A stretch of DNA of 64,000 nucleotides from assembly GCF_902459685.1 (NCBI RefSeq), contig NZ_CABPSF010000002.1, positions 1,054,001-1,118,000 of the forward strand, written 5' to 3'. Positions within the stretch are counted from its first letter, which is position 1. Every line of letters starts with the position of its first letter. A program made the translations under genes and the position numbers. This document shows positions 1-64,000 of the stretch, one piece after another. The stretch is from Pandoraea iniqua. Its GTDB lineage: Bacteria > Pseudomonadota > Gammaproteobacteria > Burkholderiales > Burkholderiaceae. The notes under the pieces were generated by a model. It made no database searches and was not told the origin of the DNA. It saw nothing but the letters and a program-made list of their open reading frames with translations.

Positions 1-1
1 G

Positions 2-109
2 ATGCGCCACTCGCTGTTCTTCAGCGAAGGTAATCGTCTGGATTACAAGCCGGTGCAACTCAAGCCGCTGACCGTCGACTCGGTTCCGCCCAAGGCGCGG
101 ACGTTCTAA
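2..109 (+). CDS. sdhA: Succinate dehydrogenase flavoprotein subunit, C-terminal end only
   Basis: Only the last 35 codons are in the window; the gene begins upstream. The reading frame ends in a TAA at 107-109, and the translated tail (containing the stretch DYKPVQLKPL and ending KARTF) matches the C-terminus of the flavoprotein subunit of succinate dehydrogenase, which carries covalent FAD and oxidises succinate to fumarate in the TCA cycle and respiratory complex II. It is followed 15 bp later by sdhB, as in the usual sdhCDAB order, which supports the call. The catalytic part is outside the window and cannot be checked. Confidence 0.85.
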   Translation: MRHSLFFSEGNRLDYKPVQLKPLTVDSVPPKARTF

Positions 110-124
110 GGGATTCGCAAGATC

Positions 125-826
125 ATGAAACGTATTTTTGAAGTCTACCGTTACGATCCGGACAAGGACGCCGCACCGTACATGCAGACCTACGAGGTCG
201 AACTCGACGGTCATGAACGCATGCTGCTGGACGCGCTGGTCAAGCTCAAGAAGATCGATGAAGGCATCGCCTTCCGCCGCTCGTGCCGTGAAGGCGTGTG
301 CGGTTCGGACGCGATGAACATCAACGGCAAGAATGGTCTGGCCTGCCTGACCAACATGAAGGATCTGCCGAACAAGATCGTGCTGAAGCCGCTGCCGGGC
401 CTGCCCGTCATTCGCGACCTGATCGTCGACATGACGCACTTCTTCAACCAGTACCACTCGATCAAGCCGTACCTGATCAATCCCGAGCCGGCACCGGAGA
501 AGGAGCGCCTTCAGTCGCCCGAACAGCGTGATGAGCTGGATGGTCTGTACGAGTGTATTCTTTGCGCATCGTGCTCGACCTCGTGCCCGAGCTTCTGGTG
601 GAACCCGGATAAGTTCGTCGGCCCGGCTGGCCTGCTGCAAGCCTATCGCTTCATCGCGGACAGCCGCGATACGGCGACGAGCGAGCGTCTGGACAACCTG
701 GAAGATCCGTACCGACTGTTCCGCTGCCACACCATCATGAACTGCGTGGACGTGTGCCCGAAGGGTCTGAACCCGACGAAGGCCATTGGCAAGATCAAGG
801 AGTTGATGGTGCGTCGCGCCGTCTAA
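125..826 (+). CDS. sdhB: Succinate dehydrogenase iron-sulfur subunit
   Basis: Iron-sulfur subunit of complex II (233 aa, normal length), which passes electrons from the SdhA flavin to membrane quinone. All cluster ligands are visible: the [2Fe-2S] ferredoxin-type set C54, C59, D62 and C74, the [4Fe-4S] motif with C144, C147, C150 and C154, and the second cysteine group C201, C207 and C211 that completes the [4Fe-4S] and [3Fe-4S] clusters. It starts 15 bp after sdhA and is followed 9 bp later by the flavinylation factor sdhE, so sdhA-sdhB-sdhE and probably gltA form one transcript. Nothing is unusual about it. Confidence 0.98.
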   Translation: MKRIFEVYRYDPDKDAAPYMQTYEVELDGHERMLLDALVKLKKIDEGIAFRRSCREGVCGSDAMNINGKNGLACLTNMKDLPNKIVLKPLPGLPVIRDLIVDMTHFFNQYHSIKPYLINPEPAPEKERLQSPEQRDELDGLYECILCASCSTSCPSFWWNPDKFVGPAGLLQAYRFIADSRDTATSERLDNLEDPYRLFRCHTIMNCVDVCPKGLNPTKAIGKIKELMVRRAV

Positions 827-835
827 TCACAGATC

Positions 836-1108
836 ATGCCGGACACTACTCACCAGTCTGATCCGGTCAAGCGTGCCCGCCTGCGTTGGCGGGCACGTCG
901 CGGCTTGCTGGAAAACGACCTCATCCTCGAGCGGTTCTTCGCCAAGTACGAAGCCTCGATGACCGATGAGGACGTCGGCGCCCTGACCAGGCTGCTCGAT
1001 TTGAGCGACAACGATTTGATGGATCTGCTGCTAGCGCGTAAAGAGCCCGAGGCGGATCTGGACGGGCCGGACGTGCAGCGCCTGCTGGCGCTTTTGCGTG
1101 CCGTGTAG
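836..1108 (+). CDS. sdhE: FAD assembly factor SdhE
   Basis: Small acidic protein of 90 aa in the SdhE (DUF339/YgfY) family. These proteins help attach FAD covalently to SdhA. The family signature RGxxEND is present in ARRGLLENDL near residue 22, followed by the ILERFF segment typical of the five-helix fold. The position 9 bp after sdhB and 29 bp before gltA fits the conserved betaproteobacterial sdh-sdhE-gltA order. The ATG is the only sensible start after the sdhB stop. Confidence 0.95.
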   Translation: MPDTTHQSDPVKRARLRWRARRGLLENDLILERFFAKYEASMTDEDVGALTRLLDLSDNDLMDLLLARKEPEADLDGPDVQRLLALLRAV

Positions 1109-1137
1109 GGGTTTAAGTATTTTTTTGAGGAAGCGAT

Positions 1138-2439
1138 ATGACTCCGTCTGATGTTAAAGCCACCCTATCTTTCTCTGATGAATCGCCCAGCGTAGAGCTG
1201 CCGATTTACAAGGGTACGATGGGTCCGGATGTGATCGACATCCGCAAGCTGTACGGCCAGACCGGCAAATTCACGTATGACCCGGGCTTCATGTCGACGG
1301 CGTCGTGCAATTCCGCCATCACTTACATCGATGGCGACAAGGGCGAGCTGCTGTACCGCGGCTACCCGATCGAACAGTTGGCCACCAACTGCGACTTCCT
1401 CGAGACCTCGTACCTGCTGCTCAAGGGCGAACTGCCGAACGCGCAGCAAAAGGCCGAGTTCGTCGACACCGTGACCCGTCACACGATGGTTCACGAGCAG
1501 ATGAATTTCTTCTTCCGTGGCTTCCGTCGCGACGCACACCCGATGGCTGTGCTGACCGGCTCGGTCGGCGCCCTGTCGGCGTTCTACCACGACTCGCTGG
1601 ACATCAATAATCCGAATCACCGTGAAGTCTCGGCGATTCGTCTGATCGCCAAGCTGCCGACGCTCGTCGCCATGGCGTACAAGTACAGCATCGGTCAGCC
1701 GTTCGTGTACCCGAGCAACGACCTGTCGTACAGCGCGAACTTCATGCGCATGATGTTCGCCAACCCGTGCGAAGAGTACAAGGTCAACGACGTGCTGGTG
1801 CGCGCCCTCGACCGTATCCTGATTCTGCACGCCGATCACGAACAGAACGCTTCGACCTCGACCGTGCGTCTGGCCGGTTCGTCGGGCGCCAACCCGTTCG
1901 CCTGTATCGCTGCGGGTATCGCCTGTCTGTGGGGCCCGGCGCACGGTGGTGCGAACGAAGCCGCGCTGAACATGCTCGAGCAGATCGGTTCGCCGGAAAA
2001 GATTCCTGAGTTCATCAAGCAAGTGAAGGACAAGAACTCGGGCGTGAAGCTGATGGGCTTCGGTCACCGCGTGTACAAGAACTACGATCCGCGTGCCAAG
2101 CTGATGCGCGAAACGTGCTACGAAGTGCTCAACGAACTGGGCCTGCACGACGATCCGCTGTTCAAGCTGGCCATGCAGCTCGAGAAGATTGCTCTGGAAG
2201 ACGAATACTTCGTGTCGCGCAAGCTGTACCCGAACGTCGACTTCTACTCGGGCATCGTTCAACGCGCACTGGGTATCCCGACGTCGATGTTCACCTGCAT
2301 CTTCGCGCTGGCCCGTACCGTGGGCTGGATCGCGCAGTGGAACGAGATGATCGGCGAGCCGGATCAGAAGATCGGCCGTCCGCGTCAGCTGTTCATCGGC
2401 CACACGCCGCGCGAAGTCGTGGCCATCGACAAGCGCTAA
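1138..2439 (+). CDS. gltA: Citrate synthase (type II, hexameric-type)
   Basis: Condenses acetyl-CoA and oxaloacetate to citrate, the entry step of the TCA cycle. The 433 aa product matches the large proteobacterial type II enzymes. Visible family blocks are [19 protein letters not shown] near residues 62-80, the catalytic-histidine region [10 protein letters not shown], the [14 protein letters not shown] motif, and the C-terminal [11 protein letters not shown]. The ATG is preceded by the purine-rich GAGGAAGCG. It lies 29 bp after sdhE and is probably the last gene of the sdh transcript, since two GC-rich hairpins follow its stop codon. Confidence 0.98.
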
Positions 2440-2453
2440 GCGCGTCGAGGCCT

Positions 2454-2514
2454 CCGGCACGGCCCCCGCTTGCCGTGCCGGCACCGCAACCTTGCCGAAA
2501 CGGCAAGGCGGTGC
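2454..2514 (+). terminator. Two back-to-back GC-rich hairpins after gltA
   Basis: CCGGCACGG (2454-2462) pairs with CCGTGCCGG (2473-2481). Immediately after it, GCACCG plus CCTTGCCG (2481-2497) pairs with CGGCAAGG plus CGGTGC (2501-2514) around an AAA loop. The two stems abut at base 2481. Neither is followed by a T-run, so this looks like an mRNA 3'-end stabiliser or a Rho-assisted stop rather than a classic intrinsic terminator. A longer-loop stem (AAATCCCCGG at 2579-2588 with CCGGGGATTT at 2616-2625) follows and ends in TTTTG. Confidence 0.45.
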
Positions 2515-2651
2515 GGCCCGCAACGAGCCCTCGTTGCGCTATATTCGAATCCACGGCACACGCTGCCGTGATTCGCACAAATCCCCGGTTGATCGTGCGT
2601 TTACCGCCCGGTTTCCCGGGGATTTTGTATTCCGCCGGCGCGAAAGCGCTA

Positions 2652-2694
2652 TGGCATAATCAAAAGTTCCCAGAACGAAATCTGTTCCCAGAAC
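2652..2694 (+). promoter_or_regulatory. Candidate leuC promoter (extended -10) with two GTTCCCAGAAC repeats
   Basis: TG-G-CATAAT at 2652-2660 reads as an extended -10 element with no good -35 upstream. Just after it, the 11-mer GTTCCCAGAAC occurs twice, at 2666-2676 and 2684-2694 (18 bp apart). Each copy is itself a perfect GTTC-N3-GAAC palindrome, so the pair looks like a double operator in the early transcribed region. The leuC start codon lies at 2719. The block from the -10 through the first repeat is nearly the same upstream of lysC. Confidence 0.45.
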
Positions 2695-2718
2695 AATATT
2701 TAGCCCCGCGTTTTTATC

Positions 2719-4128
2719 ATGGCCCAGACGCTGTATGACAAATTGTGGGATGCACATGTCGTGCATACCGAGGACGATGGCACTACGGTGCTCTACATCG
2801 ACCGTCACCTGCTGCACGAGGTGACCAGTCCGCAGGCGTTCGAGGGGCTAAAACTCGCGCAGCGTCCGGTCTGGCGTCTGTCCGCGAACCTCGCGGTGTC
2901 GGACCACAACGTGCCGACCACGGACCGCACGCAAGGCATTGCCGACCCGATTTCGCGTCTGCAAGTCGATACGCTCGACACCAACTGCGACAGCTTCGGC
3001 ATCACCCAATTCAAGATGAACGATCTCCGTCAGGGAATCGTGCACGTGATCGGCCCTGAGCAGGGCGCCACGCTGCCCGGCATGACGGTCGTGTGCGGCG
3101 ACTCGCACACGTCGACGCACGGCGCGTTCGGCGCGCTGGCCTTCGGCATCGGCACGTCGGAAGTCGAGCACACGCTCGCCACGCAGACGCTGCTCATGAA
3201 GAAGAGCAAGAACATGCTCGTGAAGGTCGAAGGCGCGCTGCCGCGCGGCTGCTCGGCCAAGGACATCGTGCTGGCCGTCATCGGCAAGATCGGTACCGCA
3301 GGCGGCACCGGCTACACGATCGAATTCGCCGGTTCGGCCATTCGCTCGCTGACGATGGAAGGCCGCATGACCGTGTGCAACATGGCGATCGAAGCGGGCG
3401 CGCGCGCCGGTCTGGTCGCCGTGGACGACACCACGATCAACTACGTGAAGGGCCGTCCGTTCTCGCCGAGCGGCGTGGAATTCCAGCAGGCCGAAGCCTA
3501 CTGGCGCACGTTCCACACCGACGCGGGCGCGAAGTTCGACCACGTCGTCGAGATCAACGCCGCCGACCTGCGCCCGCAAGTGAGCTGGGGCACGTCGCCG
3601 GAAATGGTGGTCAGCATCGACGATCGCGTGCCGGATCCCGAGAAGGAAAAAGACCCGGTCAAGCGCAGCGCCATGGAGCGCGCGCTCGAGTACATGGCGC
3701 TCACGCCGGATACGCCGATGTCGAGCATCAACGTCGACAAGGTGTTCATCGGTTCGTGCACCAACTCGCGCATCGAAGATATTCGCGCTGCCGCCTATGT
3801 GGTCAAGAAGCTGGGCCGCCGTGTGGCCTCGAACGTGCGTCTGGCGATGGTCGTGCCGGGCTCGGGTCTGGTGAAGCATCAAGCCGAGCAGGAAGGGCTG
3901 GATCAGGTCTTCAAGGCCGCCGGCTTCGAATGGCGCGAGCCGGGTTGCTCGATGTGTCTGGCGATGAATGCCGACCGTCTGGAGCCGGGTGAGCGCTGTG
4001 CCTCGACCTCGAACCGCAACTTCGAAGGCCGTCAGGGCGCAGGTGGCCGTACGCACCTCGTGAGCCCGGCCATGGCGGCAGCCGCTGCCATCGAAGGTCA
4101 TTTCGTCGACGTGCGCCGCTTGGTTTGA
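2719..4128 (+). CDS. leuC: 3-isopropylmalate dehydratase large subunit
   Basis: Large [4Fe-4S] subunit of isopropylmalate isomerase, the second step of leucine synthesis, acting with LeuD. The 469 aa length is standard. Aconitase-family motifs are present: [19 protein letters not shown] near residues 128-146, the cluster cysteine in FIGSCTNSR, and the paired cluster cysteines in GCSMCLAMN. It heads the leucine cluster and is separated from gltA by 279 bp holding hairpins and a candidate promoter. leuD follows after a tiny lipoprotein gene. Confidence 0.98.
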
Positions 4129-4183
4129 GCGCCAAGCATCGATTTATCCGTCGTTTGACAATTTCTTTTAAAGAGACAAAACC

Positions 4184-4312
4184 ATGAAGAAACTGTGGAT
4201 GCTGATCGGTGCGGTGCTGCTACTGGGCGTGACGGGCTGCAATACGATGGCCGGCCTCGGCAAAGATACGCAGGCTGCCGGCTCGGCGCTCGAAAACGCG
4301 GCGAAGAAGTGA
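4184..4312 (+). CDS. Entericidin-like small lipoprotein
   Basis: A 42 aa reading frame with a short positive N-terminus (MKKL), a hydrophobic core and a lipobox ending at C19 (GVTGC). The mature part of about 24 residues is small and Ala/Gly-rich (NTMAGLGKDTQAAG...). This is the layout of the entericidin A/B (EcnA/EcnB) family of tiny outer-membrane lipoproteins. A purine-rich AAGAGAC site lies just upstream of the ATG. It sits between leuC and leuD, so it is probably carried on the leucine transcript. The family link is good; the entericidin toxin/antidote roles known in enterobacteria are not shown here, as no partner gene is present. Confidence 0.85.
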   Translation: MKKLWMLIGAVLLLGVTGCNTMAGLGKDTQAAGSALENAAKK

Positions 4313-4449
4313 TGCGACGGCGGGTGTCGTGACGAAGCCGGTCTCACCGGTCTCACGACATGCGCCTTTGAGATTCCCGGTTGGGGTGGCCTGCGCCAGA
4401 GGGCGAAGGATCACACCACAGCCGAACTGTTTTGATCAGGTGGTTTGTG

Positions 4450-5100
4450 ATGGAAAAATTTACCGTCCATACGGGGTTGGTGGCACCGCTCGATCGTGAG
4501 AACGTCGACACCGACGCGATCATCCCCAAGCAATTCCTGAAGTCGATCAAGCGCACGGGTTTCGGCCCGAACCTGTTCGACGAATGGCGCTATCTCGACG
4601 TGGGTCAGCCCGGGCAGGATTGCAGCACGCGTCCGCTCAACCCGAATTTCGTGCTGAACCAGCCGCGCTTCCAAAATTCGACGGTGCTGCTTTCCCGTAA
4701 GAATTTCGGTTGCGGCAGCTCGCGCGAGCACGCGCCGTGGGCGTTGCAGCAATACGGTTTTCGCGCCGTGATTGCCCCGAGCTTCGCCGACATCTTCTTC
4801 AATAACTGCTACAAGAACGGGCTGCTGCCGATCGCGTTGTCCGAGTTGCAGGTCGACCATCTGTTCAACGAGACCGCTGCGTTCCCGGGCTATCAGTTGA
4901 CGATCGACCTCGAAAAGCAGGCGGTGATCACGGCCGACGGCCGCGCGTACGAGTTCGACATCGCGCCGTTCCGCAAGTACTGCCTGCTGAACGGTTTCGA
5001 CGATATCGGTCTGACGCTGCGTCACGCCGACAAGATTCGCGCGTATGAAGCGGAGCGGCTTGCCAAGCAGCCGTGGCTCTCGACGCGTCTGCCGGGCTGA
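4450..5100 (+). CDS. leuD: 3-isopropylmalate dehydratase small subunit
   Basis: Small subunit (216 aa) of isopropylmalate isomerase, supplying the swivel domain that completes the LeuC active site. Recognisable blocks are the N-terminal [16 protein letters not shown] and the substrate-binding loop [15 protein letters not shown] near residues 83-97. The ATG at 4450 was chosen because the protein then begins MEKFTVHTG, as in other LeuD proteins; an upstream in-frame start at 4381 would add 23 residues with no family match. leuB follows after 27 bp. Confidence 0.97.
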
Positions 5101-5127
5101 GCCCCGCGTACCCCATAGGAGAAACGC

Positions 5128-6195
5128 ATGAAAATCGCAGTGTTGCCGGGTGACGGCATTGGTCCGGAAATCGTGAAAGAAGCCGTCAAGGTGCTCAATG
5201 CGCTTGGCGAGACGTTCGAACTCGAAGAGGCACCCGTCGGCGGCGCCGGTTACGAGGCATCGGGACACCCGCTGCCCGACGCCACGCTCAAGCTGGCCAA
5301 GGAAGCGGATGCCATCCTGTTTGGCGCCGTGGGCGACTGGAAGTATGATTCGTTGGAGCGCGCGCTGCGCCCCGAGCAGGCGATTCTGGGCCTGCGCAAG
5401 CATTTGCAGCTGTTCGCCAACTTCCGTCCGGCCATTCTGTATAAGGAACTGGCCGACGCATCGAGCCTGAAGCCGGAAATCGTGGCAGGCCTCGATATCC
5501 TGATCATCCGCGAGCTGAACGGCGACATCTACTTCGGTCAGCCGAAGGGCTTCCGCCAGTCGCCGGATGGCGCTTTCGAAGGCGCGCGCGAAGGTTTTGA
5601 TACCATGCGCTATAGCGTGCCCGAAGTGGAGCGCATCGCCCACGTGGCGTTTCAGGCAGCGGCCAAGCGCGACAAGCGTCTGTGCTCGGTCGACAAGGCC
5701 AATGTGCTCGAGACGTCGCAGCTGTGGCGCGACACGATGATCGAGGTGGCCAAGCAGTATCCGGACGTCGAGTTGTCGCACATGTACGTCGACAACGCCG
5801 CGATGCAACTCGTGAAAGCGCCGAAGAACTTCGACGTGGTGGTGACGGGTAACATGTTCGGCGATATCCTGTCGGACGAGGCCGCGATGCTCACGGGTTC
5901 GATCGGCATGCTGCCGTCGGCGTCGCTGGATGCCAATAACAAGGGGTTGTACGAGCCGTCGCACGGTTCGGCACCCGACATCGCCGGCAAGGGCGTGGCC
6001 AATCCGTTGGCAACGATTCTGTCGGCGGCCATGATGCTGCGTTACACGCTGGGTCGCGCCGAACAGGCCGATCGCGTGGAGAGCGCAGTGAAGAAGGTGC
6101 TGGCGCAGGGGTTGCGCACGCCCGATATCTGGCAGGAAGGCGCGACCAAGGTCGGTACGCGCGAAATGGGTGCGGCGGTGGTTGCCGCGCTGTAA
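5128..6195 (+). CDS. leuB: 3-isopropylmalate dehydrogenase
   Basis: NAD-dependent oxidative decarboxylase that makes 2-oxoisocaproate, the third committed step of leucine synthesis. The 355 aa protein begins [13 protein letters not shown], the classic isocitrate/isopropylmalate dehydrogenase N-terminus. It also carries the [10 protein letters not shown] segment, the metal-binding region [21 protein letters not shown], and the [14 protein letters not shown] nucleotide-binding block. A GGAGAA ribosome site precedes the ATG. It is in line with leuC and leuD, with asd 60 bp downstream. Confidence 0.98.
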
Positions 6196-6255
6196 CGTTG
6201 ACGGGGCGTCGGGAGACGCCCCTCAGCGCAATTGCAACGATAAGAGAGTGGATAA

Positions 6256-7386
6256 ATGAAAACCGTAGGTCTGGTAGGTTGGCGGGGCATGGTCGGTTCG
6301 GTGCTGATGCAGCGCATGCAGCAGGAGAACGACTTCGCCTTGATCGAGCCGGTGTTTTTCAGCACCAGCAACGCGGGCGGCAAAGCCCCGTCGATGGCGA
6401 AGAATGAGACTTCGCTGAAAGACGCCAATGATGTCAACGAGCTGAAAAAATGCGACATCATCATTACCTGCCAGGGCGGTGACTACACAACAGAGATTTT
6501 CCCGAAGCTGCGCGCAGCGGGCTGGAACGGCTACTGGATCGACGCGGCTTCGACGCTGCGTATGAAGGACGATGCCATCATCGTGCTCGATCCGGTCAAT
6601 CTCGACGTGATCAAGAATGCGCTGACCAAGGGCACCAAGAACTTCGTCGGCGGCAACTGTACGGTCAGCTGCATGCTGATGGGCTTGGGTGGTCTGTTCC
6701 AGCACGGTCTGGTCGACTGGCTGACGTCGATGACGTATCAGGCAGCCTCGGGCGGCGGTGCGCAACACATGCGCGAGCTGCTGACGCAGTTCGGCACGAT
6801 CAACGCCGAAGTCAAGGCGCTGCTCGACGACCCGCACTCGGCGATTCTCGAAATCGACCGCAAGGTGCTGGCCAAGCAGCACGCACTGACGGCTGACGAG
6901 ACCAAGCAATTCGGCGTGCCGCTGGGCGGCAACCTGATTCCGTGGATCGACAAGGATCTGGGCAACGGCCAGTCGAAGGAAGAATGGAAGGGCGGTGCCG
7001 AGACCAACAAGATTCTGGGTCTGGGTGACGGTTTCCCGGGCACGCGTGCCATTCCGGTGGACGGGCTGTGCGTGCGTATCGGTGCGATGCGTTGCCATAG
7101 TCAGGCACTGACCATCAAGCTTACGAAGGATGTGCCGTTAGATGAACTGACCGACATCATCGGTCAGGCGAACGACTGGGTGAAGGTTGTGCCGAACACG
7201 CGCGAGGCGTCGATGAAGGATTTGACGCCTGCTGCTGTGACCGGCACGATGTCGATTCCGGTGGGCCGCCTGCGCAAGATGTCGATGGGTCCGGAGTATC
7301 TGTCGGCGTTCACGGTGGGCGATCAGCTCCTGTGGGGTGCGGCAGAACCGCTGCGTCGTATGCTGCGGATCCTGCTGGACGCTTGA
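6256..7386 (+). CDS. asd: Aspartate-semialdehyde dehydrogenase
   Basis: Reduces aspartyl-4-phosphate to aspartate semialdehyde using NADPH, the branch-point step for lysine/diaminopimelate, threonine and methionine. The 376 aa protein has the Rossmann start [14 protein letters not shown] and the catalytic cysteine C135 in GGNCTVSCM. It is the longer gram-negative form, related to the E. coli enzyme. It follows leuB by 60 bp, and the pathway's first enzyme (lysC) lies at 49.6 kb in the same window. Confidence 0.98.
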
Positions 7387-7416
7387 GCGTTACAGTGCAT
7401 CGGTAAGGCGTGAAGA

Positions 7417-7439
7417 ACGGCGGCCCGCGTGGCCGCCGT
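7417..7439 (+). terminator. Hairpin between asd and fimV
   Basis: ACGGCGGCC at 7417-7425 pairs perfectly with GGCCGCCGT at 7431-7439 around a CGCGT loop. There is no T-run afterwards, so it may be a weak terminator or an mRNA 3'-end barrier for the leu-asd transcript. The gap also contains the fimV leader. Confidence 0.35.
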
Positions 7440-7517
7440 CCGCGCTTTGGGAGGCGCCCCCTGCAACTCGCGGGGCGGCCAGTGAGAACAATCGACTGAC
7501 AGGCTTGACAAGACACA

Positions 7518-10500
7518 GTGCGGAAATACTCGATCGGCAAGCGCGCAAACTCGTCCCGGAACTCGTCCCGCAACTCGTTTCGACTGACTGCGGCGGCGGC
7601 CGTCTTGTGGAGCCTCGGGCTTCTCAATGCCGGTGCGGCCGAGTTCGGCCCGCAACAAGTGCGCTCCGCTGCCGGGCAACCGCTGCGTGCGGTGATCGTG
7701 CTGGGCAATGTTTCGCAGGCCGAGGCCGACGGGCTGTCCGTCAAGCTCGCCGGGCGCGACGCGTTCCGGCAAGCCGGACTGCGCTACGACCCGACGCTCG
7801 AGAAGATCTCCGTCTCCGTCTCTCCGACGGGCGGTCGCGAGGCGGGCTATAGCGGCACGTATCTCGTCCATGTCGATTCGGCCGAGCCGATCAGCACGTC
7901 GTTCCTCGATTTGTTGCTCGTGCTCGAGTGGCGCACCGGACGACAGTCCAATGCCGTGACGCTCTCGGCCATTCCCGAAGCCAGTGCTGCGCAACCGCAG
8001 GCCGTTGTGCCGGCGGCTGCGGCTGCCAGTGCAGCGCCGAATGCCGCCGCGAGTTTGCCGGCGCAGGGGAGCGCGTCAGGTCAATCGAACGAATCGAACG
8101 CATCGAACGCATCGACCCCACCGAACCAAGCCACTCGCCCGGGCAATGCAACCAACGCCCGACCGGCGGCGGCTGCCTCGAACCCGTCGGCTGATGGCGC
8201 GCGCACGGTGGAGCGGGGCGACTCGCTGTCGTCGATTGCCCGCGAATTCACGGGCGGTGAGGGCGGTACCACGCTCGCGCAGATGATGACGGCGCTGTTC
8301 GAATCGAATCGTTCGGCGTTCATCGGCAACGACCCGAACCGTTTGCGTCAGGGGGCGACGCTTGCGCGCCCGTCCGATGCACAAGTGCAGGAAGTCCCGC
8401 CCACGCAGGCACGCAAGTTCGTGTCGGCGGCGCGGGAACAGTTTGATGCGTATCGCGCGCGGCTGGCCGAATCGACGGCACAGCAGGCAGCACCGGCCAA
8501 TGGCCGCAGTGCGCAGGGTGCGATTGAAGCGGGCAAGGCGCCGGAAGCCGCCGCCCCCGCCGCGCGTGATGAATTGAAGCTGTCGCGACCCGGTAAGGGG
8601 CGCGGAGCCGGCAAGACCGGCAACGGCGAGGAAGAACAAATCGCTCAGGGCAAGGCGCAGACCGAGGCTCAGGGCAGGGTGAATGAGTTGCAGAAGAACG
8701 TAGCAGATCTCCAGAAGCTGTTGGCGATGAAGAATCAGGCTGTCGCCAATCTGGAGGAGCAGGCCGCCGCCGCTTCCGGGGCGACTGCACAAGACAAGTC
8801 AGCGAATACCGTCAAGGGTAAGGACGCCGCCAACGCGACCGCCAAGGACGCAAAGCCCGCAGCGAATGCTGCGAACGCCGCTAACGCCGCTAATGCCGCT
8901 AATGCCGCTAATGCGGCCAGTGCGGCCAATGCTGGCAATGCCACGGCGACGGCGGCCAATGACGCCAACGCGTCGGGCGCTGCGGCGGAGGGTGCCTCGG
9001 CCGCGACTGCGGCAGCCAGTGCTTCGGATGCTGCGGCGCAAGCCGTGGTGGCGAGCGAGGCGGCCGCCTCCGCGACGCAGGCGGCCAGCGCGGCGACTGC
9101 GGAAACCAAGCCGGCGCCGAACGCTTCGATGAACTGGCGCGCCGTGCGCGACAATCCATACGTACTGCCGGGCGCAGGCGTTTTGGTGGTGCTGATGGGC
9201 CTTTGGTGGCTGATGCGCCGCCGTCGCGCCGAGCCGCCGGTGGGACAGGACGGTCCGTACGACGATGGCCGCGACGGCCGTGACGGTAGCGATGGCCGCG
9301 CGCCTCATGACGGCCCGCAGGGCGTCGAGCCGCAACTGTCGCAAGGCGGTTCGACGGTGGCAGGCGTGGTGACGGGCGCAGCGGTGGCCACAGGTGCTGC
9401 TGGCGCCGCCGCCATGTACGCCGCCCATCAGGCCGAAGCCGACGAGCATCTGCATCCGAGCGCCGACGACACTTGGGCGGAACCCGCCGAGCCGACTGAA
9501 CCGGCCGAGCCGACGGAAGGCGAAGGTATTGCCGCGCTGGAAGCGGAACATCCAGATGCGACGGCCGCCGGCGCAGCGCTGCCGGGCGAATGGGACGCCG
9601 AACAGGAACACCTGACGGACGAACTGGCCGATCAGGCGCACGAGACACTCGCCGACACCCCTGAGGCCTTCGCTACGCCGCTGGCAGCCCCGGCACATGA
9701 CGTTGCCGAGGAACCCGTCGCGGACGCCGCCAGCGAGCCGGAAATCAACTGGGACGACGCTTTCGCCGAGCAAGCAGGCGAGGTGCCGGTGGCGCAGACG
9801 CCGCACGACGATCCGGCCGCAGCGAGTCTGTCGGCGCTGGAAGCCCTCGGTGCTGCCGCCGCTGTCGGTGGCGTTGCCGCAGCCTCGGCCCATACCGCCG
9901 AGCCGGTCGTCGAGCCGCAAAACGGCGTGGCAGGCATGCTGGGCGATCTCGATCTCGGCTTGCCGGGGCAGCCGGCACACGTTGGCACGATTGCCAGCGG
10001 AGCATTGCCGTCGCTCTCCAACGGCAGTTCCGTGCAGTTCACGATGGCGCCGCAGGCGGGTGAAGCCCATATCCACGCGCCGTCCGGCGATCAGGGCGAT
10101 TTCGATTCCGATGACGGGGAACTGAGCGACGCCGATTTCGACGCAGCCCTCAAGGCCGCCGCCGAATCGCCGCGCAGCTATACCGACAGTGCGCACGAAG
10201 CGCCGTCGCTCAAGCCGATGTCGTTCGATCTGTCGGACTTCAGTCTGGACTTGAAGGGTGACGACGCCTCCGCCACGACCATCGCACCTGCCTTCGTGAG
10301 CGCGCCGACGTTGCCGGCAGCCACGGGCGACGAGGCGCTGGTCGAGCACGACGCTTTCGCCCAACCGGCCCCGTCGACGGGCTATGCGCCGCACGCGACG
10401 CCGTCCGCTCAGACTTGGGCACACGCGGTCGCGGAAGACGTGGCAGAAGCGGCGGCCCCGTCGCAGTCGCCGGCCGTGCCTGCCGTTGCGCCGCCTCCGG

Positions 10501-10742
10501 AGCCAGCGGCACCTGCGCCGGCCCCGGCCGAGCCTGCACCCGCAGCGTCCAGCCCCATCGCGCCGCAACTGGCCGATCTGGCGGTGCCTGACGAGTTCCA
10601 CACCAAGCTCGAACTGGCGGCGGCGTATCAGACGATTGGCGACGACGACGGCGCACGCGAGTTGCTCGAAGAAGTCATCGCGGGTGGCGACGAGGCACAA
10701 CAGTCGGTGGCACGCAGCCGTCTGGCAGAACTCGGAAAGTGA
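7518..10742 (+). CDS. fimV: FimV/HubP-family polar hub protein
   Basis: Large protein of 1074 aa with the FimV layout. An N-terminal signal-like segment is followed by the periplasmic FimV domain (AAEFGPQQVRSAAGQPLRA near residues 40-58), a LysM-like peptidoglycan-binding stretch (TVERGDSLSSIAREF, about residues 228-280), a short coiled coil (about 371-420), an Ala/Asn-rich tandem repeat (448-474) and a single membrane helix (about 548-566) ending in RRRR. A long acidic Ala/Glu-rich cytoplasmic region ends in the FimV C-terminal domain (about 1023-1074, KLELAAAYQTIGDDDGARELL). Family members organise the cell pole, type IV pili and twitching. The start is GTG with no strong ribosome site, so the exact start is uncertain. 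Confidence 0.9.
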   Translation: MRKYSIGKRANSSRNSSRNSFRLTAAAAVLWSLGLLNAGAAEFGPQQVRSAAGQPLRAVIVLGNVSQAEADGLSVKLAGRDAFRQAGLRYDPTLEKISVSVSPTGGREAGYSGTYLVHVDSAEPISTSFLDLLLVLEWRTGRQSNAVTLSAIPEASAAQPQAVVPAAAAASAAPNAAASLPAQGSASGQSNESNASNASTPPNQATRPGNATNARPAAAASNPSADGARTVERGDSLSSIAREFTGGEGGTTLAQMMTALFESNRSAFIGNDPNRLRQGATLARPSDAQVQEVPPTQARKFVSAAREQFDAYRARLAESTAQQAAPANGRSAQGAIEAGKAPEAAAPAARDELKLSRPGKGRGAGKTGNGEEEQIAQGKAQTEAQGRVNELQKNVADLQKLLAMKNQAVANLEEQAAAASGATAQDKSANTVKGKDAANATAKDAKPAANAANAANAANAANAANAASAANAGNATATAANDANASGAAAEGASAATAAASASDAAAQAVVASEAAASATQAASAATAETKPAPNASMNWRAVRDNPYVLPGAGVLVVLMGLWWLMRRRRAEPPVGQDGPYDDGRDGRDGSDGRAPHDGPQGVEPQLSQGGSTVAGVVTGAAVATGAAGAAAMYAAHQAEADEHLHPSADDTWAEPAEPTEPAEPTEGEGIAALEAEHPDATAAGAALPGEWDAEQEHLTDELADQAHETLADTPEAFATPLAAPAHDVAEEPVADAASEPEINWDDAFAEQAGEVPVAQTPHDDPAAASLSALEALGAAAAVGGVAAASAHTAEPVVEPQNGVAGMLGDLDLGLPGQPAHVGTIASGALPSLSNGSSVQFTMAPQAGEAHIHAPSGDQGDFDSDDGELSDADFDAALKAAAESPRSYTDSAHEAPSLKPMSFDLSDFSLDLKGDDASATTIAPAFVSAPTLPAATGDEALVEHDAFAQPAPSTGYAPHATPSAQTWAHAVAEDVAEAAAPSQSPAVPAVAPPPEPAAPAPAPAEPAPAASSPIAPQLADLAVPDEFHTKLELAAAYQTIGDDDGARELLEEVIAGGDEAQQSVARSRLAELGK
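8085..8120 (+). repeat. 9-bp tandem repeat inside fimV (Ser-Asn rich)
   Basis: TCGAACGAA, TCGAACGCA and TCGAACGCA lie head to tail at 8085-8111, followed by a partial fourth unit. They encode repeated Ser-Asn-(Glu/Ala) triplets in the linker between the FimV domain and the LysM-like region. Confidence 0.7.
8859..8939 (+). repeat. 9-bp tandem repeat inside fimV (Ala-Ala-Asn array)
   Basis: Nine consecutive 9-bp units of the form GCx-GCx-AAy encode (Ala-Ala-Asn) repeats, with Ala-Ala-Ser in unit 7 and Ala-Gly-Asn in unit 9. The central units GCCGCTAAT are identical, so the tract could gain or lose units by slippage without shifting the frame. It lies in the low-complexity linker before the membrane helix. 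Confidence 0.85.
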
Positions 10743-10873
10743 CGAAAACGGCGTGAAAATCGACGTCAGGCGCGAGGCTGAACACCGCCGAATCTCCTGA
10801 TCGTCCGCAAAGACATAGCAACACAGTGACGCCGACAGCGAGCGGCGAACACACCACAGGTTGACCGTAGTTT

Positions 10874-10903
10874 CGGGCGCTCGTAGGTTGGGCGCCCGTT
10901 TTT
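10874..10903 (+). terminator. Intrinsic terminator after fimV
   Basis: CGGGCGC at 10874-10880 pairs with GCGCCCG at 10892-10898 around an 11-base loop, followed by TTTTTCTTTT. It lies between fimV and truA, so truA probably has its own promoter or relies on read-through. Confidence 0.65.
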
Positions 10904-10940
10904 CTTTTACCGCAGGCGTGCCGTTGGGCGCGCATCAGAT

Positions 10941-11753
10941 ATGCGAATCGCACTGGGCATCCACTACGACGGCACGGCGTTTTCCGGCTGGCAATCGCAG
11001 CCGCACGGCAACACCGTGCAGCAGGCGCTTGAATCCGCGTTGCGCGAATTCGGCGGCGTCGCGCTGCCGACCACCGTGGCCGGACGCACCGATACGGGCG
11101 TGCACGGCATCGGACAGGTGGTGCATTTCGACACCGAACTCGACCGGGCGATGTTCTCGTGGGTGCGCGGCGTGAACGCGTTTCTGCCGAAGACCGTGGC
11201 CGTGCAATGGGCCCAGGCGATGCCCGACGACTTTCACGCGCGCTTCATCGCGTTCGAGCGCACGTATTTTTACGTGCTCTACGTGCATCCGGTGCGCTCG
11301 CCGTTGCTCGAAGGCCGTTGCGGGTGGCTGCACACGCCGCTCGATCTCGATGCCATGCGCACCGCCGGTCAGGCGCTGGTCGGCGAACACGATTTCTCGG
11401 CGTTTCGCTCGTCCGAATGTCAGGCCAAGACGCCAGTGAAGCATCTGTACGCGATCGATATCGAACAGCAGGGCAACTTCTTCGTGTTCCGCTTCCGCGC
11501 GAGCGCGTTCCTGCATCACATGGTGCGCAACATCATGGGCTGTCTGGTCGCGATCGGCCGGGGGCGGCAGTCGGCGGACTGGATGGCTGCCGTGCTGGAG
11601 AGCCGCGACCGCCGTCAGGCCGCGCCGACCTTCATGCCCGATGGCTTGTATCTCGCACGCGTGGGGTATCCTGAGCGCTTCGCAGTGCCCGAGCCCAACT
11701 GGGCGGCGTGGCCGTTCCCGATGCCGTGGGCACAAGACGGAACCCCTTCATGA
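10941..11753 (+). CDS. truA: tRNA pseudouridine(38-40) synthase
   Basis: Converts uridines 38-40 of the tRNA anticodon stem-loop to pseudouridine. The 270 aa protein has the TruA start [17 protein letters not shown] and the catalytic aspartate D51 in GRTDTGVHG. Its last four bases overlap the trpF start (ATGA), so the two are translationally coupled. The truA-trpF-trpB-trpA order is conserved in betaproteobacteria and gammaproteobacterial pseudomonads. Confidence 0.98.
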
Positions 11754-12406
11754 CGACTCGCACCCGAATCAAGATTTGCGGCCTCTCGCAGCCGACGGAC
11801 GTCGACCACGCGGTCGCGCTCGGCGTCGATGCCATTGGCCTCGTGTTTTACCCGCCCAGCCCGCGCTACGTCGATCTCGCGCGCGCTGCCGAACTGGCCC
11901 GCCGGGTACCGCCGTATGTCAGCGTGGTGGGGTTGTTCGTCAACGCTACGGCCGATGACATCGCGCGTACCGTCGAGGCCGTGCCGCTGACCACGTTGCA
12001 GTTCCACGGCGACGAAACGCCCGAAGTCTGCGCCGCGTTGGCGGCTGCCGCAGGGCACCGTCCGTACACGCGTGCCATGCGTATTGGCCCGGAGACGAAA
12101 GACAGTAGCGATTTGCTACAATTCGCAAACGCATACGCCGCCGCGCAAGGTATTTTGCTGGATGCCCTCGTTGAGGGCTACGGGGGCGGGGGAAAGGTTT
12201 TCGATTGGTCACTTATTCCAAAAGACATCGCGCGTCGGGCCGTTTTGAGTGGTGGCTTGAACGCACACAACGTTGCTGAGGCAATCCGCCAAGTGACGCC
12301 GTACGCCGTCGACGTGTCGAGCGGTGTTGAGGCGTCACGGGGCGTGAAAGATCCCGCCCGAATGACGGCGTTCGTGCGCGCAGTGCGCGCTGCCGACGCC
12401 GAATAG
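11750..12406 (+). CDS. trpF: Phosphoribosylanthranilate isomerase
   Basis: Isomerises N-(5-phosphoribosyl)anthranilate in tryptophan synthesis. With the ATG that overlaps the truA stop, the protein is 218 aa. It begins with [12 protein letters not shown], carrying the catalytic cysteine in KICG, and shows the LQFHGDE strand and the phosphate-binding LSGGL near the C-terminus. An in-frame start 42 bp upstream inside truA would add residues without family match, so the overlapping ATG is preferred. trpB follows after 59 bp. Confidence 0.97.
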
Positions 12407-12465
12407 CAACCTGCCGGGGCGCCCGCAAGGGGCTGCACACCCGGTTACTGCGAAGAGTGACGACC

Positions 12466-13665
12466 ATGTACGATTTGCCCGATGCCCGTGGCCACTTTGG
12501 CCAATATGGCGGTGTTTTTGTTGCCGAGACGCTGATTCACGCGCTCGACGAGCTGCGTGAGGCTTACGCCAAATACCAGCACGATCCCGCCTTTCTCGAA
12601 GAATTCAATTACGAACTGAAGCACTACGTCGGCCGTCCGTCGCCGATTTATCACGCCAAGCGCTGGAGCAGCGAACTGGGCGGTGCACAGGTCTATCTGA
12701 AGCGCGAAGACCTGAACCACACCGGCGCGCACAAGGTGAACAACGTGATCGGGCAGGCGCTGCTCGCCCGCCGTATGGGCAAGCGCCGCGTCATTGCCGA
12801 GACCGGTGCTGGTCAGCACGGCGTGGCCACCGCAACCATCGCGGCGCGTTTCGGTATGGAATGCGTCGTCTACATGGGCGCGGAAGACGTTAAGCGTCAG
12901 GCCGCCAACGTCTATCGCATGCAGTTGCTCGGTGCGACCGTCGTGCCCGTCGAATCGGGTTCGAAGACGCTCAAAGATGCGCTCAACGAAGCCATGCGCG
13001 ACTGGGTGACGAACGTCGAAAGCACGTTCTACATCATCGGCACCGTGGCCGGTCCGCACCCGTACCCGATGCTCGTGCGCGACTTCCAGCGCGTGATCGG
13101 CGACGAATGCAAGGTGCAGATGCCTGAGCTCGCCGGCCGTCAGCCGGATTACGTGCTCGCCTGCGTGGGCGGTGGCTCCAATGCCATGGGCATCTTCTAT
13201 CCGTATATCGATCTGCCCGAAGTGAAGCTCGTGGGCGTGGAAGCGGCGGGCGACGGCATCGAAACCGGCCGTCACGCGGCGTCGATCATCGGTGGTACGC
13301 CCGGCGTGCTGCACGGCAACCGCACGTATCTGCTGCAAGACGCCAATGGTCAGATCACCGAGACGCATTCGATCTCGGCCGGTCTCGACTATCCGGGTGT
13401 CGGCCCCGAGCATGCGTGGTTGCACGACATCCATCGCGCTGAATACGTGGGTATCACCGATACCGAAGCCCTCAGGGCATTCCATGACTGCTGCCGGATC
13501 GAGGGCATCATTCCCGCACTGGAGTCGAGCCACGCGCTCGCTTATGCGTGCAAGCTTGCGCCCACACTGAGCCGTGACCAGATCGTTCTGGTCAACCTCT
13601 CGGGACGGGGCGACAAGGACATGCATACCGTGATGGCGTTGGCCAAGCCGGCCAGCGACGCCTGA
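12466..13665 (+). CDS. trpB: Tryptophan synthase beta chain
   Basis: PLP enzyme that joins indole and serine to make tryptophan. The 399 aa product carries the PLP lysine K90 in HTGAHKVNN, the phosphate-binding GGGSNAMG, and the catalytic-site AETGAGQHG. The ATG at 12466 is preceded by GAAGAG at a good distance; a GTG nine bases upstream is a weaker alternative. It is separated from trpA by a DNA methyltransferase gene, an arrangement seen in other Burkholderiales. Confidence 0.98.
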
Positions 13666-13711
13666 GCGGCGCCGCGAGACTCCACCGATTCGACAGGTAA
13701 CCAGAACCAGC

Positions 13712-14674
13712 ATGACCGACCGCAACGCGCCGCCGCAAGAGACCATCGCTCAGGGCGAGGCACAAAATGACGTCCTCGGGACTGCGCGTCCCGCTCGTCC
13801 TGTTGATGCCACCGAAGCCGCGGCTGCGCGTCTCGAAGCCATGGAGGCGGCCGGCGAGCTTCGCGCGCGCTGGGCGCCGGGCGACATTGCCCTACGTCAT
13901 GCCGACTTCCTGCAACACGTGCATGAACTGCCGGACGGGTCCGTCGACCTGATTCTTGCCGACCCGCCGTATGGGCTGGGCAAGGATTACGGCAACGACT
14001 CCGACAAGCGTTCGGGCGAGGACTTTCTCGGCTGGACGTACGGCTGGCTCGAGGCGGCGATTCCGAAACTCGCGCCGCGCGGCTCGCTGTATCTGTTCTG
14101 CACGTGGCAATACGCCCCCGAGCTGTTCGTGTTCCTCAAGCAGCGCATGCTGATGATCAACGAGATCATCTGGGATCGCCGCGTACCGAGCATGGGCGGC
14201 AGCACGCGACGCTTTTCGTCGGTGCACGACAACATCGGCTTCTTCGCGATTTCGAAAGACTATTACTTCGATCTCGACGCCGTGCGCGTGCCTTACGACG
14301 CCGCGACGAAGAAGGCGCGCTCGCGTCGCATCTTCGAGGGCAGCAAGTGGCTGGAACTCGGTTACAACCCCAAGGATCTGTGGTCCATCTCGCGATTGCA
14401 CCGGCAAGACCCCGAACGCGTCGATCATCCGACGCAGAAACCGCTGCATATCATCGAGCGCATGGTGCTGTCGAGCTGCCCGCCCGGCGGCCTCGTGCTT
14501 GACCCGTTTATGGGCAGTGGCACGACTGCCGTGGCCTGCGCGCTGCACGGCCGGCGTTTCGTCGGCTTCGAGCTGAACGCGCACTACCACGCGCTCGCCA
14601 ACCAACGACTTCAGAGACTTTCCGATCATGTCCCGCATTCAAGCGACGTTCCAAGCCTTGCAAGCGCAGGGTAA
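13712..14674 (+). CDS. Orphan DNA methyltransferase (beta-class, N4/N6 type)
   Basis: A 320 aa site-specific DNA methyltransferase. The catalytic motif DPPY is at residues 84-87 and the S-adenosylmethionine-binding motif DPFMGSGTT at residues 264-272. This catalytic-before-binding order defines beta-class enzymes that methylate adenine N6 or cytosine N4. The central region ([20 protein letters not shown]) probably includes target recognition. There is no restriction gene nearby, so it is an orphan or regulatory methylase. It lies between trpB and trpA and overlaps trpA by 47 bases. A Burkholderia cenocepacia enzyme in what I recall as the same context is reported to modify GTWWAC; whether this one shares that site cannot be told from sequence alone. 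Confidence 0.93.
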
Positions 14675-15452
14675 GAAGGGCCTCATTCCGTTCATTACCG
14701 CCGGTGACCCCGAGCCGGGCTGGACGGTCAAACTGATGCATGCACTGGCCGATAACGGCGCCGACGTCATCGAACTCGGCGTGCCGTTTTCCGACCCGAT
14801 GGCCGACGGTCCGGTGATTCAGCGCGCGTCCGAGCGCGCGTTGGCACGTGGCGTGAGCCTCGCCGAGGTGCTCGGCTACGTGGCTGCATTCCGCCAGACC
14901 AACGACCGCACCCCGATCGTGCTGATGGGCTACGCCAATCCCATCGAGGCGATGGGGCTCGACGCCTTTGCCGAACGGGCAGCGGCGGCCGGGGTGGACG
15001 GCGTGCTGGTGGTCGACTACCCGCCTGAGGAAGCCGAGGAATACGCCGGTGCCATGCGCGCCCGCGGTATCGATCCGATCTTCCTGCTGGCGCCGACCTC
15101 GACCGACGCGCGCATTGCCGCCGTGGCTAAGCAGGCGAGCGGCTATCTGTACTACGTCTCGCTCAAGGGTGTGACCGGTGCGGCGAGCCTCGATCTGGAC
15201 AGCGTGGCCGCGAAAATCCCCCAGATCAAGGCGGTGGCACCGTTGCCGGTGGGTGTGGGCTTCGGTATTCGCGATGCCGAAACGGCCCGTGCCATCTCGG
15301 GCGTGGCCGATGCCGTGGTGATCGGCAGTGCCATCGTGCAACGGCTTGAAAACACGCCGCGTGATCTGGAAGGCCAGAACGCGGTAAAATCGCTGGCTGA
15401 ATTCATCGGCGAAATCCGTCAGGCGCTCGACGAGGGCCTGCCAGCGCGGTAA
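14628..15452 (+). CDS. trpA: Tryptophan synthase alpha chain
   Basis: Cleaves indole-3-glycerol phosphate to indole, which is channelled to TrpB. The 274 aa protein begins [28 protein letters not shown], with the catalytic glutamate in [11 protein letters not shown] and the TIM-barrel phosphate site VGVGFGIRD. Its ATG lies inside the 3' end of the methyltransferase gene, which couples their translation. A strong hairpin follows before accD. Confidence 0.98.
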
Positions 15453-15522
15453 CACGCGCGGCCGGGTGGGGTATCATCCCGCCGATGAAACGCTGAATTG
15501 AAACGGCCGTCAGGCCGCTAAG

Positions 15523-15550
15523 ACGCCCGTCCCCGCCCGGGGGCGGGCGT
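15523..15550 (+). terminator. Hairpin after trpA
   Basis: A 12-bp stem (15523-15534 with 15539-15550, one T-G pair) closes on a GCCC loop and is followed only by TTTG, seven bases before the accD ribosome-binding AAGGAG. It may partly terminate the trp transcript; the weak T-run suggests read-through into accD. Confidence 0.45.
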
Positions 15551-15566
15551 TTGCCAAGGAGAAACT

Positions 15567-16442
15567 ATGAGCTGGCTCGATAAGCTGCTGCCCCCGAAGA
15601 TCAAGCAAACCGATCCGACGCAGCGCAACAAGAGCATCCCGGAAGGGCTGTGGATCAAGTGCCCGTCGTGCGAAGCCGTGCTGTATCGCAACGACGTGGA
15701 AGCCAATCTGCATGTCTGCCCGAAGTGCGACCATCACATGCGCATCGGTGCGCGCGCCCGTCTGGACGCGTTGCTCGATCCGGAAGGCCGCTACGAGCTG
15801 GGTCAGGAAATCGTGCCGGTCGACGCGCTCAAGTTCAAGGACAGCCGCAAGTACCCGGACCGCATCAAAGAAGCCATGGACGACACGGGTGAAACCGACG
15901 CCATGGTCGTGATGGGCGGGGCGATCCACACGCTGCCGGTGGTGGTGGCGTGCTTCGAGTTCGCGTTCATGGCCGGTTCGATGGGTTCGGTGGTCGGCGA
16001 GCGCTTCGTGCGCGGTGCGCAGAATGCGCTGGAGCAGGGCGTGCCGTTCATCTGCGTGACCGCTTCGGGCGGTGCGCGTATGCAGGAAAGCCTGCTTTCG
16101 CTGATGCAGATGGCCAAGACCACGGCCATGCTGACCAAGCTGGCCGATGCCAAGCTGCCGTTCATCTCGGTGCTGACCGACCCGACGATGGGTGGCGTGT
16201 CGGCAAGCTTCGCCTTCTTGGGCGACGTGGTGATGGCCGAGCCGAAGGCGCTGATCGGGTTTGCCGGTCCGCGCGTGATCGAACAGACCGTGCGTGAAAA
16301 GCTGCCGGAAGGTTTCCAGCGTTCGGAGTTCCTGCTGCAAAAGGGCGCGATCGACATGATCGTCGACCGCCGCAAGATGCGCGAAGAAATCGCACGTCTG
16401 ATCGCACTGATGCAGTGCCAGCCGGCTGACGCGGTGGCCTGA
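15567..16442 (+). CDS. accD: Acetyl-CoA carboxylase carboxyltransferase subunit beta
   Basis: Beta half of the carboxyltransferase that makes malonyl-CoA for fatty acid synthesis; the alpha half accA is at 46.7 kb in this window. The 291 aa protein has the N-terminal four-cysteine zinc ribbon (CPSC...CPKC, residues 28-50) and the crotonase-like carboxyltransferase blocks [10 protein letters not shown] and [18 protein letters not shown] precedes the ATG. The trpA-accD-folC order is widely conserved in proteobacteria. Confidence 0.98.
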
Positions 16443-16469
16443 TGGGGGGCGCGCCGCACCGCTGCACTC

Positions 16470-16521
16470 CGGTGAAGCGTTGCGGTGAAGCACCACGGCG
16501 AAACACTGCGGCATGGCGTTG
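16470..16521 (+). repeat. Degenerate 13-bp tandem repeat between accD and folC
   Basis: Four adjacent 13-mers: CGGTGAAGCGTTG, CGGTGAAGCACCA, CGGCGAAACACTG and CGGCATGGCGTTG. All begin with CGG and keep a purine-rich middle. The stretch sits in the 234-bp gap between accD and folC with no convincing reading frame. Confidence 0.6.
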
Positions 16522-16631
16522 CAACGTTCGGTATGCCGCCCCCAAGGCGCGTGCATCGGCGTAAAATGGCGCCACGCCACGCAGTGCCACGTACGTGTCA
16601 CCCAAGTCATTGCATTACTTAGCAGCATCTC

Positions 16632-16662
16632 AAGCGCGGACGTTCGTCCGCGCTTTGTTTTT
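16632..16662 (+). terminator. Intrinsic terminator upstream of folC
   Basis: AAGCGCGGAC at 16632-16641 pairs perfectly with GTCCGCGCTT at 16646-16655 around a GTTC loop, followed by TGTTTTT. It lies only 15 bases before the folC start codon, so it either ends the accD transcript with folC restarted from overlapping signals, or acts as an attenuator of folC. Confidence 0.7.
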
Positions 16663-16676
16663 CTGCCCGCACATTC

Positions 16677-17975
16677 ATGCCGACATACTCCACTCTCGAC
16701 GCCTGGCTCGCCCATCTTGAAACCGCTCACCCTGTGGGCATCGACATGGGGCTTACGCGCATCGGGCGCGTGAAAGAGGCCCTCGGCCTGCATTTCCCTT
16801 GTCCTGTCTTCACCGTCGGCGGTACCAACGGCAAAGGCTCGACCTGCGCGATTATCGAGGCGATTCTGCTCTCGGCCGGCTATCGCGTCGGCTGCCACAC
16901 CTCGCCGCACCTGCTCACGTTCAACGAGCGCGCCCGCATCAATGGCGAGATCGTCGACGATGCGACGCTGCTGCCGCATTTCGAGGCCGTCGAGCGTGCC
17001 CGCACGAGCTTTGATGAACCCGTCTCGCTCACCTATTTCGAATTCACCACGCTGGCGATCATGCAGATGTTCGCCACTGCGGGCCTCGACGCCGTGATTC
17101 TCGAAGTCGGGCTGGGCGGGCGTCTCGACGCGGTCAACATCATCGACGCCGACTGCGCGGTCATCACCAGCATCGACATCGATCACGCCGAGTATCTGGG
17201 CAACACGCGCGAAGCGATCGCCATCGAGAAGGCGGGCATCTTCCGCGCGGGCAAGCCGGCGGTCTGCGGTGACCCGATGCCGCCCGCCACGCTGGCTGCC
17301 GAAGCCGAACGCATCGGTGCCGACTTCTGGCAATTCGGGCGTGACTTCAACTATCAGGGCGACAAGCAGCAGTGGAGCTACGCAGGGCGCAACATGCGAC
17401 GCCCGGCGCTGGCGTATCCGGCGCTGCGCGGTGCCAACCAGTTGCTGAATGCCTCTGCCGCACTGGCGGCGCTGGAATCGATGCGCTCCGAGCTGCCGGT
17501 GTCGGCGCAGGACATCCGTCTGGGGCTGGCGTCCGTCGAATTGCCGGGACGTTTTCAGGTGCTGCCGGGGCGTCCGGCCGTGGTGCTCGACGTGGCGCAC
17601 AACCCGCACGCGGCCGCCGCGCTGGGCCACAACCTCGACGGCATGGGGTTCTTCCCTTACACCTACGCGGTGTTCGGGGCGATGGCCGACAAGGACATCG
17701 AAGGCGTACTGCGGCACATGGTCGACAAGGTCGATCACTGGCGCGTGTGCGGTTTGCCGACCCCGCGCGCAGCGAGTCCGGAAGTGCTGGAAGAGAAGCT
17801 TCGCGCAGTCGGCTTTGTCGATGACGCCGATCATTCGGTCGAAACCTTCGAATCCCCTGAGAAAGCCTATGCCGCCGCGCTCGAGCAGTGCGGGGAGAAT
17901 GATAGAATTGTGGTTTTTGGATCGTTCTTTACGGTGGCGGGTGTGATGTCGCACCGCAAATTGCAGCGCCACTAA
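16677..17975 (+). CDS. folC: Bifunctional folylpolyglutamate/dihydrofolate synthase
   Basis: ATP-dependent ligase that makes dihydrofolate and adds glutamates to folates. The 432 aa protein has the Mur-ligase P-loop in GGTNGKGSTCA (about residues 48-58), the EVGLGGRLDAVN block and the C-terminal Mur ligase domain segment DVAHNPHAA. The ATG follows the upstream terminator closely. The SPOR protein gene starts 114 bp after the stop. Confidence 0.97.
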   Translation: MPTYSTLDAWLAHLETAHPVGIDMGLTRIGRVKEALGLHFPCPVFTVGGTNGKGSTCAIIEAILLSAGYRVGCHTSPHLLTFNERARINGEIVDDATLLPHFEAVERARTSFDEPVSLTYFEFTTLAIMQMFATAGLDAVILEVGLGGRLDAVNIIDADCAVITSIDIDHAEYLGNTREAIAIEKAGIFRAGKPAVCGDPMPPATLAAEAERIGADFWQFGRDFNYQGDKQQWSYAGRNMRRPALAYPALRGANQLLNASAALAALESMRSELPVSAQDIRLGLASVELPGRFQVLPGRPAVVLDVAHNPHAAAALGHNLDGMGFFPYTYAVFGAMADKDIEGVLRHMVDKVDHWRVCGLPTPRAASPEVLEEKLRAVGFVDDADHSVETFESPEKAYAAALEQCGENDRIVVFGSFFTVAGVMSHRKLQRH

Positions 17976-18089
17976 CGCCTGACGGTGTCATCGTGGTGAC
18001 ATTTTCTTACGAGAAATGTCATGCGCAGGATGCACCAGATGCGCGATGATCAGTCCAACGACGCAAGTTACGACCTGAGCCAAGGGCCT

Positions 18090-19085
18090 ATGGGATTGTT
18101 TTCCTTCCGCAAGAAAGACGCCGAAGCCGTTTCCCCGAAGCGCGGTAGCCGCAAGAGCGGCCGCACCGGCAGCCGTACGGCGGGAGGGGGCGAATACAGC
18201 GAGCACGAGCAACTCGACCCGCTGCTGCCCGAGAAGCAACGCGCGCGCCGCCGTCTGGTAGGCGCGCTGGCGTTGGTGCTCGCGGCCGTCATCATCCTGC
18301 CGATGGTGCTGGCCCCCGAACCCAAGCCGGCGGCCGACGACATCGCGATTCAGATTCCCGGTAAAGATGCCAATTCGCCGCCCGTGCGCGTGAAACCGCA
18401 AGCGGCGGCGCCGTCGACCGATGCGTCGCTCGATAAGGGCGAAGAAGCCGTCGACGGCAACTCGCTCGCGAATAGCGGCAATAGCAGCGGTGGTAGCACC
18501 AACAAGCCGGGTTCGTCCCAGTCACAAGCGGCGGCCGTGCCGCCTGCGCCGACGGGTGTGCCGCCGTCCGCGGCGGTCGCCCCCGTGGTGCCCCTTACAC
18601 CGGTCACGCCGCCTGTCGCGCAGGCCAAGCCGGAATCGAAGCCGGACAGCAAGCCCGAGGTGAAGAAGCCCGAGCAGCACGCCGAGGCGAAGCCTGCGGC
18701 CAAGCCCAGCGATTCGCACGACACGCCCAAGGCGGCCAACAAGCCCGACCTGAACGCTGCCGACCCGATCGCTCAGTTCGCGCAGAACAACAACGCCAAG
18801 CCGGCGGCCAATCACGACAATGCACAAGCCAAAGCGGCGGCACCCGCCGGCAATGGCAAGTATCTGGTGCGCATCGGCGCCTTCTCGACGCAGGACCGTG
18901 CGCAGGCGTGGCTCGTCAAGCTCAAGCTCGTGAACGTGCCGAGCTACATGGTGAAGGGCAACGTCGACGGCCGCGAACTGTACTTGCTGCGTGCCGGTCC
19001 GTTCCCGGACCGCAACAGCGCCGAAGCCGCCAGCAAGAAGATTCGTGATGCCGGTCTGACGGCGATGGTCGCCGAGGCGGGCTGA
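18090..19085 (+). CDS. SPOR-domain membrane protein (DedD-like)
   Basis: Single-pass inner-membrane protein of 331 aa. A short cytoplasmic part (MGLFSFRKK...) is followed by a membrane helix at about residues 56-75, a long Pro/Ala/Lys-rich periplasmic linker, and a C-terminal SPOR domain (about 256-331, KYLVRIGAFSTQDRAQAW...) that binds denuded peptidoglycan at the septum. The folC-dedD-cvpA-purF order is the classic one, so a cell-division role like DedD is the best inference. An in-frame ATG at 18021 would add 23 residues; 18090 is preferred because family members begin MGLFSF. Confidence 0.9.
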   Translation: MGLFSFRKKDAEAVSPKRGSRKSGRTGSRTAGGGEYSEHEQLDPLLPEKQRARRRLVGALALVLAAVIILPMVLAPEPKPAADDIAIQIPGKDANSPPVRVKPQAAAPSTDASLDKGEEAVDGNSLANSGNSSGGSTNKPGSSQSQAAAVPPAPTGVPPSAAVAPVVPLTPVTPPVAQAKPESKPDSKPEVKKPEQHAEAKPAAKPSDSHDTPKAANKPDLNAADPIAQFAQNNNAKPAANHDNAQAKAAAPAGNGKYLVRIGAFSTQDRAQAWLVKLKLVNVPSYMVKGNVDGRELYLLRAGPFPDRNSAEAASKKIRDAGLTAMVAEAG

Positions 19086-19113
19086 GTTGGGTAATTTTGC
19101 GCAGGGCGGTCTG

Positions 19114-20001
19114 ATGACCGTAGTGGATTACGCGGCGATCGCCATTTTGCTCGGCTCGATGGTGCTGGGCATGTTGCGCGGTCTGGTACGCGAGCTGTTC
19201 AATCTGGTGGGCTGGGTGGTGGCGTTCTTCGTGGCGCGCGCCTTTGGCCCGACGGTGGCGCACTGGCTGCCGGCCGACCTGCCGGGCGGCGAGATGACGC
19301 AGGGTGCGCTCGGTTTCCTGCTGGTGCTGGTGGCCGTCGTGTTCGGTGCCGGTATCGTGAGCGCGCTGGTGGGGCGCATGACCGACATGATCGGGCTGCG
19401 TCCGGCCGATCGCGGTTTAGGCATGTTGTTCGGTATCGTGCGCGGCATGTTGCTCTTGATGTTGTTGCTGGTCGCCGCCAGATTGACAGCATTGCCGCAG
19501 CAACCGGCGTGGCAGCAATCGATGGTGCGCCCGTGGGTCGAAGCCGGGCTGGAACGCCTGATGCCCTATCTGCCCGAGCCGGTGCAGCATTACCTTCACA
19601 AGCCCGAAGAGGCCGTGCCGAGCGTGAATTCGCTGGGCACGCCGATCCCCTTGCCACGATTGGAACCTAATGGGGAACCGAGTCGCCGGATGCAGGAAAT
19701 GCTCGGCGGGCAGGGCGGCTTGAAGAGCCGTGGCGAGATGGTCGGGATTCGCGACAACCTCAGCGGCGGTGCCGCAGCGGCGGGGCAGACGAACGGTGCC
19801 GGTGGAGTTGCGAATGGCGCCGGAACGAACGCGGGCCTCGGCGGCGGTGGTAGCGCTGGGAGCGCCGGTAGTGAATCCGGCCAAGCGCCGGGCGCCGGTT
19901 TGGCGAGCCCCGGTGCGAGCGATGGCATACAGCAGGGGTGGGGCATGCGCAGCGGCGGATCGGCCGCGCCGTCCGCCGGCCTGCACAAGGTTTCCGAATG
20001 A
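19114..20001 (+). CDS. cvpA: CvpA family membrane protein
   Basis: Inner-membrane protein of 295 aa in the CvpA family (colicin V production in E. coli; true function unresolved). The N-terminal two-thirds has four hydrophobic helices, starting DYAAIAILLGSMVLGMLRGLVREL, with the conserved GLVRE and RGLGMLFGIVRG segments. The C-terminal about 100 residues are Gly/Ala-rich and disordered. It lies directly after the SPOR gene and 59 bp before purF, as in many proteobacteria. The ATG at 19114 has a GGGCGG-like site; a TTG 27 bp upstream is less likely. Confidence 0.92.
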   Translation: MTVVDYAAIAILLGSMVLGMLRGLVRELFNLVGWVVAFFVARAFGPTVAHWLPADLPGGEMTQGALGFLLVLVAVVFGAGIVSALVGRMTDMIGLRPADRGLGMLFGIVRGMLLLMLLLVAARLTALPQQPAWQQSMVRPWVEAGLERLMPYLPEPVQHYLHKPEEAVPSVNSLGTPIPLPRLEPNGEPSRRMQEMLGGQGGLKSRGEMVGIRDNLSGGAAAAGQTNGAGGVANGAGTNAGLGGGGSAGSAGSESGQAPGAGLASPGASDGIQQGWGMRSGGSAAPSAGLHKVSE

Positions 20002-20060
20002 CGGATAATACGGTCCGTTCGTTTGACGCAGATTTCGAAGTTTTTTGAAGGATTCATGCC

Positions 20061-21602
20061 ATGTGTGGCATCGTCGGTGTAGTTTCCAAGTCCCCTGTCA
20101 ATCAGTTCATTTACGATAGCCTGCTGCTGTTGCAGCACCGCGGCCAAGACGCCGCCGGCATTGCGACGACGGATGGCCAGTCGTTCTACATGCACAAGGG
20201 CAACGGCATGGTGCGCGACGTGTTCCGCACGCGCAACATGCGCGACCTGCCGGGCCAGGTGGGTATCGGTCAGGTGCGCTACCCGACGGCCGGTTCGTCG
20301 AGCGCCGCGCAGGCTCAGCCGTTCTACGTGAATGCCCCGTACGGCATCGTGCTCGCGCACAACGGCAATCTGACGAACTGGGAACAGCTCAAAGACGAGA
20401 TGTTCCGCATCGACCGCCGTCACATCAACACGACCTCCGACTCTGAAGTGCTGCTCAACGTGCTCGCGCACGAGTTGCAGCAAAGCTCGCTCGAAGGCCT
20501 GAGCGTGCCGTCGCTGTTCGAAGCCGTGCGCGGTGTGCATCGCCGCCTGCGTGGCTCGTACGCGATTGTCTCGATCATCTCCGGTTTCGGTCTGCTCGCG
20601 TTCCGCGATCCGAACGGTATCCGTCCGCTGTGCATCGGCCGCTTCGAAGGCCCGAACGGCACGGAGTGGATGGTGGCGTCGGAGTCGGTGGCACTCGAAG
20701 GCATGGGCTTCGCGTTCGAGCGCGACGTCAAGCCGGGCGAGGCGATCTTCATCAGCAACGACGGCGAACTGACCTCGCAGCAATGCGCGGAAGCCACGTC
20801 GCTGCATCCCTGCATTTTCGAACTCGTGTATCTGGCCCGTCCTGACTCGGTGCTCGATGGCGTGGCGGTCTACGACGCGCGTCTGCGCATGGGCGACTAT
20901 CTCGCCGAGAAGATTCGCCGCGAGATCGATTACAAGGACATCGACGTCGTGATGCCGATTCCGGACTCGAGCCGCCCGGCAGCCATGCAGGTTGCCAAGC
21001 GTCTGGGCCTGAATTATCGCGAAGGCTTTTTCAAGAACCGCTACGTTGGCCGTACCTTCATCATGCCCGGTCAGGCGATGCGCAAGAAGTCGGTGCGCCA
21101 GAAGCTCAACGCCATGCGCGTCGAGTTCAAAGACAAGAACGTGCTGATCGTCGACGACTCGATCGTGCGCGGTACGACCAGTCAGGAAATCGTGCAGATG
21201 GCGCGCGACGCCGGTGCCCGTAAGGTGATCTTCGCGTCGGCGGCACCGCCCGTGAAATTCCCGAACGTGTACGGCATCGACATGCCGACGCGCAGCGAAC
21301 TGGTGGCCCACGATCGCAGCGACGAAGAAGTGGCGCGCATCATCGGTGCCGACGAACTGATTTATCAGGACGTCGAGGACATGAAGGCCGCCGTGCGCGA
21401 CATCAACCCGGCGCTGACCGACTTTGATGCCTCGTGCTTCGATGGCAACTACATCACGGGCGACATCACCGTCGAATACCTGAACCGTCTGGAGCAGCAA
21501 CGCAAGGCGCCGAAGGCGTCGGTCGAGCGCGATGCCGGCGACAATGGTGATGGTGGCGAGGGTGACGAAAACGAGCCCCGCGGGGCTCAGCTCGGCCTGT
21601 AA
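20061..21602 (+). CDS. purF: Amidophosphoribosyltransferase
   Basis: First enzyme of de novo purine synthesis, transferring glutamine amide nitrogen to PRPP. The 513 aa protein begins MCGIVGVV, so processing exposes the N-terminal cysteine nucleophile (class II glutamine amidotransferase). The C-terminal phosphoribosyltransferase domain shows VLIVDDSIVRGTTS. The last about 30 residues are acidic and low-complexity. It is the end of the folC-dedD-cvpA-purF run. Confidence 0.98.
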   Translation: MCGIVGVVSKSPVNQFIYDSLLLLQHRGQDAAGIATTDGQSFYMHKGNGMVRDVFRTRNMRDLPGQVGIGQVRYPTAGSSSAAQAQPFYVNAPYGIVLAHNGNLTNWEQLKDEMFRIDRRHINTTSDSEVLLNVLAHELQQSSLEGLSVPSLFEAVRGVHRRLRGSYAIVSIISGFGLLAFRDPNGIRPLCIGRFEGPNGTEWMVASESVALEGMGFAFERDVKPGEAIFISNDGELTSQQCAEATSLHPCIFELVYLARPDSVLDGVAVYDARLRMGDYLAEKIRREIDYKDIDVVMPIPDSSRPAAMQVAKRLGLNYREGFFKNRYVGRTFIMPGQAMRKKSVRQKLNAMRVEFKDKNVLIVDDSIVRGTTSQEIVQMARDAGARKVIFASAAPPVKFPNVYGIDMPTRSELVAHDRSDEEVARIIGADELIYQDVEDMKAAVRDINPALTDFDASCFDGNYITGDITVEYLNRLEQQRKAPKASVERDAGDNGDGGEGDENEPRGAQLGL

Positions 21603-21720
21603 GGCCAATGGCTGAGCGCGCCGCTCAGACCGGACGGCGGGCGCGCTATGGCGCCAGAGGCCGTCCAGCAGCGCAAGGAGGGATTTTCCTTCCATGCCTG
21701 CAACGTGCTACACTGCTTTT

Positions 21721-21781
21721 CACGTCGATTTGATTTCAGCTTGCGGACGTGGGGGAACATCCCCGAAACAGCTAAAGCGAG
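21721..21781 (+). promoter_or_regulatory. SAM-II type riboswitch upstream of metZ
   Basis: CACGTC (21721-21726) pairs with GACGTG (21746-21751) to form the outer stem. Its loop holds GATTTG at 21727-21732 and GCTTGC at 21739-21744, both hallmarks of the SAM-II (metA motif) aptamer. After an inserted GGGG/CCCC hairpin (21752-21764) comes the conserved GCTAAA (21771-21776). The following GCGAG (21777-21781) can pair with CTTGC (21740-21744) to close the H-type pseudoknot. SAM-II aptamers control methionine genes by binding S-adenosylmethionine. The gene downstream is metZ and a terminator lies between, so SAM-dependent attenuation is expected. The inserted hairpin is the unusual part. Confidence 0.83.
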
Positions 21782-21802
21782 GCCTAGACAGATGGATTTC
21801 GA

Positions 21803-21840
21803 GCCCGTTTTGCTGACAAGCGAAACGGGCTTTTTCTTTT
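21803..21840 (+). terminator. Intrinsic terminator in the metZ leader
   Basis: A 12-bp stem (21803-21814 with 21819-21830, one T-G pair) closes on a GACA loop and is followed by TTTTTCTTTT. It lies 17 bases before the metZ start codon, right after the SAM-II type aptamer. It is the likely expression platform; the competing anti-terminator pairing is not obvious by eye. Confidence 0.85.
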
Positions 21841-21856
21841 TGAAACGAGATACACG

Positions 21857-23053
21857 ATGGACTCCTTCGATTTCGATACCCTGGCGGTGCGCGCGGGCAC
21901 GCAGCGCTCCGAGTTCGGTGAGCATTCCGAGGCGCTGTACCTGACCTCGAGCTTCGTCTTCAAGAGCGCGGCCGAGGCTGCCGAGCGCTTCGCGCACTCG
22001 GAAGAGGGCTTCACCTATTCGCGCTTCACCAACCCGACGGTGTCGATGTTCCAGGACCGTCTGGCAGCACTGGAAGGCGGCGAGGCCTGCATGGCCACCG
22101 CCTCGGGCATGGCCGCGATTGTCTCGGTCGTGATGACGGCCCTGTCGGCCGGCGATCACCTCGTCAGCTCGCAAAGCATCTTCGGCTCCACGCTGAACGT
22201 GTTCTCGACGATCTTCAGTCGTTTCGGCGTGGAGACGACCTTCGTCGATCCGACCGATCTCGACGCGTGGCGCGCCGCGATCAAGCCGAACACGAAGATG
22301 TTCTTCCTCGAAACCCCGTCGAACCCGCTCACCGACATCGCGGACATCGCCGCCATCGGCAAGATTGCGAAGGAAGCGAACGCCTTGTTCGTCGTCGACA
22401 ACTGTTTCTGTACGCCGGCGTTGCAGCGTCCGATCGAATACGGTGCAGATGTGGTCGTGCACTCGGCCACCAAGTATCTCGACGGTCAGGGCCGCGTGTT
22501 GGGCGGCGCTATCGTGGGCACGAAAGATTTCATCATGGGCAAGGTCTTCCCGTTCGTGCGCAGTGCCGGCCCGACGCTCTCGGCGTTTAACGCGTGGGTG
22601 ATTCTGAAGGGCATGGAAACGCTGTCGCTGCGCATGGAGCGGCAATCGGCCAGCGCACTGACCGTGGCGCAATGGCTGGAGCAGCAACCGCAAGTGGCAC
22701 GCGTGTTCTACCCGGGCCTGCCGTCGCACCCGCAATACGAACTCGCGCAGCGTCAGCAGAAGGCGGGCGGTGCCATCGTCGCGTTCGAACTGAAGGGCGC
22801 CACGCCGGCCGAGCAACGCGAAAACGCGTGGCGCGTGATCGACAACACGCGCGTGCTGTCGATTACCGGCAACTTGGGCGATACGCGTACGACCATCACG
22901 CACCCGGCCAGCACCACGCACGGCCGTATCACGCCGGAAGCGCGCGCTGCTGCGGGGATTACGGAAGGGTTGATTCGTCTGGCGGTGGGGCTTGAGTCGC
23001 CCGCCGACATTCAGGCCGATCTGTCGCGCGGCTTTGCGCCGAACGCGCAATAA
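21857..23053 (+). CDS. metZ: O-succinylhomoserine sulfhydrylase
   Basis: PLP enzyme of the Cys/Met metabolism family (398 aa) that makes homocysteine directly from an activated homoserine and sulfide. The PLP lysine is K206 in [11 protein letters not shown]. Other family blocks are [13 protein letters not shown] and the GGAI/SLG region. The start [29 protein letters not shown] is typical of MetZ rather than MetB. It is preceded by a SAM-II type riboswitch, which supports a methionine role. A hisC paralogue follows after 16 bp. Confidence 0.95.
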
Positions 23054-23069
23054 GCGGAGCGCAGCGGAC

Positions 23070-24140
<1,071 letters not shown>

Positions 24141-24297
24141 TTCGCCAGAGAGTGTGGACGGAAACGTCCGCGCTCGCAGGGCCGGTATTCGGTGGCGCAT
24201 CACGCGTTGCACTGGGTACCGGCCCTTTTTGCTTTGGGGTCTGGCAGGGCGACATGTACGCCGTTACGATGGCGGGAATTCGATCAGAGAGATGCCC

Positions 24298-24699
24298 ATG
24301 AAGACGACATACCTACCACGCGCCGTTTGGTACGTTGCGTTACTGCTCCTTGCCGGGATGTTCTGGCTGGTTGACTGGTCGAGGGTGATGGGAAGCTATT
24401 TCCCGGCGCTATTCAGTTATTTCGCCTGTTCGATCTTCATGGTGGTGTTCCCGAGTTGGTTCTACGGCTCGCGCCGACAGCCGCGTACGACGTTCGGGAT
24501 CAAAACCCTGCACTTTTGGCGCGGTGCGATCGTGCTGGGGCTGATTGGTACGGTCGCAGGCCTGCTCGCACGAAGTGCGCTTGGCGCGCAGTTCGGCATG
24601 TTTCTGACGCTATGGGCGGTGGATTGCTTGCTGAGCGTCCGGGAAGTCGGGTTCCGTGATGACTCGGCAGCGCCCGCGACGCGCCGCTCCGTCAAATAA
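24298..24699 (+). CDS. Small four-helix membrane protein of unknown function
   Basis: A 133 aa protein that I do not recognise. It shows about four hydrophobic helices (around residues 9-25, 33-53, 72-90 and 95-110), a Trp-rich first half and a basic stretch GSRRQPRTT between helices 2 and 3. The ATG at 24298 has AGAGAG seven bases upstream; a second ATG two codons earlier sits too close to that site. It is between hisC and an aldehyde dehydrogenase gene, both on the same strand, but the gaps of over 100 bp do not argue for an operon. Confidence 0.7.
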   Translation: MKTTYLPRAVWYVALLLLAGMFWLVDWSRVMGSYFPALFSYFACSIFMVVFPSWFYGSRRQPRTTFGIKTLHFWRGAIVLGLIGTVAGLLARSALGAQFGMFLTLWAVDCLLSVREVGFRDDSAAPATRRSVK

Positions 24700-24807
24700 C
24701 ACCGGAAAAATAAAAAACCGGGCGCGAGCACCGCCCGAATGCGGTCCCGGCGAGAATCGATAGGCTGCGTTATGCTGTCGCACGTATTGCCAACCGGAGA
24801 CTTGAGC

Positions 24808-26241
24808 ATGTCGCACAACGTAGAACTCTTTATCAATGGGCAGTGGAAAGCAGGCGCAGAAGGCCTGACGCTGCCGATCGAAAACCCGGCCACCGGTGAG
24901 ACCATCGGCACCGTGGCCCGCGCCACGCAGCCGGATCTGGACGCCGCCCTTGCCGCCGCCGAAGCCGGTTTCGCCAAGTGGCGCGAAGTCGCCCCCTTCG
25001 AGCGCGCCAAGCTCATGCGCAAGGCCGCTGGCCTGCTGCGCGAGCGCGTGGGCGATATCGCCCGCCAGATGACGCTGGAGCAGGGCAAGCCCGTCGGTGA
25101 AGCCAAGGGCGAAGTGCTCTCCGCCGCCGACATCATTGAATTCTTCGCAGAAGAAGGCAAACGCGCCTATGGCCGCCTCGTCCCGTCGCGCGTGCCGAAC
25201 GTCACCCAGTTGGTGATCCCGACGCCGGTCGGCGCCGTCGCTGCCTTCACGCCGTGGAACTTCCCGGTCAATCAGGTCGTGCGCAAAGTCTCCGCTGCGC
25301 TGGCCGCCGGTTGCTCGGTAATCGTCAAGGCACCGGAAGAAACCCCGGCATCGCCCGCAGCGCTGATTCGCGCTTTCGCCGACGCCGGTCTGCCCGATGG
25401 TGTGCTGAACCTCGTGTATGGCGTACCGGCCGAAATCTCGTCGTACCTGATTCCGCACCCGACCATCCGCAAGGTCTCGTTCACGGGCTCCACGCCGGTG
25501 GGCAAGCAACTGGCCGCCATGGCCGGTCTGCACATGAAACGCGTGACGATGGAACTCGGCGGCCATGCGCCGGCGCTGATCTTCAACGATGCCGACATCG
25601 CTGCTGCCGTGCGCAACCTCGCCGGCGGCAAGTTCCGCAACGCGGGTCAAGTCTGTATCGCACCGACGCGTTTCATCGTGCAACGCGGCGTGTACGACCA
25701 GTTCGTCGCGGCCTTCGTGAAGGCGGCCGAAGCCGTGCGCGTGGGTAACGGTCTGGACCCGGAAACGACGATGGGCCCGCTCGTGAACGGCAAGCGCTTC
25801 GAAGCCATCAGCGCCATCGTCGATGACGCCGTGGCTCACGGTGCCGAACTGAAAACCGGTGGCAAGCGTGCCGCCGACGGTGGTCATTTCTACGCACCGA
25901 CGGTGCTGTGCAACGTGCCGCTCACGGCGAAGATCATGCACGAAGAGCCGTTCGGTCCGGTGGCGATCATCAACCCGTTCGATACGGAAGAAGAAGCCAT
26001 CGCCGAAGCCAACCGTCTGCCGTATGGTCTGGCCGCGTATGCCTACACCACGTCGGCGGGCACGGCGCAGCGTCTGTCCACGCGCGTGGAAAGCGGCATG
26101 CTGACGATCAACCATTCGGGCCTCGCCCTGCCGGAAGTGCCGTTCGGCGGCGTGAAGGACAGCGGCTACGGTTCGGAAGGCGGACCGGAAGCCCTCGAAG
26201 CTTACCTGCAACCGAAGTTCGTCACGCGTCTCGACGTCTGA
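24808..26241 (+). CDS. NAD(P)-dependent succinate-semialdehyde dehydrogenase family protein
   Basis: Aldehyde dehydrogenase of 477 aa. The catalytic cysteine is C283 in [12 protein letters not shown] and the general-base glutamate E249 in [17 protein letters not shown] marks the cofactor site. The N-terminal [11 protein letters not shown] and [15 protein letters not shown] are typical of the GabD/succinate-semialdehyde dehydrogenase group, which feeds GABA or related aldehydes into the TCA cycle. Substrate within this family is hard to fix by eye. GGAGA precedes the chosen ATG at seven bases; an upstream in-frame start is less likely. A strong terminator follows the stop. Confidence 0.88.
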
Positions 26242-26290
26242 GCATCAGATCCTCTGATGGTGTGATATCGAATACCCGGTAGCAAAAAAA

Positions 26291-26320
26291 GCCGACGCAG
26301 GCGACTGCGTCGGCTTTTTT
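26291..26320 (+). terminator. Terminator between aldehyde dehydrogenase and MFS genes
   Basis: GCCGACGCAG at 26291-26300 pairs perfectly with CTGCGTCGGC at 26305-26314 around a GCGA loop, with TTTTTT after it and AAAAAAA before it. It can stop transcription from both sides and separates the convergent dehydrogenase and MFS genes. Confidence 0.92.
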
Positions 26321-26358
26321 CATTTCGGCGTCAATGCAGCGTCAACGCGCGGGATGCT

Positions 26359-27648
26359 TCAGGCCGGTGCAGCGGCATCCAGCGACGCCGCTTCGATGGC
26401 GGACAGTCGCGAGGCCGGCGAAAACACGATGATGCCGAGTTGCACCGCGAAGCCGGCCGCCATGGTGGCCAGACAATACCGCGTGCCGAGGGTCGCGGCC
26501 AGCCATGCGCCGAGAAACGCCCCGAACGGACGCGCCCCGGCCGTGGCCGTCATCGTCACCGCCGACACGCGGGCGATCAGCCCGCCCGGCGTCACGACCT
26601 GACGCAGCGATGTCGTGGAGATGGTCCACACGATCGGGCCGAAGCCGAACAGGAAGAACGCGGCGAATACCACGGCATAGGCCGCCACGCCGCCCGACAT
26701 CTGCCACGTCGCCACCATCAGCAACGACGCGATGGCGGCACAGGCGGGGCCCAGCACGATCTGTCGGCCGAACGACAGCCGCTTTGCTACGCGCCGGTAG
26801 CCGAACGCACCACACACCATCCCGAAGCCATAAACGCCCAGCGCGATGCCGACCGCCTGCGCCGAGAAGGCCAGCGAGTGAATGGCGTAGTACGCGAAGA
26901 TGGCGAGCAACAGATACCACGAGGTATTGAAGACGAACGCCGTCGCCACGATAGGCCGCAGGTAAGGGCTGTGCGCAATGAAGCGCACCCCCTCGGCCAG
27001 TTCATGCACGAAATGGCGGTGAGATGCCACACGCGGGGCTTCGGCCGGCAAGCGCGTCAGGCAATAGACGCTGGCGAGCGAGAGCACGAACGCAGCGGCA
27101 AAGGCGAGCGTGCCCGACGCCCATCCCGCCAATAGGCCGCCCAGCGCCGGGCCCGCCGTGAACGCAATACTGCGCGCAATCTCAAGCCGCCGGTTGGCCG
27201 TGAGCAGGTCTGCCGGATCGATGAGCGCTGCCACCAGCGACGGCGCCGCCGCACCGAACACGACCGTGCCGGTGGCCATCGCGAAACCGAGTATTCCGAG
27301 GGCGGGAAGTGTCAGCAGATGCGCACGAAACAGCGCGAACAAGCCGAGCAGGGCGACCGCGCGCAGCAACTCCGTCGCGATCATGAGCGGCTTGCGCCGG
27401 TAGCGATCGGCCAGCACGCCGGCGGGCAGCGAGAGCAGCAGAAAGGGGAGGGTGGTGGCCGCCTGCAACGAGGCGGATTGTTCAGCCGAGGCCCCGAGCG
27501 CGATGACGGCGACGATGGGAATGACGGCGAGCGTCATCTGTTCACTGAACTGCGCGGCGAGATTCGCATGCGAAAGCGATGTCACGAGCGATGTCACGCG
27601 CGACGTGACGGGCGGTGCCTTCGGGCTTTGCGCCCACTCCTCTGCCAT
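26359..27648 (-). CDS. MFS transporter, exporter-like
   Basis: Major facilitator protein of 429 aa with about 12 membrane helices. The motif-A loop ADRYRRKPLM follows the second helix. The overall look (ANLAAQFSEQMTLAVIPIVAVI start, alternate hydrophobic blocks, ARVSAV near the cytoplasmic half) fits the MFS group that includes EntS-like exporters; the substrate cannot be told. The start has a good GAGGGG site. The first 20 residues (PPVTSRVTSLVTS) are low-complexity. It is convergent with the aldehyde dehydrogenase gene and downstream of the phosphoethanolamine transferase gene on the same strand. Confidence 0.88.
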   Translation of the reverse strand: MAEEWAQSPKAPPVTSRVTSLVTSLSHANLAAQFSEQMTLAVIPIVAVIALGASAEQSASLQAATTLPFLLLSLPAGVLADRYRRKPLMIATELLRAVALLGLFALFRAHLLTLPALGILGFAMATGTVVFGAAAPSLVAALIDPADLLTANRRLEIARSIAFTAGPALGGLLAGWASGTLAFAAAFVLSLASVYCLTRLPAEAPRVASHRHFVHELAEGVRFIAHSPYLRPIVATAFVFNTSWYLLLAIFAYYAIHSLAFSAQAVGIALGVYGFGMVCGAFGYRRVAKRLSFGRQIVLGPACAAIASLLMVATWQMSGGVAAYAVVFAAFFLFGFGPIVWTISTTSLRQVVTPGGLIARVSAVTMTATAGARPFGAFLGAWLAATLGTRYCLATMAAGFAVQLGIIVFSPASRLSAIEAASLDAAAPA

Positions 27649-27718
27649 ACCGATCCCCTCGAAATTGGTCAGACGAGGGGGAGTCTAGGCCGAGCGGGGC
27701 GGAGAGACGCTCCGTTTC

Positions 27719-27768
27719 TTGCGATTGAATTCCGGTCGAAGTTTGATGGAATTGCGAATGAATTCGGG
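27719..27768. repeat. Paired 17-bp direct repeats upstream of the MFS gene
   Basis: TTGCGATTGAATTCCGG at 27719-27735 and TTGCGAATGAATTCGGG at 27752-27768 match at 15 of 17 bases, with a 33-bp start-to-start spacing (three helical turns). They fill the 131-bp gap just upstream of the MFS gene (which reads leftward), where an operator would be expected. Confidence 0.6.
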
Positions 27769-27779
27769 CGGTGCGTTGC

Positions 27780-29429
27780 CTAGCTATTTGGCTGCTGCCA
27801 CGTGTACGCCTGCCCGTTGATGCGACGCTCGCGCGGCGTGAAAGCCGGGCTGAGTAGATCGTCCGAGGCACTGTAGTAACGCGTGTCGATGTCGAGCATG
27901 CCCAGCAGCGTGTGTTCGAGGCGGTCGGTCTGGTACGGGCGCGCTTCCAGCACGGCCTGTGTCAATTGGTTGGGCGCGCCGGGTTGCTGCGCGCCGTCGC
28001 GTGACCACACGACCATCGGAATTTCATAACCGGACGCATCGGTCACCGACTGCCCGGCATGATTGCGCGTATGCCCCACTTCCTGCGCATGGTCGGAACT
28101 GAACAACAGGCTGGCGTCGGTCTGCGCACCCGTCGCCATCGTTTTGCGAATCAGATTGGAGACGACGAAATCGTTGTACGCGATGGCATTGTCGTACTCG
28201 TTGCGCAGGTGCCGCACCCACGTCGACCGGCCTTGTGCCGCGAGCGAGGCCATCACGGCATCGTCGGTATTGTCGAAGCGCGCGAATTCCTCGGGATAGC
28301 GCATGTCGTAGGTCGGGTGCGCCCCCAGCAGATGCACGATGATCAGCTTCTTCGGGGCATCGCTGGCCAGCGCCGCATCGAATGCCGGCAGCAGGTTGCC
28401 GTCGACGTTGTTCTCGCCGCGCCCGTAACCCTTGTTGATGAACACCTGCTCGTCGGCGCGCTTGGCCACTAAACCGAGCCAACCGTCGTTGGGCACCTGA
28501 TTCGAGATCCAGTACGTGCGATAACCGGCTTCCCGCGCGAGCATCACGACATCGGGCTGGCGCGTCCACGCCTCCGGGTCGTCGAGGCTGGCGGGCGTGA
28601 GCATCTTCATGAGCGACGACATCGTCGCCGGTTCCGACGACACCACGTCGCGGAACACCGTGAGATCGCCGCGCAGGGAATCGAGCATCGGCGTCGTGTT
28701 GCGCGCGTAGCCGTAGAGCGACATGTTGTTGCGATTCAAACTCTCGCCGATCACCCAGACGACGGTGTTCTTGTCCGGCCCGCGGTACTGCACGCGCCAA
28801 TCGGCACGCTGCGCCATGTTGCGGTCGAGGTCGCGTTGCAACTGGGCGGCATGATCGGCTTGCCCTTTGTAATCGAGATAGCGCATCGGCCAGTAGAGTA
28901 GCGGATTCTCCTTGGCCATGGTCGGGTTGAAGTGCAGCGCAAGGAAGACGGCCAGCAGCGCCACGACGGCAGATTTGCCGGTGCGCCGCATCGGTGCGGG
29001 CGTTTGCCGGGCCTCGTTGCGTGTGAAGCGGCGCTCACCGAAAACGACCGCGCCCATCAGCACCACGAAGGCGGCACTGGCTTCGAAGACGTCGCGCCAG
29101 TTATGGCGGAAGAACTCGCTGGTTTCCGACGGATTGGTGTTGAACACCGCGTGCAGCACCAGCAAGTGATTGGGGCGCATGCCGAAGTAGTCGCGCAGGA
29201 AGCCCTTGGTCGCCGCATCGAGAAGGAACACGGCGAAGACGCTGAGGGTGGTGACGCTCAACCACACCGGCCGCGCGCGCAATAGCAGGCAAAGGCCGGC
29301 AAGGCCGGGCAGGGCGGTCGCCATGAGGGCGGCGCTCTTGCCGTATTCGTTGGCGCTGATCATGCCGAGCGCCCAGAACGCGGCCAGTCCGCCGAGTCCG
29401 AGGTATAGCCGATGTAATAAGGGTTTCAA
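27780..29429 (-). CDS. Phosphoethanolamine transferase (sulfatase fold)
   Basis: Inner-membrane enzyme of about 549 aa of the EptA/CptA type. Five hydrophobic helices fill about residues 8-168, followed by a periplasmic sulfatase-like domain. The catalytic site is GES at residues 228-230 (WVIGESLNRNNMSLYGY), with a serine where EptA proteins usually have threonine; SDHAQEVGH near the C-terminus supplies metal ligands. These enzymes put phosphoethanolamine on lipid A or core sugars and can lower sensitivity to cationic peptides. The start is taken as a TTG with a GGAG site seven bases upstream; a second TTG at 29549 would add 40 residues without a membrane signal. Confidence 0.85.
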   Translation of the reverse strand: MKPLLHRLYLGLGGLAAFWALGMISANEYGKSAALMATALPGLAGLCLLLRARPVWLSVTTLSVFAVFLLDAATKGFLRDYFGMRPNHLLVLHAVFNTNPSETSEFFRHNWRDVFEASAAFVVLMGAVVFGERRFTRNEARQTPAPMRRTGKSAVVALLAVFLALHFNPTMAKENPLLYWPMRYLDYKGQADHAAQLQRDLDRNMAQRADWRVQYRGPDKNTVVWVIGESLNRNNMSLYGYARNTTPMLDSLRGDLTVFRDVVSSEPATMSSLMKMLTPASLDDPEAWTRQPDVVMLAREAGYRTYWISNQVPNDGWLGLVAKRADEQVFINKGYGRGENNVDGNLLPAFDAALASDAPKKLIIVHLLGAHPTYDMRYPEEFARFDNTDDAVMASLAAQGRSTWVRHLRNEYDNAIAYNDFVVSNLIRKTMATGAQTDASLLFSSDHAQEVGHTRNHAGQSVTDASGYEIPMVVWSRDGAQQPGAPNQLTQAVLEARPYQTDRLEHTLLGMLDIDTRYYSASDDLLSPAFTPRERRINGQAYTWQQPNS

Positions 29430-29911
29430 TCGCTGTCTCCGCCGACCTATTTTTTTGGAACACTGCGTGCTGTGGGCGCGTGTCGTTGCGGGATCAGAGT
29501 TCCCGCCCGGCGCCGGGCAGGCTGCCGAATCGGGCGTTTCGACTGCCAAGACTCGGGAAAGTGTCGGCGTTGTGCGACTTTTTTAGGCGAATGAGGATCG
29601 GTATTGGCCTGTTGAAGTGAATTCCCATGCAATTACGTGGGAAAAGGCGTTTTCGACGTCTCTCGTCCGACCATCGGCAGGCGCCCTGACATCCGTTGGC
29701 GTATGGAAGTTTATTGACGTAAAGCGCACTTCAACGAAATTGCATTTCGCGGCTGCCCTCTACAATCGTGGCAATCGCTCAACCAACAGGCGTGGATTCC
29801 GATGTTGCCAGACATGACGTGTAACTCGTTCAGATGCCCCGTGCAACGACTCGGCGGGCGCTCGTTGCCTGCCGCCGTGGCGGAACCGATGCCTGCAACT
29901 GGGGAGGCGTC
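29430..29911. other. 482-bp divergent gap between phosphoethanolamine transferase and def
   Basis: No coding region is convincing here. It holds the promoters for both flanking genes. A 22-bp imperfect palindrome, TTCCCATG...CGTGGGAA at 29622-29643, could be an operator. TACAAT at 29761-29766 with TTGCAT 15 bases upstream is a weak promoter candidate for def. Confidence 0.5.
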
Positions 29912-30454
29912 ATGACGCGCGAAATTCTTCGTGTGGGTGCGCCGTCGCTGAGCCGGGTGGCGGCGGAGGTGGTGGACGTCACCGATCCGGCGGTGCGCCG
30001 CGATGCCGCCGATCTGCGAGAGGCGTTGGCGGCTTTTCGCGCGGCGCATGGTTTCGGGCGCGCCATCGCCGCGCCGCAAATCGCTATCGACCGGCGCATG
30101 ATTGCGCTCGCCGTGCCGGGGTGGCCCGACGTGATCGTCAATCCTGAAATCGTATGGACGAGCGACGAACGCGTCACGCTCTGGGACGACTGTATGTGTT
30201 TCCCGGACACGCTGGTGCGGGTGTCACGCTACGCGTCGATCTCTGTGCGTTGCGTCGACCTGTCGGGCGAGGTGCGCCTGAAGGCGCAACTGCCGCTGGC
30301 CGAGGCCGAACTGTTGCAGCACGAGATCGACCATCTCGACGGGAAGCTGTCGTTTGACCGGGCCGTGGGTGAGCACGCCATCGTGCAACGCGATGTGTTC
30401 GACGCCGATCGCGCGGCGTTTGCGCGGCAAGTCGATTATTGCCCGCAGCCCTGA
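29912..30454 (+). CDS. def: Divergent peptide deformylase
   Basis: Zinc/iron hydrolase of 180 aa that removes the formyl group from new proteins. The three family motifs are present but altered: GFGRAIAAPQ (47-56) in place of GxGLAAPQ, with Q56 kept; WDDCMCF (91-97) in place of EGCLS, with the metal-binding C94 kept; and QHEIDH (136-141) with both histidines and the glutamate. It is not next to fmt, so it is probably a secondary deformylase or a deformylase-like enzyme. GGGAGG precedes the ATG. Confidence 0.85.
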   Translation: MTREILRVGAPSLSRVAAEVVDVTDPAVRRDAADLREALAAFRAAHGFGRAIAAPQIAIDRRMIALAVPGWPDVIVNPEIVWTSDERVTLWDDCMCFPDTLVRVSRYASISVRCVDLSGEVRLKAQLPLAEAELLQHEIDHLDGKLSFDRAVGEHAIVQRDVFDADRAAFARQVDYCPQP

Positions 30455-30491
30455 TCCGGGACTGCCCAGAACTCATCGGGACGCATCGGGA

Positions 30492-30830
30492 CTAGTGAAG
30501 GCGCGCGCCGTTAGGCACACCGCGTTCCACACCGGCGAGCACGATGGCACCGCTTTCGTCGGCAAAGCCGGTGACCAGCACTTCCGACGCCACGCCTGCG
30601 ATGCGCTTCGGCGCGAAGTTGCATACACACAGTACCTGCCTGCCGATAAGCGACTCGGGCGTGTAGTGCACGGTGATTTGTGCGCTCGACGTCTTCACAC
30701 CTAGTTCACCCAGATCGACCTCAAGCACGTACGCCGGCTTCTTTGCCTTCTCGTTCACGCGCGCGGCGACGACGGTGCCTACGCGCAATTCGATCTTTTC
30801 GAAATCCTGCCACTCGATGGTCTCGGCCAT
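30492..30830 (-). CDS. csaA: tRNA-binding protein CsaA
   Basis: Small OB-fold protein of 112 aa, the EMAP/tRNA-binding domain of the CsaA type. The start [20 protein letters not shown], the [15 protein letters not shown] strand and [14 protein letters not shown] are the family blocks. CsaA is described as an export-related chaperone in Bacillus; its role in proteobacteria is unclear. The ATG at 30830 gives the normal family length; a longer in-frame start would add about 60 residues without match. It ends convergently with def, 38 bp apart. Confidence 0.93.
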
Positions 30831-31031
30831 GTCTTGCTTCCTGTGCTGACGTGCGGCCGGGGCCGCACGAAACGAATAGAAAAAGAGAAGCCTAGCGCGC
30901 GAAGGGTGCGGGGGGATTGTGAAAAACGGCAGGCGGCGGCTTTGACTTTGCTTGGGGATAACGTTGGCGCTTCGTCGGTATTTTGTCGGCACCTCGTCGG
31001 CGTGTCGCCGGTGCAACGTCGGCGCAGACGT

Positions 31032-31829
31032 TCAGCGTGTACCGGCGCGTTCCCGTCGCCACACGGCGGGTGTCTGGCCGTAGTGCTGGCGGAAGGCGTG
31101 GGTGAGGGCGCTCTGATCGTTGAAACCCACATCGAGGGCGATCTCGGCAAGCGGGGCGTCGTGCGCCGTCAGCAGCGCGGCGGCGCGCGCCAGCCGCAAA
31201 CGCATCAAGTGCCGGTGGGGCGTTTCCCCCGTCATCGCAACGAAGCAATCGTGGAAATGGCGTACGCTCATGCCCGCCTCGAACGCGAGTGTCGCGGTGT
31301 CGAGCGGCGCCGCCAGATCCGCCTGAAGCCTTGCGTCGACCGTTGCCAGATCGAGCTTCGCAGTGCGCAGGGCCGGCCGTGCCGGGGCCAGCTTCGCGGT
31401 GAGCATCGCCAGCATCTCGCGCACGCCGGGGTCGTCGGCGCTCAGCGCATGGCTGTCATCGGCCTGTGCCGAGGCAAACGCACAAACGCGGCCCACCAGC
31501 GCCAGCATTGCCGCATCGAGCGCGAAGAACGTCTCGTGATCGAACGCCCGTTCGCTCCCCGTCACCCGGGCCACTGTCGTCGGCACGTCGAGCACGACCT
31601 GCTGGTTCGGCCCGTCGCCCCGATAGTCATGCCGCACCCCCGCAGGAATCACCACGCCATTGCGCGCGCCCACGCGGCCGTATTGCGACGCGTCGCCGTC
31701 GAGCGAAATCGCCATCCGCCCCGAGTGCCCGATCACCACCTGATGGAAATCGTGCGTGTCGGTGCTGTCGGTCGGGCGGTATTCGCGAAGTTCAAGGATT
31801 GCGCTGGGCATAAGGCGCGGAGGGAGCAT
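31032..31829 (-). CDS. AraC family transcriptional regulator
   Basis: Regulator of 265 aa with an N-terminal cupin-like sensing part (about residues 1-130) and a C-terminal AraC double helix-turn-helix. The recognition region shows LAFEAGMSVRHFHDCFVAMTGE and IALDVGFNDQSALTHAFRQHYGQTPAVWRR. It is divergent from the ssu operon but 195 bp apart, so it could control ssu or an unlinked gene; the sequence does not tell. The ATG lacks a clear ribosome site and a second ATG lies six codons on. Confidence 0.9.
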   Translation of the reverse strand: MLPPRLMPSAILELREYRPTDSTDTHDFHQVVIGHSGRMAISLDGDASQYGRVGARNGVVIPAGVRHDYRGDGPNQQVVLDVPTTVARVTGSERAFDHETFFALDAAMLALVGRVCAFASAQADDSHALSADDPGVREMLAMLTAKLAPARPALRTAKLDLATVDARLQADLAAPLDTATLAFEAGMSVRHFHDCFVAMTGETPHRHLMRLRLARAAALLTAHDAPLAEIALDVGFNDQSALTHAFRQHYGQTPAVWRRERAGTR

Positions 31830-32023
31830 GACTACAGGTTATGAAAAAACGCGCAAAGCTTTCCCGGATTCATTGGTTCGGGCGCGCGGGGCGCATCGCT
31901 ACACTGGTTCTCCAGTGGTCGGGGCGATCCGGCCGGCATCGGCGTGAAGACGCCGGTGTGCTTCGAATCCTCAGGGTGCGTGGCGCGTTGAACGACGCTG
32001 ACACCCGTCTTTGGCAGGGAAGT

Positions 32024-32617
32024 ATGACATACGCCGTCACGATCTCCGGCAGCCCGTCGGCTGCTTCGCGCAGTGCGCGTTTGCTGCGTTTTATCGAATC
32101 CGATCTGACCGCCGCCGGCATCGCCGTGCGTCGCATCGACATTCGTGCGCTCTCGCCTGCCGCGCTGCTCGCGGCCGATACCACGCACGACGATCTGCGC
32201 CATGCGCTCGCCCAAGTGGCCGGTGCGCAAGCGGTGATCGTCGCCACGCCCGTCTACAAGGCGGCGTATAGCGGTTTGCTCAAGGCCTTCCTCGACGTGC
32301 TGCCGCAAGACGGCCTCGCCGGCAAGCTCGTCGCCCCGTTTGCCACCGGCGGCAGCCCCGCGCATTTGCTCGCGCTCGACTATGCGCTCAAGCCGGTGCT
32401 CTCCGCGTTGGGCGCACAACACATTCTTCGCGGCGTGTTCGCCGTCGATCAGCAAGTGCCGAAGGAAGAGGGCGCAACGCTCGACGCCGCTGTTGCCGAA
32501 CGCCTCGGCGCGACCGTCGACCAGCTCTCGCAATGGCTGCATGAGCGCGAAGTGATTCGTCAGTGGCCCGCGCATCAGGCACGTGCCGGTGCGCTGCAAG
32601 CCACGCTCGCCGCCTGA
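32024..32617 (+). CDS. ssuE: NADPH-dependent FMN reductase SsuE
   Basis: Flavodoxin-fold reductase of 197 aa that supplies FMNH2 to the alkanesulfonate monooxygenase SsuD. The start [20 protein letters not shown] is the SsuE phosphate-binding loop, and [21 protein letters not shown] is the flavin-site block. AGGGAAG precedes the ATG at 32024. ssuD follows after only 13 bp, so the two are co-transcribed. Confidence 0.95.
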
Positions 32618-32630
32618 TCCGGAGTTCGAA

Positions 32631-33782
32631 ATGAAAGTCTTTTGGTTCATTCCGACACACGGCGACACGCGCTATCTGGGCACGTCCGACGGCGGGCGTG
32701 TGTTCGATTTCGACTACGCGCGCCAAGTCGCGAGCGCGGTCGATTCACTGGGCTACGAAGGTGTGCTGCTGCCTACGGGCCGGTCGTGCGAAGACGCTTG
32801 GGTGACCGCGTCGAGCCTGATCGGATCGACCAAACGGTTGAAGTTTCTCGTGGCGATCCGTCCGGGCATCGCTTCGCCCGCACTCACGGCGCGCATGGCG
32901 TCCACGTTCGATCGCTTGTCGGGTGGCCGGCTGCTGATCAACGTGGTGACCGGTGGCGACGCCGGTGAGCTGGAAGGCGACGGCTTCTTCGCCGATCATG
33001 CGCAACGTTACGAAGTGACCGACGAGTTTCTGAAAATCTGGCGCGAGCTGGGTGAGAAATCGCACACGGGCGAGGCCGTCAATTTCGAAGGCAAGCATCT
33101 GCGTGCTGTGGACGCAAAGCTGCTGTACCCGCCGGTGCAGAAACCGCACCCGCCGCTGTATTTCGGTGGCTCGTCGGAAGCGGCGCGCCAGATCGCGGCC
33201 GAACAACTCGACGTCTACCTCACGTGGGGCGAACCGCTCGCCGATGTGGCCGAGAAGATTGCCGACGTGCGGGCACGCGCCGCCAAACTGGGCCGCACGT
33301 TGCGCTTCGGGCTGCGTCTGCACGTGATCGTGCGCGAGACCGAAGACGAAGCGTGGCGTGCCGCCGATTCGCTCATCAGCAAACTCGACGACGCGACCAT
33401 CGCGCGCGTGCAGACGCAGTTTGCCAAGATGGATTCGGAAGGCCAGCGACGCATGGCGGCGCTGCACGGCGGACGCCGCGACAAGCTGGTGATCGCCCCG
33501 AATTTGTGGGCCGGTGTCGGGCTGGTGCGCGGTGGCGCGGGCACAGCGCTCGTGGGCGACGGACCGACCGTTGCGGCGCGCCTGCGCGAGTACGCCGATC
33601 TGGGCATCGATACCTTCATTCTGTCGGGCTACCCGCATCTGGAAGAAGCGTATCGCTTCGCCGAGCTGGTGTTCCCGCATCTGCCGCTCGACGTGCGTGA
33701 GCGTCTGGGCAACACGCAACTCGGCGGCCCGGTGGGCGAAGTGATGGCCAACAACATCTTGCCGCAGGCCTCGCAAAGCTGA
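32631..33782 (+). CDS. ssuD: FMNH2-dependent alkanesulfonate monooxygenase
   Basis: Luciferase-like TIM-barrel enzyme of 383 aa that splits alkanesulfonates to aldehyde and sulfite during sulfur starvation. Family marks are the start [17 protein letters not shown], the [12 protein letters not shown] loop, FLVAIRPG, and [23 protein letters not shown] precedes the ATG. It is directly after ssuE, with no ssuA (sulfonate-binding protein) in between as would be usual, and 30 bp before ssuC. Confidence 0.97.
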
Positions 33783-33812
33783 TTCGGCCACCCCGGCCGT
33801 GGAGAAATTCGT

Positions 33813-34685
33813 ATGACCCAATCAACACTGGCTCCCGCCGCGACGCCGGCGGGTGCGTCTCATGCTTCCCGTGCGTCCAATAGTGAGTCGAGCACGTGGC
33901 AGCGCCTCTGGCGCGTGGCCGCACGACGGCTCGCACCGTGGCTCGTCCCGATCGTGCTCGTCACCGTCTGGCAGATTGCCGCCGAAGCGGGCTGGCTCTC
34001 GACGCGCGTCTTGCCCGCACCGTCCGCAGTGGTCGACGCCGCGTGGCAACTTGCGGTGAGCGGCCAGATCTGGCGAGACATTGGCGTGTCCACCGGCCGT
34101 GCCGTGCTCGGCTTCGTGATCGGCGGTGGTCTCGGTCTGTTACTCGGCATGCTCACGGGCCTGTCGCGGTTTGCCGAGACGGCGCTCGATTCGTCGTTCC
34201 AGATGCTGCGCAACATCCCGCATCTGGCACTCATTCCGCTGGTGATTCTGTGGTTCGGTATCGACGAGAAAGCCAAGCTGTTTCTCGTCTCGATCGGTGT
34301 GTTCTTCCCGATGTATCTGAACACGTATGCCGGTATTCGCGCCGTCGACGGCCAACTCGTCGAGATGGCTCGCAGCTACGGCTTGCGCGGCTGGGCACTG
34401 TATCGCGATGTGATTCTGCCGGGCGCGTTGCCGTCGATTCTGGTGGGTGTGCGCTTCTCGCTGGGCCTGATGTGGGTGACGCTGATCGTGGCGGAAACCA
34501 TCTCGGCGCAGTCGGGCATCGGCTATCTGACGATGAACGCCCGTGAGTTCTTGCAGACCGACATCGTGCTGGTGGGCATTCTGCTCTACGCGCTGCTGGG
34601 CAAGCTGGCCGATGTGCTGGCCAAGGAACTAGAGTTTCGCTGGTTGCGCTGGCACCCGGCCTTTCAACGAGGAACCGCCGCATGA
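33813..34685 (+). CDS. ssuC: Aliphatic sulfonate ABC transporter permease
   Basis: Inner-membrane permease of 290 aa with about six helices. The binding-protein-dependent transport signature is seen around [25 protein letters not shown] (EAA loop), which docks with the ATPase. The N-terminal about 30 residues are Ala/Ser-rich and polar. Its stop overlaps the ssuB start by four bases (ATGA). Together with SsuB it should import sulfonates, but the matching binding protein is not in the cluster. Confidence 0.95.
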
Positions 34686-35626
34686 GCGCACAACAACTGG
34701 CCCCCGTCGCAGGCGTGGACATCGAGTCCGAATGGACTGCGGAACAACGCGCCACCACGCCCGCTACGCCCGCCAATGGCAACGGCAATACTGGCGCGAA
34801 TCTCAAAGTCGTGCGTCAGACGAATGACGTCGCGGCCTCTGCCGGTCTTCGCATCGATGGCGTGAACAAGCACTACGGCGCACGCGCCGTATTGACGGAC
34901 TTTTCGCTGGCGATTCCGCGTGGCGGTTTTGCCGCCATCGTGGGACGCAGCGGCTGCGGCAAGTCGACGTTGTTGCGTTTGATTGCCGGGCTGGAAGCGG
35001 CCGACGCGGGCACCATCGCACTCGATGGTCACGCCCTCGGCACCACGTCGAGCAAGGTGTCGACACGCATCATGTTTCAAGACGCCCGCCTGCTGCCGTG
35101 GCGCACGGTGCTGCAAAACGTCGCCATCGGGTTGCCGAAGTCGGCGCATCCGCAGGCGTTGGAAGTGTTGCGCGAAGTCGGCCTCGCTGAGCGCGCCAAC
35201 GACTGGCCGAGCCAGCTTTCCGGCGGTCAGCGTCAACGTGTAGCACTGGCACGTGCGCTCGTGCATCAACCCGATTTGCTGCTGCTCGACGAGCCGCTCG
35301 GCGCGCTCGATGCGCTCACGCGAATCGAAATGCATGCCCTGATCGAGCGCCTGTGGCGCGCTCACGGTTTCACGGCGTTGCTCGTCACGCACGATGTGCA
35401 GGAGGCCGTCGCACTGGCCGATCGCGTGGTGTTGATCGAGCAGGGCCAGTTGGGGCTCGATCAGCCGGTAACGCTGGCGCGTCCGCGTGCGCGCGGCAGC
35501 GTCGATTTCGCACAACTCGAAGCGCAGGTGCTCGACCGCGTGCTGCAAACCGAATCGAGCGGCACGCCGGTGGCTGCCGCACCCGAACCCAGTTGGCCCG
35601 CCGCGACGGTGCGCTGGGCCGTCTGA
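34682..35626 (+). CDS. ssuB: Aliphatic sulfonate ABC transporter ATPase
   Basis: ABC ATPase of 314 aa. Walker A is GRSGCGKST, the signature is [15 protein letters not shown], Walker B is [13 protein letters not shown], and the switch is THD. It has about 50 extra residues at the N-terminus compared with short SsuB proteins, rich in Ala/Thr/Asn and without known motif. Translation is coupled to ssuC by a four-base overlap. A TOBE-domain protein gene follows after 69 bp. Confidence 0.95.
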
Positions 35627-35695
35627 CACGTCGTATTCATCCTTCGCCGTCTTTCATCCGACCTTCATCCAATTCACTGAACGCAGGAGTTCATC

Positions 35696-35911
35696 ATGGG
35701 TATCACCGCCATCAACGTCCGTAACCAGTTCAAAGGCCGCATTCGCGAAATTCTGCGCGGCCCGGTGCTCTCCGAGGTCGACGTCGAAACGCCGAGCGGC
35801 ATCGTCACCTCGGTCATCACCACGCGCTCCATCGACGAGTTGCGTCTGGATGTGGGTTCCGAAGTCGTGGCCCTCGTGAAGGCCACCGAAGTGTCGCTCG
35901 CCAAGCTCTGA
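35696..35911 (+). CDS. ssuF: TOBE/molybdopterin-binding domain protein (SsuF-like)
   Basis: A 71 aa protein that is a single TOBE (molbindin) domain: INVRNQFKGRIREILRGPVLSEVDVETPSGIVTSVITTRSIDEL, ending VALVKATEVSLAKL. In pseudomonads such a gene, ssuF, closes the ssu operon and is needed for sulfonate use, though how it works is not known. It lies 69 bp after ssuB on the same strand, matching that order. GGAG precedes the ATG. Confidence 0.88.
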   Translation: MGITAINVRNQFKGRIREILRGPVLSEVDVETPSGIVTSVITTRSIDELRLDVGSEVVALVKATEVSLAKL

Positions 35912-36028
35912 GCCGGCGTTTTCCGCGATTCCAGCGTTTTGGAGATGGCTTGCCGGGTGAAGTCCGATGCCGGTACGGGGAATTTCCGAACCCCGGCTCG
36001 GACTGTGCCGCGAATGCACGCACTCGGC

Positions 36029-36037
36029 TGATATAAT
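36029..36037 (+). promoter_or_regulatory. Extended -10 promoter for gltX
   Basis: TG-A-TATAAT at 36029-36037 is a perfect extended -10; the -35 region shows no TTGACA-like hexamer. Transcription would start near 36044, about 85 bases before gltX. Confidence 0.55.
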
Positions 36038-36061
36038 GACGGCTTCCGAATGTCGGCGACC

Positions 36062-36098
36062 CGCCTGCGCGAGACTTTCCGCCGCGGGCGTTTTTATT
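36062..36098 (+). terminator. Terminator-like hairpin in the gltX leader
   Basis: CGCCTGCG (36062-36069) pairs with CGCGGGCG (36083-36090, one T-G pair) and is followed by TTTTTATTT. It lies downstream of the extended -10 and 32 bases before the gltX start. It is either the end of the ssu transcript or an attenuator of gltX. Confidence 0.5.
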
Positions 36099-36129
36099 TG
36101 TTGCCGACGCGATGCACCGAAGCCAAACC

Positions 36130-37521
36130 ATGACCACTGTCCGCACCCGATTTGCGCCTAGCCCGACCGGATTCATCCATCTGGGCAACATCCGTTCCGC
36201 TCTCTATCCGTGGGCGTTTGCGCGTCACAACCACGGTGTTTTCGTGCTGCGTATCGAAGACACCGATCTCGAGCGCTCCACGCCGGAAGCCGTGCAGGTC
36301 ATTCTCGAAGGCATGGAATGGCTGGGCCTCGACTACGACGAGGGCCCGTTCTATCAGATGGAGCGCATGGATCGCTATCGCGAAGTGCTGCAACAGATGA
36401 AGGACGCCGGTTACGTCTACCCGTGCTACATGAGCGTGGAAGAACTCGACGCGTTGCGCGAGCAGCAGCGCGAGCGCGGCGAAAAGCCGCGTTACGACGG
36501 CCGCTGGCGCCCGGAGCCGGGCAAGGTCTTGCCTGAGCCGCCGGCCGGTGTGCAGCCGGTGCTGCGCTTCAAGAACCCGCTCACGGGCAGCGTCGTGTGG
36601 GAAGACGCGGTCAAGGGCCGCATCGAAATCTCGAACGAAGAACTCGACGATCTCGTGATCGCCCGCCCCGATGGCACGCCGACGTATAACTTCTGCGTGG
36701 TCGTCGATGACATCGACATGGACATTACGCATGTGATTCGCGGCGACGATCACGTGAACAACACGCCGCGTCAGATCAACATCTTCGAAGCGCTCGGCAA
36801 GCAGCCGCCGGTCTACGCGCACTTGCCCACGGTACTTAACGATCAGGGCGAGAAGATGTCCAAGCGCAACGGCGCGATGAGCGTGGTGCAGTACCGCGAA
36901 GAGGGCTTCCTGCCCGAGGCGGTGGTGAACTATCTGGCGCGTCTGGGCTGGGCCCATGGCGACGCGGAAGTGTTCTCGCGCGACCAGTTCGTGGAGTGGT
37001 TCGATCTCGACCACCTGGGCAAGTCGCCGGCACAGCACAATCCGGAAAAGCTGCTGTGGTTGAACAATCAGTATCTGAAGCAGGCCGATAACGAGCGTCT
37101 GGCCGGTCTGACCGAGCCGTTCCTCGAAAAGGCGGGCGTGTCGATCGACGGCGGTCCGTCGCTGGCAGGTGTGGTGGGGCTGTTCAAGGACCGCGCCAAC
37201 ACGATCAAGGACATCGCCGCGAGCGCCGAGATGTTCTATCGCCAGCCGCAACCATCCGCCGAAGATGTCGCACAGCATCTGACCGACACCGCGCGCGCTG
37301 CCGTGAAGGATCTGGCGGCCGGTCTCGCCGCATTGCCGGAGTGGAAGAAGGAAGCCATTTCGCCGGTGTTCAAGGCCACGCTCGCGCAGCACGGCATGAA
37401 GATGCCGCAACTGGCGATGCCGGTGCGCCTGCTCGTCGTGGGCACCACGCACACGCCGGCCATCGACGCCGTGCTCGAACTGCTGGGCCGCGATACGGTG
37501 CTGGCACGTCTGGCAGCGTAA
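36130..37521 (+). CDS. gltX: Glutamate--tRNA ligase
   Basis: Class I aminoacyl-tRNA synthetase of 463 aa that charges tRNA-Glu. The HIGH-type motif is in [17 protein letters not shown] (about residues 10-26) and the KMSKS-type motif is EKMSKRNGA. Family blocks [13 protein letters not shown] and [13 protein letters not shown] are present. The ATG at 36130 gives the usual [12 protein letters not shown] start; one six codons earlier lacks support. A strong terminator follows the stop. Confidence 0.97.
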
Positions 37522-37563
37522 CCGACGCAACTAGCCTCACTCGCAGCAAGACGTAACAAAAAA

Positions 37564-37597
37564 CCCCGGGATGCCTTGGCATCGCCGGGGTTTTTTT
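37564..37597 (+). terminator. Terminator between gltX and suhB
   Basis: CCCCGG-GATGCC at 37564-37575 pairs with GGCATC-(G)-CCGGGG at 37578-37590 around TT, with one bulged G, followed by TTTTTTT; AAAAAA lies before the stem. It separates convergent gltX and suhB and can work in both directions. Confidence 0.88.
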
Positions 37598-37644
37598 ATG
37601 ACGGTGGCAGCCACCGCGAAGGATGGCTGCCGTCGCCGTGAAAC

Positions 37645-38502
37645 TTACGCTTGCGGCTTGGCTTCCAGCGTGACGGTGCTGGTCTTGGCCGGGGCCGGTG
37701 CGCGCTTGGTGCGCGAATAGCCTTCCAGCACCTTGACCATCTGCGCGTAGATCTTCGGGTTGGCGGCGAGCACTTCGCCTTCGAACAGGAAGTCCGATTC
37801 GCCCGTGTAGTTGCCCACGAGACCACCGGCTTCGGTCACCAGCAGGCTGCCGGCGGCCATGTCCCACGGGTTCAGGCCTTGCTCGAAGAAACCGTCCATG
37901 CGGCCGGCGGCGACATAGGCCAGATCGAGTGCGGCGGCGCCCGGGCGGCGGATACCGGCGCAATGCTCGGTCATCGTGCCGAACATCTTGAGGTAGTTTT
38001 CCACGCCTTGCAGATCGCGGAACGGGAAGCCCGTACCGATCAGGCCATCGGCCAGACGATCGCGGCGCGACACGCGAATGCGCTTGCCGTCGATGTAAGC
38101 ACCACGGCCGCGCGAGGCGGTGAACAGTTCGTTGCGCGTCGGGTCATAGATCACGGCTTGCGACACGATGCCCTTGTGGGAGAGCGCGATCGACGTGCAG
38201 TAATACGGCATGCCGTGAATGAAGTTGGTGGTGCCGTCGAGCGGATCGATGATCCATTGGAATTCGGAGCCCGCTTTGCCGTGTTCTTCGCCCGATTCTT
38301 CGGCGAGGATGGCGTGGTCCGGATAGGCTTGCAGGAGGACGTCGATAATCGCTTGCTCTGCCGCTTTGTCCACTTCCGTCACGAAGTCATTGTGCTGCTT
38401 CTTGCTGACCAGAACCTTGTCGAGGTCGAGCGACGCGCGGCTGATGATGTTGCCGGCTTTACGGGCGGCCTTCACCGCGATATTGAGCATGGGATGCTGC
38501 AT
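37645..38502 (-). CDS. suhB: Inositol-1-monophosphatase family protein SuhB
   Basis: Magnesium-dependent phosphatase of 285 aa, also known as a NusG/Nus-complex partner in rRNA transcription in E. coli. Metal-binding motifs are visible: EESGEEHG, the [17 protein letters not shown] loop, and [15 protein letters not shown] near the C-terminus. The last about 25 residues ([22 protein letters not shown]) are an extra tail. AGGAA precedes the ATG at 38502; a second ATG four codons later is possible. It is divergent from trmJ. Confidence 0.95.
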
Positions 38503-38813
38503 GACAGATTCCTGTTAAGGCCATCGCCCGCGTCAAACACGACCCCCTCTGGGTCGGCTGGCAGGCATGGCAGACAAAGCGAACGAATTGGGCAAGAGCG
38601 ATGCCCGGCAAGTGCCGCAGGTGACTTAGCGGCTCGATTGCAGGGACGAAAACGCGTATTTTAGCAAAAACCGGCCGGCCGCGCTCTGTTGTGCGCATCT
38701 TCTGACCCTTTTTCGGCGCCACGCGCTCGGCGAATCAGGGCAAAATAGCGGCCTGCGCTGAATTTCATCCCGAATTTCTTCCTGAACACCATCCCTACAC
38801 CTGCCGCCTGCTC
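38503..38813. other. 311-bp divergent gap between suhB and trmJ
   Basis: No coding region is supported. On the minus strand, TG-C-TAAAAT (38658-38666) forms an extended -10 that would start suhB mRNA about 150 bases upstream of its ATG. On the plus strand, CAAAAT at 38741-38746 is a weak -10 candidate for trmJ. I see no hairpin with a T-run. Confidence 0.45.
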
Positions 38814-39656
38814 ATGTCCCAGTCCGTTGCTCCCGCCCCGTCGCCGCTGTTCGATCAAGTGCGTTTCGTGCTCAACGAGACGAGCCATCCGGGCAATGTC
38901 GGTTCGGCGGCGCGCGCCATCAAGACGATGGGCTTCGGTCAGTTGGTGCTCGCCGCGCCGCGTTTTGGGGCCGATGTCTTGCGCGACCCGGAAGCCATCG
39001 CACTCGCGAGCGGCGCCGACGACGTGCTGGCCAATGCCCGCGTGGTGGCCGATCTCGATGCCGCGCTGGAGGGCGTGAGTTGGGCTGTGGCGCTGTCGGC
39101 ACGCACCCGCGAATATGGCCCGCCCAATGCCGAGCCGCGTGAGAGCGCGGCGCTGGCCGTGCAGCATGCGGGGCAGGGCGAAGCGGTGGCGTTCATTTTT
39201 GGCAGCGAGCGAACGGGCTTGTCGAATACGGATGTCGAACGATGCAACGCGCTCGTGCACATTCCCGCGAACCCGGTGTACAGCTCGCTCAATCTGTCGC
39301 AGGCCGTGCAGTTGATCGCGTATGAAGTGCGCATGGCGTGTCTGGGCGTCGAGCGAGGCGGCGCGGCAGCGAATGCGGTGGCTGCGCTGGCGGCGGGCGC
39401 CGTCAATGCAAGTGTCAATGCAAGCGCGAACGCCGGGGCACCGCACGATCATCTCGCCACGCGCGACGACGTGGAGGGCATGCTCGCGCATCTGGAGCGG
39501 GCGCTGGTCGATCTCGACTATCTCGATCCGGACAATCCCAAGAAACTCATGACGCGCCTGCGTCGCCTTTTCGCGAAGAGTCATCTGGAGCGCGAAGAGG
39601 TCAATATTCTGCGCGGAATCTCGAAGCACATTCTCGAGCGCAAGATCCGGCGTTGA
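38814..39656 (+). CDS. trmJ: tRNA (cytidine/uridine-2'-O-)-methyltransferase TrmJ
   Basis: SPOUT-fold RNA methyltransferase of 280 aa that methylates the ribose at position 32 of several tRNAs. Family marks: FVLNETSHPGNVGSAARAIKTMGF (about residues 18-41), IFGSERTGLSN, and the deep-knot strand IPANPVYSSLNLSQAVQLIAYE. A run of Ala/Asn (NASVNASANAG, about residues 197-207) is an insert before the C-terminal extension that family members use to dimerise. It is divergent from suhB, with cysE 369 bp downstream. Confidence 0.93.
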   Translation: MSQSVAPAPSPLFDQVRFVLNETSHPGNVGSAARAIKTMGFGQLVLAAPRFGADVLRDPEAIALASGADDVLANARVVADLDAALEGVSWAVALSARTREYGPPNAEPRESAALAVQHAGQGEAVAFIFGSERTGLSNTDVERCNALVHIPANPVYSSLNLSQAVQLIAYEVRMACLGVERGGAAANAVAALAAGAVNASVNASANAGAPHDHLATRDDVEGMLAHLERALVDLDYLDPDNPKKLMTRLRRLFAKSHLEREEVNILRGISKHILERKIRR

Positions 39657-40025
39657 TGACTGAGTAGGGGAGACACGGGACAGACGGGGCGCGCAGGCTA
39701 TGCCCTTACCGAGTATCCGGTCATTTTCCGGGCGTCTGCACGCATTGTGAAAACCCCATACAATTCTCAGTCACAAGCTTATTAGCCCTTCGCGAATATG
39801 AACCGATTGCGCGAGCGTTGCGCCGCCTCCCTGCCTTATCACGTGCACTGTTAACGCACGTCCTCGCGCCACGGCGTGGCGAGGCCGGACACCTGTCGTG
39901 TGCCGCAGTCCTCGTCAGTCACGCCGCTCAACGCCTGCCGGCATCGGCCGGCACGCTCTCCGGTGAATTCGCACGATCCCGCCCCAAGACGGCAGGACGC
40001 GCACTACAGGATCGACATCAGGCTC
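39657..40025 (+). other. 369-bp gap upstream of cysE
   Basis: No separate gene is supported; a longer in-frame start for cysE at 39876 would only add non-conserved residues. TACAAT at 39759-39764 with CTGCAC 17 bases upstream is a candidate sigma-70 promoter, which would leave a leader of about 255 bases before cysE. I found no convincing hairpin with a T-run inside that leader. Confidence 0.45.
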
Positions 40026-40805
40026 ATGTTTACCCGCCTTCGCGAAGATATTGCCGCCATCCGGCAAAAAGACCCCGCAGCCCGCAGTAACTGGGAAGTC
40101 TTCACCTGCTATCCCGGTCTGCACGCCGTGATGCTCCATCGCGTGGCGAACCGTTGCTGGACGTCCGGGTTCAAGTGGCTCGGGCGCTTCGTCTCGCATT
40201 ACGCACGCTTTCTCACGGGCATTGAAATCCATCCGGGCGCGACGCTGGGCCGCCGCGTGTTCATCGACCACGGCATGGGCGTGGTGATCGGCGAGACGGC
40301 GATCATCGGCGACGACTGCACGATCTATCAGGGTGTCACGCTGGGCGGCACATCGCTCTCGCGCGGCGCAAAGCGTCACCCGACGCTGGAGGCCGGCGTC
40401 ATCGTCGGTGCCGGTGCCAAGGTGCTGGGCGGCTTTACGGTGGGAGAGGGCGCGAAGATCGGCTCGAACGCCGTGGTGGTCAAGCCGGTGCCGGCGGGGG
40501 GCACAGCGGTGGGTAATCCGGCGCGCGTCATTCGTCCCGATGCGCCACGTGAAAATGTCGAAGGCAAGCCGAACGGCAACGGCCGCAAAGCCGAGTTTTC
40601 CGCCTATGGCATTACGCCGAACGCCGACGATCCGGTGTCGTTGGCCATTCATGGATTGATCGAGAACGCGACCGACCAGTCGCACAAGATCGACGTGATG
40701 GTGGCCGCGCTCAACCAACTGGGCGCGCATCTCGAAGCGCTCGGCGCGAGCAAGATCGACACGGCCGAGCTGCGCAAGCTCGGCAAGGAAATTCAGGATA
40801 TGTGA
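40026..40805 (+). CDS. cysE: Serine O-acetyltransferase
   Basis: Makes O-acetylserine from serine and acetyl-CoA, the committed step of cysteine synthesis. The 259 aa protein has an N-terminal helical part ([25 protein letters not shown]) and a left-handed hexapeptide-repeat core with the catalytic-site [28 protein letters not shown]. The C-terminal about 80 residues exceed the short-form CysE. The stop region overlaps the 3' end of lpxH by 13 bp, tail to tail. Confidence 0.96.
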
Positions 40806-41653
40806 GCGGGCGCGGGCGTCGATGCTACGAGATCGATCGCCCGCAGTCCGTGGGCATCCCATTGCAGATAGCCGCCGCGCGGCGGCTCGATATCGAACTC
40901 CCAGTCGGGCAGCACCCAGCGCACACGCCGACCTTCGGCGTGTCGCGCCGGCCGGTGCGTGTGGCCGTGCACGAGCGTGCGCTCGCCGGACGCATCGAGC
41001 AGCGCGTTGATGGCTTGGGCGTTCGCATCGGCATAGGCCATGCGGTGCGCGCCTTTGGCCGCACTGCGCCGCCGGATACGATCGGCAATCCCCATGCGCA
41101 CACGTAGCGGCAACGCGAGAAAGAAGGCCTTGCCGAGCGGCGAATGCGCGACGCGCCGGAAGCGCTGATATCCCACATCGTCCGTGCACAGCTGGTCGCC
41201 GTGACTGAGCACCAGTGCCTGCTCCAGAAACGAGAACACGCACGGATCGTCGAGCATGACGGCACCTGCCGCTCGCGCGAAACGTTTGCCCAGCAGAAAG
41301 TCGCGATTGCCACGCATGATCGCCACGGGCACGCCGCTGGCGGACAGGCCGGCGATGGCGGCCGTCATGCGGCGGGCGAAGGCGCCAAGGGGCTCGGTGT
41401 CGGGCGTGCCGGTGTGTCGGGCGGGGGCATCCTTGTCAGCGCCGAGCATATCGTCGCCGACCCAGTATTCAAACAGGTCGCCAAGGATGAAGAGGACGGA
41501 CGCTTCGCGCGCAGGACCGCGCAGGAAGTCTTCGAAGACTTGCACCGTGCGCGGCAGGGCCGGCGCGAGGTGAAGATCGGAAATGAAAAGCGCGGGCCCG
41601 TCGCCCCGTGGTGTCACGGGGCAGTGCGGGCACCGCGCAGTCGATACAGGCAT
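40793..41653 (-). CDS. lpxH: UDP-2,3-diacylglucosamine diphosphatase
   Basis: Calcineurin-like metallophosphatase of 286 aa that makes lipid X during lipid A synthesis. Metal-binding motifs: FISDLHLAP (about residues 23-31), [23 protein letters not shown], and [11 protein letters not shown] near the C-terminus. It is longer than E. coli LpxH because of an insert around [13 protein letters not shown]. It ends convergently with cysE, sharing 13 bp, and begins 28 bp after the ppiB stop on the same strand, so ppiB-lpxH are probably co-transcribed. Confidence 0.95.
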
Positions 41654-41681
41654 CGAGTGTCGTCGGTGACGAGATGGGCGC

Positions 41682-42176
41682 TTACGCGACGATCACGGCC
41701 TTTTCGATGACGACTTCCTCGAGCGGCACGTCTTGATGCAGACCGCGCGAACCGGTCTTGACACCCTTGATCGCGTCGACGATTTCCTGACCTTCGACCA
41801 CCTTGCCGAACACGGCGTAGCCCCAGCCCGACGGCGTCGGTGCGCTGTGGTTCAGGAAGTCGTTGTCGTTCACGTTGATGAAGAACTGTGCCGTTGCCGA
41901 GTGCGGATCGTTCGTGCGGGCCATGGCCAGCGTGTACTTGTCGTTCTTCAGGCCGTTGTTGGCTTCGTTCTCGATCGGCGTGTTGGTCGACTTTTGTTTC
42001 ATGCCCGGCTCGAAGCCGCCGCCTTGAATCATGAAGCCATTGATCACGCGGTGGAACACCGTGTTGTCGTAGAAGCCTTCCTTCACGTAGTTCAGGAAGT
42101 TTTCGACCGTCTTCGGTGCCTTCGCTTCGTCGAGTTCGATGCGAATGATGCCGTGATTCGTTTGCAGTTCAACCAT
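41682..42176 (-). CDS. ppiB: Cytoplasmic peptidyl-prolyl cis-trans isomerase (cyclophilin B)
   Basis: Cyclophilin of 164 aa without signal peptide, so cytoplasmic. The start [28 protein letters not shown] and the active-site [19 protein letters not shown] with the catalytic arginine are clear, as is the [13 protein letters not shown] segment. AAGGAAAG precedes the ATG. It lies between a secreted paralogue upstream and lpxH downstream, all in one direction. Confidence 0.97.
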
Positions 42177-42232
42177 GATGCTTTCCTTCTGATGAAATGG
42201 TCCCGGCAGGCCGGAGGAGTTCAGCGTCGTGT

Positions 42233-42835
42233 TCAGCGTTTGACGACGCTGGCCGATTCGATCACGACGGGCGTGACAGGCACGTCGCGGTACATGCCTT
42301 TGCTGGTCGTGGCGACACCCTTGATTTTCTCGACAGTGTCCATGCCGGCGACCACCTTGCCGAACACTGCGTAACCATAGCCGTCCGGGCTCGGGTAGTC
42401 CAGTGACGCATTATCCGACACATTCACGAAAAATTGCGCAGTCGCCGAATTCGGATTCGACGTACGCGCCATTGCGATGGTGCCCTTCGTATTCTTCAGG
42501 CCGTTTTGCGATTCGTTCGGAATCGGGGCGCGGGTCGGCTTTTCGTTCATGTCGGCCGTGAAACCGCCGCCCTGAATCATGAAGCCGGGAATGACACGAT
42601 GGAAGACCGTGCCGTTGTAGAAGCCACTGTTGACGTATTGCAGGAAGTTATCAACCGTCTTCGGCGCTGCCTTCGGGTTGAGTTCCACCGTGAAGTTGCC
42701 GGCCGACGTCTTGAACTGCACCTGCGGCTGCGTGGCCTGTGCGAGCACCGGGAGGCTGGCAACGGTGCCAGTCAGTGCAGCGGCTGCGACGGCACCGCCG
42801 AGCAGTGCGCGGCGCAGGCGATTCGGAAGGGACAT
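42233..42835 (-). CDS. ppiA: Periplasmic peptidyl-prolyl cis-trans isomerase (cyclophilin A)
   Basis: Cyclophilin of 200 aa with an N-terminal signal peptide ([25 protein letters not shown], cleavage expected after VLAQA) and so a periplasmic foldase. The active-site [15 protein letters not shown] and the [14 protein letters not shown] segment match the cytoplasmic copy 56 bp downstream, indicating an old tandem duplication followed by addition of a signal peptide. Upstream of the ATG is a cluster of short tandem repeats. Confidence 0.96.
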
Positions 42836-42854
42836 GCGGGTCTCCTGGGCTATG

Positions 42855-42910
42855 AATTCGTAAATTCGTGAATTCGTGTGAGGTCGTTTGAAGTCGTTTG
42901 AGGTCGCGTG
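42855..42910. repeat. Back-to-back 8-bp and 10-bp tandem repeats
   Basis: Three 8-mers (AATTCGTA, AATTCGTG, AATTCGTG at 42855-42878) are followed by three 10-mers (AGGTCGTTTG, AAGTCGTTTG, AGGTCGCGTG at 42881-42910). They fill nearly all of the 83-bp gap between the TPR gene stop and the ppiA start (both genes read leftward). Confidence 0.75.
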
Positions 42911-42918
42911 AGGGGAGA

Positions 42919-43659
42919 TCAGTTCCCCGACTTCCCGATGTTCTTCAAATTGGCATCTTCGCTAGGCTTGGCCGGCGAGGGCGTCTGCGCGACCGGGGCG
43001 GCACGTTGCGGTGCCAGCATGTCGGCGAGCACCTTCTCGCGGCTCGACACGCGCGCCGTCGGCGAAATTTTGAGTGCCTTCTGATAAGCCTGCTGTGCGA
43101 GCTTGGCGTAGATGTCGCCAAGGTTCGAATACGCCACGGCAAAGCTCGGGTTGTTGCGGATCGCACTTTCCAGCGCGGCGCGCGCCTTGTCGTACTCACC
43201 CGTCTGTGCGTAAAGCGCAGCCAGATTGTTGTACGGCTCGGGCAGCTCCGGGAAGTCTTGCGTGAGCGCGGTGAAGGCATCGATGGCTTCGGGCGTGCGG
43301 CCCATCTCCATGAGCACGCGGCCACGCGTGAAACGCACCTGCGCATCGCGCGGGTATTGCTTCAGGTGATCGTCGATCTTCGCGAGGGCGTCGCTGAACT
43401 TGCGGGCTTCGACCAGTTTGTTGATCGCCGATTCGCTGGCCTGCTGCGGCGTTTGCAGCGGGGCAGGCGGGGGCGGATCGATGATCGCCTGAGCACCGGC
43501 GGGCAGCGCAAACAGCGTGCCGGCAAGGCCGAGCGTCATGCCTGCGAGCGTGAGCGCGTGGGTATGACGGCGGGCAGCGTTCAAGGTGAAAGCGCTCGGG
43601 CGGAGGCGGGAAAGCAGGCGCGTTGCACTGCGCGAAAGGGACCGGCTTCGTTGCGTCAT
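42919..43659 (-). CDS. Tetratricopeptide repeat protein, probably exported
   Basis: Protein of 246 aa. A long basic N-terminus is followed by a hydrophobic segment ([21 protein letters not shown], about residues 37-57) that looks like a signal peptide ending AGAQA. Three or so TPR units follow ([76 protein letters not shown]). The C-terminus is Pro/Ala-rich. TPR proteins bind other proteins; the partner is unknown. Just downstream lie two cyclophilin genes, so a role in periplasmic folding or envelope assembly is possible but only by context. Confidence 0.88.
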
Positions 43660-43696
43660 GATGGGTGCTTGGGATACCTGAGAGGTGCGCAAGAGA

Positions 43697-43705
43697 TGCT
43701 ATACT
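43697..43705 (+). promoter_or_regulatory. Extended -10 promoter for cysS
   Basis: TG-C-TATACT at 43697-43705 is an extended -10 with no good -35. Transcription from near 43712 would leave a leader of about 195 bases before cysS. Confidence 0.5.
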
Positions 43706-43725
43706 CGGCCGCATTCTAACAAAAC

Positions 43726-43789
43726 ACCTGCGCCCGGCCTGCGCCATTTCATCTTGTGGCGGCGGATACGGTTCGCAGGTTCGTTTTTT
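43726..43789 (+). terminator. Terminator-like structure in the cysS leader
   Basis: ACCTGCG at 43726-43732 pairs with CGCAGGT at 43774-43780. Inside it CGCCA (43742-43746) pairs with TGGCG (43757-43761). TCGTTTTTT follows to 43789. No plus-strand gene ends nearby, so a terminator here would only make sense as an attenuator of cysS. Confidence 0.4.
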
Positions 43790-43906
43790 CTACCGCACGG
43801 CGCGCAGCCCGCCTCGCGATGTCGCTCCCGCCGCACGACGCGAATCGTGCCCGGAGGCATCGTCGCAGCGCCCGGCGCTGTCTCGCCCCCGGTCAAGCAT
43901 TTATCT

Positions 43907-45310
<1,404 letters not shown>

Positions 45311-45334
45311 GCGCGGCGTATCGAGGCGAATTTC

Positions 45335-46525
45335 ATGGTGACTCGTAAATCCGTGGCCGCAAAGGCCGCGACCCAAACCGCCACGACCGGACGCGCTGCC
45401 AAGGCCACGCGCCCGGCAGCCAAGCGTGCGGCCCCTGCCAAGGTGACTAAGGCCGATGGCCAGTCCCGCAAGGTCGAGAGCAAGGGCGGCGCGAAGACGG
45501 CTGCTGTGAAGGCGGCGCCCGTGGCGACCAAGCGTGCCAGCAGCGGCAATGGTGCGGCGGCGGCCGACAAGCCCAAAAAGATGGTGAAAGCCGGCAATGG
45601 CGCGGCAGGTAAGCCGGCCAAGGTCGCCGCGGGTGCGGCGCGCAAGGTGTCGGCGCGAACGGCCAAAGGCGAGGCCTCGGACAAATCGCTCAAGCCGACC
45701 CGTCAGACCAAGCCCGCCAAGACTACGCGTGCCACCGGAACGGCGGCAAAGGGCAATGGCGCGGCGGGCGTTGCGACCACGCGTCGCGTGATCGCCAAGC
45801 GCGACGGCGAGACGCGTATCGTCACGCCGGAGATTGCCCGCATCGAGACCGAAGTCGTCGAGCAGGCCGTGACCGGCGTCGTACCGCTGCCTGTGGCGCC
45901 GGGCGCGACACGCCCCGACTTCTGGGATCAGGCCTGCGCCGATCTCATGCGCCGCGATCGCATTCTCAAGAAACTCATTCCTCAATTCGGCCCGGCGCAT
46001 CTGACCGGCCGCGGCGAGCCGTTCGTCACGCTCGCGCGCTCGATCGTGGGCCAGCAGATTTCGGTGAAAGCGGCACAAGCCGTGTGGGACCGTGTGGTCG
46101 CCATCTGCCCGAAGCTCACGCCCGCGCAATTCATCAAGGCCGGGCACGATGCCCTCGCCGGTTGCGGGCTGTCGCGCCGCAAGGCCGAGTACATCCTCGA
46201 TCTGGCGACGCACTTCAAGTCGGGCGCGCTGCACGTGGACGCCTGGGCCAGCATGGACGACGAGGCCGTCATTGCCGAGCTGACCGGCATTCGCGGCATC
46301 GGGCGCTGGACGGCCGAGATGTTCCTGATGTTCAACCTGTTGCGCCCCGATGTGCTGCCGCTCGACGATGTCGGGCTCATCAACGCCATCAGCGTCAACT
46401 ACTTCAGCGGCGAGCCCGTCACGCGCAGTGAAGCGCGCGAAGTGGCCGCCAATTGGGAGCCCTGGCGCTCCGTCGCCACGTGGTACATGTGGCGAAGTCT
46501 CGAACCGGTGCCGGTCGAATACTGA
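45335..46525 (+). CDS. DNA-3-methyladenine glycosylase II with histone-H1-like tail
   Basis: Base-excision repair enzyme of 396 aa. The C-terminal half (about residues 193-396) is an AlkA-type HhH-GPD domain: SIVGQQISVKAAQAVW, the hairpin LTGIRGIGRWTAEM, and the catalytic aspartate in LPLDDVGL (D344/D345). The N-terminal about 170 residues are almost only Lys, Ala, Thr, Arg and Gly (AAKAATQTATTGRAAKATRP style), like the histone-H1-like tails seen in some proteobacteria. This tail probably binds DNA without sequence choice. It lies between cysS and accA. Confidence 0.9.
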   Translation: MVTRKSVAAKAATQTATTGRAAKATRPAAKRAAPAKVTKADGQSRKVESKGGAKTAAVKAAPVATKRASSGNGAAAADKPKKMVKAGNGAAGKPAKVAAGAARKVSARTAKGEASDKSLKPTRQTKPAKTTRATGTAAKGNGAAGVATTRRVIAKRDGETRIVTPEIARIETEVVEQAVTGVVPLPVAPGATRPDFWDQACADLMRRDRILKKLIPQFGPAHLTGRGEPFVTLARSIVGQQISVKAAQAVWDRVVAICPKLTPAQFIKAGHDALAGCGLSRRKAEYILDLATHFKSGALHVDAWASMDDEAVIAELTGIRGIGRWTAEMFLMFNLLRPDVLPLDDVGLINAISVNYFSGEPVTRSEAREVAANWEPWRSVATWYMWRSLEPVPVEY

Positions 46526-46542
46526 TTGTTCCGCTTAGGACG

Positions 46543-46548
46543 TATAAT
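46543..46548 (+). promoter_or_regulatory. Candidate -10 element upstream of accA
   Basis: A perfect TATAAT at 46543-46548, 18 bases after the glycosylase stop codon. The -35 position carries only TACTGA. It would start an mRNA with a leader of about 125 bases before accA. A second TACAAT lies near 46647. Confidence 0.35.
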
Positions 46549-46680
46549 CCGCGTCCGATTCCGTATCATTTAGTCATTATCGGTGTCTATTGTTGATCGA
46601 GAGGCGATGAAAGTTGCCTATCTTGTTCGGACAGTGGTCGCCGGCGGTACAATACGCTGCCGCATTTCCGGGGAAACCTG

Positions 46681-47649
46681 ATGAAGAACACCTTTTTGGA
46701 TTTTGAACAGCCGATCGCCGAACTCGAAGCGAAGATTGAAGAATTACGCTTCGTGCAGGACGACTCCGCCGTCGATATTTCCGAAGAGATCGAGCGCCTC
46801 TCTAAAAAGAGCCAGCAGCTCACCAAGGACATCTATACGAACCTGTCGCCGTGGCAGGTTTCGCAAATCTCGCGTCACCCGCAGCGTCCTTACACGCTCG
46901 ACTATGTGCGCGACATCTTTACCGACTTTCACGAGTTGCATGGCGACCGCGAGTTCGCGGACGACCACGCTATCGTGGGTGGCATGGCCCGTTTCAACGG
47001 TCAGGCCTGTATGGTCATCGGTCACCAGAAGGGCCGCGACACGAAGGAGCGCGCACTGCGCAACTTCGGCATGCCGCGTCCCGAGGGCTATCGCAAGGCC
47101 ATGCGCCTGATGAAGCTCGCCGAGAAGTTCGGTCTGCCGCTGTTCACGTTCATCGACACGCCGGGCGCTTACCCGGGCATCGATGCCGAAGAGCGCGGCC
47201 AGTCGGAAGCCATCGGTCACAACCTGTTCGTCATGGCCGAGCTCAAGACGCCGATCATCACCACGATCATCGGTGAAGGCGGCTCGGGCGGTGCACTTGC
47301 CGTGGCCGTGGCCGATACGGTCGCGATGCTGCAATTCTCGACGTACTCGGTGATTTCGCCCGAAGGTTGCGCCTCCATTCTGTGGAAGAGTGCGGCCAAG
47401 GCCCCGGAAGCCGCCGAAGCGCTGGGTCTGACCGCTCACCGTCTGAAGGCACTCGGCCTGATCGACAAGATCATCAACGAACCGCTGGGTGGTGCGCATC
47501 GCGACCCGCTCGGCATGGCTGGCATGCTCAAGCGTGCGCTCGCCGACTCGGTGCGCCAGTTCCAGGGCATGAGCCACAAGGAACTGCTCGATCGTCGTTT
47601 CGAGCGTCTGATGAGTTATGGCAAGTTCAAGGAAGCCGGCGCCAAGTAA
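46681..47649 (+). CDS. accA: Acetyl-CoA carboxylase carboxyltransferase subunit alpha
   Basis: Alpha half of the carboxyltransferase (322 aa), pairing with AccD encoded at 15.6 kb. The start [21 protein letters not shown], the [23 protein letters not shown] block and [15 protein letters not shown] are typical. The C-terminal helix [14 protein letters not shown] is also conserved. tilS follows on the same strand and may overlap its end. Confidence 0.98.
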
Positions 47650-47683
47650 GTCGTCGGCCAGCGCGTCGTCGCCGTTGGTGGCG

Positions 47684-49276
47684 ATGACGCCCGGCGCCGT
47701 ACCGCCCGTGTCTTCCTCGCCTCACACCGCTGCCGCGTTCGCCTCTGCCCGAGGTGACGCGGCAGTTGTTCATGTAGACGTCGCTTTGCGCGTCGCGTTG
47801 GCGCATGCCTTCGCGTCACGCGATGGCGCGACACCTGCCGCCAACGTGGCCGCCACGCCGGCGAATCCCTCCGCCTGCGCCTCCGTCTCCGCCTCTGCGT
47901 CCGACGACTCGCTGGCTACGCCACGCATTGCGTTGGCGCTCAGCGGCGGTCTCGATTCCATGGTGCTGCTCGACGCATTAGCGCACTGGACGCAATCGCG
48001 ACGCGATGCCGGTGAATCGGTGGCGCAGCCGCTCGCCATTCATATCCATCACGGACTGTCCGAACACGCCGACGAGTGGTTGGCGGCGTGCGAGCGCGAG
48101 GCGCGTCTGCGCGGCTTTGCTTTTGAGGCGCGTCGCGTCACTGTGCCGCGTGACGCCCGTCAGGGCATCGAAGGGGCCGCACGTGCCGCGCGTTACGCAG
48201 CACTGGCCGAGTGTTGTGCCGCGCATGGCATCGACTGGCTGCTCACGGCCCATCATGCGAACGATCAGGCGGAGACGGTGTTGCTGCAAATGCTGCGCGG
48301 TGCCGGGTTGCCGGGTGTCGCCGCCATGGCCGGGGCGGGTGCGTTGCCGGTGACCTCGTCGGCGCAATTGCTGCGCCCGCTGCTCGATGTTTCGCGCGAG
48401 ACGATGCACGCCTTTGCGTCAGTGCGTTCGCTGTCGTGGGTAGAAGATCCCTCCAATCAGGACCGCCAGTATTTGCGCAATGCGCTGCGTCACGATGTGA
48501 TGCCGGCCATTGCCGCGCATGTCCCCGCTTATCGCGAGACACTCGCTCGCTTCGCGCGTCATGCGGCGCAGGCCCAGTCGCTGCTCGACCAACTCGCACA
48601 GATCGATTTCGAGGTGGCACGTGTCGATACGTCGCGTCTGCAACGCTCTCGTTTGCAGGGGCTCGACACGGCACGTCTGGCGAACCTGCTGCGCTATTGG
48701 GCCGCGCGTGAGGGGCTCGCGGCGCCGCCCGAGGCGCGTCTCGGCGAGTGGGTGCGGCAGATTCGCGATGCGCAACCCGACGCGTCGCTCACACTGCCGC
48801 ACGGCGACGCCGTGTTGCGCCTGTATCGCGATGTGCTGCAATGGACGCCGGTTTATACCGCAGCCGCAGCCGCAGCCGATGCCGACGCTGCCGCCGATGA
48901 CGTCGTGCTGCACTGGTCAGGCGAGCGCCTCTGGTCGTTGCCGCAGTGGCAGGGGAGTGTCGTATTCGAACCCGTGAGCGATGTTGGGGCTGGCGCCCAG
49001 TCGGAGATCGCGGGCATCGCCGAAGCGGCGTTGCGTGCGCAGCCGCTGATCGCTCGCGAGCGGGCAGGGGGCGAGCGCTGGCGCGAACGTGCCGATGGGC
49101 ATTCGCGCTCGCTCAAGCATTGGTATCAGAACAAGGGGGTGCCGGCGTGGCAGCGCCATGTGCCGATCGTCTGGCAGGCAGCGGACATCGTGTTCGTGCC
49201 GCGTCTGGGGATCGACGGTGCCGCGTTGTGCATCGACGGTCCGCGCTGGCGGATGACGTGGCGCGACGAGGCATGA
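47684..49276 (+). CDS. tilS: tRNA(Ile)-lysidine synthase
   Basis: PP-loop ATPase that adds lysine to cytidine 34 of tRNA-Ile(CAU) so that it reads AUA. The P-loop ALSGGLDSMVLLDAL and LLTAHHANDQAETVLLQMLRGAG are diagnostic, and the C-terminal TilS domain ends in KHWYQNKGVPAWQR. The N-terminal about 80 residues before the P-loop are Ala/Ser-rich and unusual for the family. The start is uncertain: ATG at 47684 is chosen, an ATG at 47618 would overlap accA by 32 bases, and later starts are possible. The accA-tilS order is conserved. Confidence 0.93.
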   Translation: MTPGAVPPVSSSPHTAAAFASARGDAAVVHVDVALRVALAHAFASRDGATPAANVAATPANPSACASVSASASDDSLATPRIALALSGGLDSMVLLDALAHWTQSRRDAGESVAQPLAIHIHHGLSEHADEWLAACEREARLRGFAFEARRVTVPRDARQGIEGAARAARYAALAECCAAHGIDWLLTAHHANDQAETVLLQMLRGAGLPGVAAMAGAGALPVTSSAQLLRPLLDVSRETMHAFASVRSLSWVEDPSNQDRQYLRNALRHDVMPAIAAHVPAYRETLARFARHAAQAQSLLDQLAQIDFEVARVDTSRLQRSRLQGLDTARLANLLRYWAAREGLAAPPEARLGEWVRQIRDAQPDASLTLPHGDAVLRLYRDVLQWTPVYTAAAAAADADAAADDVVLHWSGERLWSLPQWQGSVVFEPVSDVGAGAQSEIAGIAEAALRAQPLIARERAGGERWRERADGHSRSLKHWYQNKGVPAWQRHVPIVWQAADIVFVPRLGIDGAALCIDGPRWRMTWRDEA

Positions 49277-49456
49277 CCGGCAGGCCTGTCCCCATCGCGC
49301 GAATCACATCATGCTGCTATCTCCGCCCTTGATCGGCTGATTCAGCATATCCCCTCGTAACCACTGAAATCCGCAGCATGATCTGCTGCCGCATGCGGTG
49401 CATCAGCCCCCTGACAGTGCAATCTGCGCCAAACCGGCTCATGCGCGATACATTCG

Positions 49457-49475
49457 TGCGATAATCAAAAGTTCC
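49457..49475 (+). promoter_or_regulatory. Candidate lysC promoter block shared with leuC
   Basis: TG-C-GATAAT at 49457-49465 reads as an extended -10 and is followed by CAAAAGTTCC. The 15-mer ATAATCAAAAGTTCC (49461-49475) is identical to 2656-2670 upstream of leuC, and the next bases (GCGAATCGAAA here, CAGAACGAAA there) remain similar. The lysC start is 84 bases further on. Confidence 0.45.
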
Positions 49476-49559
49476 GCGAATCGAAACGTCACCGATGCCC
49501 GTTCCAGGGCATCTGCGCAGGATTCATAAACGGTTTTAAATCAATGTGTTAGCAATGTT

Positions 49560-50810
49560 ATGGCTCTGATCGTACACAAATACGGCGGCACGTCGATGGG
49601 CTCGGTGGAGCGCATCAAGAATGTCGCCAAGCGCGTGGCCAAATGGCATAAGGCCGGTCACAAGATGGTGGTGGTGCCGTCGGCAATGTCCGGCGAAACC
49701 AATCGTCTGTTGGGTCTGGCCAAAGAGATTTCGGCCGAACCCGATCCGCGCGAACTCGACGCCATTGCCGCCACGGGCGAGCAAGTGAGCGTTGGCCTGC
49801 TGGCGCTCGCTATCAAAGCCGAGGGCGTCGACGCCGTGAGCTACGCCGGCTGGCAAGTGCCGATCAAGACCGACAGTGCCCATACCAAAGCCCGTATTTC
49901 GGAAATCGACGACAAGCGCGTGATGGCCGATCTCGATGCCGGCCGCGTGGTCGTCATCACCGGCTTCCAGGGGATTGACCCGAACGGCAACGTGACCACG
50001 CTCGGCCGTGGCGGTTCGGACACGTCGGCGGTGGCCGTCGCTGCCGCACTGAAGGCCGACGAGTGCCTGATCTACACGGACGTGGACGGTGTGTACACCA
50101 CCGACCCGCGTGTGGTCGATGAGGCCCGCCGCCTCGATAAGGTGACCTTCGAAGAGATGCTGGAAATGGCCAGCCTCGGTTCGAAGGTGTTGCAGATCCG
50201 CTCGGTGGAATTCGCCGGCAAGTACCAGGTCAAGACGCGTGTGCTCTCGAGCTTGACCGATCCGATGATTGCGCTCGATGAAGAAGCGCGCTCGGGCACG
50301 CTGATTACTTTTGAGGAAGACGAACAAATGGAAAAGGCCATCATTTCGGGTATCGCATTCCAGCGCGACGAGGCCAAGATCACCGTGCGTGGTGTGCCGG
50401 ACCGCCCGGGCATCGCCTACCAGATTCTCGGCCCGATCGCCGACGCGAACATCGATGTCGACATGATCATCCAAAACCAGAGCGTGGACGGCAAGACCGA
50501 CTTCACGTTCACGGTGCCGCGTGGTGACTTCCAGCGCGCCATGTCGCTGCTGCAAAACGACGTGCAAGGCCACATCGGCGCGGCGGAAGTGTCGGGCGAC
50601 CCGAAGGTCTCGAAGGTCTCGATCGTGGGTGTGGGCATGCGCTCGCACGTCGGTATCGCCAGCAAGGCGTTCCGCACGCTGTCGGAAGAAGGCATCAACA
50701 TCCAGATGATCTCCACCTCGGAAATCAAGATCTCGGTGCTGATCGACGAAAAGTACATGGAGCTCGCCGTGCGCGCGCTGCATAAGGCTTTCGAACTCGA
50801 TCAGGCGTAA
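49560..50810 (+). CDS. lysC: Aspartate kinase
   Basis: Phosphorylates aspartate, the first step to lysine, threonine and methionine. The 416 aa monofunctional enzyme begins [22 protein letters not shown], the kinase signature, and has [16 protein letters not shown] in the catalytic core. Two C-terminal ACT domains (about residues 265-416, with the [13 protein letters not shown] and [14 protein letters not shown] blocks) allow feedback control by amino acids. The next pathway enzyme, asd, is at 6.3 kb. The ATG has no clear Shine-Dalgarno site; AGCAATGTT precedes it. Confidence 0.97.
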
Positions 50811-50835
50811 GTCACCCGAAGTCGCAAGACATCAC

Positions 50836-50869
50836 CGTCGCATCGCACGTGCCAACGTGTGATGCGACG
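50836..50869 (+). terminator. Hairpin after lysC
   Basis: A 14-bp stem (50836-50849 with 50856-50869, one G-T pair) closes on TGCCAA. There is no T-run, so it may be an mRNA 3' stabiliser or a weak terminator. Confidence 0.5.
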
Positions 50870-51043
50870 TGATTGAAGTGTTTGAATCAGCAGCAGAAAT
50901 TCGTGCCGAATTTACGCGAGACGGATGGGGCGTGAATGCGGCGCGAAACGACATTGCGGTGTCGTGATGCGGGGAAAACTCCCCGTGCGTGGCGAAAGCA
51001 TGACAGGTGCGCAAAAAAAGTTGGATTTTGATGCGCATAATGT

Positions 51044-51072
51044 TTGACGCAACGCGGAACACTAGGTAATAT
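51044..51072 (+). promoter_or_regulatory. Sigma-70 promoter for tRNA-Ser
   Basis: TTGACG at 51044-51049 and TAATAT at 51067-51072 are 17 bases apart. The predicted start is about 36 bases upstream of the tRNA. Confidence 0.75.
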
Positions 51073-51115
51073 CACGCCTTCGTTACATCACCTCCCTGAT
51101 GTGACGACAAGTTTG

Positions 51116-51209
51116 GGAGACGTGGCCGAGAGGTCGAAGGCACTCCCCTGCTAAGGGAGCATCTGGGCCAAAACCTGGATCGAGGGTTCGAATCCCTCCG
51201 TCTCCGCCA
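51116..51209 (+). tRNA. tRNA-Ser(GCT)
   Basis: The acceptor stem GGAGACG pairs with CGTCTCC, followed by the discriminator G and an encoded CCA at 51207-51209. The anticodon stem-loop CTCCC-CTGCTAA-GGGAG places anticodon GCT at 51150-51152, reading AGC/AGT serine codons. The T arm is GAGGG-TTCGAAT-CCCTC. The long variable arm between positions 51160 and 51180 is as expected for a class II serine tRNA. Total length is 94 bases. Confidence 0.97.
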
Positions 51210-51227
51210 AGTCGCCTTGGCGGAACA

Positions 51228-51263
51228 CCCCCGGCTCTTCGCGGAGAGCCGGGGGTTTTTTCT
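51228..51263 (+). terminator. Terminator after tRNA-Ser
   Basis: CCCCCGGCTCT at 51228-51238 pairs perfectly with AGAGCCGGGGG at 51245-51255 around a six-base loop, followed by TTTTTTCTTT. It lies 19 bases after the tRNA 3' end. Confidence 0.93.
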
Positions 51264-51332
51264 TTCCCGAGTTCGCGCGTTGGCGATACCTCGCGCGTCG
51301 ATTTCTTCCCCCCTCTTCGAGCGAGAACCACG

Positions 51333-51674
51333 ATGTCGACCATCACTACCGATTCCGGCCTGCAATACGACGACCTCCAAGTGGGCGACGGTGCAGAAGC
51401 CACCCCTGGCCAGACCGTGACCGTCCACTACACCGGCTGGCTCACCGACGGCAAGAAGTTCGATTCGAGCAAAGACCGCAATGACCCGTTCGCCTTCGTG
51501 CTGGGCGGCGGCATGGTCATTCGCGGCTGGGACGAAGGCGTTGCCGGCATGAAGGTCGGCGGCAAGCGCAAGCTCGTCATTCCGCCCGAACTCGGCTACG
51601 GCGCACGCGGCGCCGGCGGTGTGATTCCGCCGAACGCAACGCTGGTCTTCGAGGTTGAACTGTTGGACGTCTGA
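51333..51674 (+). CDS. FKBP-type peptidyl-prolyl cis-trans isomerase
   Basis: Single-domain FKBP of 113 aa with no signal peptide. It has [62 protein letters not shown] in separate family blocks: the YTGWL strand, the FDSS loop, the VIRGWDEG helix and the IPPELGYG loop. It is a stand-alone gene with terminators on both sides and so has its own promoter. Confidence 0.96.
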
Positions 51675-51724
51675 ATCATCGAACGCCGTGTCTGACCGAT
51701 AGATCGATACGGCCGATGCAACAG

Positions 51725-51765
51725 ACACCCCCGGTGCCTCGCTGGCACCGGGGGTGTTGTCTTTT
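51725..51765 (+). terminator. Terminator after the FKBP gene
   Basis: A 14-bp perfect stem, ACACCCCCGGTGCC (51725-51738) with GGCACCGGGGGTGT (51744-51757), closes on TCGCT and is followed by TGTCTTTTT. Confidence 0.92.
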
Positions 51766-51814
51766 TACGTGGGCCTTCGTCATAAGCGTCGGCCACACAA
51801 AGGAGCCTTACGAG

Positions 51815-53056
51815 GTGTCTCACTCAGCAACTCCTGTTTTACGCGTTTCACGATTCTGGTTTCCCTTCTCGCTGGTGCTCTTCGAGTTCGCGGTCTACAT
51901 CTCGAACGACATGATCATGCCCGGCATGCCGCTGGTGACGCGCGAATTCGGCGCGTCGGCGGAAATGACGACACTCGCACTCACCGCCGCCATGCTGGGC
52001 AACGCGAGTCTGCAATGGCTGCTCGGCCCGCTCTCCGATCGCTTCGGACGCCGTCGCGTGCTCCTCTCCGGTCTCACGATGTTCGTGCTCGCGTGTCTGG
52101 CGATGCATTACGTGCAGACGATGCCGCAATTCATCGCGCTGCGTTTCCTGCAAGGCATGGGCTGCTGCTTCGTGCTCACCGTGGGCTACCCGACCGTGCA
52201 TGAGGCCTTCGAAGAGAAGACGGCCGTGCGGGTGATGGCGTTGATGGCCAACGTGTCGCTGCTCTCGCCCTTGTTCGGGCCGCTCGCAGGGGCTGCCGTC
52301 GTGTCGTACTGGCCGTGGCGCAGCATCTTCTGGTTGATTGCGCTGGTGGCCGTGGCGTCGTTTATCGGCCTGTACCGCACGATGCCGGAGCTCTCGCGGC
52401 ATGACCGCAACGCGCTCAACGCGAAGGCGCTCTGGGCCGGTTACAAGCTGCCGCTCTCGAGTGCGCGGTTCTGGCGCGGTGCGGTGCTGACAGGCGTGGC
52501 GATTACGCCGTTGCTCACATGGATTGCGTTGGGTCCGGTGTTTCTGATCGAGCGTGCCGGGCTGTCGCAGATGCACTACGCGATGTTGCAGGTGCCGGTG
52601 TTCGCGGCGCTGATTCTCGGCAATGTGGTGCTCGCGCGTCAGGTGGGCCGCTGGTCGAATGGCCGGTTGCTGGCCACCGGTGTGGCCGCGATGCTGATCG
52701 GCGCCGCGGTGTCGCTCGTGGGCACGGCCATTCTGGCACCCGGGTATCCGGCGCTGCTCGTGGGCACGTCGCTGCACGCGTTCGGCATGGGCATGAGCTA
52801 TGGCGTGGTTTATCGGCAGTCGCTGTTTGCCGTGGATAGCCCCAATCGTGCGACGGTCGCGGGCATGCTCAGCATGATCACCATCGTCGTGGCGGTGGCC
52901 GTGATCGAAGCGATGAAGATGGCGTATCTGCACTTCGGCGATGCGGCACTCGGCATCGGCGCGATGATGGCAGCGGCGCTCGTTGCTGTGCTGGCCGCGA
53001 ACTTCGTGCCGCCGCCGGCGCAGGACGTGCTCGCGCAACCGGGACGTCAGACGTAA
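51815..53056 (+). CDS. MdfA-like MFS multidrug efflux transporter
   Basis: Drug/proton antiporter of about 413 aa and 12 helices. Helix 1 carries the acidic residues expected of MdfA-type proteins (LFEFAVYISNDMIMPGMP). Motif A is GPLSDRFGRRRVLLSG and motif C-like glycines are in PLFGPLAGAAV. It should export lipophilic or cationic compounds; the substrate is not determinable. The start is taken as GTG at 51815 with AAGGAG upstream. A longer frame runs back to 51716 through the preceding terminator stem and would add 33 non-conserved residues. Confidence 0.9.
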   Translation: MSHSATPVLRVSRFWFPFSLVLFEFAVYISNDMIMPGMPLVTREFGASAEMTTLALTAAMLGNASLQWLLGPLSDRFGRRRVLLSGLTMFVLACLAMHYVQTMPQFIALRFLQGMGCCFVLTVGYPTVHEAFEEKTAVRVMALMANVSLLSPLFGPLAGAAVVSYWPWRSIFWLIALVAVASFIGLYRTMPELSRHDRNALNAKALWAGYKLPLSSARFWRGAVLTGVAITPLLTWIALGPVFLIERAGLSQMHYAMLQVPVFAALILGNVVLARQVGRWSNGRLLATGVAAMLIGAAVSLVGTAILAPGYPALLVGTSLHAFGMGMSYGVVYRQSLFAVDSPNRATVAGMLSMITIVVAVAVIEAMKMAYLHFGDAALGIGAMMAAALVAVLAANFVPPPAQDVLAQPGRQT

Positions 53057-53115
53057 CGACGTCTATGTGAAAGCGCTTGCGTTAGCCAATCAACGTGGTT
53101 GAGCGGCAACAAAGC

Positions 53116-53153
53116 AAAAAGCCAGCGAAAGCAATTTCGCTGGCTTTTTGTTT
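53116..53153 (+). terminator. Terminator between MdfA-like and LpxO-like genes
   Basis: A 15-bp perfect stem, AAAAAGCCAGCGAAA (53116-53130) with TTTCGCTGGCTTTTT (53135-53149), closes on GCAA. The A- and T-rich arms make it work in both directions for these convergent genes. Confidence 0.93.
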
Positions 53154-53173
53154 GTGGCGACTGGATCGATTCG

Positions 53174-54154
53174 TCAGCCGTGCGCGCGCTCGTTACTAGC
53201 CGCTTCCGCGTGTTCCGAGTGTTCCGAGCGGTCCTCACGGGCCGCGTCGGCATCCTGAGGTGTTACGCGCGGTTTGGCAGCGGTTGCAGGCGTCGCGCTG
53301 GGTGAGGTCGAGGCCGTTGCTGCGGCGACGCTCGGGGCAGGCGCCACAGGCGCCGCCTCGGGCGTTGCATGGCCACCGCCGTTCGACGAGACCACGTCAG
53401 CGTAGTAATCGCGCTCCCACTTCTCGTGATTCGTCTTGGCTTGCTGCAACTCGGGTGTCAGCGGTGCGAAGGCCAGCAGCAATCGGTTGAGCCACGACAC
53501 CGGCACCTTGCACGGGCGTTCGAAATCGACGAACAGCACCACACGGGTTTCGTCCGTGTCGTTGTGCACTTCATGCGGATAGGCATCGTCGAAGATCACC
53601 GCACGATTGGCCTGCCACACGTAGCGTTGCCCATTCACTTCAATCCAGCATTGCTCACGCTCGCGCGGCACCTTCAGCGCGAGGTGCAGGCGCAGCACGC
53701 CGTTATAGGGGCCGCTGTGCAAGGGAATCTGCTTGCCCGGCGAGAGAATCGAAAAGAAGGCCGTGCGCAATCCGGGAATGCCATCGAGTGCAGCCGCCGT
53801 CGCCGGACATCGCGCGAGGTTGCGCTTCGCACGCATGCCGTAGCCGAGAAACACGAAGGTCTGCCACTGGTGGTCTTGCGTGATGGTGGCGACGTCGGGC
53901 GAGATTTCATGGAACGCCGGCAGGCGGCCGGGCGTGGCGAGTACCGCTTCGAGTTCTTTGGCGATCGCGGGGGCCTGTGCCTCGAGCGCGCCGACCCAAG
54001 GGAACAGGGCGTTATCGAAGATGGGCCGGTCACCGACCAGTGAACCCCGGGCAATGCGGCGTTGCGCGGCTTCAACACACCGGAAAAAAAATCGGGCAAG
54101 CCAGCGGGGCAGGGTACGGTTGGGGTTCTGCACAGGCGATCGTGTAGCACTCAA
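53174..54154 (-). CDS. lpxO: Aspartyl/asparaginyl beta-hydroxylase family protein, LpxO-like
   Basis: Fe(II)/2-oxoglutarate dioxygenase of 326 aa. LpxO adds a 2-hydroxyl to lipid A acyl chains. Iron and substrate motifs are visible: the HSGPYNGVLRLHLAL strand with the first histidine, VIFDDAYPHEVHNDTD with the second, and RVVLFVDFERP with the cosubstrate arginine. The N-terminal FFFRCVEAAQRR is hydrophobic/basic and may touch the membrane. The last about 60 residues are a low-complexity Ala/Pro/Glu tail not found in short LpxO proteins. The start is TTG with a GGAGG site six bases upstream. Confidence 0.88.
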   Translation of the reverse strand: MSATRSPVQNPNRTLPRWLARFFFRCVEAAQRRIARGSLVGDRPIFDNALFPWVGALEAQAPAIAKELEAVLATPGRLPAFHEISPDVATITQDHQWQTFVFLGYGMRAKRNLARCPATAAALDGIPGLRTAFFSILSPGKQIPLHSGPYNGVLRLHLALKVPREREQCWIEVNGQRYVWQANRAVIFDDAYPHEVHNDTDETRVVLFVDFERPCKVPVSWLNRLLLAFAPLTPELQQAKTNHEKWERDYYADVVSSNGGGHATPEAAPVAPAPSVAAATASTSPSATPATAAKPRVTPQDADAAREDRSEHSEHAEAASNERAHG

Positions 54155-54452
54155 CGGCGGCCTCCAGGGCGGGAGCGGGGGAACCGATCCGGCAGGTATG
54201 TGTCCTTAAGAGCGGCATACGGACCGGGCTTTTGGGTACAATTGTCGCGCGGTCCGGCCCTGCCGCCAAGCCTCACGGGGGAATCTCTCCGGCAGACGCG
54301 TTACGAGAGGTTACGGCAGGTTACGGCACAAACGCGCTTGTGTGCAGAACACAGGGGCACGATGCCGGCGGGCCGAAGGGGAGGGGCAGGATGCGTTCAG
54401 CCCCGGCAGGCGGGTGCACACACGATGCTGCATCGGAGATGACAGGAGACGC
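54155..54452 (+). other. 298-bp divergent gap between the LpxO-like gene and yejA
   Basis: No separate gene is supported. It contains TACAAT at 54237-54242 (a possible -10 without a clear -35) and a 10-bp tandem repeat at 54301-54330. An in-frame upstream start for yejA at 54342 would add 37 residues without match. Confidence 0.45.
54301..54330. repeat. Three 10-bp tandem repeats upstream of yejA
   Basis: TTACGAGAGG, TTACGGCAGG and TTACGGCACA lie head to tail. The 10-bp period matches one helical turn. They are downstream of the possible -10 element and 122 bases before yejA. Confidence 0.65.
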
Positions 54453-56360
54453 ATGAGCGCGCAAACGACACAGCATCCACGCACGACCGAAGATGATTTG
54501 CCTCGGCCCTTCGTGCCTCTCAAAGCGTTTTTTGCTGCGTTGATTGTCGTGTTGTTCGCTGGCCTCGGCATGAGCCAGTCCGCGTACGCCAAGTACGCCA
54601 TCGCCCAGTATGGCGAGCCCAAATACCCGCAAGGCTTCACCCACTTCGATTACGTCAATCCGGATGCCCCGCGCGGCGGCACGCTCACGCTGGCCAACCC
54701 CGACCGGCGCACCAGCTTCGACAAGTTCAACCCGTTCACGCTCCGCGGTTCGGCACCGGCCGGTGTCGCCAGCCTCATGTTCGAGACGCTGGGCATCGGC
54801 AGCGGCGACGAACCCGCCACCGTCTATGGCCTCTTGGCCGACGACATTGCCGTGTCGCCCGACGGCACCTCAGTCACGTTCCACCTGAACCCGGCCGCGC
54901 GCTTCAGCAACGGCGATCCGGTCACCGCGCAGGACGTCAAATACTCCTTCGACACGCTCATCAGTCCGCAGGCCGCCCCCGGTTTCAAGGTGATGCTCTC
55001 CGACGTGAAGGGCGTGACCGTGCTCGATAAAAGCCGTGTGCGCTTCGACTTTCGCCGTGTGAGCCCCGACCTGCCGCTGTTGGTGGCGGGGGTGCCGGTG
55101 TTCTCGCCGAAGTGGGGCGTGGGCGCCGATGGCAAGCGCAAACCGTTCGACGCGCTGACCTTCGAGAAGCCCATCGGCAGCGGCCCGTACCTGATCGAGT
55201 CGTACGACGGCGGCCGGCGTATCACCTTCAAACGCGATCCCAACTACTGGGGCGATAACCTGCCGGTGCGGCGCGGCACGTTCAATTTCGAGCGCATCGC
55301 CTACAAGCTGTACACCGACGACATCGTGCGGCTGGAGGGCTTCAAGGCGGGCGAGTTCGACGCGATAACGGAGTACCGTGCGCGCAGTTGGGTGCGCAGC
55401 TACGTCGGCAAGCGCTTCAAGAGCGGCGAACTGGTCAAGCGCGAGTTCGGGCATCACAACGCGGCCGGCATGCAGGGCTTCATCTTCAACACGCGCCGCC
55501 CGATGTTTCAGGATGTGCGCGTGCGTCACGCGCTCGATCTGGCGCTGGACTTCGAGTGGCTCAACCGCCAACTGTTCTACGACCAGTACCAGCGCATTTA
55601 CAGTTACTTCACCAACAGCGATCTCGCGGCGCGCGGCCTGCCTACGCCGGCTGAACTGAAGCTGCTCGAACCGTTGCGCGCGAAGCTCGACCCAGCCGTG
55701 TTCGGGCCGATGGTCGTGCAGCCGACGACGACGCCCCCCGCGAGCCTGCGCGAAAACCTGCGTCAGGCGCGCGAACTGCTCGCACAAGCGGGATGGACGT
55801 ATCGCGACGGCGCATTGCGCAACGCGAAGGGGGAGCCGTTCGTGTTCGAGTTCATTGATGACGGCGGTTCGATGGGCCCGGTGGCAACGGCCTACGCGCG
55901 CAATCTGGCCAAGCTCGGCATCACGCTGAATTTCCGCACGAGCGACTTCGCGCTCTATCAAAAGCGCATCGAGACCTTCGACTTCGACATGATCTCGCTG
56001 CGCTTTCCTGACTCGCAGATTCCCGGCACCGAGCTGATCGACCGCTTCGGCAGTCAGTCGGCCAATGTCGACGGCTCGGATAACGTTATCGGCCTCAAGG
56101 ACCCGGCCGTCGACGCGCTCGTGGCGGCGCTGGTGCGTTCCCATACGTATGAAGATCTGGTCGCATCGGCGCGCTCGCTCGACCGCGTGCTCTCGCACGG
56201 TTACTACATCGTGCCGCACTGGTTCTCGTCGACGCACCGCATGGCATACAAAAGCTATCTGCGCTTTCCCGACACGCTGCCGCTGTACTACACCGCCGAT
56301 GGCTGGCTCATCGCAATGTGGTGGGATTCGCGAGTCGGCAAAAGTGCCGACCGCCACTGA
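54453..56360 (+). CDS. yejA: Peptide ABC transporter substrate-binding protein YejA
   Basis: Periplasmic solute-binding protein of 635 aa, family 5 (oligopeptide-type). The N-terminus has a hydrophobic segment (about residues 24-40) and a likely cleavage after SAYA near residue 46. The mature start YAIAQYGEPKYPQGFTHFDYVNPDAPRGG is the YejA signature, and the body has SPDGTSVTFHLNPAARFSNGDPVTAQDV. AGGAG precedes the ATG. With yejB, yejE and yejF it forms an importer that in E. coli takes up microcin C and other peptides. Confidence 0.95.
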   Translation: MSAQTTQHPRTTEDDLPRPFVPLKAFFAALIVVLFAGLGMSQSAYAKYAIAQYGEPKYPQGFTHFDYVNPDAPRGGTLTLANPDRRTSFDKFNPFTLRGSAPAGVASLMFETLGIGSGDEPATVYGLLADDIAVSPDGTSVTFHLNPAARFSNGDPVTAQDVKYSFDTLISPQAAPGFKVMLSDVKGVTVLDKSRVRFDFRRVSPDLPLLVAGVPVFSPKWGVGADGKRKPFDALTFEKPIGSGPYLIESYDGGRRITFKRDPNYWGDNLPVRRGTFNFERIAYKLYTDDIVRLEGFKAGEFDAITEYRARSWVRSYVGKRFKSGELVKREFGHHNAAGMQGFIFNTRRPMFQDVRVRHALDLALDFEWLNRQLFYDQYQRIYSYFTNSDLAARGLPTPAELKLLEPLRAKLDPAVFGPMVVQPTTTPPASLRENLRQARELLAQAGWTYRDGALRNAKGEPFVFEFIDDGGSMGPVATAYARNLAKLGITLNFRTSDFALYQKRIETFDFDMISLRFPDSQIPGTELIDRFGSQSANVDGSDNVIGLKDPAVDALVAALVRSHTYEDLVASARSLDRVLSHGYYIVPHWFSSTHRMAYKSYLRFPDTLPLYYTADGWLIAMWWDSRVGKSADRH

Positions 56361-56403
56361 ACGCCAACTGAACGCCGGGCACCTACAGGAGCTGTTTTCC
56401 ACC

Positions 56404-57459
56404 ATGTGGTCCTACATACTCAAGCGTCTGTTGATCATGATCCCGACGCTGCTCGGCGTGATCACCCTGACTTTCGTCGTCATCCAGTTCGTGCCGGGCG
56501 GTCCGGTCGAACAGGTGATTCTCGAACTCAAGCATCGTGGCGGCGGCGGTGAAGCGAGCGGCGGGGGCAGCGGCAACAACTATCGCGGGCGCAACGGCGT
56601 CGATGCCCAGCAACTCGCCCAGATCAAGGCGCTCTACGGTTTCGACAAGACGCCTGCGGAGCGCTATTGGCTCATGCTCAAGCGCTTCGCGCAGTTCGAT
56701 CTCGGTCAGAGCTATTTTCATCATCAGAGCGTGTGGTCGCTGATCGTCTCGAAGCTGCCGGTGTCGATTTCGCTCGGGCTGTGGACCTTCTTTCTGACGT
56801 ATCTGATATCGGTGCCGTTGGGCATCGCCAAGGCGGTGCGCAACGGTTCTCGCTTCGACACACTCACCAGTCTGGTCGTGCTCGTCGGCTACGCCATCCC
56901 GGGCTTCGTGCTGGGCGTGCTGTTGCTTGTGCTCTTCGGTGGCGGCTCGTTTTGGCAGGTGTTTCCGCTGCGCGAACTCGTCTCCGACAACTGGGCCGAG
57001 CTGTCGTGGCCGGCGAAAATTACCGACTATCTGTGGCACATCACGCTGCCGGTGACGGCATCAGTGGTGGGCAGTTTTGCCGTGGTGACCATGCTCACCA
57101 AGAACGCGTTTCTCGATGAAATTCGCAAGCAGTACGTGCTGACCGCGCGCGCGAAAGGGCTCTCGGAGCGCAAGGTGTTGTTCAAGCATGTGTTCCGCAA
57201 CGCGCTGATTCCGCTCATCACCGGTTTCCCGGCCGCGTTCATCGGCGCGTTCTTCGCGGGCAGCCTGCTGATCGAAACGCTGTTCTCGCTCGACGGGCTC
57301 GGCCGTCTGTCGTTCGAATCGGTGCAACGGCGCGACTATCCGGTCGTGCTCGGCTCGCTCTACCTGTTCACGCTGATCGGGCTTGTGACCAAACTCATCT
57401 CCGACCTGTGCTACGTGCTGGTCGACCCGCGCATTCAATTCGACCGACTGGAGCATTGA
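56404..57459 (+). CDS. yejB: Peptide ABC transporter permease YejB
   Basis: Inner-membrane permease of 351 aa. The start YILKRLLIMIPTLLGVITLTFVVIQFVPGGPVEQ is typical of DppB/OppB-type subunits. A Gly-rich loop (HRGGGGEASGGGSGNN, about residues 44-59) sits after helix 1, as in YejB. The EAA loop is KGLSERKVLFKHVFRNALIPL. yejE starts two bases after its stop. Confidence 0.96.
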   Translation: MWSYILKRLLIMIPTLLGVITLTFVVIQFVPGGPVEQVILELKHRGGGGEASGGGSGNNYRGRNGVDAQQLAQIKALYGFDKTPAERYWLMLKRFAQFDLGQSYFHHQSVWSLIVSKLPVSISLGLWTFFLTYLISVPLGIAKAVRNGSRFDTLTSLVVLVGYAIPGFVLGVLLLVLFGGGSFWQVFPLRELVSDNWAELSWPAKITDYLWHITLPVTASVVGSFAVVTMLTKNAFLDEIRKQYVLTARAKGLSERKVLFKHVFRNALIPLITGFPAAFIGAFFAGSLLIETLFSLDGLGRLSFESVQRRDYPVVLGSLYLFTLIGLVTKLISDLCYVLVDPRIQFDRLEH

Positions 57460-57460
57460 C

Positions 57461-58591
57461 GTGAACCGATCCGACACGCCATCGCCGCGTCCGCCTGTTC
57501 CGTCGCTGCCGCCCGTTGCGGCACCTGCCCGCCCGTCATACCCATCGCGCTCGCCGCGCTGGCGTGTGTGGCGGCGCTTTCGGAGTGAGCGGCTCGGCTA
57601 CTGGAGCCTCATCGTATTCGTCGTGCTGTTCGGCATCAGCCTGTTTGCCGAAGTGCTCTGCAACGACAAGCCGTGGGTGGTGCGCTACGAAGGCCAGTGG
57701 TACTTCCCGCTGGTCAAGACGTATCCCGAACGCACCTTCGGCGGCGACTTTCCCACGCCGACCGACTATCTCGATCCGTTCATCGAGAAGCGCATTCGCT
57801 CGGGCGACAATTTCGCGATCTATCCGCCGGTGCGCTACAGCTACGACACCATCAACTACTTCGCGAAGGTGCCCAATCCGGCGCCGCCGTCGTCCGAGAA
57901 CTGGCTCGGCACCGACGACCGTGGCCGCGACGTGTTCTCGCGGTTGCTATACGGCTTCCGGTTATCGGTGATCTTCGCGTTGGCGCTCACGATCTCGGGC
58001 ACGCTGCTGGGCATTCTGGCGGGCGCTGTGCAGGGCTTCTACGGCGGACGCATCGACCTGACGCTGCAACGGCTGATCGAAATCTGGGGCTCGCTGCCGG
58101 AGCTGTACCTGCTGATCATCTTCGCGTCGATCTTCGAGCCGCAGTTGTGGCTGCTCTTCGTGCTGCTGTCGCTGTTCGGCTGGATTGGGTTGTCCGATTA
58201 CGTGCGCGCCGAATTCTTGCGCAATCGCCAGCTCGATTACGTGCGCGCGGCGCGGGCGATGGGGCTGTCGAACTGGCAGATCATCCGGCGGCATGTGCTG
58301 CCCAACAGCATGACGCCGGTCATCACGTTTCTGCCGTTCCGCATGAGCGGGGCGATTCTCGCGCTCACGAGTCTGGACTTTCTCGGCCTCGGGGTGCCGC
58401 CGCCGACGCCGAGCCTCGGCGAATTGCTGAGTCAGGGCAAGGCGAATCTCGATGCGTGGTGGATCTCGCTGGCGACGTTCGTGGTGCTCGTGCTCACGTT
58501 GTTGCTGCTCACGTTTATGGGTGATGCGCTGCGTAATGCGCTCGACACGCGCGTGGCCGACAAGCAGGCTGCCGCCGGGGGGGTAATGTGA
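57461..58591 (+). CDS. yejE: Peptide ABC transporter permease YejE
   Basis: Second permease of the Yej importer, 376 aa. A Pro-rich cytoplasmic N-terminus is followed by helix 1 (YWSLIVFVVLFGISLFAEVL) and a long periplasmic loop with NDKPWVVRYEGQWYFPL, which is characteristic of YejE. The EAA loop is RAMGLSNWQIIRRHVLPNSMTPV. The start is GTG, two bases after yejB. Its stop overlaps the yejF start by four bases. Confidence 0.95.
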   Translation: MNRSDTPSPRPPVPSLPPVAAPARPSYPSRSPRWRVWRRFRSERLGYWSLIVFVVLFGISLFAEVLCNDKPWVVRYEGQWYFPLVKTYPERTFGGDFPTPTDYLDPFIEKRIRSGDNFAIYPPVRYSYDTINYFAKVPNPAPPSSENWLGTDDRGRDVFSRLLYGFRLSVIFALALTISGTLLGILAGAVQGFYGGRIDLTLQRLIEIWGSLPELYLLIIFASIFEPQLWLLFVLLSLFGWIGLSDYVRAEFLRNRQLDYVRAARAMGLSNWQIIRRHVLPNSMTPVITFLPFRMSGAILALTSLDFLGLGVPPPTPSLGELLSQGKANLDAWWISLATFVVLVLTLLLLTFMGDALRNALDTRVADKQAAAGGVM

Positions 58592-60183
58592 GCGCGCCGC
58601 TGCTGAGTATCGAAAACCTGTCGGTGCGCTTTGGCGATACCGAGGTCGTGAAGGATCTGAGTCTTGCCATCGGGCGTGGCGAACGCGTGGCCCTCGTGGG
58701 CGAGTCGGGCTCGGGTAAGAGCGTGACGGCGCTGGCCATTCTGCGGCTGCTGCAAGACGCGCAGGTGGAAGGCAAGGTGCTGCTCGACGGCGTCGATCTC
58801 GCTTCGCTGCGCGAGCGCGACATGCGGGCGCTGCGCGGCAACGACATCGCGATGATCTTTCAGGAGCCAATGACTGCGCTCAATCCGCTCTATCCGATCG
58901 GTGAGCAGATTGCCGAGGCGCTGGAATTGCACGAGGGCTTGTCGCCGAAAGACGCCAAGGCGCGTGCCATTGCCTTGCTGCGACGCACGGGCATCCCCGA
59001 GCCGGAGCGTCGCGTTTCGCACTTTCCACATGAGTTGTCCGGCGGGCAGCGCCAGCGCGCGATGATCGCGATGGCGCTGGCATGTCACCCGAAGCTGCTG
59101 CTTGCCGATGAGCCGACGACGGCGCTCGACGTCACCATTCGCGCGCAGATCATGGAGCTTCTGCTGGAGTTGCAGCGTGACGCCGCCGCGACGCGCGGCA
59201 TGGCGGTGCTGCTCATCACGCACGATCTGAATCTGGTGCGCCGCTTTGCCGAACGTGTGGCGGTGATGGAGAAGGGCGTGCTGGTGGAGTGTGCCGACAC
59301 GGAAACGCTGTTCACCCAGCCGCAGCATCCGTACACGCAGAAGCTCATCAACAGCCGGCCGCAACGCGAGATTCACCCGGTCTTGCCGATTGCGCCGGTG
59401 TTGCTCGAAGCGAAAGGCGTGACCGTCGATTACTCGATCGCACAGCCGGGCATGCGCGGCTGGTTCAAGCGAGGCCTGTTCCGCGCGGTGCATCCCGTCG
59501 ATCTGTCGTTGCGCCAAGGGGAGACGCTGGGCGTGGTGGGGGAGTCGGGGTCGGGCAAGTCGACGCTGGCGATGACGCTGCTGGGGTTGCAGCGGGCGAG
59601 TGCCGGCCAGATCGAGTTTTTAGGCGAGCCGCTGGCCAGCTACCGGGGCATGGCGCAGCGCACGTTGCGCTCGCATATGCAGATCGTGTTTCAAGACCCG
59701 TACGGCTCGCTGTCGCCGCGCATGACCATCGAGGAGATTGTCGGCGAGGGGCTGGCATTGCATCGCCCGCAGCAATCGGAGGCGGATCGCCGCGCGCGGG
59801 TGGCGGACGTACTCCGGGAGGTGGGCATCGACGCCCGCGCGATGTCGCGTTATCCGCATGAATTCTCGGGCGGTCAACGGCAACGTATTGCCATTGCCCG
59901 GGCGCTGGTCGTCGATCCGCAGATCCTCGTGCTCGATGAACCGACCAGTGCGCTCGACGTGTCGATTCAGCAGCAAGTGCTCCATCTGCTGGCGCAGCTA
60001 CAGGTGAAATACAACCTGAGCTACCTCTTTATCAGTCACGATTTGGCCGTCATGCGGGCCATGGCGCACCGCGTGCTGGTGTTCAAAGACGGGCATCTGG
60101 TGGAGCAGGGCGATACGGAATCAGTATTTTTTGACCCGCAAAACGATTACACCCGGGAACTGGTCGCGGCTGCCATGTTGTAG
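58588..60183 (+). CDS. yejF: Peptide ABC transporter ATPase YejF (fused double ATPase)
   Basis: Protein of 531 aa with two complete ABC ATPase domains in one chain. The first has Walker A GESGSGKS and signature [15 protein letters not shown]; the second has a second GESGSGKS and signature FSGGQRQRIAIARAL. Both have Walker B (DEPTTALDV, DEPTSALDV) and SHD/THD switches. This tandem form is normal for YejF. The GTG start overlaps yejE (GTGA), so the operon is translationally coupled. Confidence 0.97.
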   Translation: MSAPLLSIENLSVRFGDTEVVKDLSLAIGRGERVALVGESGSGKSVTALAILRLLQDAQVEGKVLLDGVDLASLRERDMRALRGNDIAMIFQEPMTALNPLYPIGEQIAEALELHEGLSPKDAKARAIALLRRTGIPEPERRVSHFPHELSGGQRQRAMIAMALACHPKLLLADEPTTALDVTIRAQIMELLLELQRDAAATRGMAVLLITHDLNLVRRFAERVAVMEKGVLVECADTETLFTQPQHPYTQKLINSRPQREIHPVLPIAPVLLEAKGVTVDYSIAQPGMRGWFKRGLFRAVHPVDLSLRQGETLGVVGESGSGKSTLAMTLLGLQRASAGQIEFLGEPLASYRGMAQRTLRSHMQIVFQDPYGSLSPRMTIEEIVGEGLALHRPQQSEADRRARVADVLREVGIDARAMSRYPHEFSGGQRQRIAIARALVVDPQILVLDEPTSALDVSIQQQVLHLLAQLQVKYNLSYLFISHDLAVMRAMAHRVLVFKDGHLVEQGDTESVFFDPQNDYTRELVAAAML

Positions 60184-60309
60184 TCCCCTCAAGTTGCGTG
60201 ACGCCGCGGCGAAACATCGTGCAACGTCACGAAACGTCGGCTAAATCACAAGGGCTTGATTGTTAATGAAAATTTTCTGATTGTATTGATTGTTTTTTTC
60301 TATTACCTT

Positions 60310-60338
60310 TTGACATCGTGTGACGTTCACATTACTAT
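60310..60338 (+). promoter_or_regulatory. Strong sigma-70 promoter for the NlpC/P60 gene
   Basis: TTGACA at 60310-60315 and TACTAT at 60333-60338 are exactly 17 bases apart. Transcription would start near 60345, leaving a leader of about 135 bases. Confidence 0.75.
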
Positions 60339-60352
60339 CGCGTACCAATTAA

Positions 60353-60366
60353 GTTGAATATTCAAC
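60353..60366. promoter_or_regulatory. 14-bp perfect palindrome just after the promoter
   Basis: GTTGAATATTCAAC is a perfect inverted repeat beginning 15 bases after the -10 box, around +9 to +22. This is a common place for a repressor operator. The regulator cannot be named. Confidence 0.5.
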
Positions 60367-60478
60367 GAGTTAACCGAAGCGAAAGCGAGGGTAACCCCGA
60401 GATATCCGACATAGCACCAACGTAGTTGCACCTGACGAGCTACTCATCGGCCATCCGACACCCTCAACCCGGCGACCA

Positions 60479-61201
60479 ATGCAGACGAAACCTAAGCGCA
60501 CCCGCAAGACTCTCCTTCTCGCGTTCACTGCCGCTGGGCTCGTCACCGCCTCGTTGACGGCAAAGGCTGACGACTACAACAACGGCCCCTCGGCCGCCGC
60601 CCGCGCTGCGGCGGCTGCCATTCAGGCCGCTTCGCAAACTTCCTCCTCGACCTCCTCCAACGCCTCCTCGGGCGTGACGGGTATTGCAACGGGCGATACG
60701 CCGGTTGCCGCCGTGGAAGAGTCGCGTGTGCAACGTGCGCAAAAGCTGCTCTCGAATGTGACGGACAAGGCGTCGGACGTCGTACTTGGCGCGCTGAACT
60801 ATATCGGCGTGCGCTACAAGTACGGTGGCAACACGCCGGACAGCGGTCTGGATTGCAGCGGCTTCGTGCGCTACGTGTTCCAGGACACGCTCAACTTCAT
60901 GCTGCCGCGCCGCTCGGAAGAGATGAGCCAAGTGGGTGAGCGCATTGCCAAGACCGATCTGAAGCCGGGCGATCTGGTGTTCTTCAACACCATGCGTCGC
61001 AGCTTCTCGCACGTCGGTATCTATATTGGTGGCGACAAGTTCGTGCACGCCCCGGCCACCGGCGGCAAAATCCGCGTGGAAACGCTGAGCGAGTCGTACT
61101 GGTCGGCCCGCTACAACGGTGCGCGTCGCGTCGAAACGCTCAAGGCCAGCGCCGAGTTGTCGCGCGTCGAACAAATCTTCAAGAACGATCACCCGATGTA
61201 A
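60479..61201 (+). CDS. NlpC/P60 (C40) cell-wall endopeptidase
   Basis: Secreted peptidoglycan hydrolase of 240 aa. The signal peptide (residues 1-30, ending TAKA) is followed by a Ser/Ala-rich linker and a C40 domain from about residue 95. The catalytic residues are C126 in SGLDCSGFVRYVF and H178 in SFSHVGIYIG. YKYGGNTP and LKPGDLVFFN are further family marks. These enzymes cut D-Glu-diaminopimelate bonds in the wall. It has its own strong promoter and a terminator, and follows the yej peptide-import operon. Confidence 0.94.
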   Translation: MQTKPKRTRKTLLLAFTAAGLVTASLTAKADDYNNGPSAAARAAAAAIQAASQTSSSTSSNASSGVTGIATGDTPVAAVEESRVQRAQKLLSNVTDKASDVVLGALNYIGVRYKYGGNTPDSGLDCSGFVRYVFQDTLNFMLPRRSEEMSQVGERIAKTDLKPGDLVFFNTMRRSFSHVGIYIGGDKFVHAPATGGKIRVETLSESYWSARYNGARRVETLKASAELSRVEQIFKNDHPM

Positions 61202-61255
61202 GTGGCGGGTGTCCTTGGGCGAAATGCCGGGACGCCTCAGCCAAAAGCACAAAAG

Positions 61256-61284
61256 AAATGCCGCCCTCGGGCGGCATTTTTTAT
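61256..61284 (+). terminator. Terminator after the NlpC/P60 gene
   Basis: AAATGCCGCC at 61256-61265 pairs perfectly with GGCGGCATTT at 61270-61279 around a CTCG loop, and the T-run continues to 61282. The A-rich 5' side suggests it also works for the convergent patatin gene. Confidence 0.9.
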
Positions 61285-61287
61285 TGC

Positions 61288-61331
61288 GGGCGCTGATCGG
61301 GCGCTGATCAGGCGCTAATCGGGCGCTATGG
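61288..61331. repeat. 11-bp tandem repeat, four units
   Basis: GGGCGCTGATC, GGGCGCTGATC, AGGCGCTAATC and GGGCGCTATGG occupy 61288-61331, directly between the terminator and the stop codon of the patatin gene on the other strand. Confidence 0.75.
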
Positions 61332-61333
61332 GC

Positions 61334-62362
61334 TCAGCGGGCGGCTTGCTGGGTGCCGTTGGCGGCCTGTGCCTGCGCTTCGGCGAGCTTGCGCTGGATC
61401 TGCGGCCACTGTTGCGACACGGCTTCCTCGCCCGCCAGAATGGCGCGATTGCGCCCCTGAAAGTCCGAGGCGCCCATCTTAGCCAGCGACGGCCGGATGA
61501 CCACGTCGGCGTTCTTCTCCAGTTCGTACTGCTTGATCGACTGGCCCATGATCGTGAACGTCTGCATCAGGATGTCGAACTGCCCCTGCGTCGCCTGCAC
61601 GGTCGGGTTGGCCGAGATGTCGACCGCGATCACGAAGTCGGCCCCCATCTGACGCGCGTATTCGGCCGGCACCGGCGCCACGAGGCCGCCATCCACGTAA
61701 TCGCGGTTGCCGATATGCACCGGCTCGAACACGCCCGGCACGCTGCTGGACGCCCGCACGGCCTGACCCGTGTTGCCACGGCGGAACAGGATCGGCGCGC
61801 CGCTTTGCAGGTCGGTGGCCACAATGCCGAGCTGACGCGGCATCTGTTCGATCGGACGGTCCTTGAGGATCTTATTGACGTACGACTGGAGCGCTTCGCC
61901 GCGCAGCATGCCGCGCGAGCGGAACGGCATGGTCCAGTCGCTGATCGAGGCCTCGTCCATCGTGGAGGCCAGACGGTTGAGCTGGAAGCCGTTCAGGCCC
62001 GAGGCGTACATGGCGCCGACGACACTGCCGGCACTCGTACCGACAACGATATCGGCGTGAATGCCACGCGCTTCCAGTGCCTTGATCACGCCCACGTGCG
62101 CAAAGCCGCGTGCGGCACCGCCACCGAGTGCCAGCCCGATCTTCAGGGGGCGGACAACCTTCGGCGGTGTGACCGGCGTGGCGGGTGTTGCCGGGGTCTG
62201 GGCGAGCGGCGTCGCGGGTGAGGTCTGGGTTGCCGGGGCGTTGCCACCGTTGGCGCTGACATCGACGGAGGGGGCGCTGGCGCAACCAGCCAACACGGCG
62301 GCCACGGTCAATGCCGCAAGCGTGGGGCGCACACGGCGCAAAGTGGGGAACAACGGCAACAA
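61334..62362 (-). CDS. Patatin-like phospholipase, predicted lipoprotein (RssA-like)
   Basis: Serine hydrolase of 342 aa. The N-terminus is a lipoprotein signal with lipobox VLAGC (C27), then a Thr/Pro/Ala-rich linker. The patatin domain starts at about residue 71: oxyanion loop GGGAARG, nucleophile S110 in GTSAGS, and D224 in YVDGGLVAP. It is expected on the periplasmic face of a membrane and to act on phospholipids, but the physiological substrate is unknown. The start is TTG, with GGAG about nine bases upstream. It is convergent with the NlpC/P60 gene. Confidence 0.92.
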   Translation of the reverse strand: MLPLFPTLRRVRPTLAALTVAAVLAGCASAPSVDVSANGGNAPATQTSPATPLAQTPATPATPVTPPKVVRPLKIGLALGGGAARGFAHVGVIKALEARGIHADIVVGTSAGSVVGAMYASGLNGFQLNRLASTMDEASISDWTMPFRSRGMLRGEALQSYVNKILKDRPIEQMPRQLGIVATDLQSGAPILFRRGNTGQAVRASSSVPGVFEPVHIGNRDYVDGGLVAPVPAEYARQMGADFVIAVDISANPTVQATQGQFDILMQTFTIMGQSIKQYELEKNADVVIRPSLAKMGASDFQGRNRAILAGEEAVSQQWPQIQRKLAEAQAQAANGTQQAAR

Positions 62363-62778
62363 GGGGAGAACTCCAACAGGGCGGGACGGGCGAGTACGGC
62401 GGCAGGGGCACCGACGCGCAATTTTACGGCGATTGGAGCGTCGCGAATACCCATCAGTTCACTTTTGGCGCGGGAAGTCTAGGGGCGTCGACTTGTCCGG
62501 GGCTTTGCGGAACCTTCGGCGGCAAGGCCCGTCTTATCTGCCGCAACCCTCTGCTGTCCTTCTCCCCCTCCCGTATTGCCGCAACGATTCACTTGAAAAT
62601 TGGTGAATATCGAAACAAATGCGAATAAGAATCATTTGCTTCTATATCAATATTTCATTATCCTGTTCCTCTGTGCAAAACCGTTCGCAGCCGGTGTTCG
62701 GCATTTTCAGCGACTTTCCACGCGCATTCGGACTCACACACACTCATTCACACTCACTATTTCTCCGGGGAACTGCCC
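62363..62778. other. 416-bp divergent gap upstream of the patatin and iron-binding genes
   Basis: No convincing gene. The left 230 bp are GC-rich and precede the patatin gene on the minus strand. The right 190 bp become AT-rich and carry the Fur-box-like site. TTGCTT at 62636-62641 and TATCCT 17 bases later form a possible promoter for the iron-binding gene. Confidence 0.45.
62621..62639 (+). promoter_or_regulatory. Fur-box-like operator
   Basis: GCGAATAAGAATCATTTGC matches the 19-bp Fur consensus GATAATGATAATCATTATC at 13 positions, including the central AATCATT. It overlaps a possible -35 and lies 140 bases upstream of a periplasmic ferric-iron binding protein gene, a typical Fur target. 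Confidence 0.65.
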
Positions 62779-63834
62779 ATGAAGGCGACGACGATTGGCA
62801 AACTGACGCGACTGACGGTGCTGGGGGCCACGATGGCCGCGGCATTCGGCGCGCAAGCCGATACCGATAAGGTGCTGAATCTGTACTCGGCGCGTCATTA
62901 CCAGACCGACGAGCAGCTTTACGGCACGTTCACCAAGCAGACCGGCATCAAGATCAATCGCATCGAAGCGGACGACGCCGCGTTGCTGGAGCGTCTGAAA
63001 GGCGAGGGCGCCAAGAGCCCGGCCGACGTGATTCTGATGGTCGATGCAGCGCGTCTGGCCAAGGCTGACGAAGCCGGGCTCTTCCAGCCGGTGAAGTCCG
63101 CCACGCTCGACGCACGCATTCCCGCCAAGCTGCACGCCGCCAGCACCAACAAGGGCACCGACTGGTATGGCTTCTCGACGCGCGCTCGCGTGATCGTCTA
63201 CAACAAGGACAAGGTCGACCCGAAGACGGTGGCGTCATATGAGTCGCTGGCCGATCCGAAGCACAAGGGGCAGGTCTGCACGCGCTCGGGTTCGCATCCG
63301 TACATGCTGTCGCTGGTCGGCGCGCTGATCGCACGCGACGGCGCGGCGGCGACCACGAAGTGGGCGGAAGGCATGGTCGCGAACTTCGCACGGGCACCGC
63401 GCGGTGGCGATACCGATCAGATCAAGGCGGTGGCGACGGGGGAATGCGGCGTGGCGCTCGCCAACTCGTATTACTACGTGCGCATGGCGCGCTCGGACAA
63501 GCCGGAAGACAAGGCGCTGATGTCGAAGGTGGGCTTCCTGTGGCCGGATCAGGCTGGCGCGGGCACGCACGTGAACGTTGCCGGTGCCGGCGTGGCCAAG
63601 CACGCACCGAACCGCGATAACGCCGTGAAATTCCTCGAATACCTCGCCAGCGACGAAGCGCAGCAGTACTTCGCCAATGGCAACAACGAATGGCCGGCCG
63701 TGCCGACGACGAAGGTCGATAACCCGGCGCTCGCCTCGCTGGGCGACTTCAAGGCCGAGACGGTGCCCATCGGTACGATCGCAAAGAACCTGCCGGAAGC
63801 GCAGCGTATCCTCGATCGCGCGGGCTACAAGTAA
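62779..63834 (+). CDS. Fe(3+) ABC transporter substrate-binding protein
   Basis: Periplasmic ferric-binding protein of 351 aa (FbpA/FutA family). A signal peptide (residues 1-27, ending FGAQA) precedes the mature start DTDKVLNLYSARHYQTDEQLY. The tyrosine cluster Y231-Y232-Y233 in NSYYYVRM is the iron site of the family. The usual permease and ATPase genes do not follow; a terminator lies 46 bases after the stop. A Fur-box-like site upstream supports iron control. Confidence 0.94.
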   Translation: MKATTIGKLTRLTVLGATMAAAFGAQADTDKVLNLYSARHYQTDEQLYGTFTKQTGIKINRIEADDAALLERLKGEGAKSPADVILMVDAARLAKADEAGLFQPVKSATLDARIPAKLHAASTNKGTDWYGFSTRARVIVYNKDKVDPKTVASYESLADPKHKGQVCTRSGSHPYMLSLVGALIARDGAAATTKWAEGMVANFARAPRGGDTDQIKAVATGECGVALANSYYYVRMARSDKPEDKALMSKVGFLWPDQAGAGTHVNVAGAGVAKHAPNRDNAVKFLEYLASDEAQQYFANGNNEWPAVPTTKVDNPALASLGDFKAETVPIGTIAKNLPEAQRILDRAGYK

Positions 63835-63879
63835 TACCGTGACGCGGCGCGGTTGACGCGTCGACTGCCTGCCAAATGC

Positions 63880-63917
63880 AAAGGGCGCCGGAGGATCTCC
63901 GGCGCCCTTTGTTTCTG
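63880..63917 (+). terminator. Terminator after the iron-binding protein gene
   Basis: A 14-bp stem, AAAGGGCGCCGGAG (63880-63893) with CTCCGGCGCCCTTT (63897-63910), closes on GAT and is followed by GTTTC. The A and T arms allow use from both sides. Confidence 0.85.
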
Positions 63918-63951
63918 GTGTGTCGGCGCGGGGCATTGCCGCCCTCGACGC

Positions 63952-63975
63952 CGATACTGATACCGATACCGATCG
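63952..63975. repeat. Short 6-bp tandem repeat near the window end
   Basis: CGATAC, TGATAC, CGATAC and CGATCG follow each other. It lies between the terminator and a possible minus-strand gene end; no function can be given. Confidence 0.5.
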
Positions 63976-63981
63976 CGAAGC

Positions 63982-64000
63982 TTAGTCGACTGCTTCGTCT
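63982..64000 (-). CDS. Possible C-terminal end of a minus-strand gene
   Basis: On the minus strand the last bases read Asp-Glu-Ala-Val-Asp and then TAA (63982-63984). A gene entering from the right would end here and share the terminator at 63880-63917. Five codons are too few to identify it, and this could be chance. Confidence 0.25.

Follow-up and report, generated by a model that had tools for sequence, protein, structure and literature searches.

The leader of metZ in the analysed DNA of Pandoraea iniqua (the window, 64,000 nucleotides) is, as judged by homology and by its predicted pocket, a SAM-II riboswitch in a hairpin-bearing form, and as such would bind S-adenosylmethionine (SAM). 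We put the probability that it is a SAM-II OFF switch with a hairpin gained in loop L3 at the foot of stem P1 at roughly 0.88. This reading draws on the anatomy of the leader, its homology, its conservation, compensatory changes among relatives and the complementarity of its strands, and on these grounds the leader should both bind SAM and switch. It lies at 21721-21841, between purF (20061-21602) and metZ (21857-23053), both assigned with NCBIfam models. A SAM-II type riboswitch with an inserted hairpin before metZ had been proposed by a sequence-only reading of the window, and sequence and relatives support it; the outer stem and the GATTTG, GCTTGC and GCTAAA elements are all found where that reading had placed them. 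From 5' to 3', P1/L1, the hairpin, GAAACA and GCTAAAGCGAGG are followed by a terminator stem of 14 pairs and its U-rich tail. The individual features are as follows.

21709..21714, plus strand: candidate -10 box TACACT, which would place the RNA start at about 21720, i.e., at P1.
21721..21726, plus strand: 5' strand of P1, CACGTC, pairing with 21746-21751 (fold and homology to compact SAM-II).
21727..21745, plus strand: L1 and 5' strand of P2, GATTTGATTTCAGCTTGCG, containing GAUUU (G8 and U10-U12 of 2QWY) and UUGC (U20-C23).
21746..21751, plus strand: 3' strand of P1, GACGTG (fold and homology to compact SAM-II).
21752..21764, plus strand: inserted L3 hairpin, GGGG-AACAT-CCCC (fold and comparison of the insert with relatives).
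21765..21770, plus strand: residual A-rich L3 strand, GAAACA (comparison with relatives).
21771..21780, plus strand: 3' strand of P2, GCUAAA (21771-21776; G42-A47 of 2QWY) plus GCGA (homology, covariation and cited residues).
21769..21784, plus strand: predicted 5' strand of an antiterminator, pairing with about 21802-21815 (duplex energy and transcript folds).
21801..21841, plus strand: intrinsic terminator, a 14-pair stem (21801-21832) and a U-rich tail (fold and terminator scan).
21857..23053, plus strand: metZ, O-succinylhomoserine sulfhydrylase, the controlled gene, with its ATG at 21857 (726.7 bits against a cutoff of 522).

The fold energy of the leader has a z score of -3.18, and none of 200 shuffles folded as well. 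In 23 of 24 same-genus loci, TACACT is found no more than 25 bases upstream of the P1 core; a scan with the sigma-70 consensus gave no promoter match in the region of the candidate -10 box.

The metZ leader shares with SAM-II (RF00521; crystal structure 2QWY) the stem P1, the GAUUU of L1, the UUGC/GCUAA pseudoknot, GCUAAA, an A-rich L3 and an association with met genes; indeed, metZ is itself a methionine/SAM gene. The Rfam SAM_alpha model of RF00521 reaches only 13.4 bits (E 1.2; cutoff, 36) on the leader at lax limits and covers P1-L1 only, and the gathering score thus leaves the leader outside that family. A SAM_alpha scan without a significant match had been named by the sequence-only reading as an outcome that would count against it, and nominally this is what was obtained, but a compact model (R2) does find the site. 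R2 was built from 29 compact SAM-II RNAs, none of them from Pandoraea's family and 28 of them scoring above the Rfam cutoff. In the 64-kb window it gives the metZ leader 35.0 bits (E 4.2e-8) and the next-best site 10.3 bits, and in the whole 6.3-Mb genome the metZ leader ranks first (E 4.2e-6); by this score the leader is homologous to accepted SAM-II members. Furthermore, a compact metZ leader from another family with the same core (L025) scores 45.2 bits with SAM_alpha, above the cutoff. Unlike the compact RNAs, in which about 11 nt of L3 run along P1, the metZ leader has a 19-nt L3 that begins with a 13-base hairpin, so that the A-rich strand is retained in a shortened form of 6 nt. Compactness of L3 is a feature of size, and we know of no dependence of SAM binding on it.

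In the excerpted text of PMC3764141, the pocket residues U10-U12, U20-C23 and G42-A47 are described as completely conserved, and G8 as part of a base triple; all 14 of these pocket and triple residues are kept in the metZ leader (GAUUU, UUGC and GCUAAA). The 2QWY residue numbers were assigned to letters of the leader by motif and with the 2QWY sequence. Riboswitch variants that have changed their ligand are known in general, and the insert is unusual, as might be expected of a SAM-II-shaped RNA that had come to recognise another ligand, such as S-adenosylhomocysteine or a different metabolite of the methionine pathway. However, every pocket residue named in the excerpts of PMC3764141 is unchanged, and the genes behind related leaders are the usual ones for methionine. 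We therefore consider a changed ligand quite improbable, and SAM the expected ligand of the metZ leader.

The pseudoknot had been placed by the sequence-only reading between CTTGC and GCGAG, a register that is off; the homologous register was used instead, in which UUGC (21741-21744) pairs with GCUAA (21771-21775), and C21737 and U21736 pair with G21779 and A21780, respectively. Together with P1, this P2 gives an H-type pseudoknot. Covariation was computed on 74 distinct L1/P2 combinations. The P2b pair 36-80 is formed in 66 of these, against 54.9 (sd 1.8) in shuffles (0 of 2,000 as good), as U-A, U-G, C-G, A-U or G-C. Pair 37-79 is formed in 74/74 but hardly varies and is not significant (182 of 2,000 shuffles as good), while pairs 35-81, 34-82 and 33-83 were no better than shuffles in the same 74 combinations. 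As only 36-80 covaries and the pairs beyond do not rise above shuffles, P2b is short here, with one junction base more than in SAM-II members of the phylum's other classes. P1 is nearly invariant within Pandoraea.

The extra GGGG-AACAT-CCCC hairpin, which the sequence-only reading had held to be missing from the compact core, is present here and absent from the compact SAM-II RNAs aligned. Its arms are GGGG (21752-21755) and CCCC (21761-21764), and A21756-U21760 may form a fifth pair. In Pandoraea's family, the insert follows the 3' strand of P1 and precedes the A-rich strand. Inserts were compared in leaders found with a regular expression that requires GATTT, TTGC and GCTAAAG, so that conservation of those letters reflects selection of the leaders. 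Among the 121 leaders found in this way, 64 distinct inserts of at least 15 bases (counted after the inner five P1 pairs) form a mean of 4.61 contiguous pairs, against 3.21 (sd 0.12) when 3' strands were swapped and the pairing offset was re-chosen as for the observed strands (0 of 500 as good); as the leaders are related, counts over them are not independent events. Leaders with fewer than five P1 pairs were dropped from the hairpin counts, e.g., L194, whose insert GGAGC-UUCG-GCUCC has a UUCG loop, and the compact locus L042 was missed by the expression used for alignment A3. L035 and L056 each gave a second match that looks fortuitous and is not among the 64. On this evidence, the 64 inserts are predicted stems at the L3 position with compensatory changes.

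The inserts differ widely in size. Short ones carry GNRA loops (GGG-GCAA-CCC, GGG-GCGA-CCC and GGG-GUGA-CCC), and the largest L3 regions of Pandoraea's family reach 75-89 bases. The latter were observed in the MetZ-type leaders L141, L144 and L146 of a neighbouring genus (g20), with several stems before GCTAAAG. MetZ-type leaders of Pandoraea's family keep 5-7 nt from the hairpin to GCUAAA; in metX leaders, in Undibacterium and in two metagenome-assembled genomes (MAGs) this strand has 10-13 nt. This difference in the residual strand between groups of leaders suggests that the insert arose more than once. Inserts at the L3 position were also seen in L094, L098, L102, L107, L112, L114, L115, L123, L130 and L131, the carriers being Undibacterium, one Nitrosomonadaceae MAG (with a weak stem) and two Burkholderiales MAGs (L114 and L123); this distribution, too, suggests a repeated origin. 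In a phylum-wide search, SAM_alpha matched 46 of 249 genomes at an E value of ≤1e-4; the places listed, most of them from other classes, span 74-81 bases and, given that span, have no such insert, although a search with this model can lose inserted forms. Two alphaproteobacterial loci (L104 and L128) are compact too.

The hairpin lies at the pocket-distal end of P1, on which it is probably stacked, and leaves the pocket bases in place. A more far-reaching proposal is that it constitutes the third helix of a SAM-II sub-class, of repeated origin and kept under selection, that alters the working of the aptamer, and that the terminated leader may also act as a small RNA (sRNA) in trans. We regard this as speculative and rather unlikely; if it were true, the third helix could stack under P1 and speed or stabilise folding, or the large inserts could dock something. 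The hairpin form marks a position at which the SAM-II pseudoknot can accommodate an additional helix.

Within the genus, the leader was found by DNA similarity in 24 of 25 genomes, including that of P. iniqua, and a MetZ start is present in all 24 loci. A model of 14 Pandoraea sequences (R1) matches 31/32 same-genus genomes, 14 of which trained it, a denominator that assumes the no-match list to be ordered by kinship; the sole genome without a match is 1.2 Mb in size. In Pandoraea's family as a whole, R1 matches 208 of 398 genomes at an E value of ≤0.01. Across Burkholderiales, SAM_alpha matches 167 of 300 genomes at an E value of ≤0.1, a limit at which 2 of 14 control genomes match as well, and scores above its cutoff in 51/300 and in none of the 14 controls. 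R2, which was run on Burkholderiales only, matches 221/300 genomes at an E value of ≤0.001. The difference between 51 genomes above the RF00521 cutoff and 221 with R2 suggests that this cutoff understates the spread of SAM-controlled methionine synthesis in Burkholderiales. At an E value of ≤0.1, R2 also matches 67 of 77 sources, mostly leaders of Pandoraea's family, and gave no match in the other 10 (L147, L152, L154, L158, L160, L161, L204, L212, L213 and L214).

Most of the thirty loci L028-L057 are compact and have the form GCGCC-GATTTGA-n-CAGCTTGCGGGCGCG-TTAAAAATACC-GCTAAAGCG. According to family models, the next genes of four compact relatives are metX (L028), metZ (L033), metK (L041) and metH (L055, partial). 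The metK and metH leaders, which come from other Burkholderiales families, add targets beyond the metX and metZ named in the text available of Leyn 2014.

An Rfam sRNA family falls on the same DNA segment as the metZ leaders, but its model, Bp2_287 (RF02424), runs on the opposite strand and is filed as an sRNA. In the window, the best of all lax Rfam matches is that of RF02424 to the minus strand, which at 55.3 bits (E 1.1e-11) stays under the RF02424 cutoff of 70. It matches 17 of 20 leaders tested, 11 of them above the cutoff, and all 17 matches lie on the strand opposite the leader; the three leaders without a match at an E value of ≤0.01 are all metX leaders. An excerpt of PMC10987360 gives Bp2_287 as another name of RIT77, an RNA of 135 bases that is expressed in Burkholderia cenocepacia, and of BTH_s31; BTH_s31 is listed also in PMC4035088. 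The link of RIT77 and BTH_s31 to the metZ leader rests on that synonym in PMC10987360 together with RF02424. The terminated metZ leader would be about the size of RIT77.

These matches, and the listing of RIT77 and BTH_s31 as expressed in Burkholderia (PMC10987360 and PMC4035088, both in excerpt), could be taken to mean that the genuine transcript is a small RNA on the strand of RF02424 and that the features of the leader are merely its reverse complement. Such a small RNA is, in our judgement, slightly less probable still than a changed ligand. The match is opposite the leader in 17/17 loci, and the compact leader L025 has its above-cutoff SAM_alpha match (45.2 bits) in the sense direction at the very place where RF02424 scores 30.7 bits, below its cutoff, in antisense. 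Furthermore, the minus strand of 21600-21860 has no terminator-like site, and only in the orientation of metZ can sense be made of the pocket, the gene context and the terminator. RF02424 looks like a family modelled on the wrong strand.

The terminator that had been described as perfect and 17 bases before metZ was recovered, but its stem of 14 pairs includes G-U pairing and its tail ends 15 bases from the ATG. Counting terminator-like sites gives a weaker argument for it, with one observed against 0.4 expected in shuffles. Many SAM-II members have predicted terminators downstream, as stated in an excerpt of PMC9373788. Here, a terminator is present in 86 of 119 leaders, a total that includes the fortuitous-looking matches of L035 and L056, both without a terminator. 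Among the remaining 33, 15 gain one when loops of up to 44 bases are allowed, and 18/119, including the metX leaders of Undibacterium, have none even then.

The 3' strand of P2 is complementary to the 5' arm of this terminator. In the window, 21771-21783 forms a duplex of -12.5 kcal/mol with that arm, and in L001, which is identical to the window over the query, the duplex between P2 strand and terminator arm has a z score of -2.77. Over the 86 leaders with a terminator the mean z score is -1.71, with 65 leaders below -1 and 2 above +1. Folding of the growing transcript, with a program that knows no pseudoknots, placed the pairing of 21769-21784 with about 21802-21815 in the minimum-energy fold at transcript ends 21818 and 21825, in folds that retain both P1 and the hairpin; at end 21832 this antiterminator pairing was replaced by the terminator. 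Without SAM, the 3' strand of P2 (21769-21784) would engage the terminator's 5' arm, permitting read-through into metZ. With SAM, the P2 pseudoknot would hold this strand, the terminator would form, and transcription would end with the release of an approximately 120-nt leader RNA. Given the complementarity of the two strands, SAM binding should favour termination, and the leader would act as an OFF switch on methionine synthesis. A short frame (23 protein letters) runs from 21792 through the terminator, and similar ones are the first open frame past the aptamer in most Pandoraea leaders listed, as might be expected if translation of a leader peptide, and not a ligand, controlled the terminator. 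This is the least probable of the alternatives, since the frame has no methionine beyond its first residue, and leaders L163-L202 from other genera keep the aptamer core with no such first open frame listed.

The SAM-II OFF switch proposed here resembles the metZ leader of Sinorhizobium meliloti, for which the excerpted text of PMC9373788 predicts SAM-dependent termination and which gives rise to RZ, an sRNA that increases at high SAM. Gene, aptamer class and predicted termination with release of a leader sRNA are the same; an L3 hairpin goes unmentioned for S. meliloti in that excerpt. The SAM-II long loops family (RF01726), named for its longer loops, may share its design with the metZ leader, a comparison made from its listing in excerpts of PMC2864571, which gives Bacteroidetes and marine samples as sources; the RF01726 model had no match up to an E value of 10 in 21600-21900.

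In betaproteobacteria, the portions available of Leyn 2014 (PMC4239095) describe a metXZ element in metX and metZ leaders, with a pseudoknot of regions 1+4 and 2+6 and a terminator, and tabulate it for 8/8 Burkholderia and 6/6 Ralstonia genomes. There, metXZ is presented as new, with no ligand assigned, and SAM_alpha is stated to occur in Rhizobiales and Rhodobacterales only. The metX leader of the P. iniqua genome fits this description, and metXZ is probably the same RNA as the present type of leader, as compared by text description. SAM-II in betaproteobacteria was mentioned already in passages of PMC2258182 and PMC2704228. The sequence-only reading had considered a betaproteobacterial SAM-II with a hairpin worth describing, which holds for the hairpin variant but not for the betaproteobacterial occurrence, which is in print and common. 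Within the open PMC text searched, seen in part, no L3 hairpin was described and neither Bp2_287 nor metXZ was equated with SAM-II. As far as that search goes, the hairpin form and its match by RF02424 on the opposite strand are new. The hairpin variant merits description, chiefly for the way it connects records that were filed wrongly: it links a SAM-II riboswitch that had been missed, an sRNA family of Rfam that looks to be on the wrong strand, Burkholderia sRNAs and, probably, the orphan element of 2014, and SAM is a testable ligand for all of these.

A second SAM-II-like leader was observed in the same genome, outside the window, before metX (L061, G000:C1:434529-434640). The start codon of metX, identified by family models from the first 200 residues of MetX, is about 200 bases past the start of the aptamer. 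The hairpin of L061 (about 39 bases) is in the same place in L3, is larger than that of metZ and is followed by AATACAAATGCG-GCTAAAG. R2 matches this leader in two halves only, the first ranking second in the whole genome (25.7 bits, E 0.0017) and the other half reaching 19.4 bits (E 0.09). A fourth R2 match (C1:486735; 17.5 bits, E 0.3) was rejected, GCTAAAG being absent from the surrounding 320 bases. At lax limits, SAM_alpha gave only weak matches in this genome, and all 14 control genomes match there too; the best (19.8 bits) was rejected as lying inside a dnaK-like frame, which we take to be dnaK, while the fourth (14.4 bits) is P1 of the metX leader. As no more than a weak 15-base stem follows its aptamer, the metX leader may act differently from the metZ leader. 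Within the window, the sole Rfam match above a gathering cutoff is a tRNA gene of 91 bases at 51116-51206.
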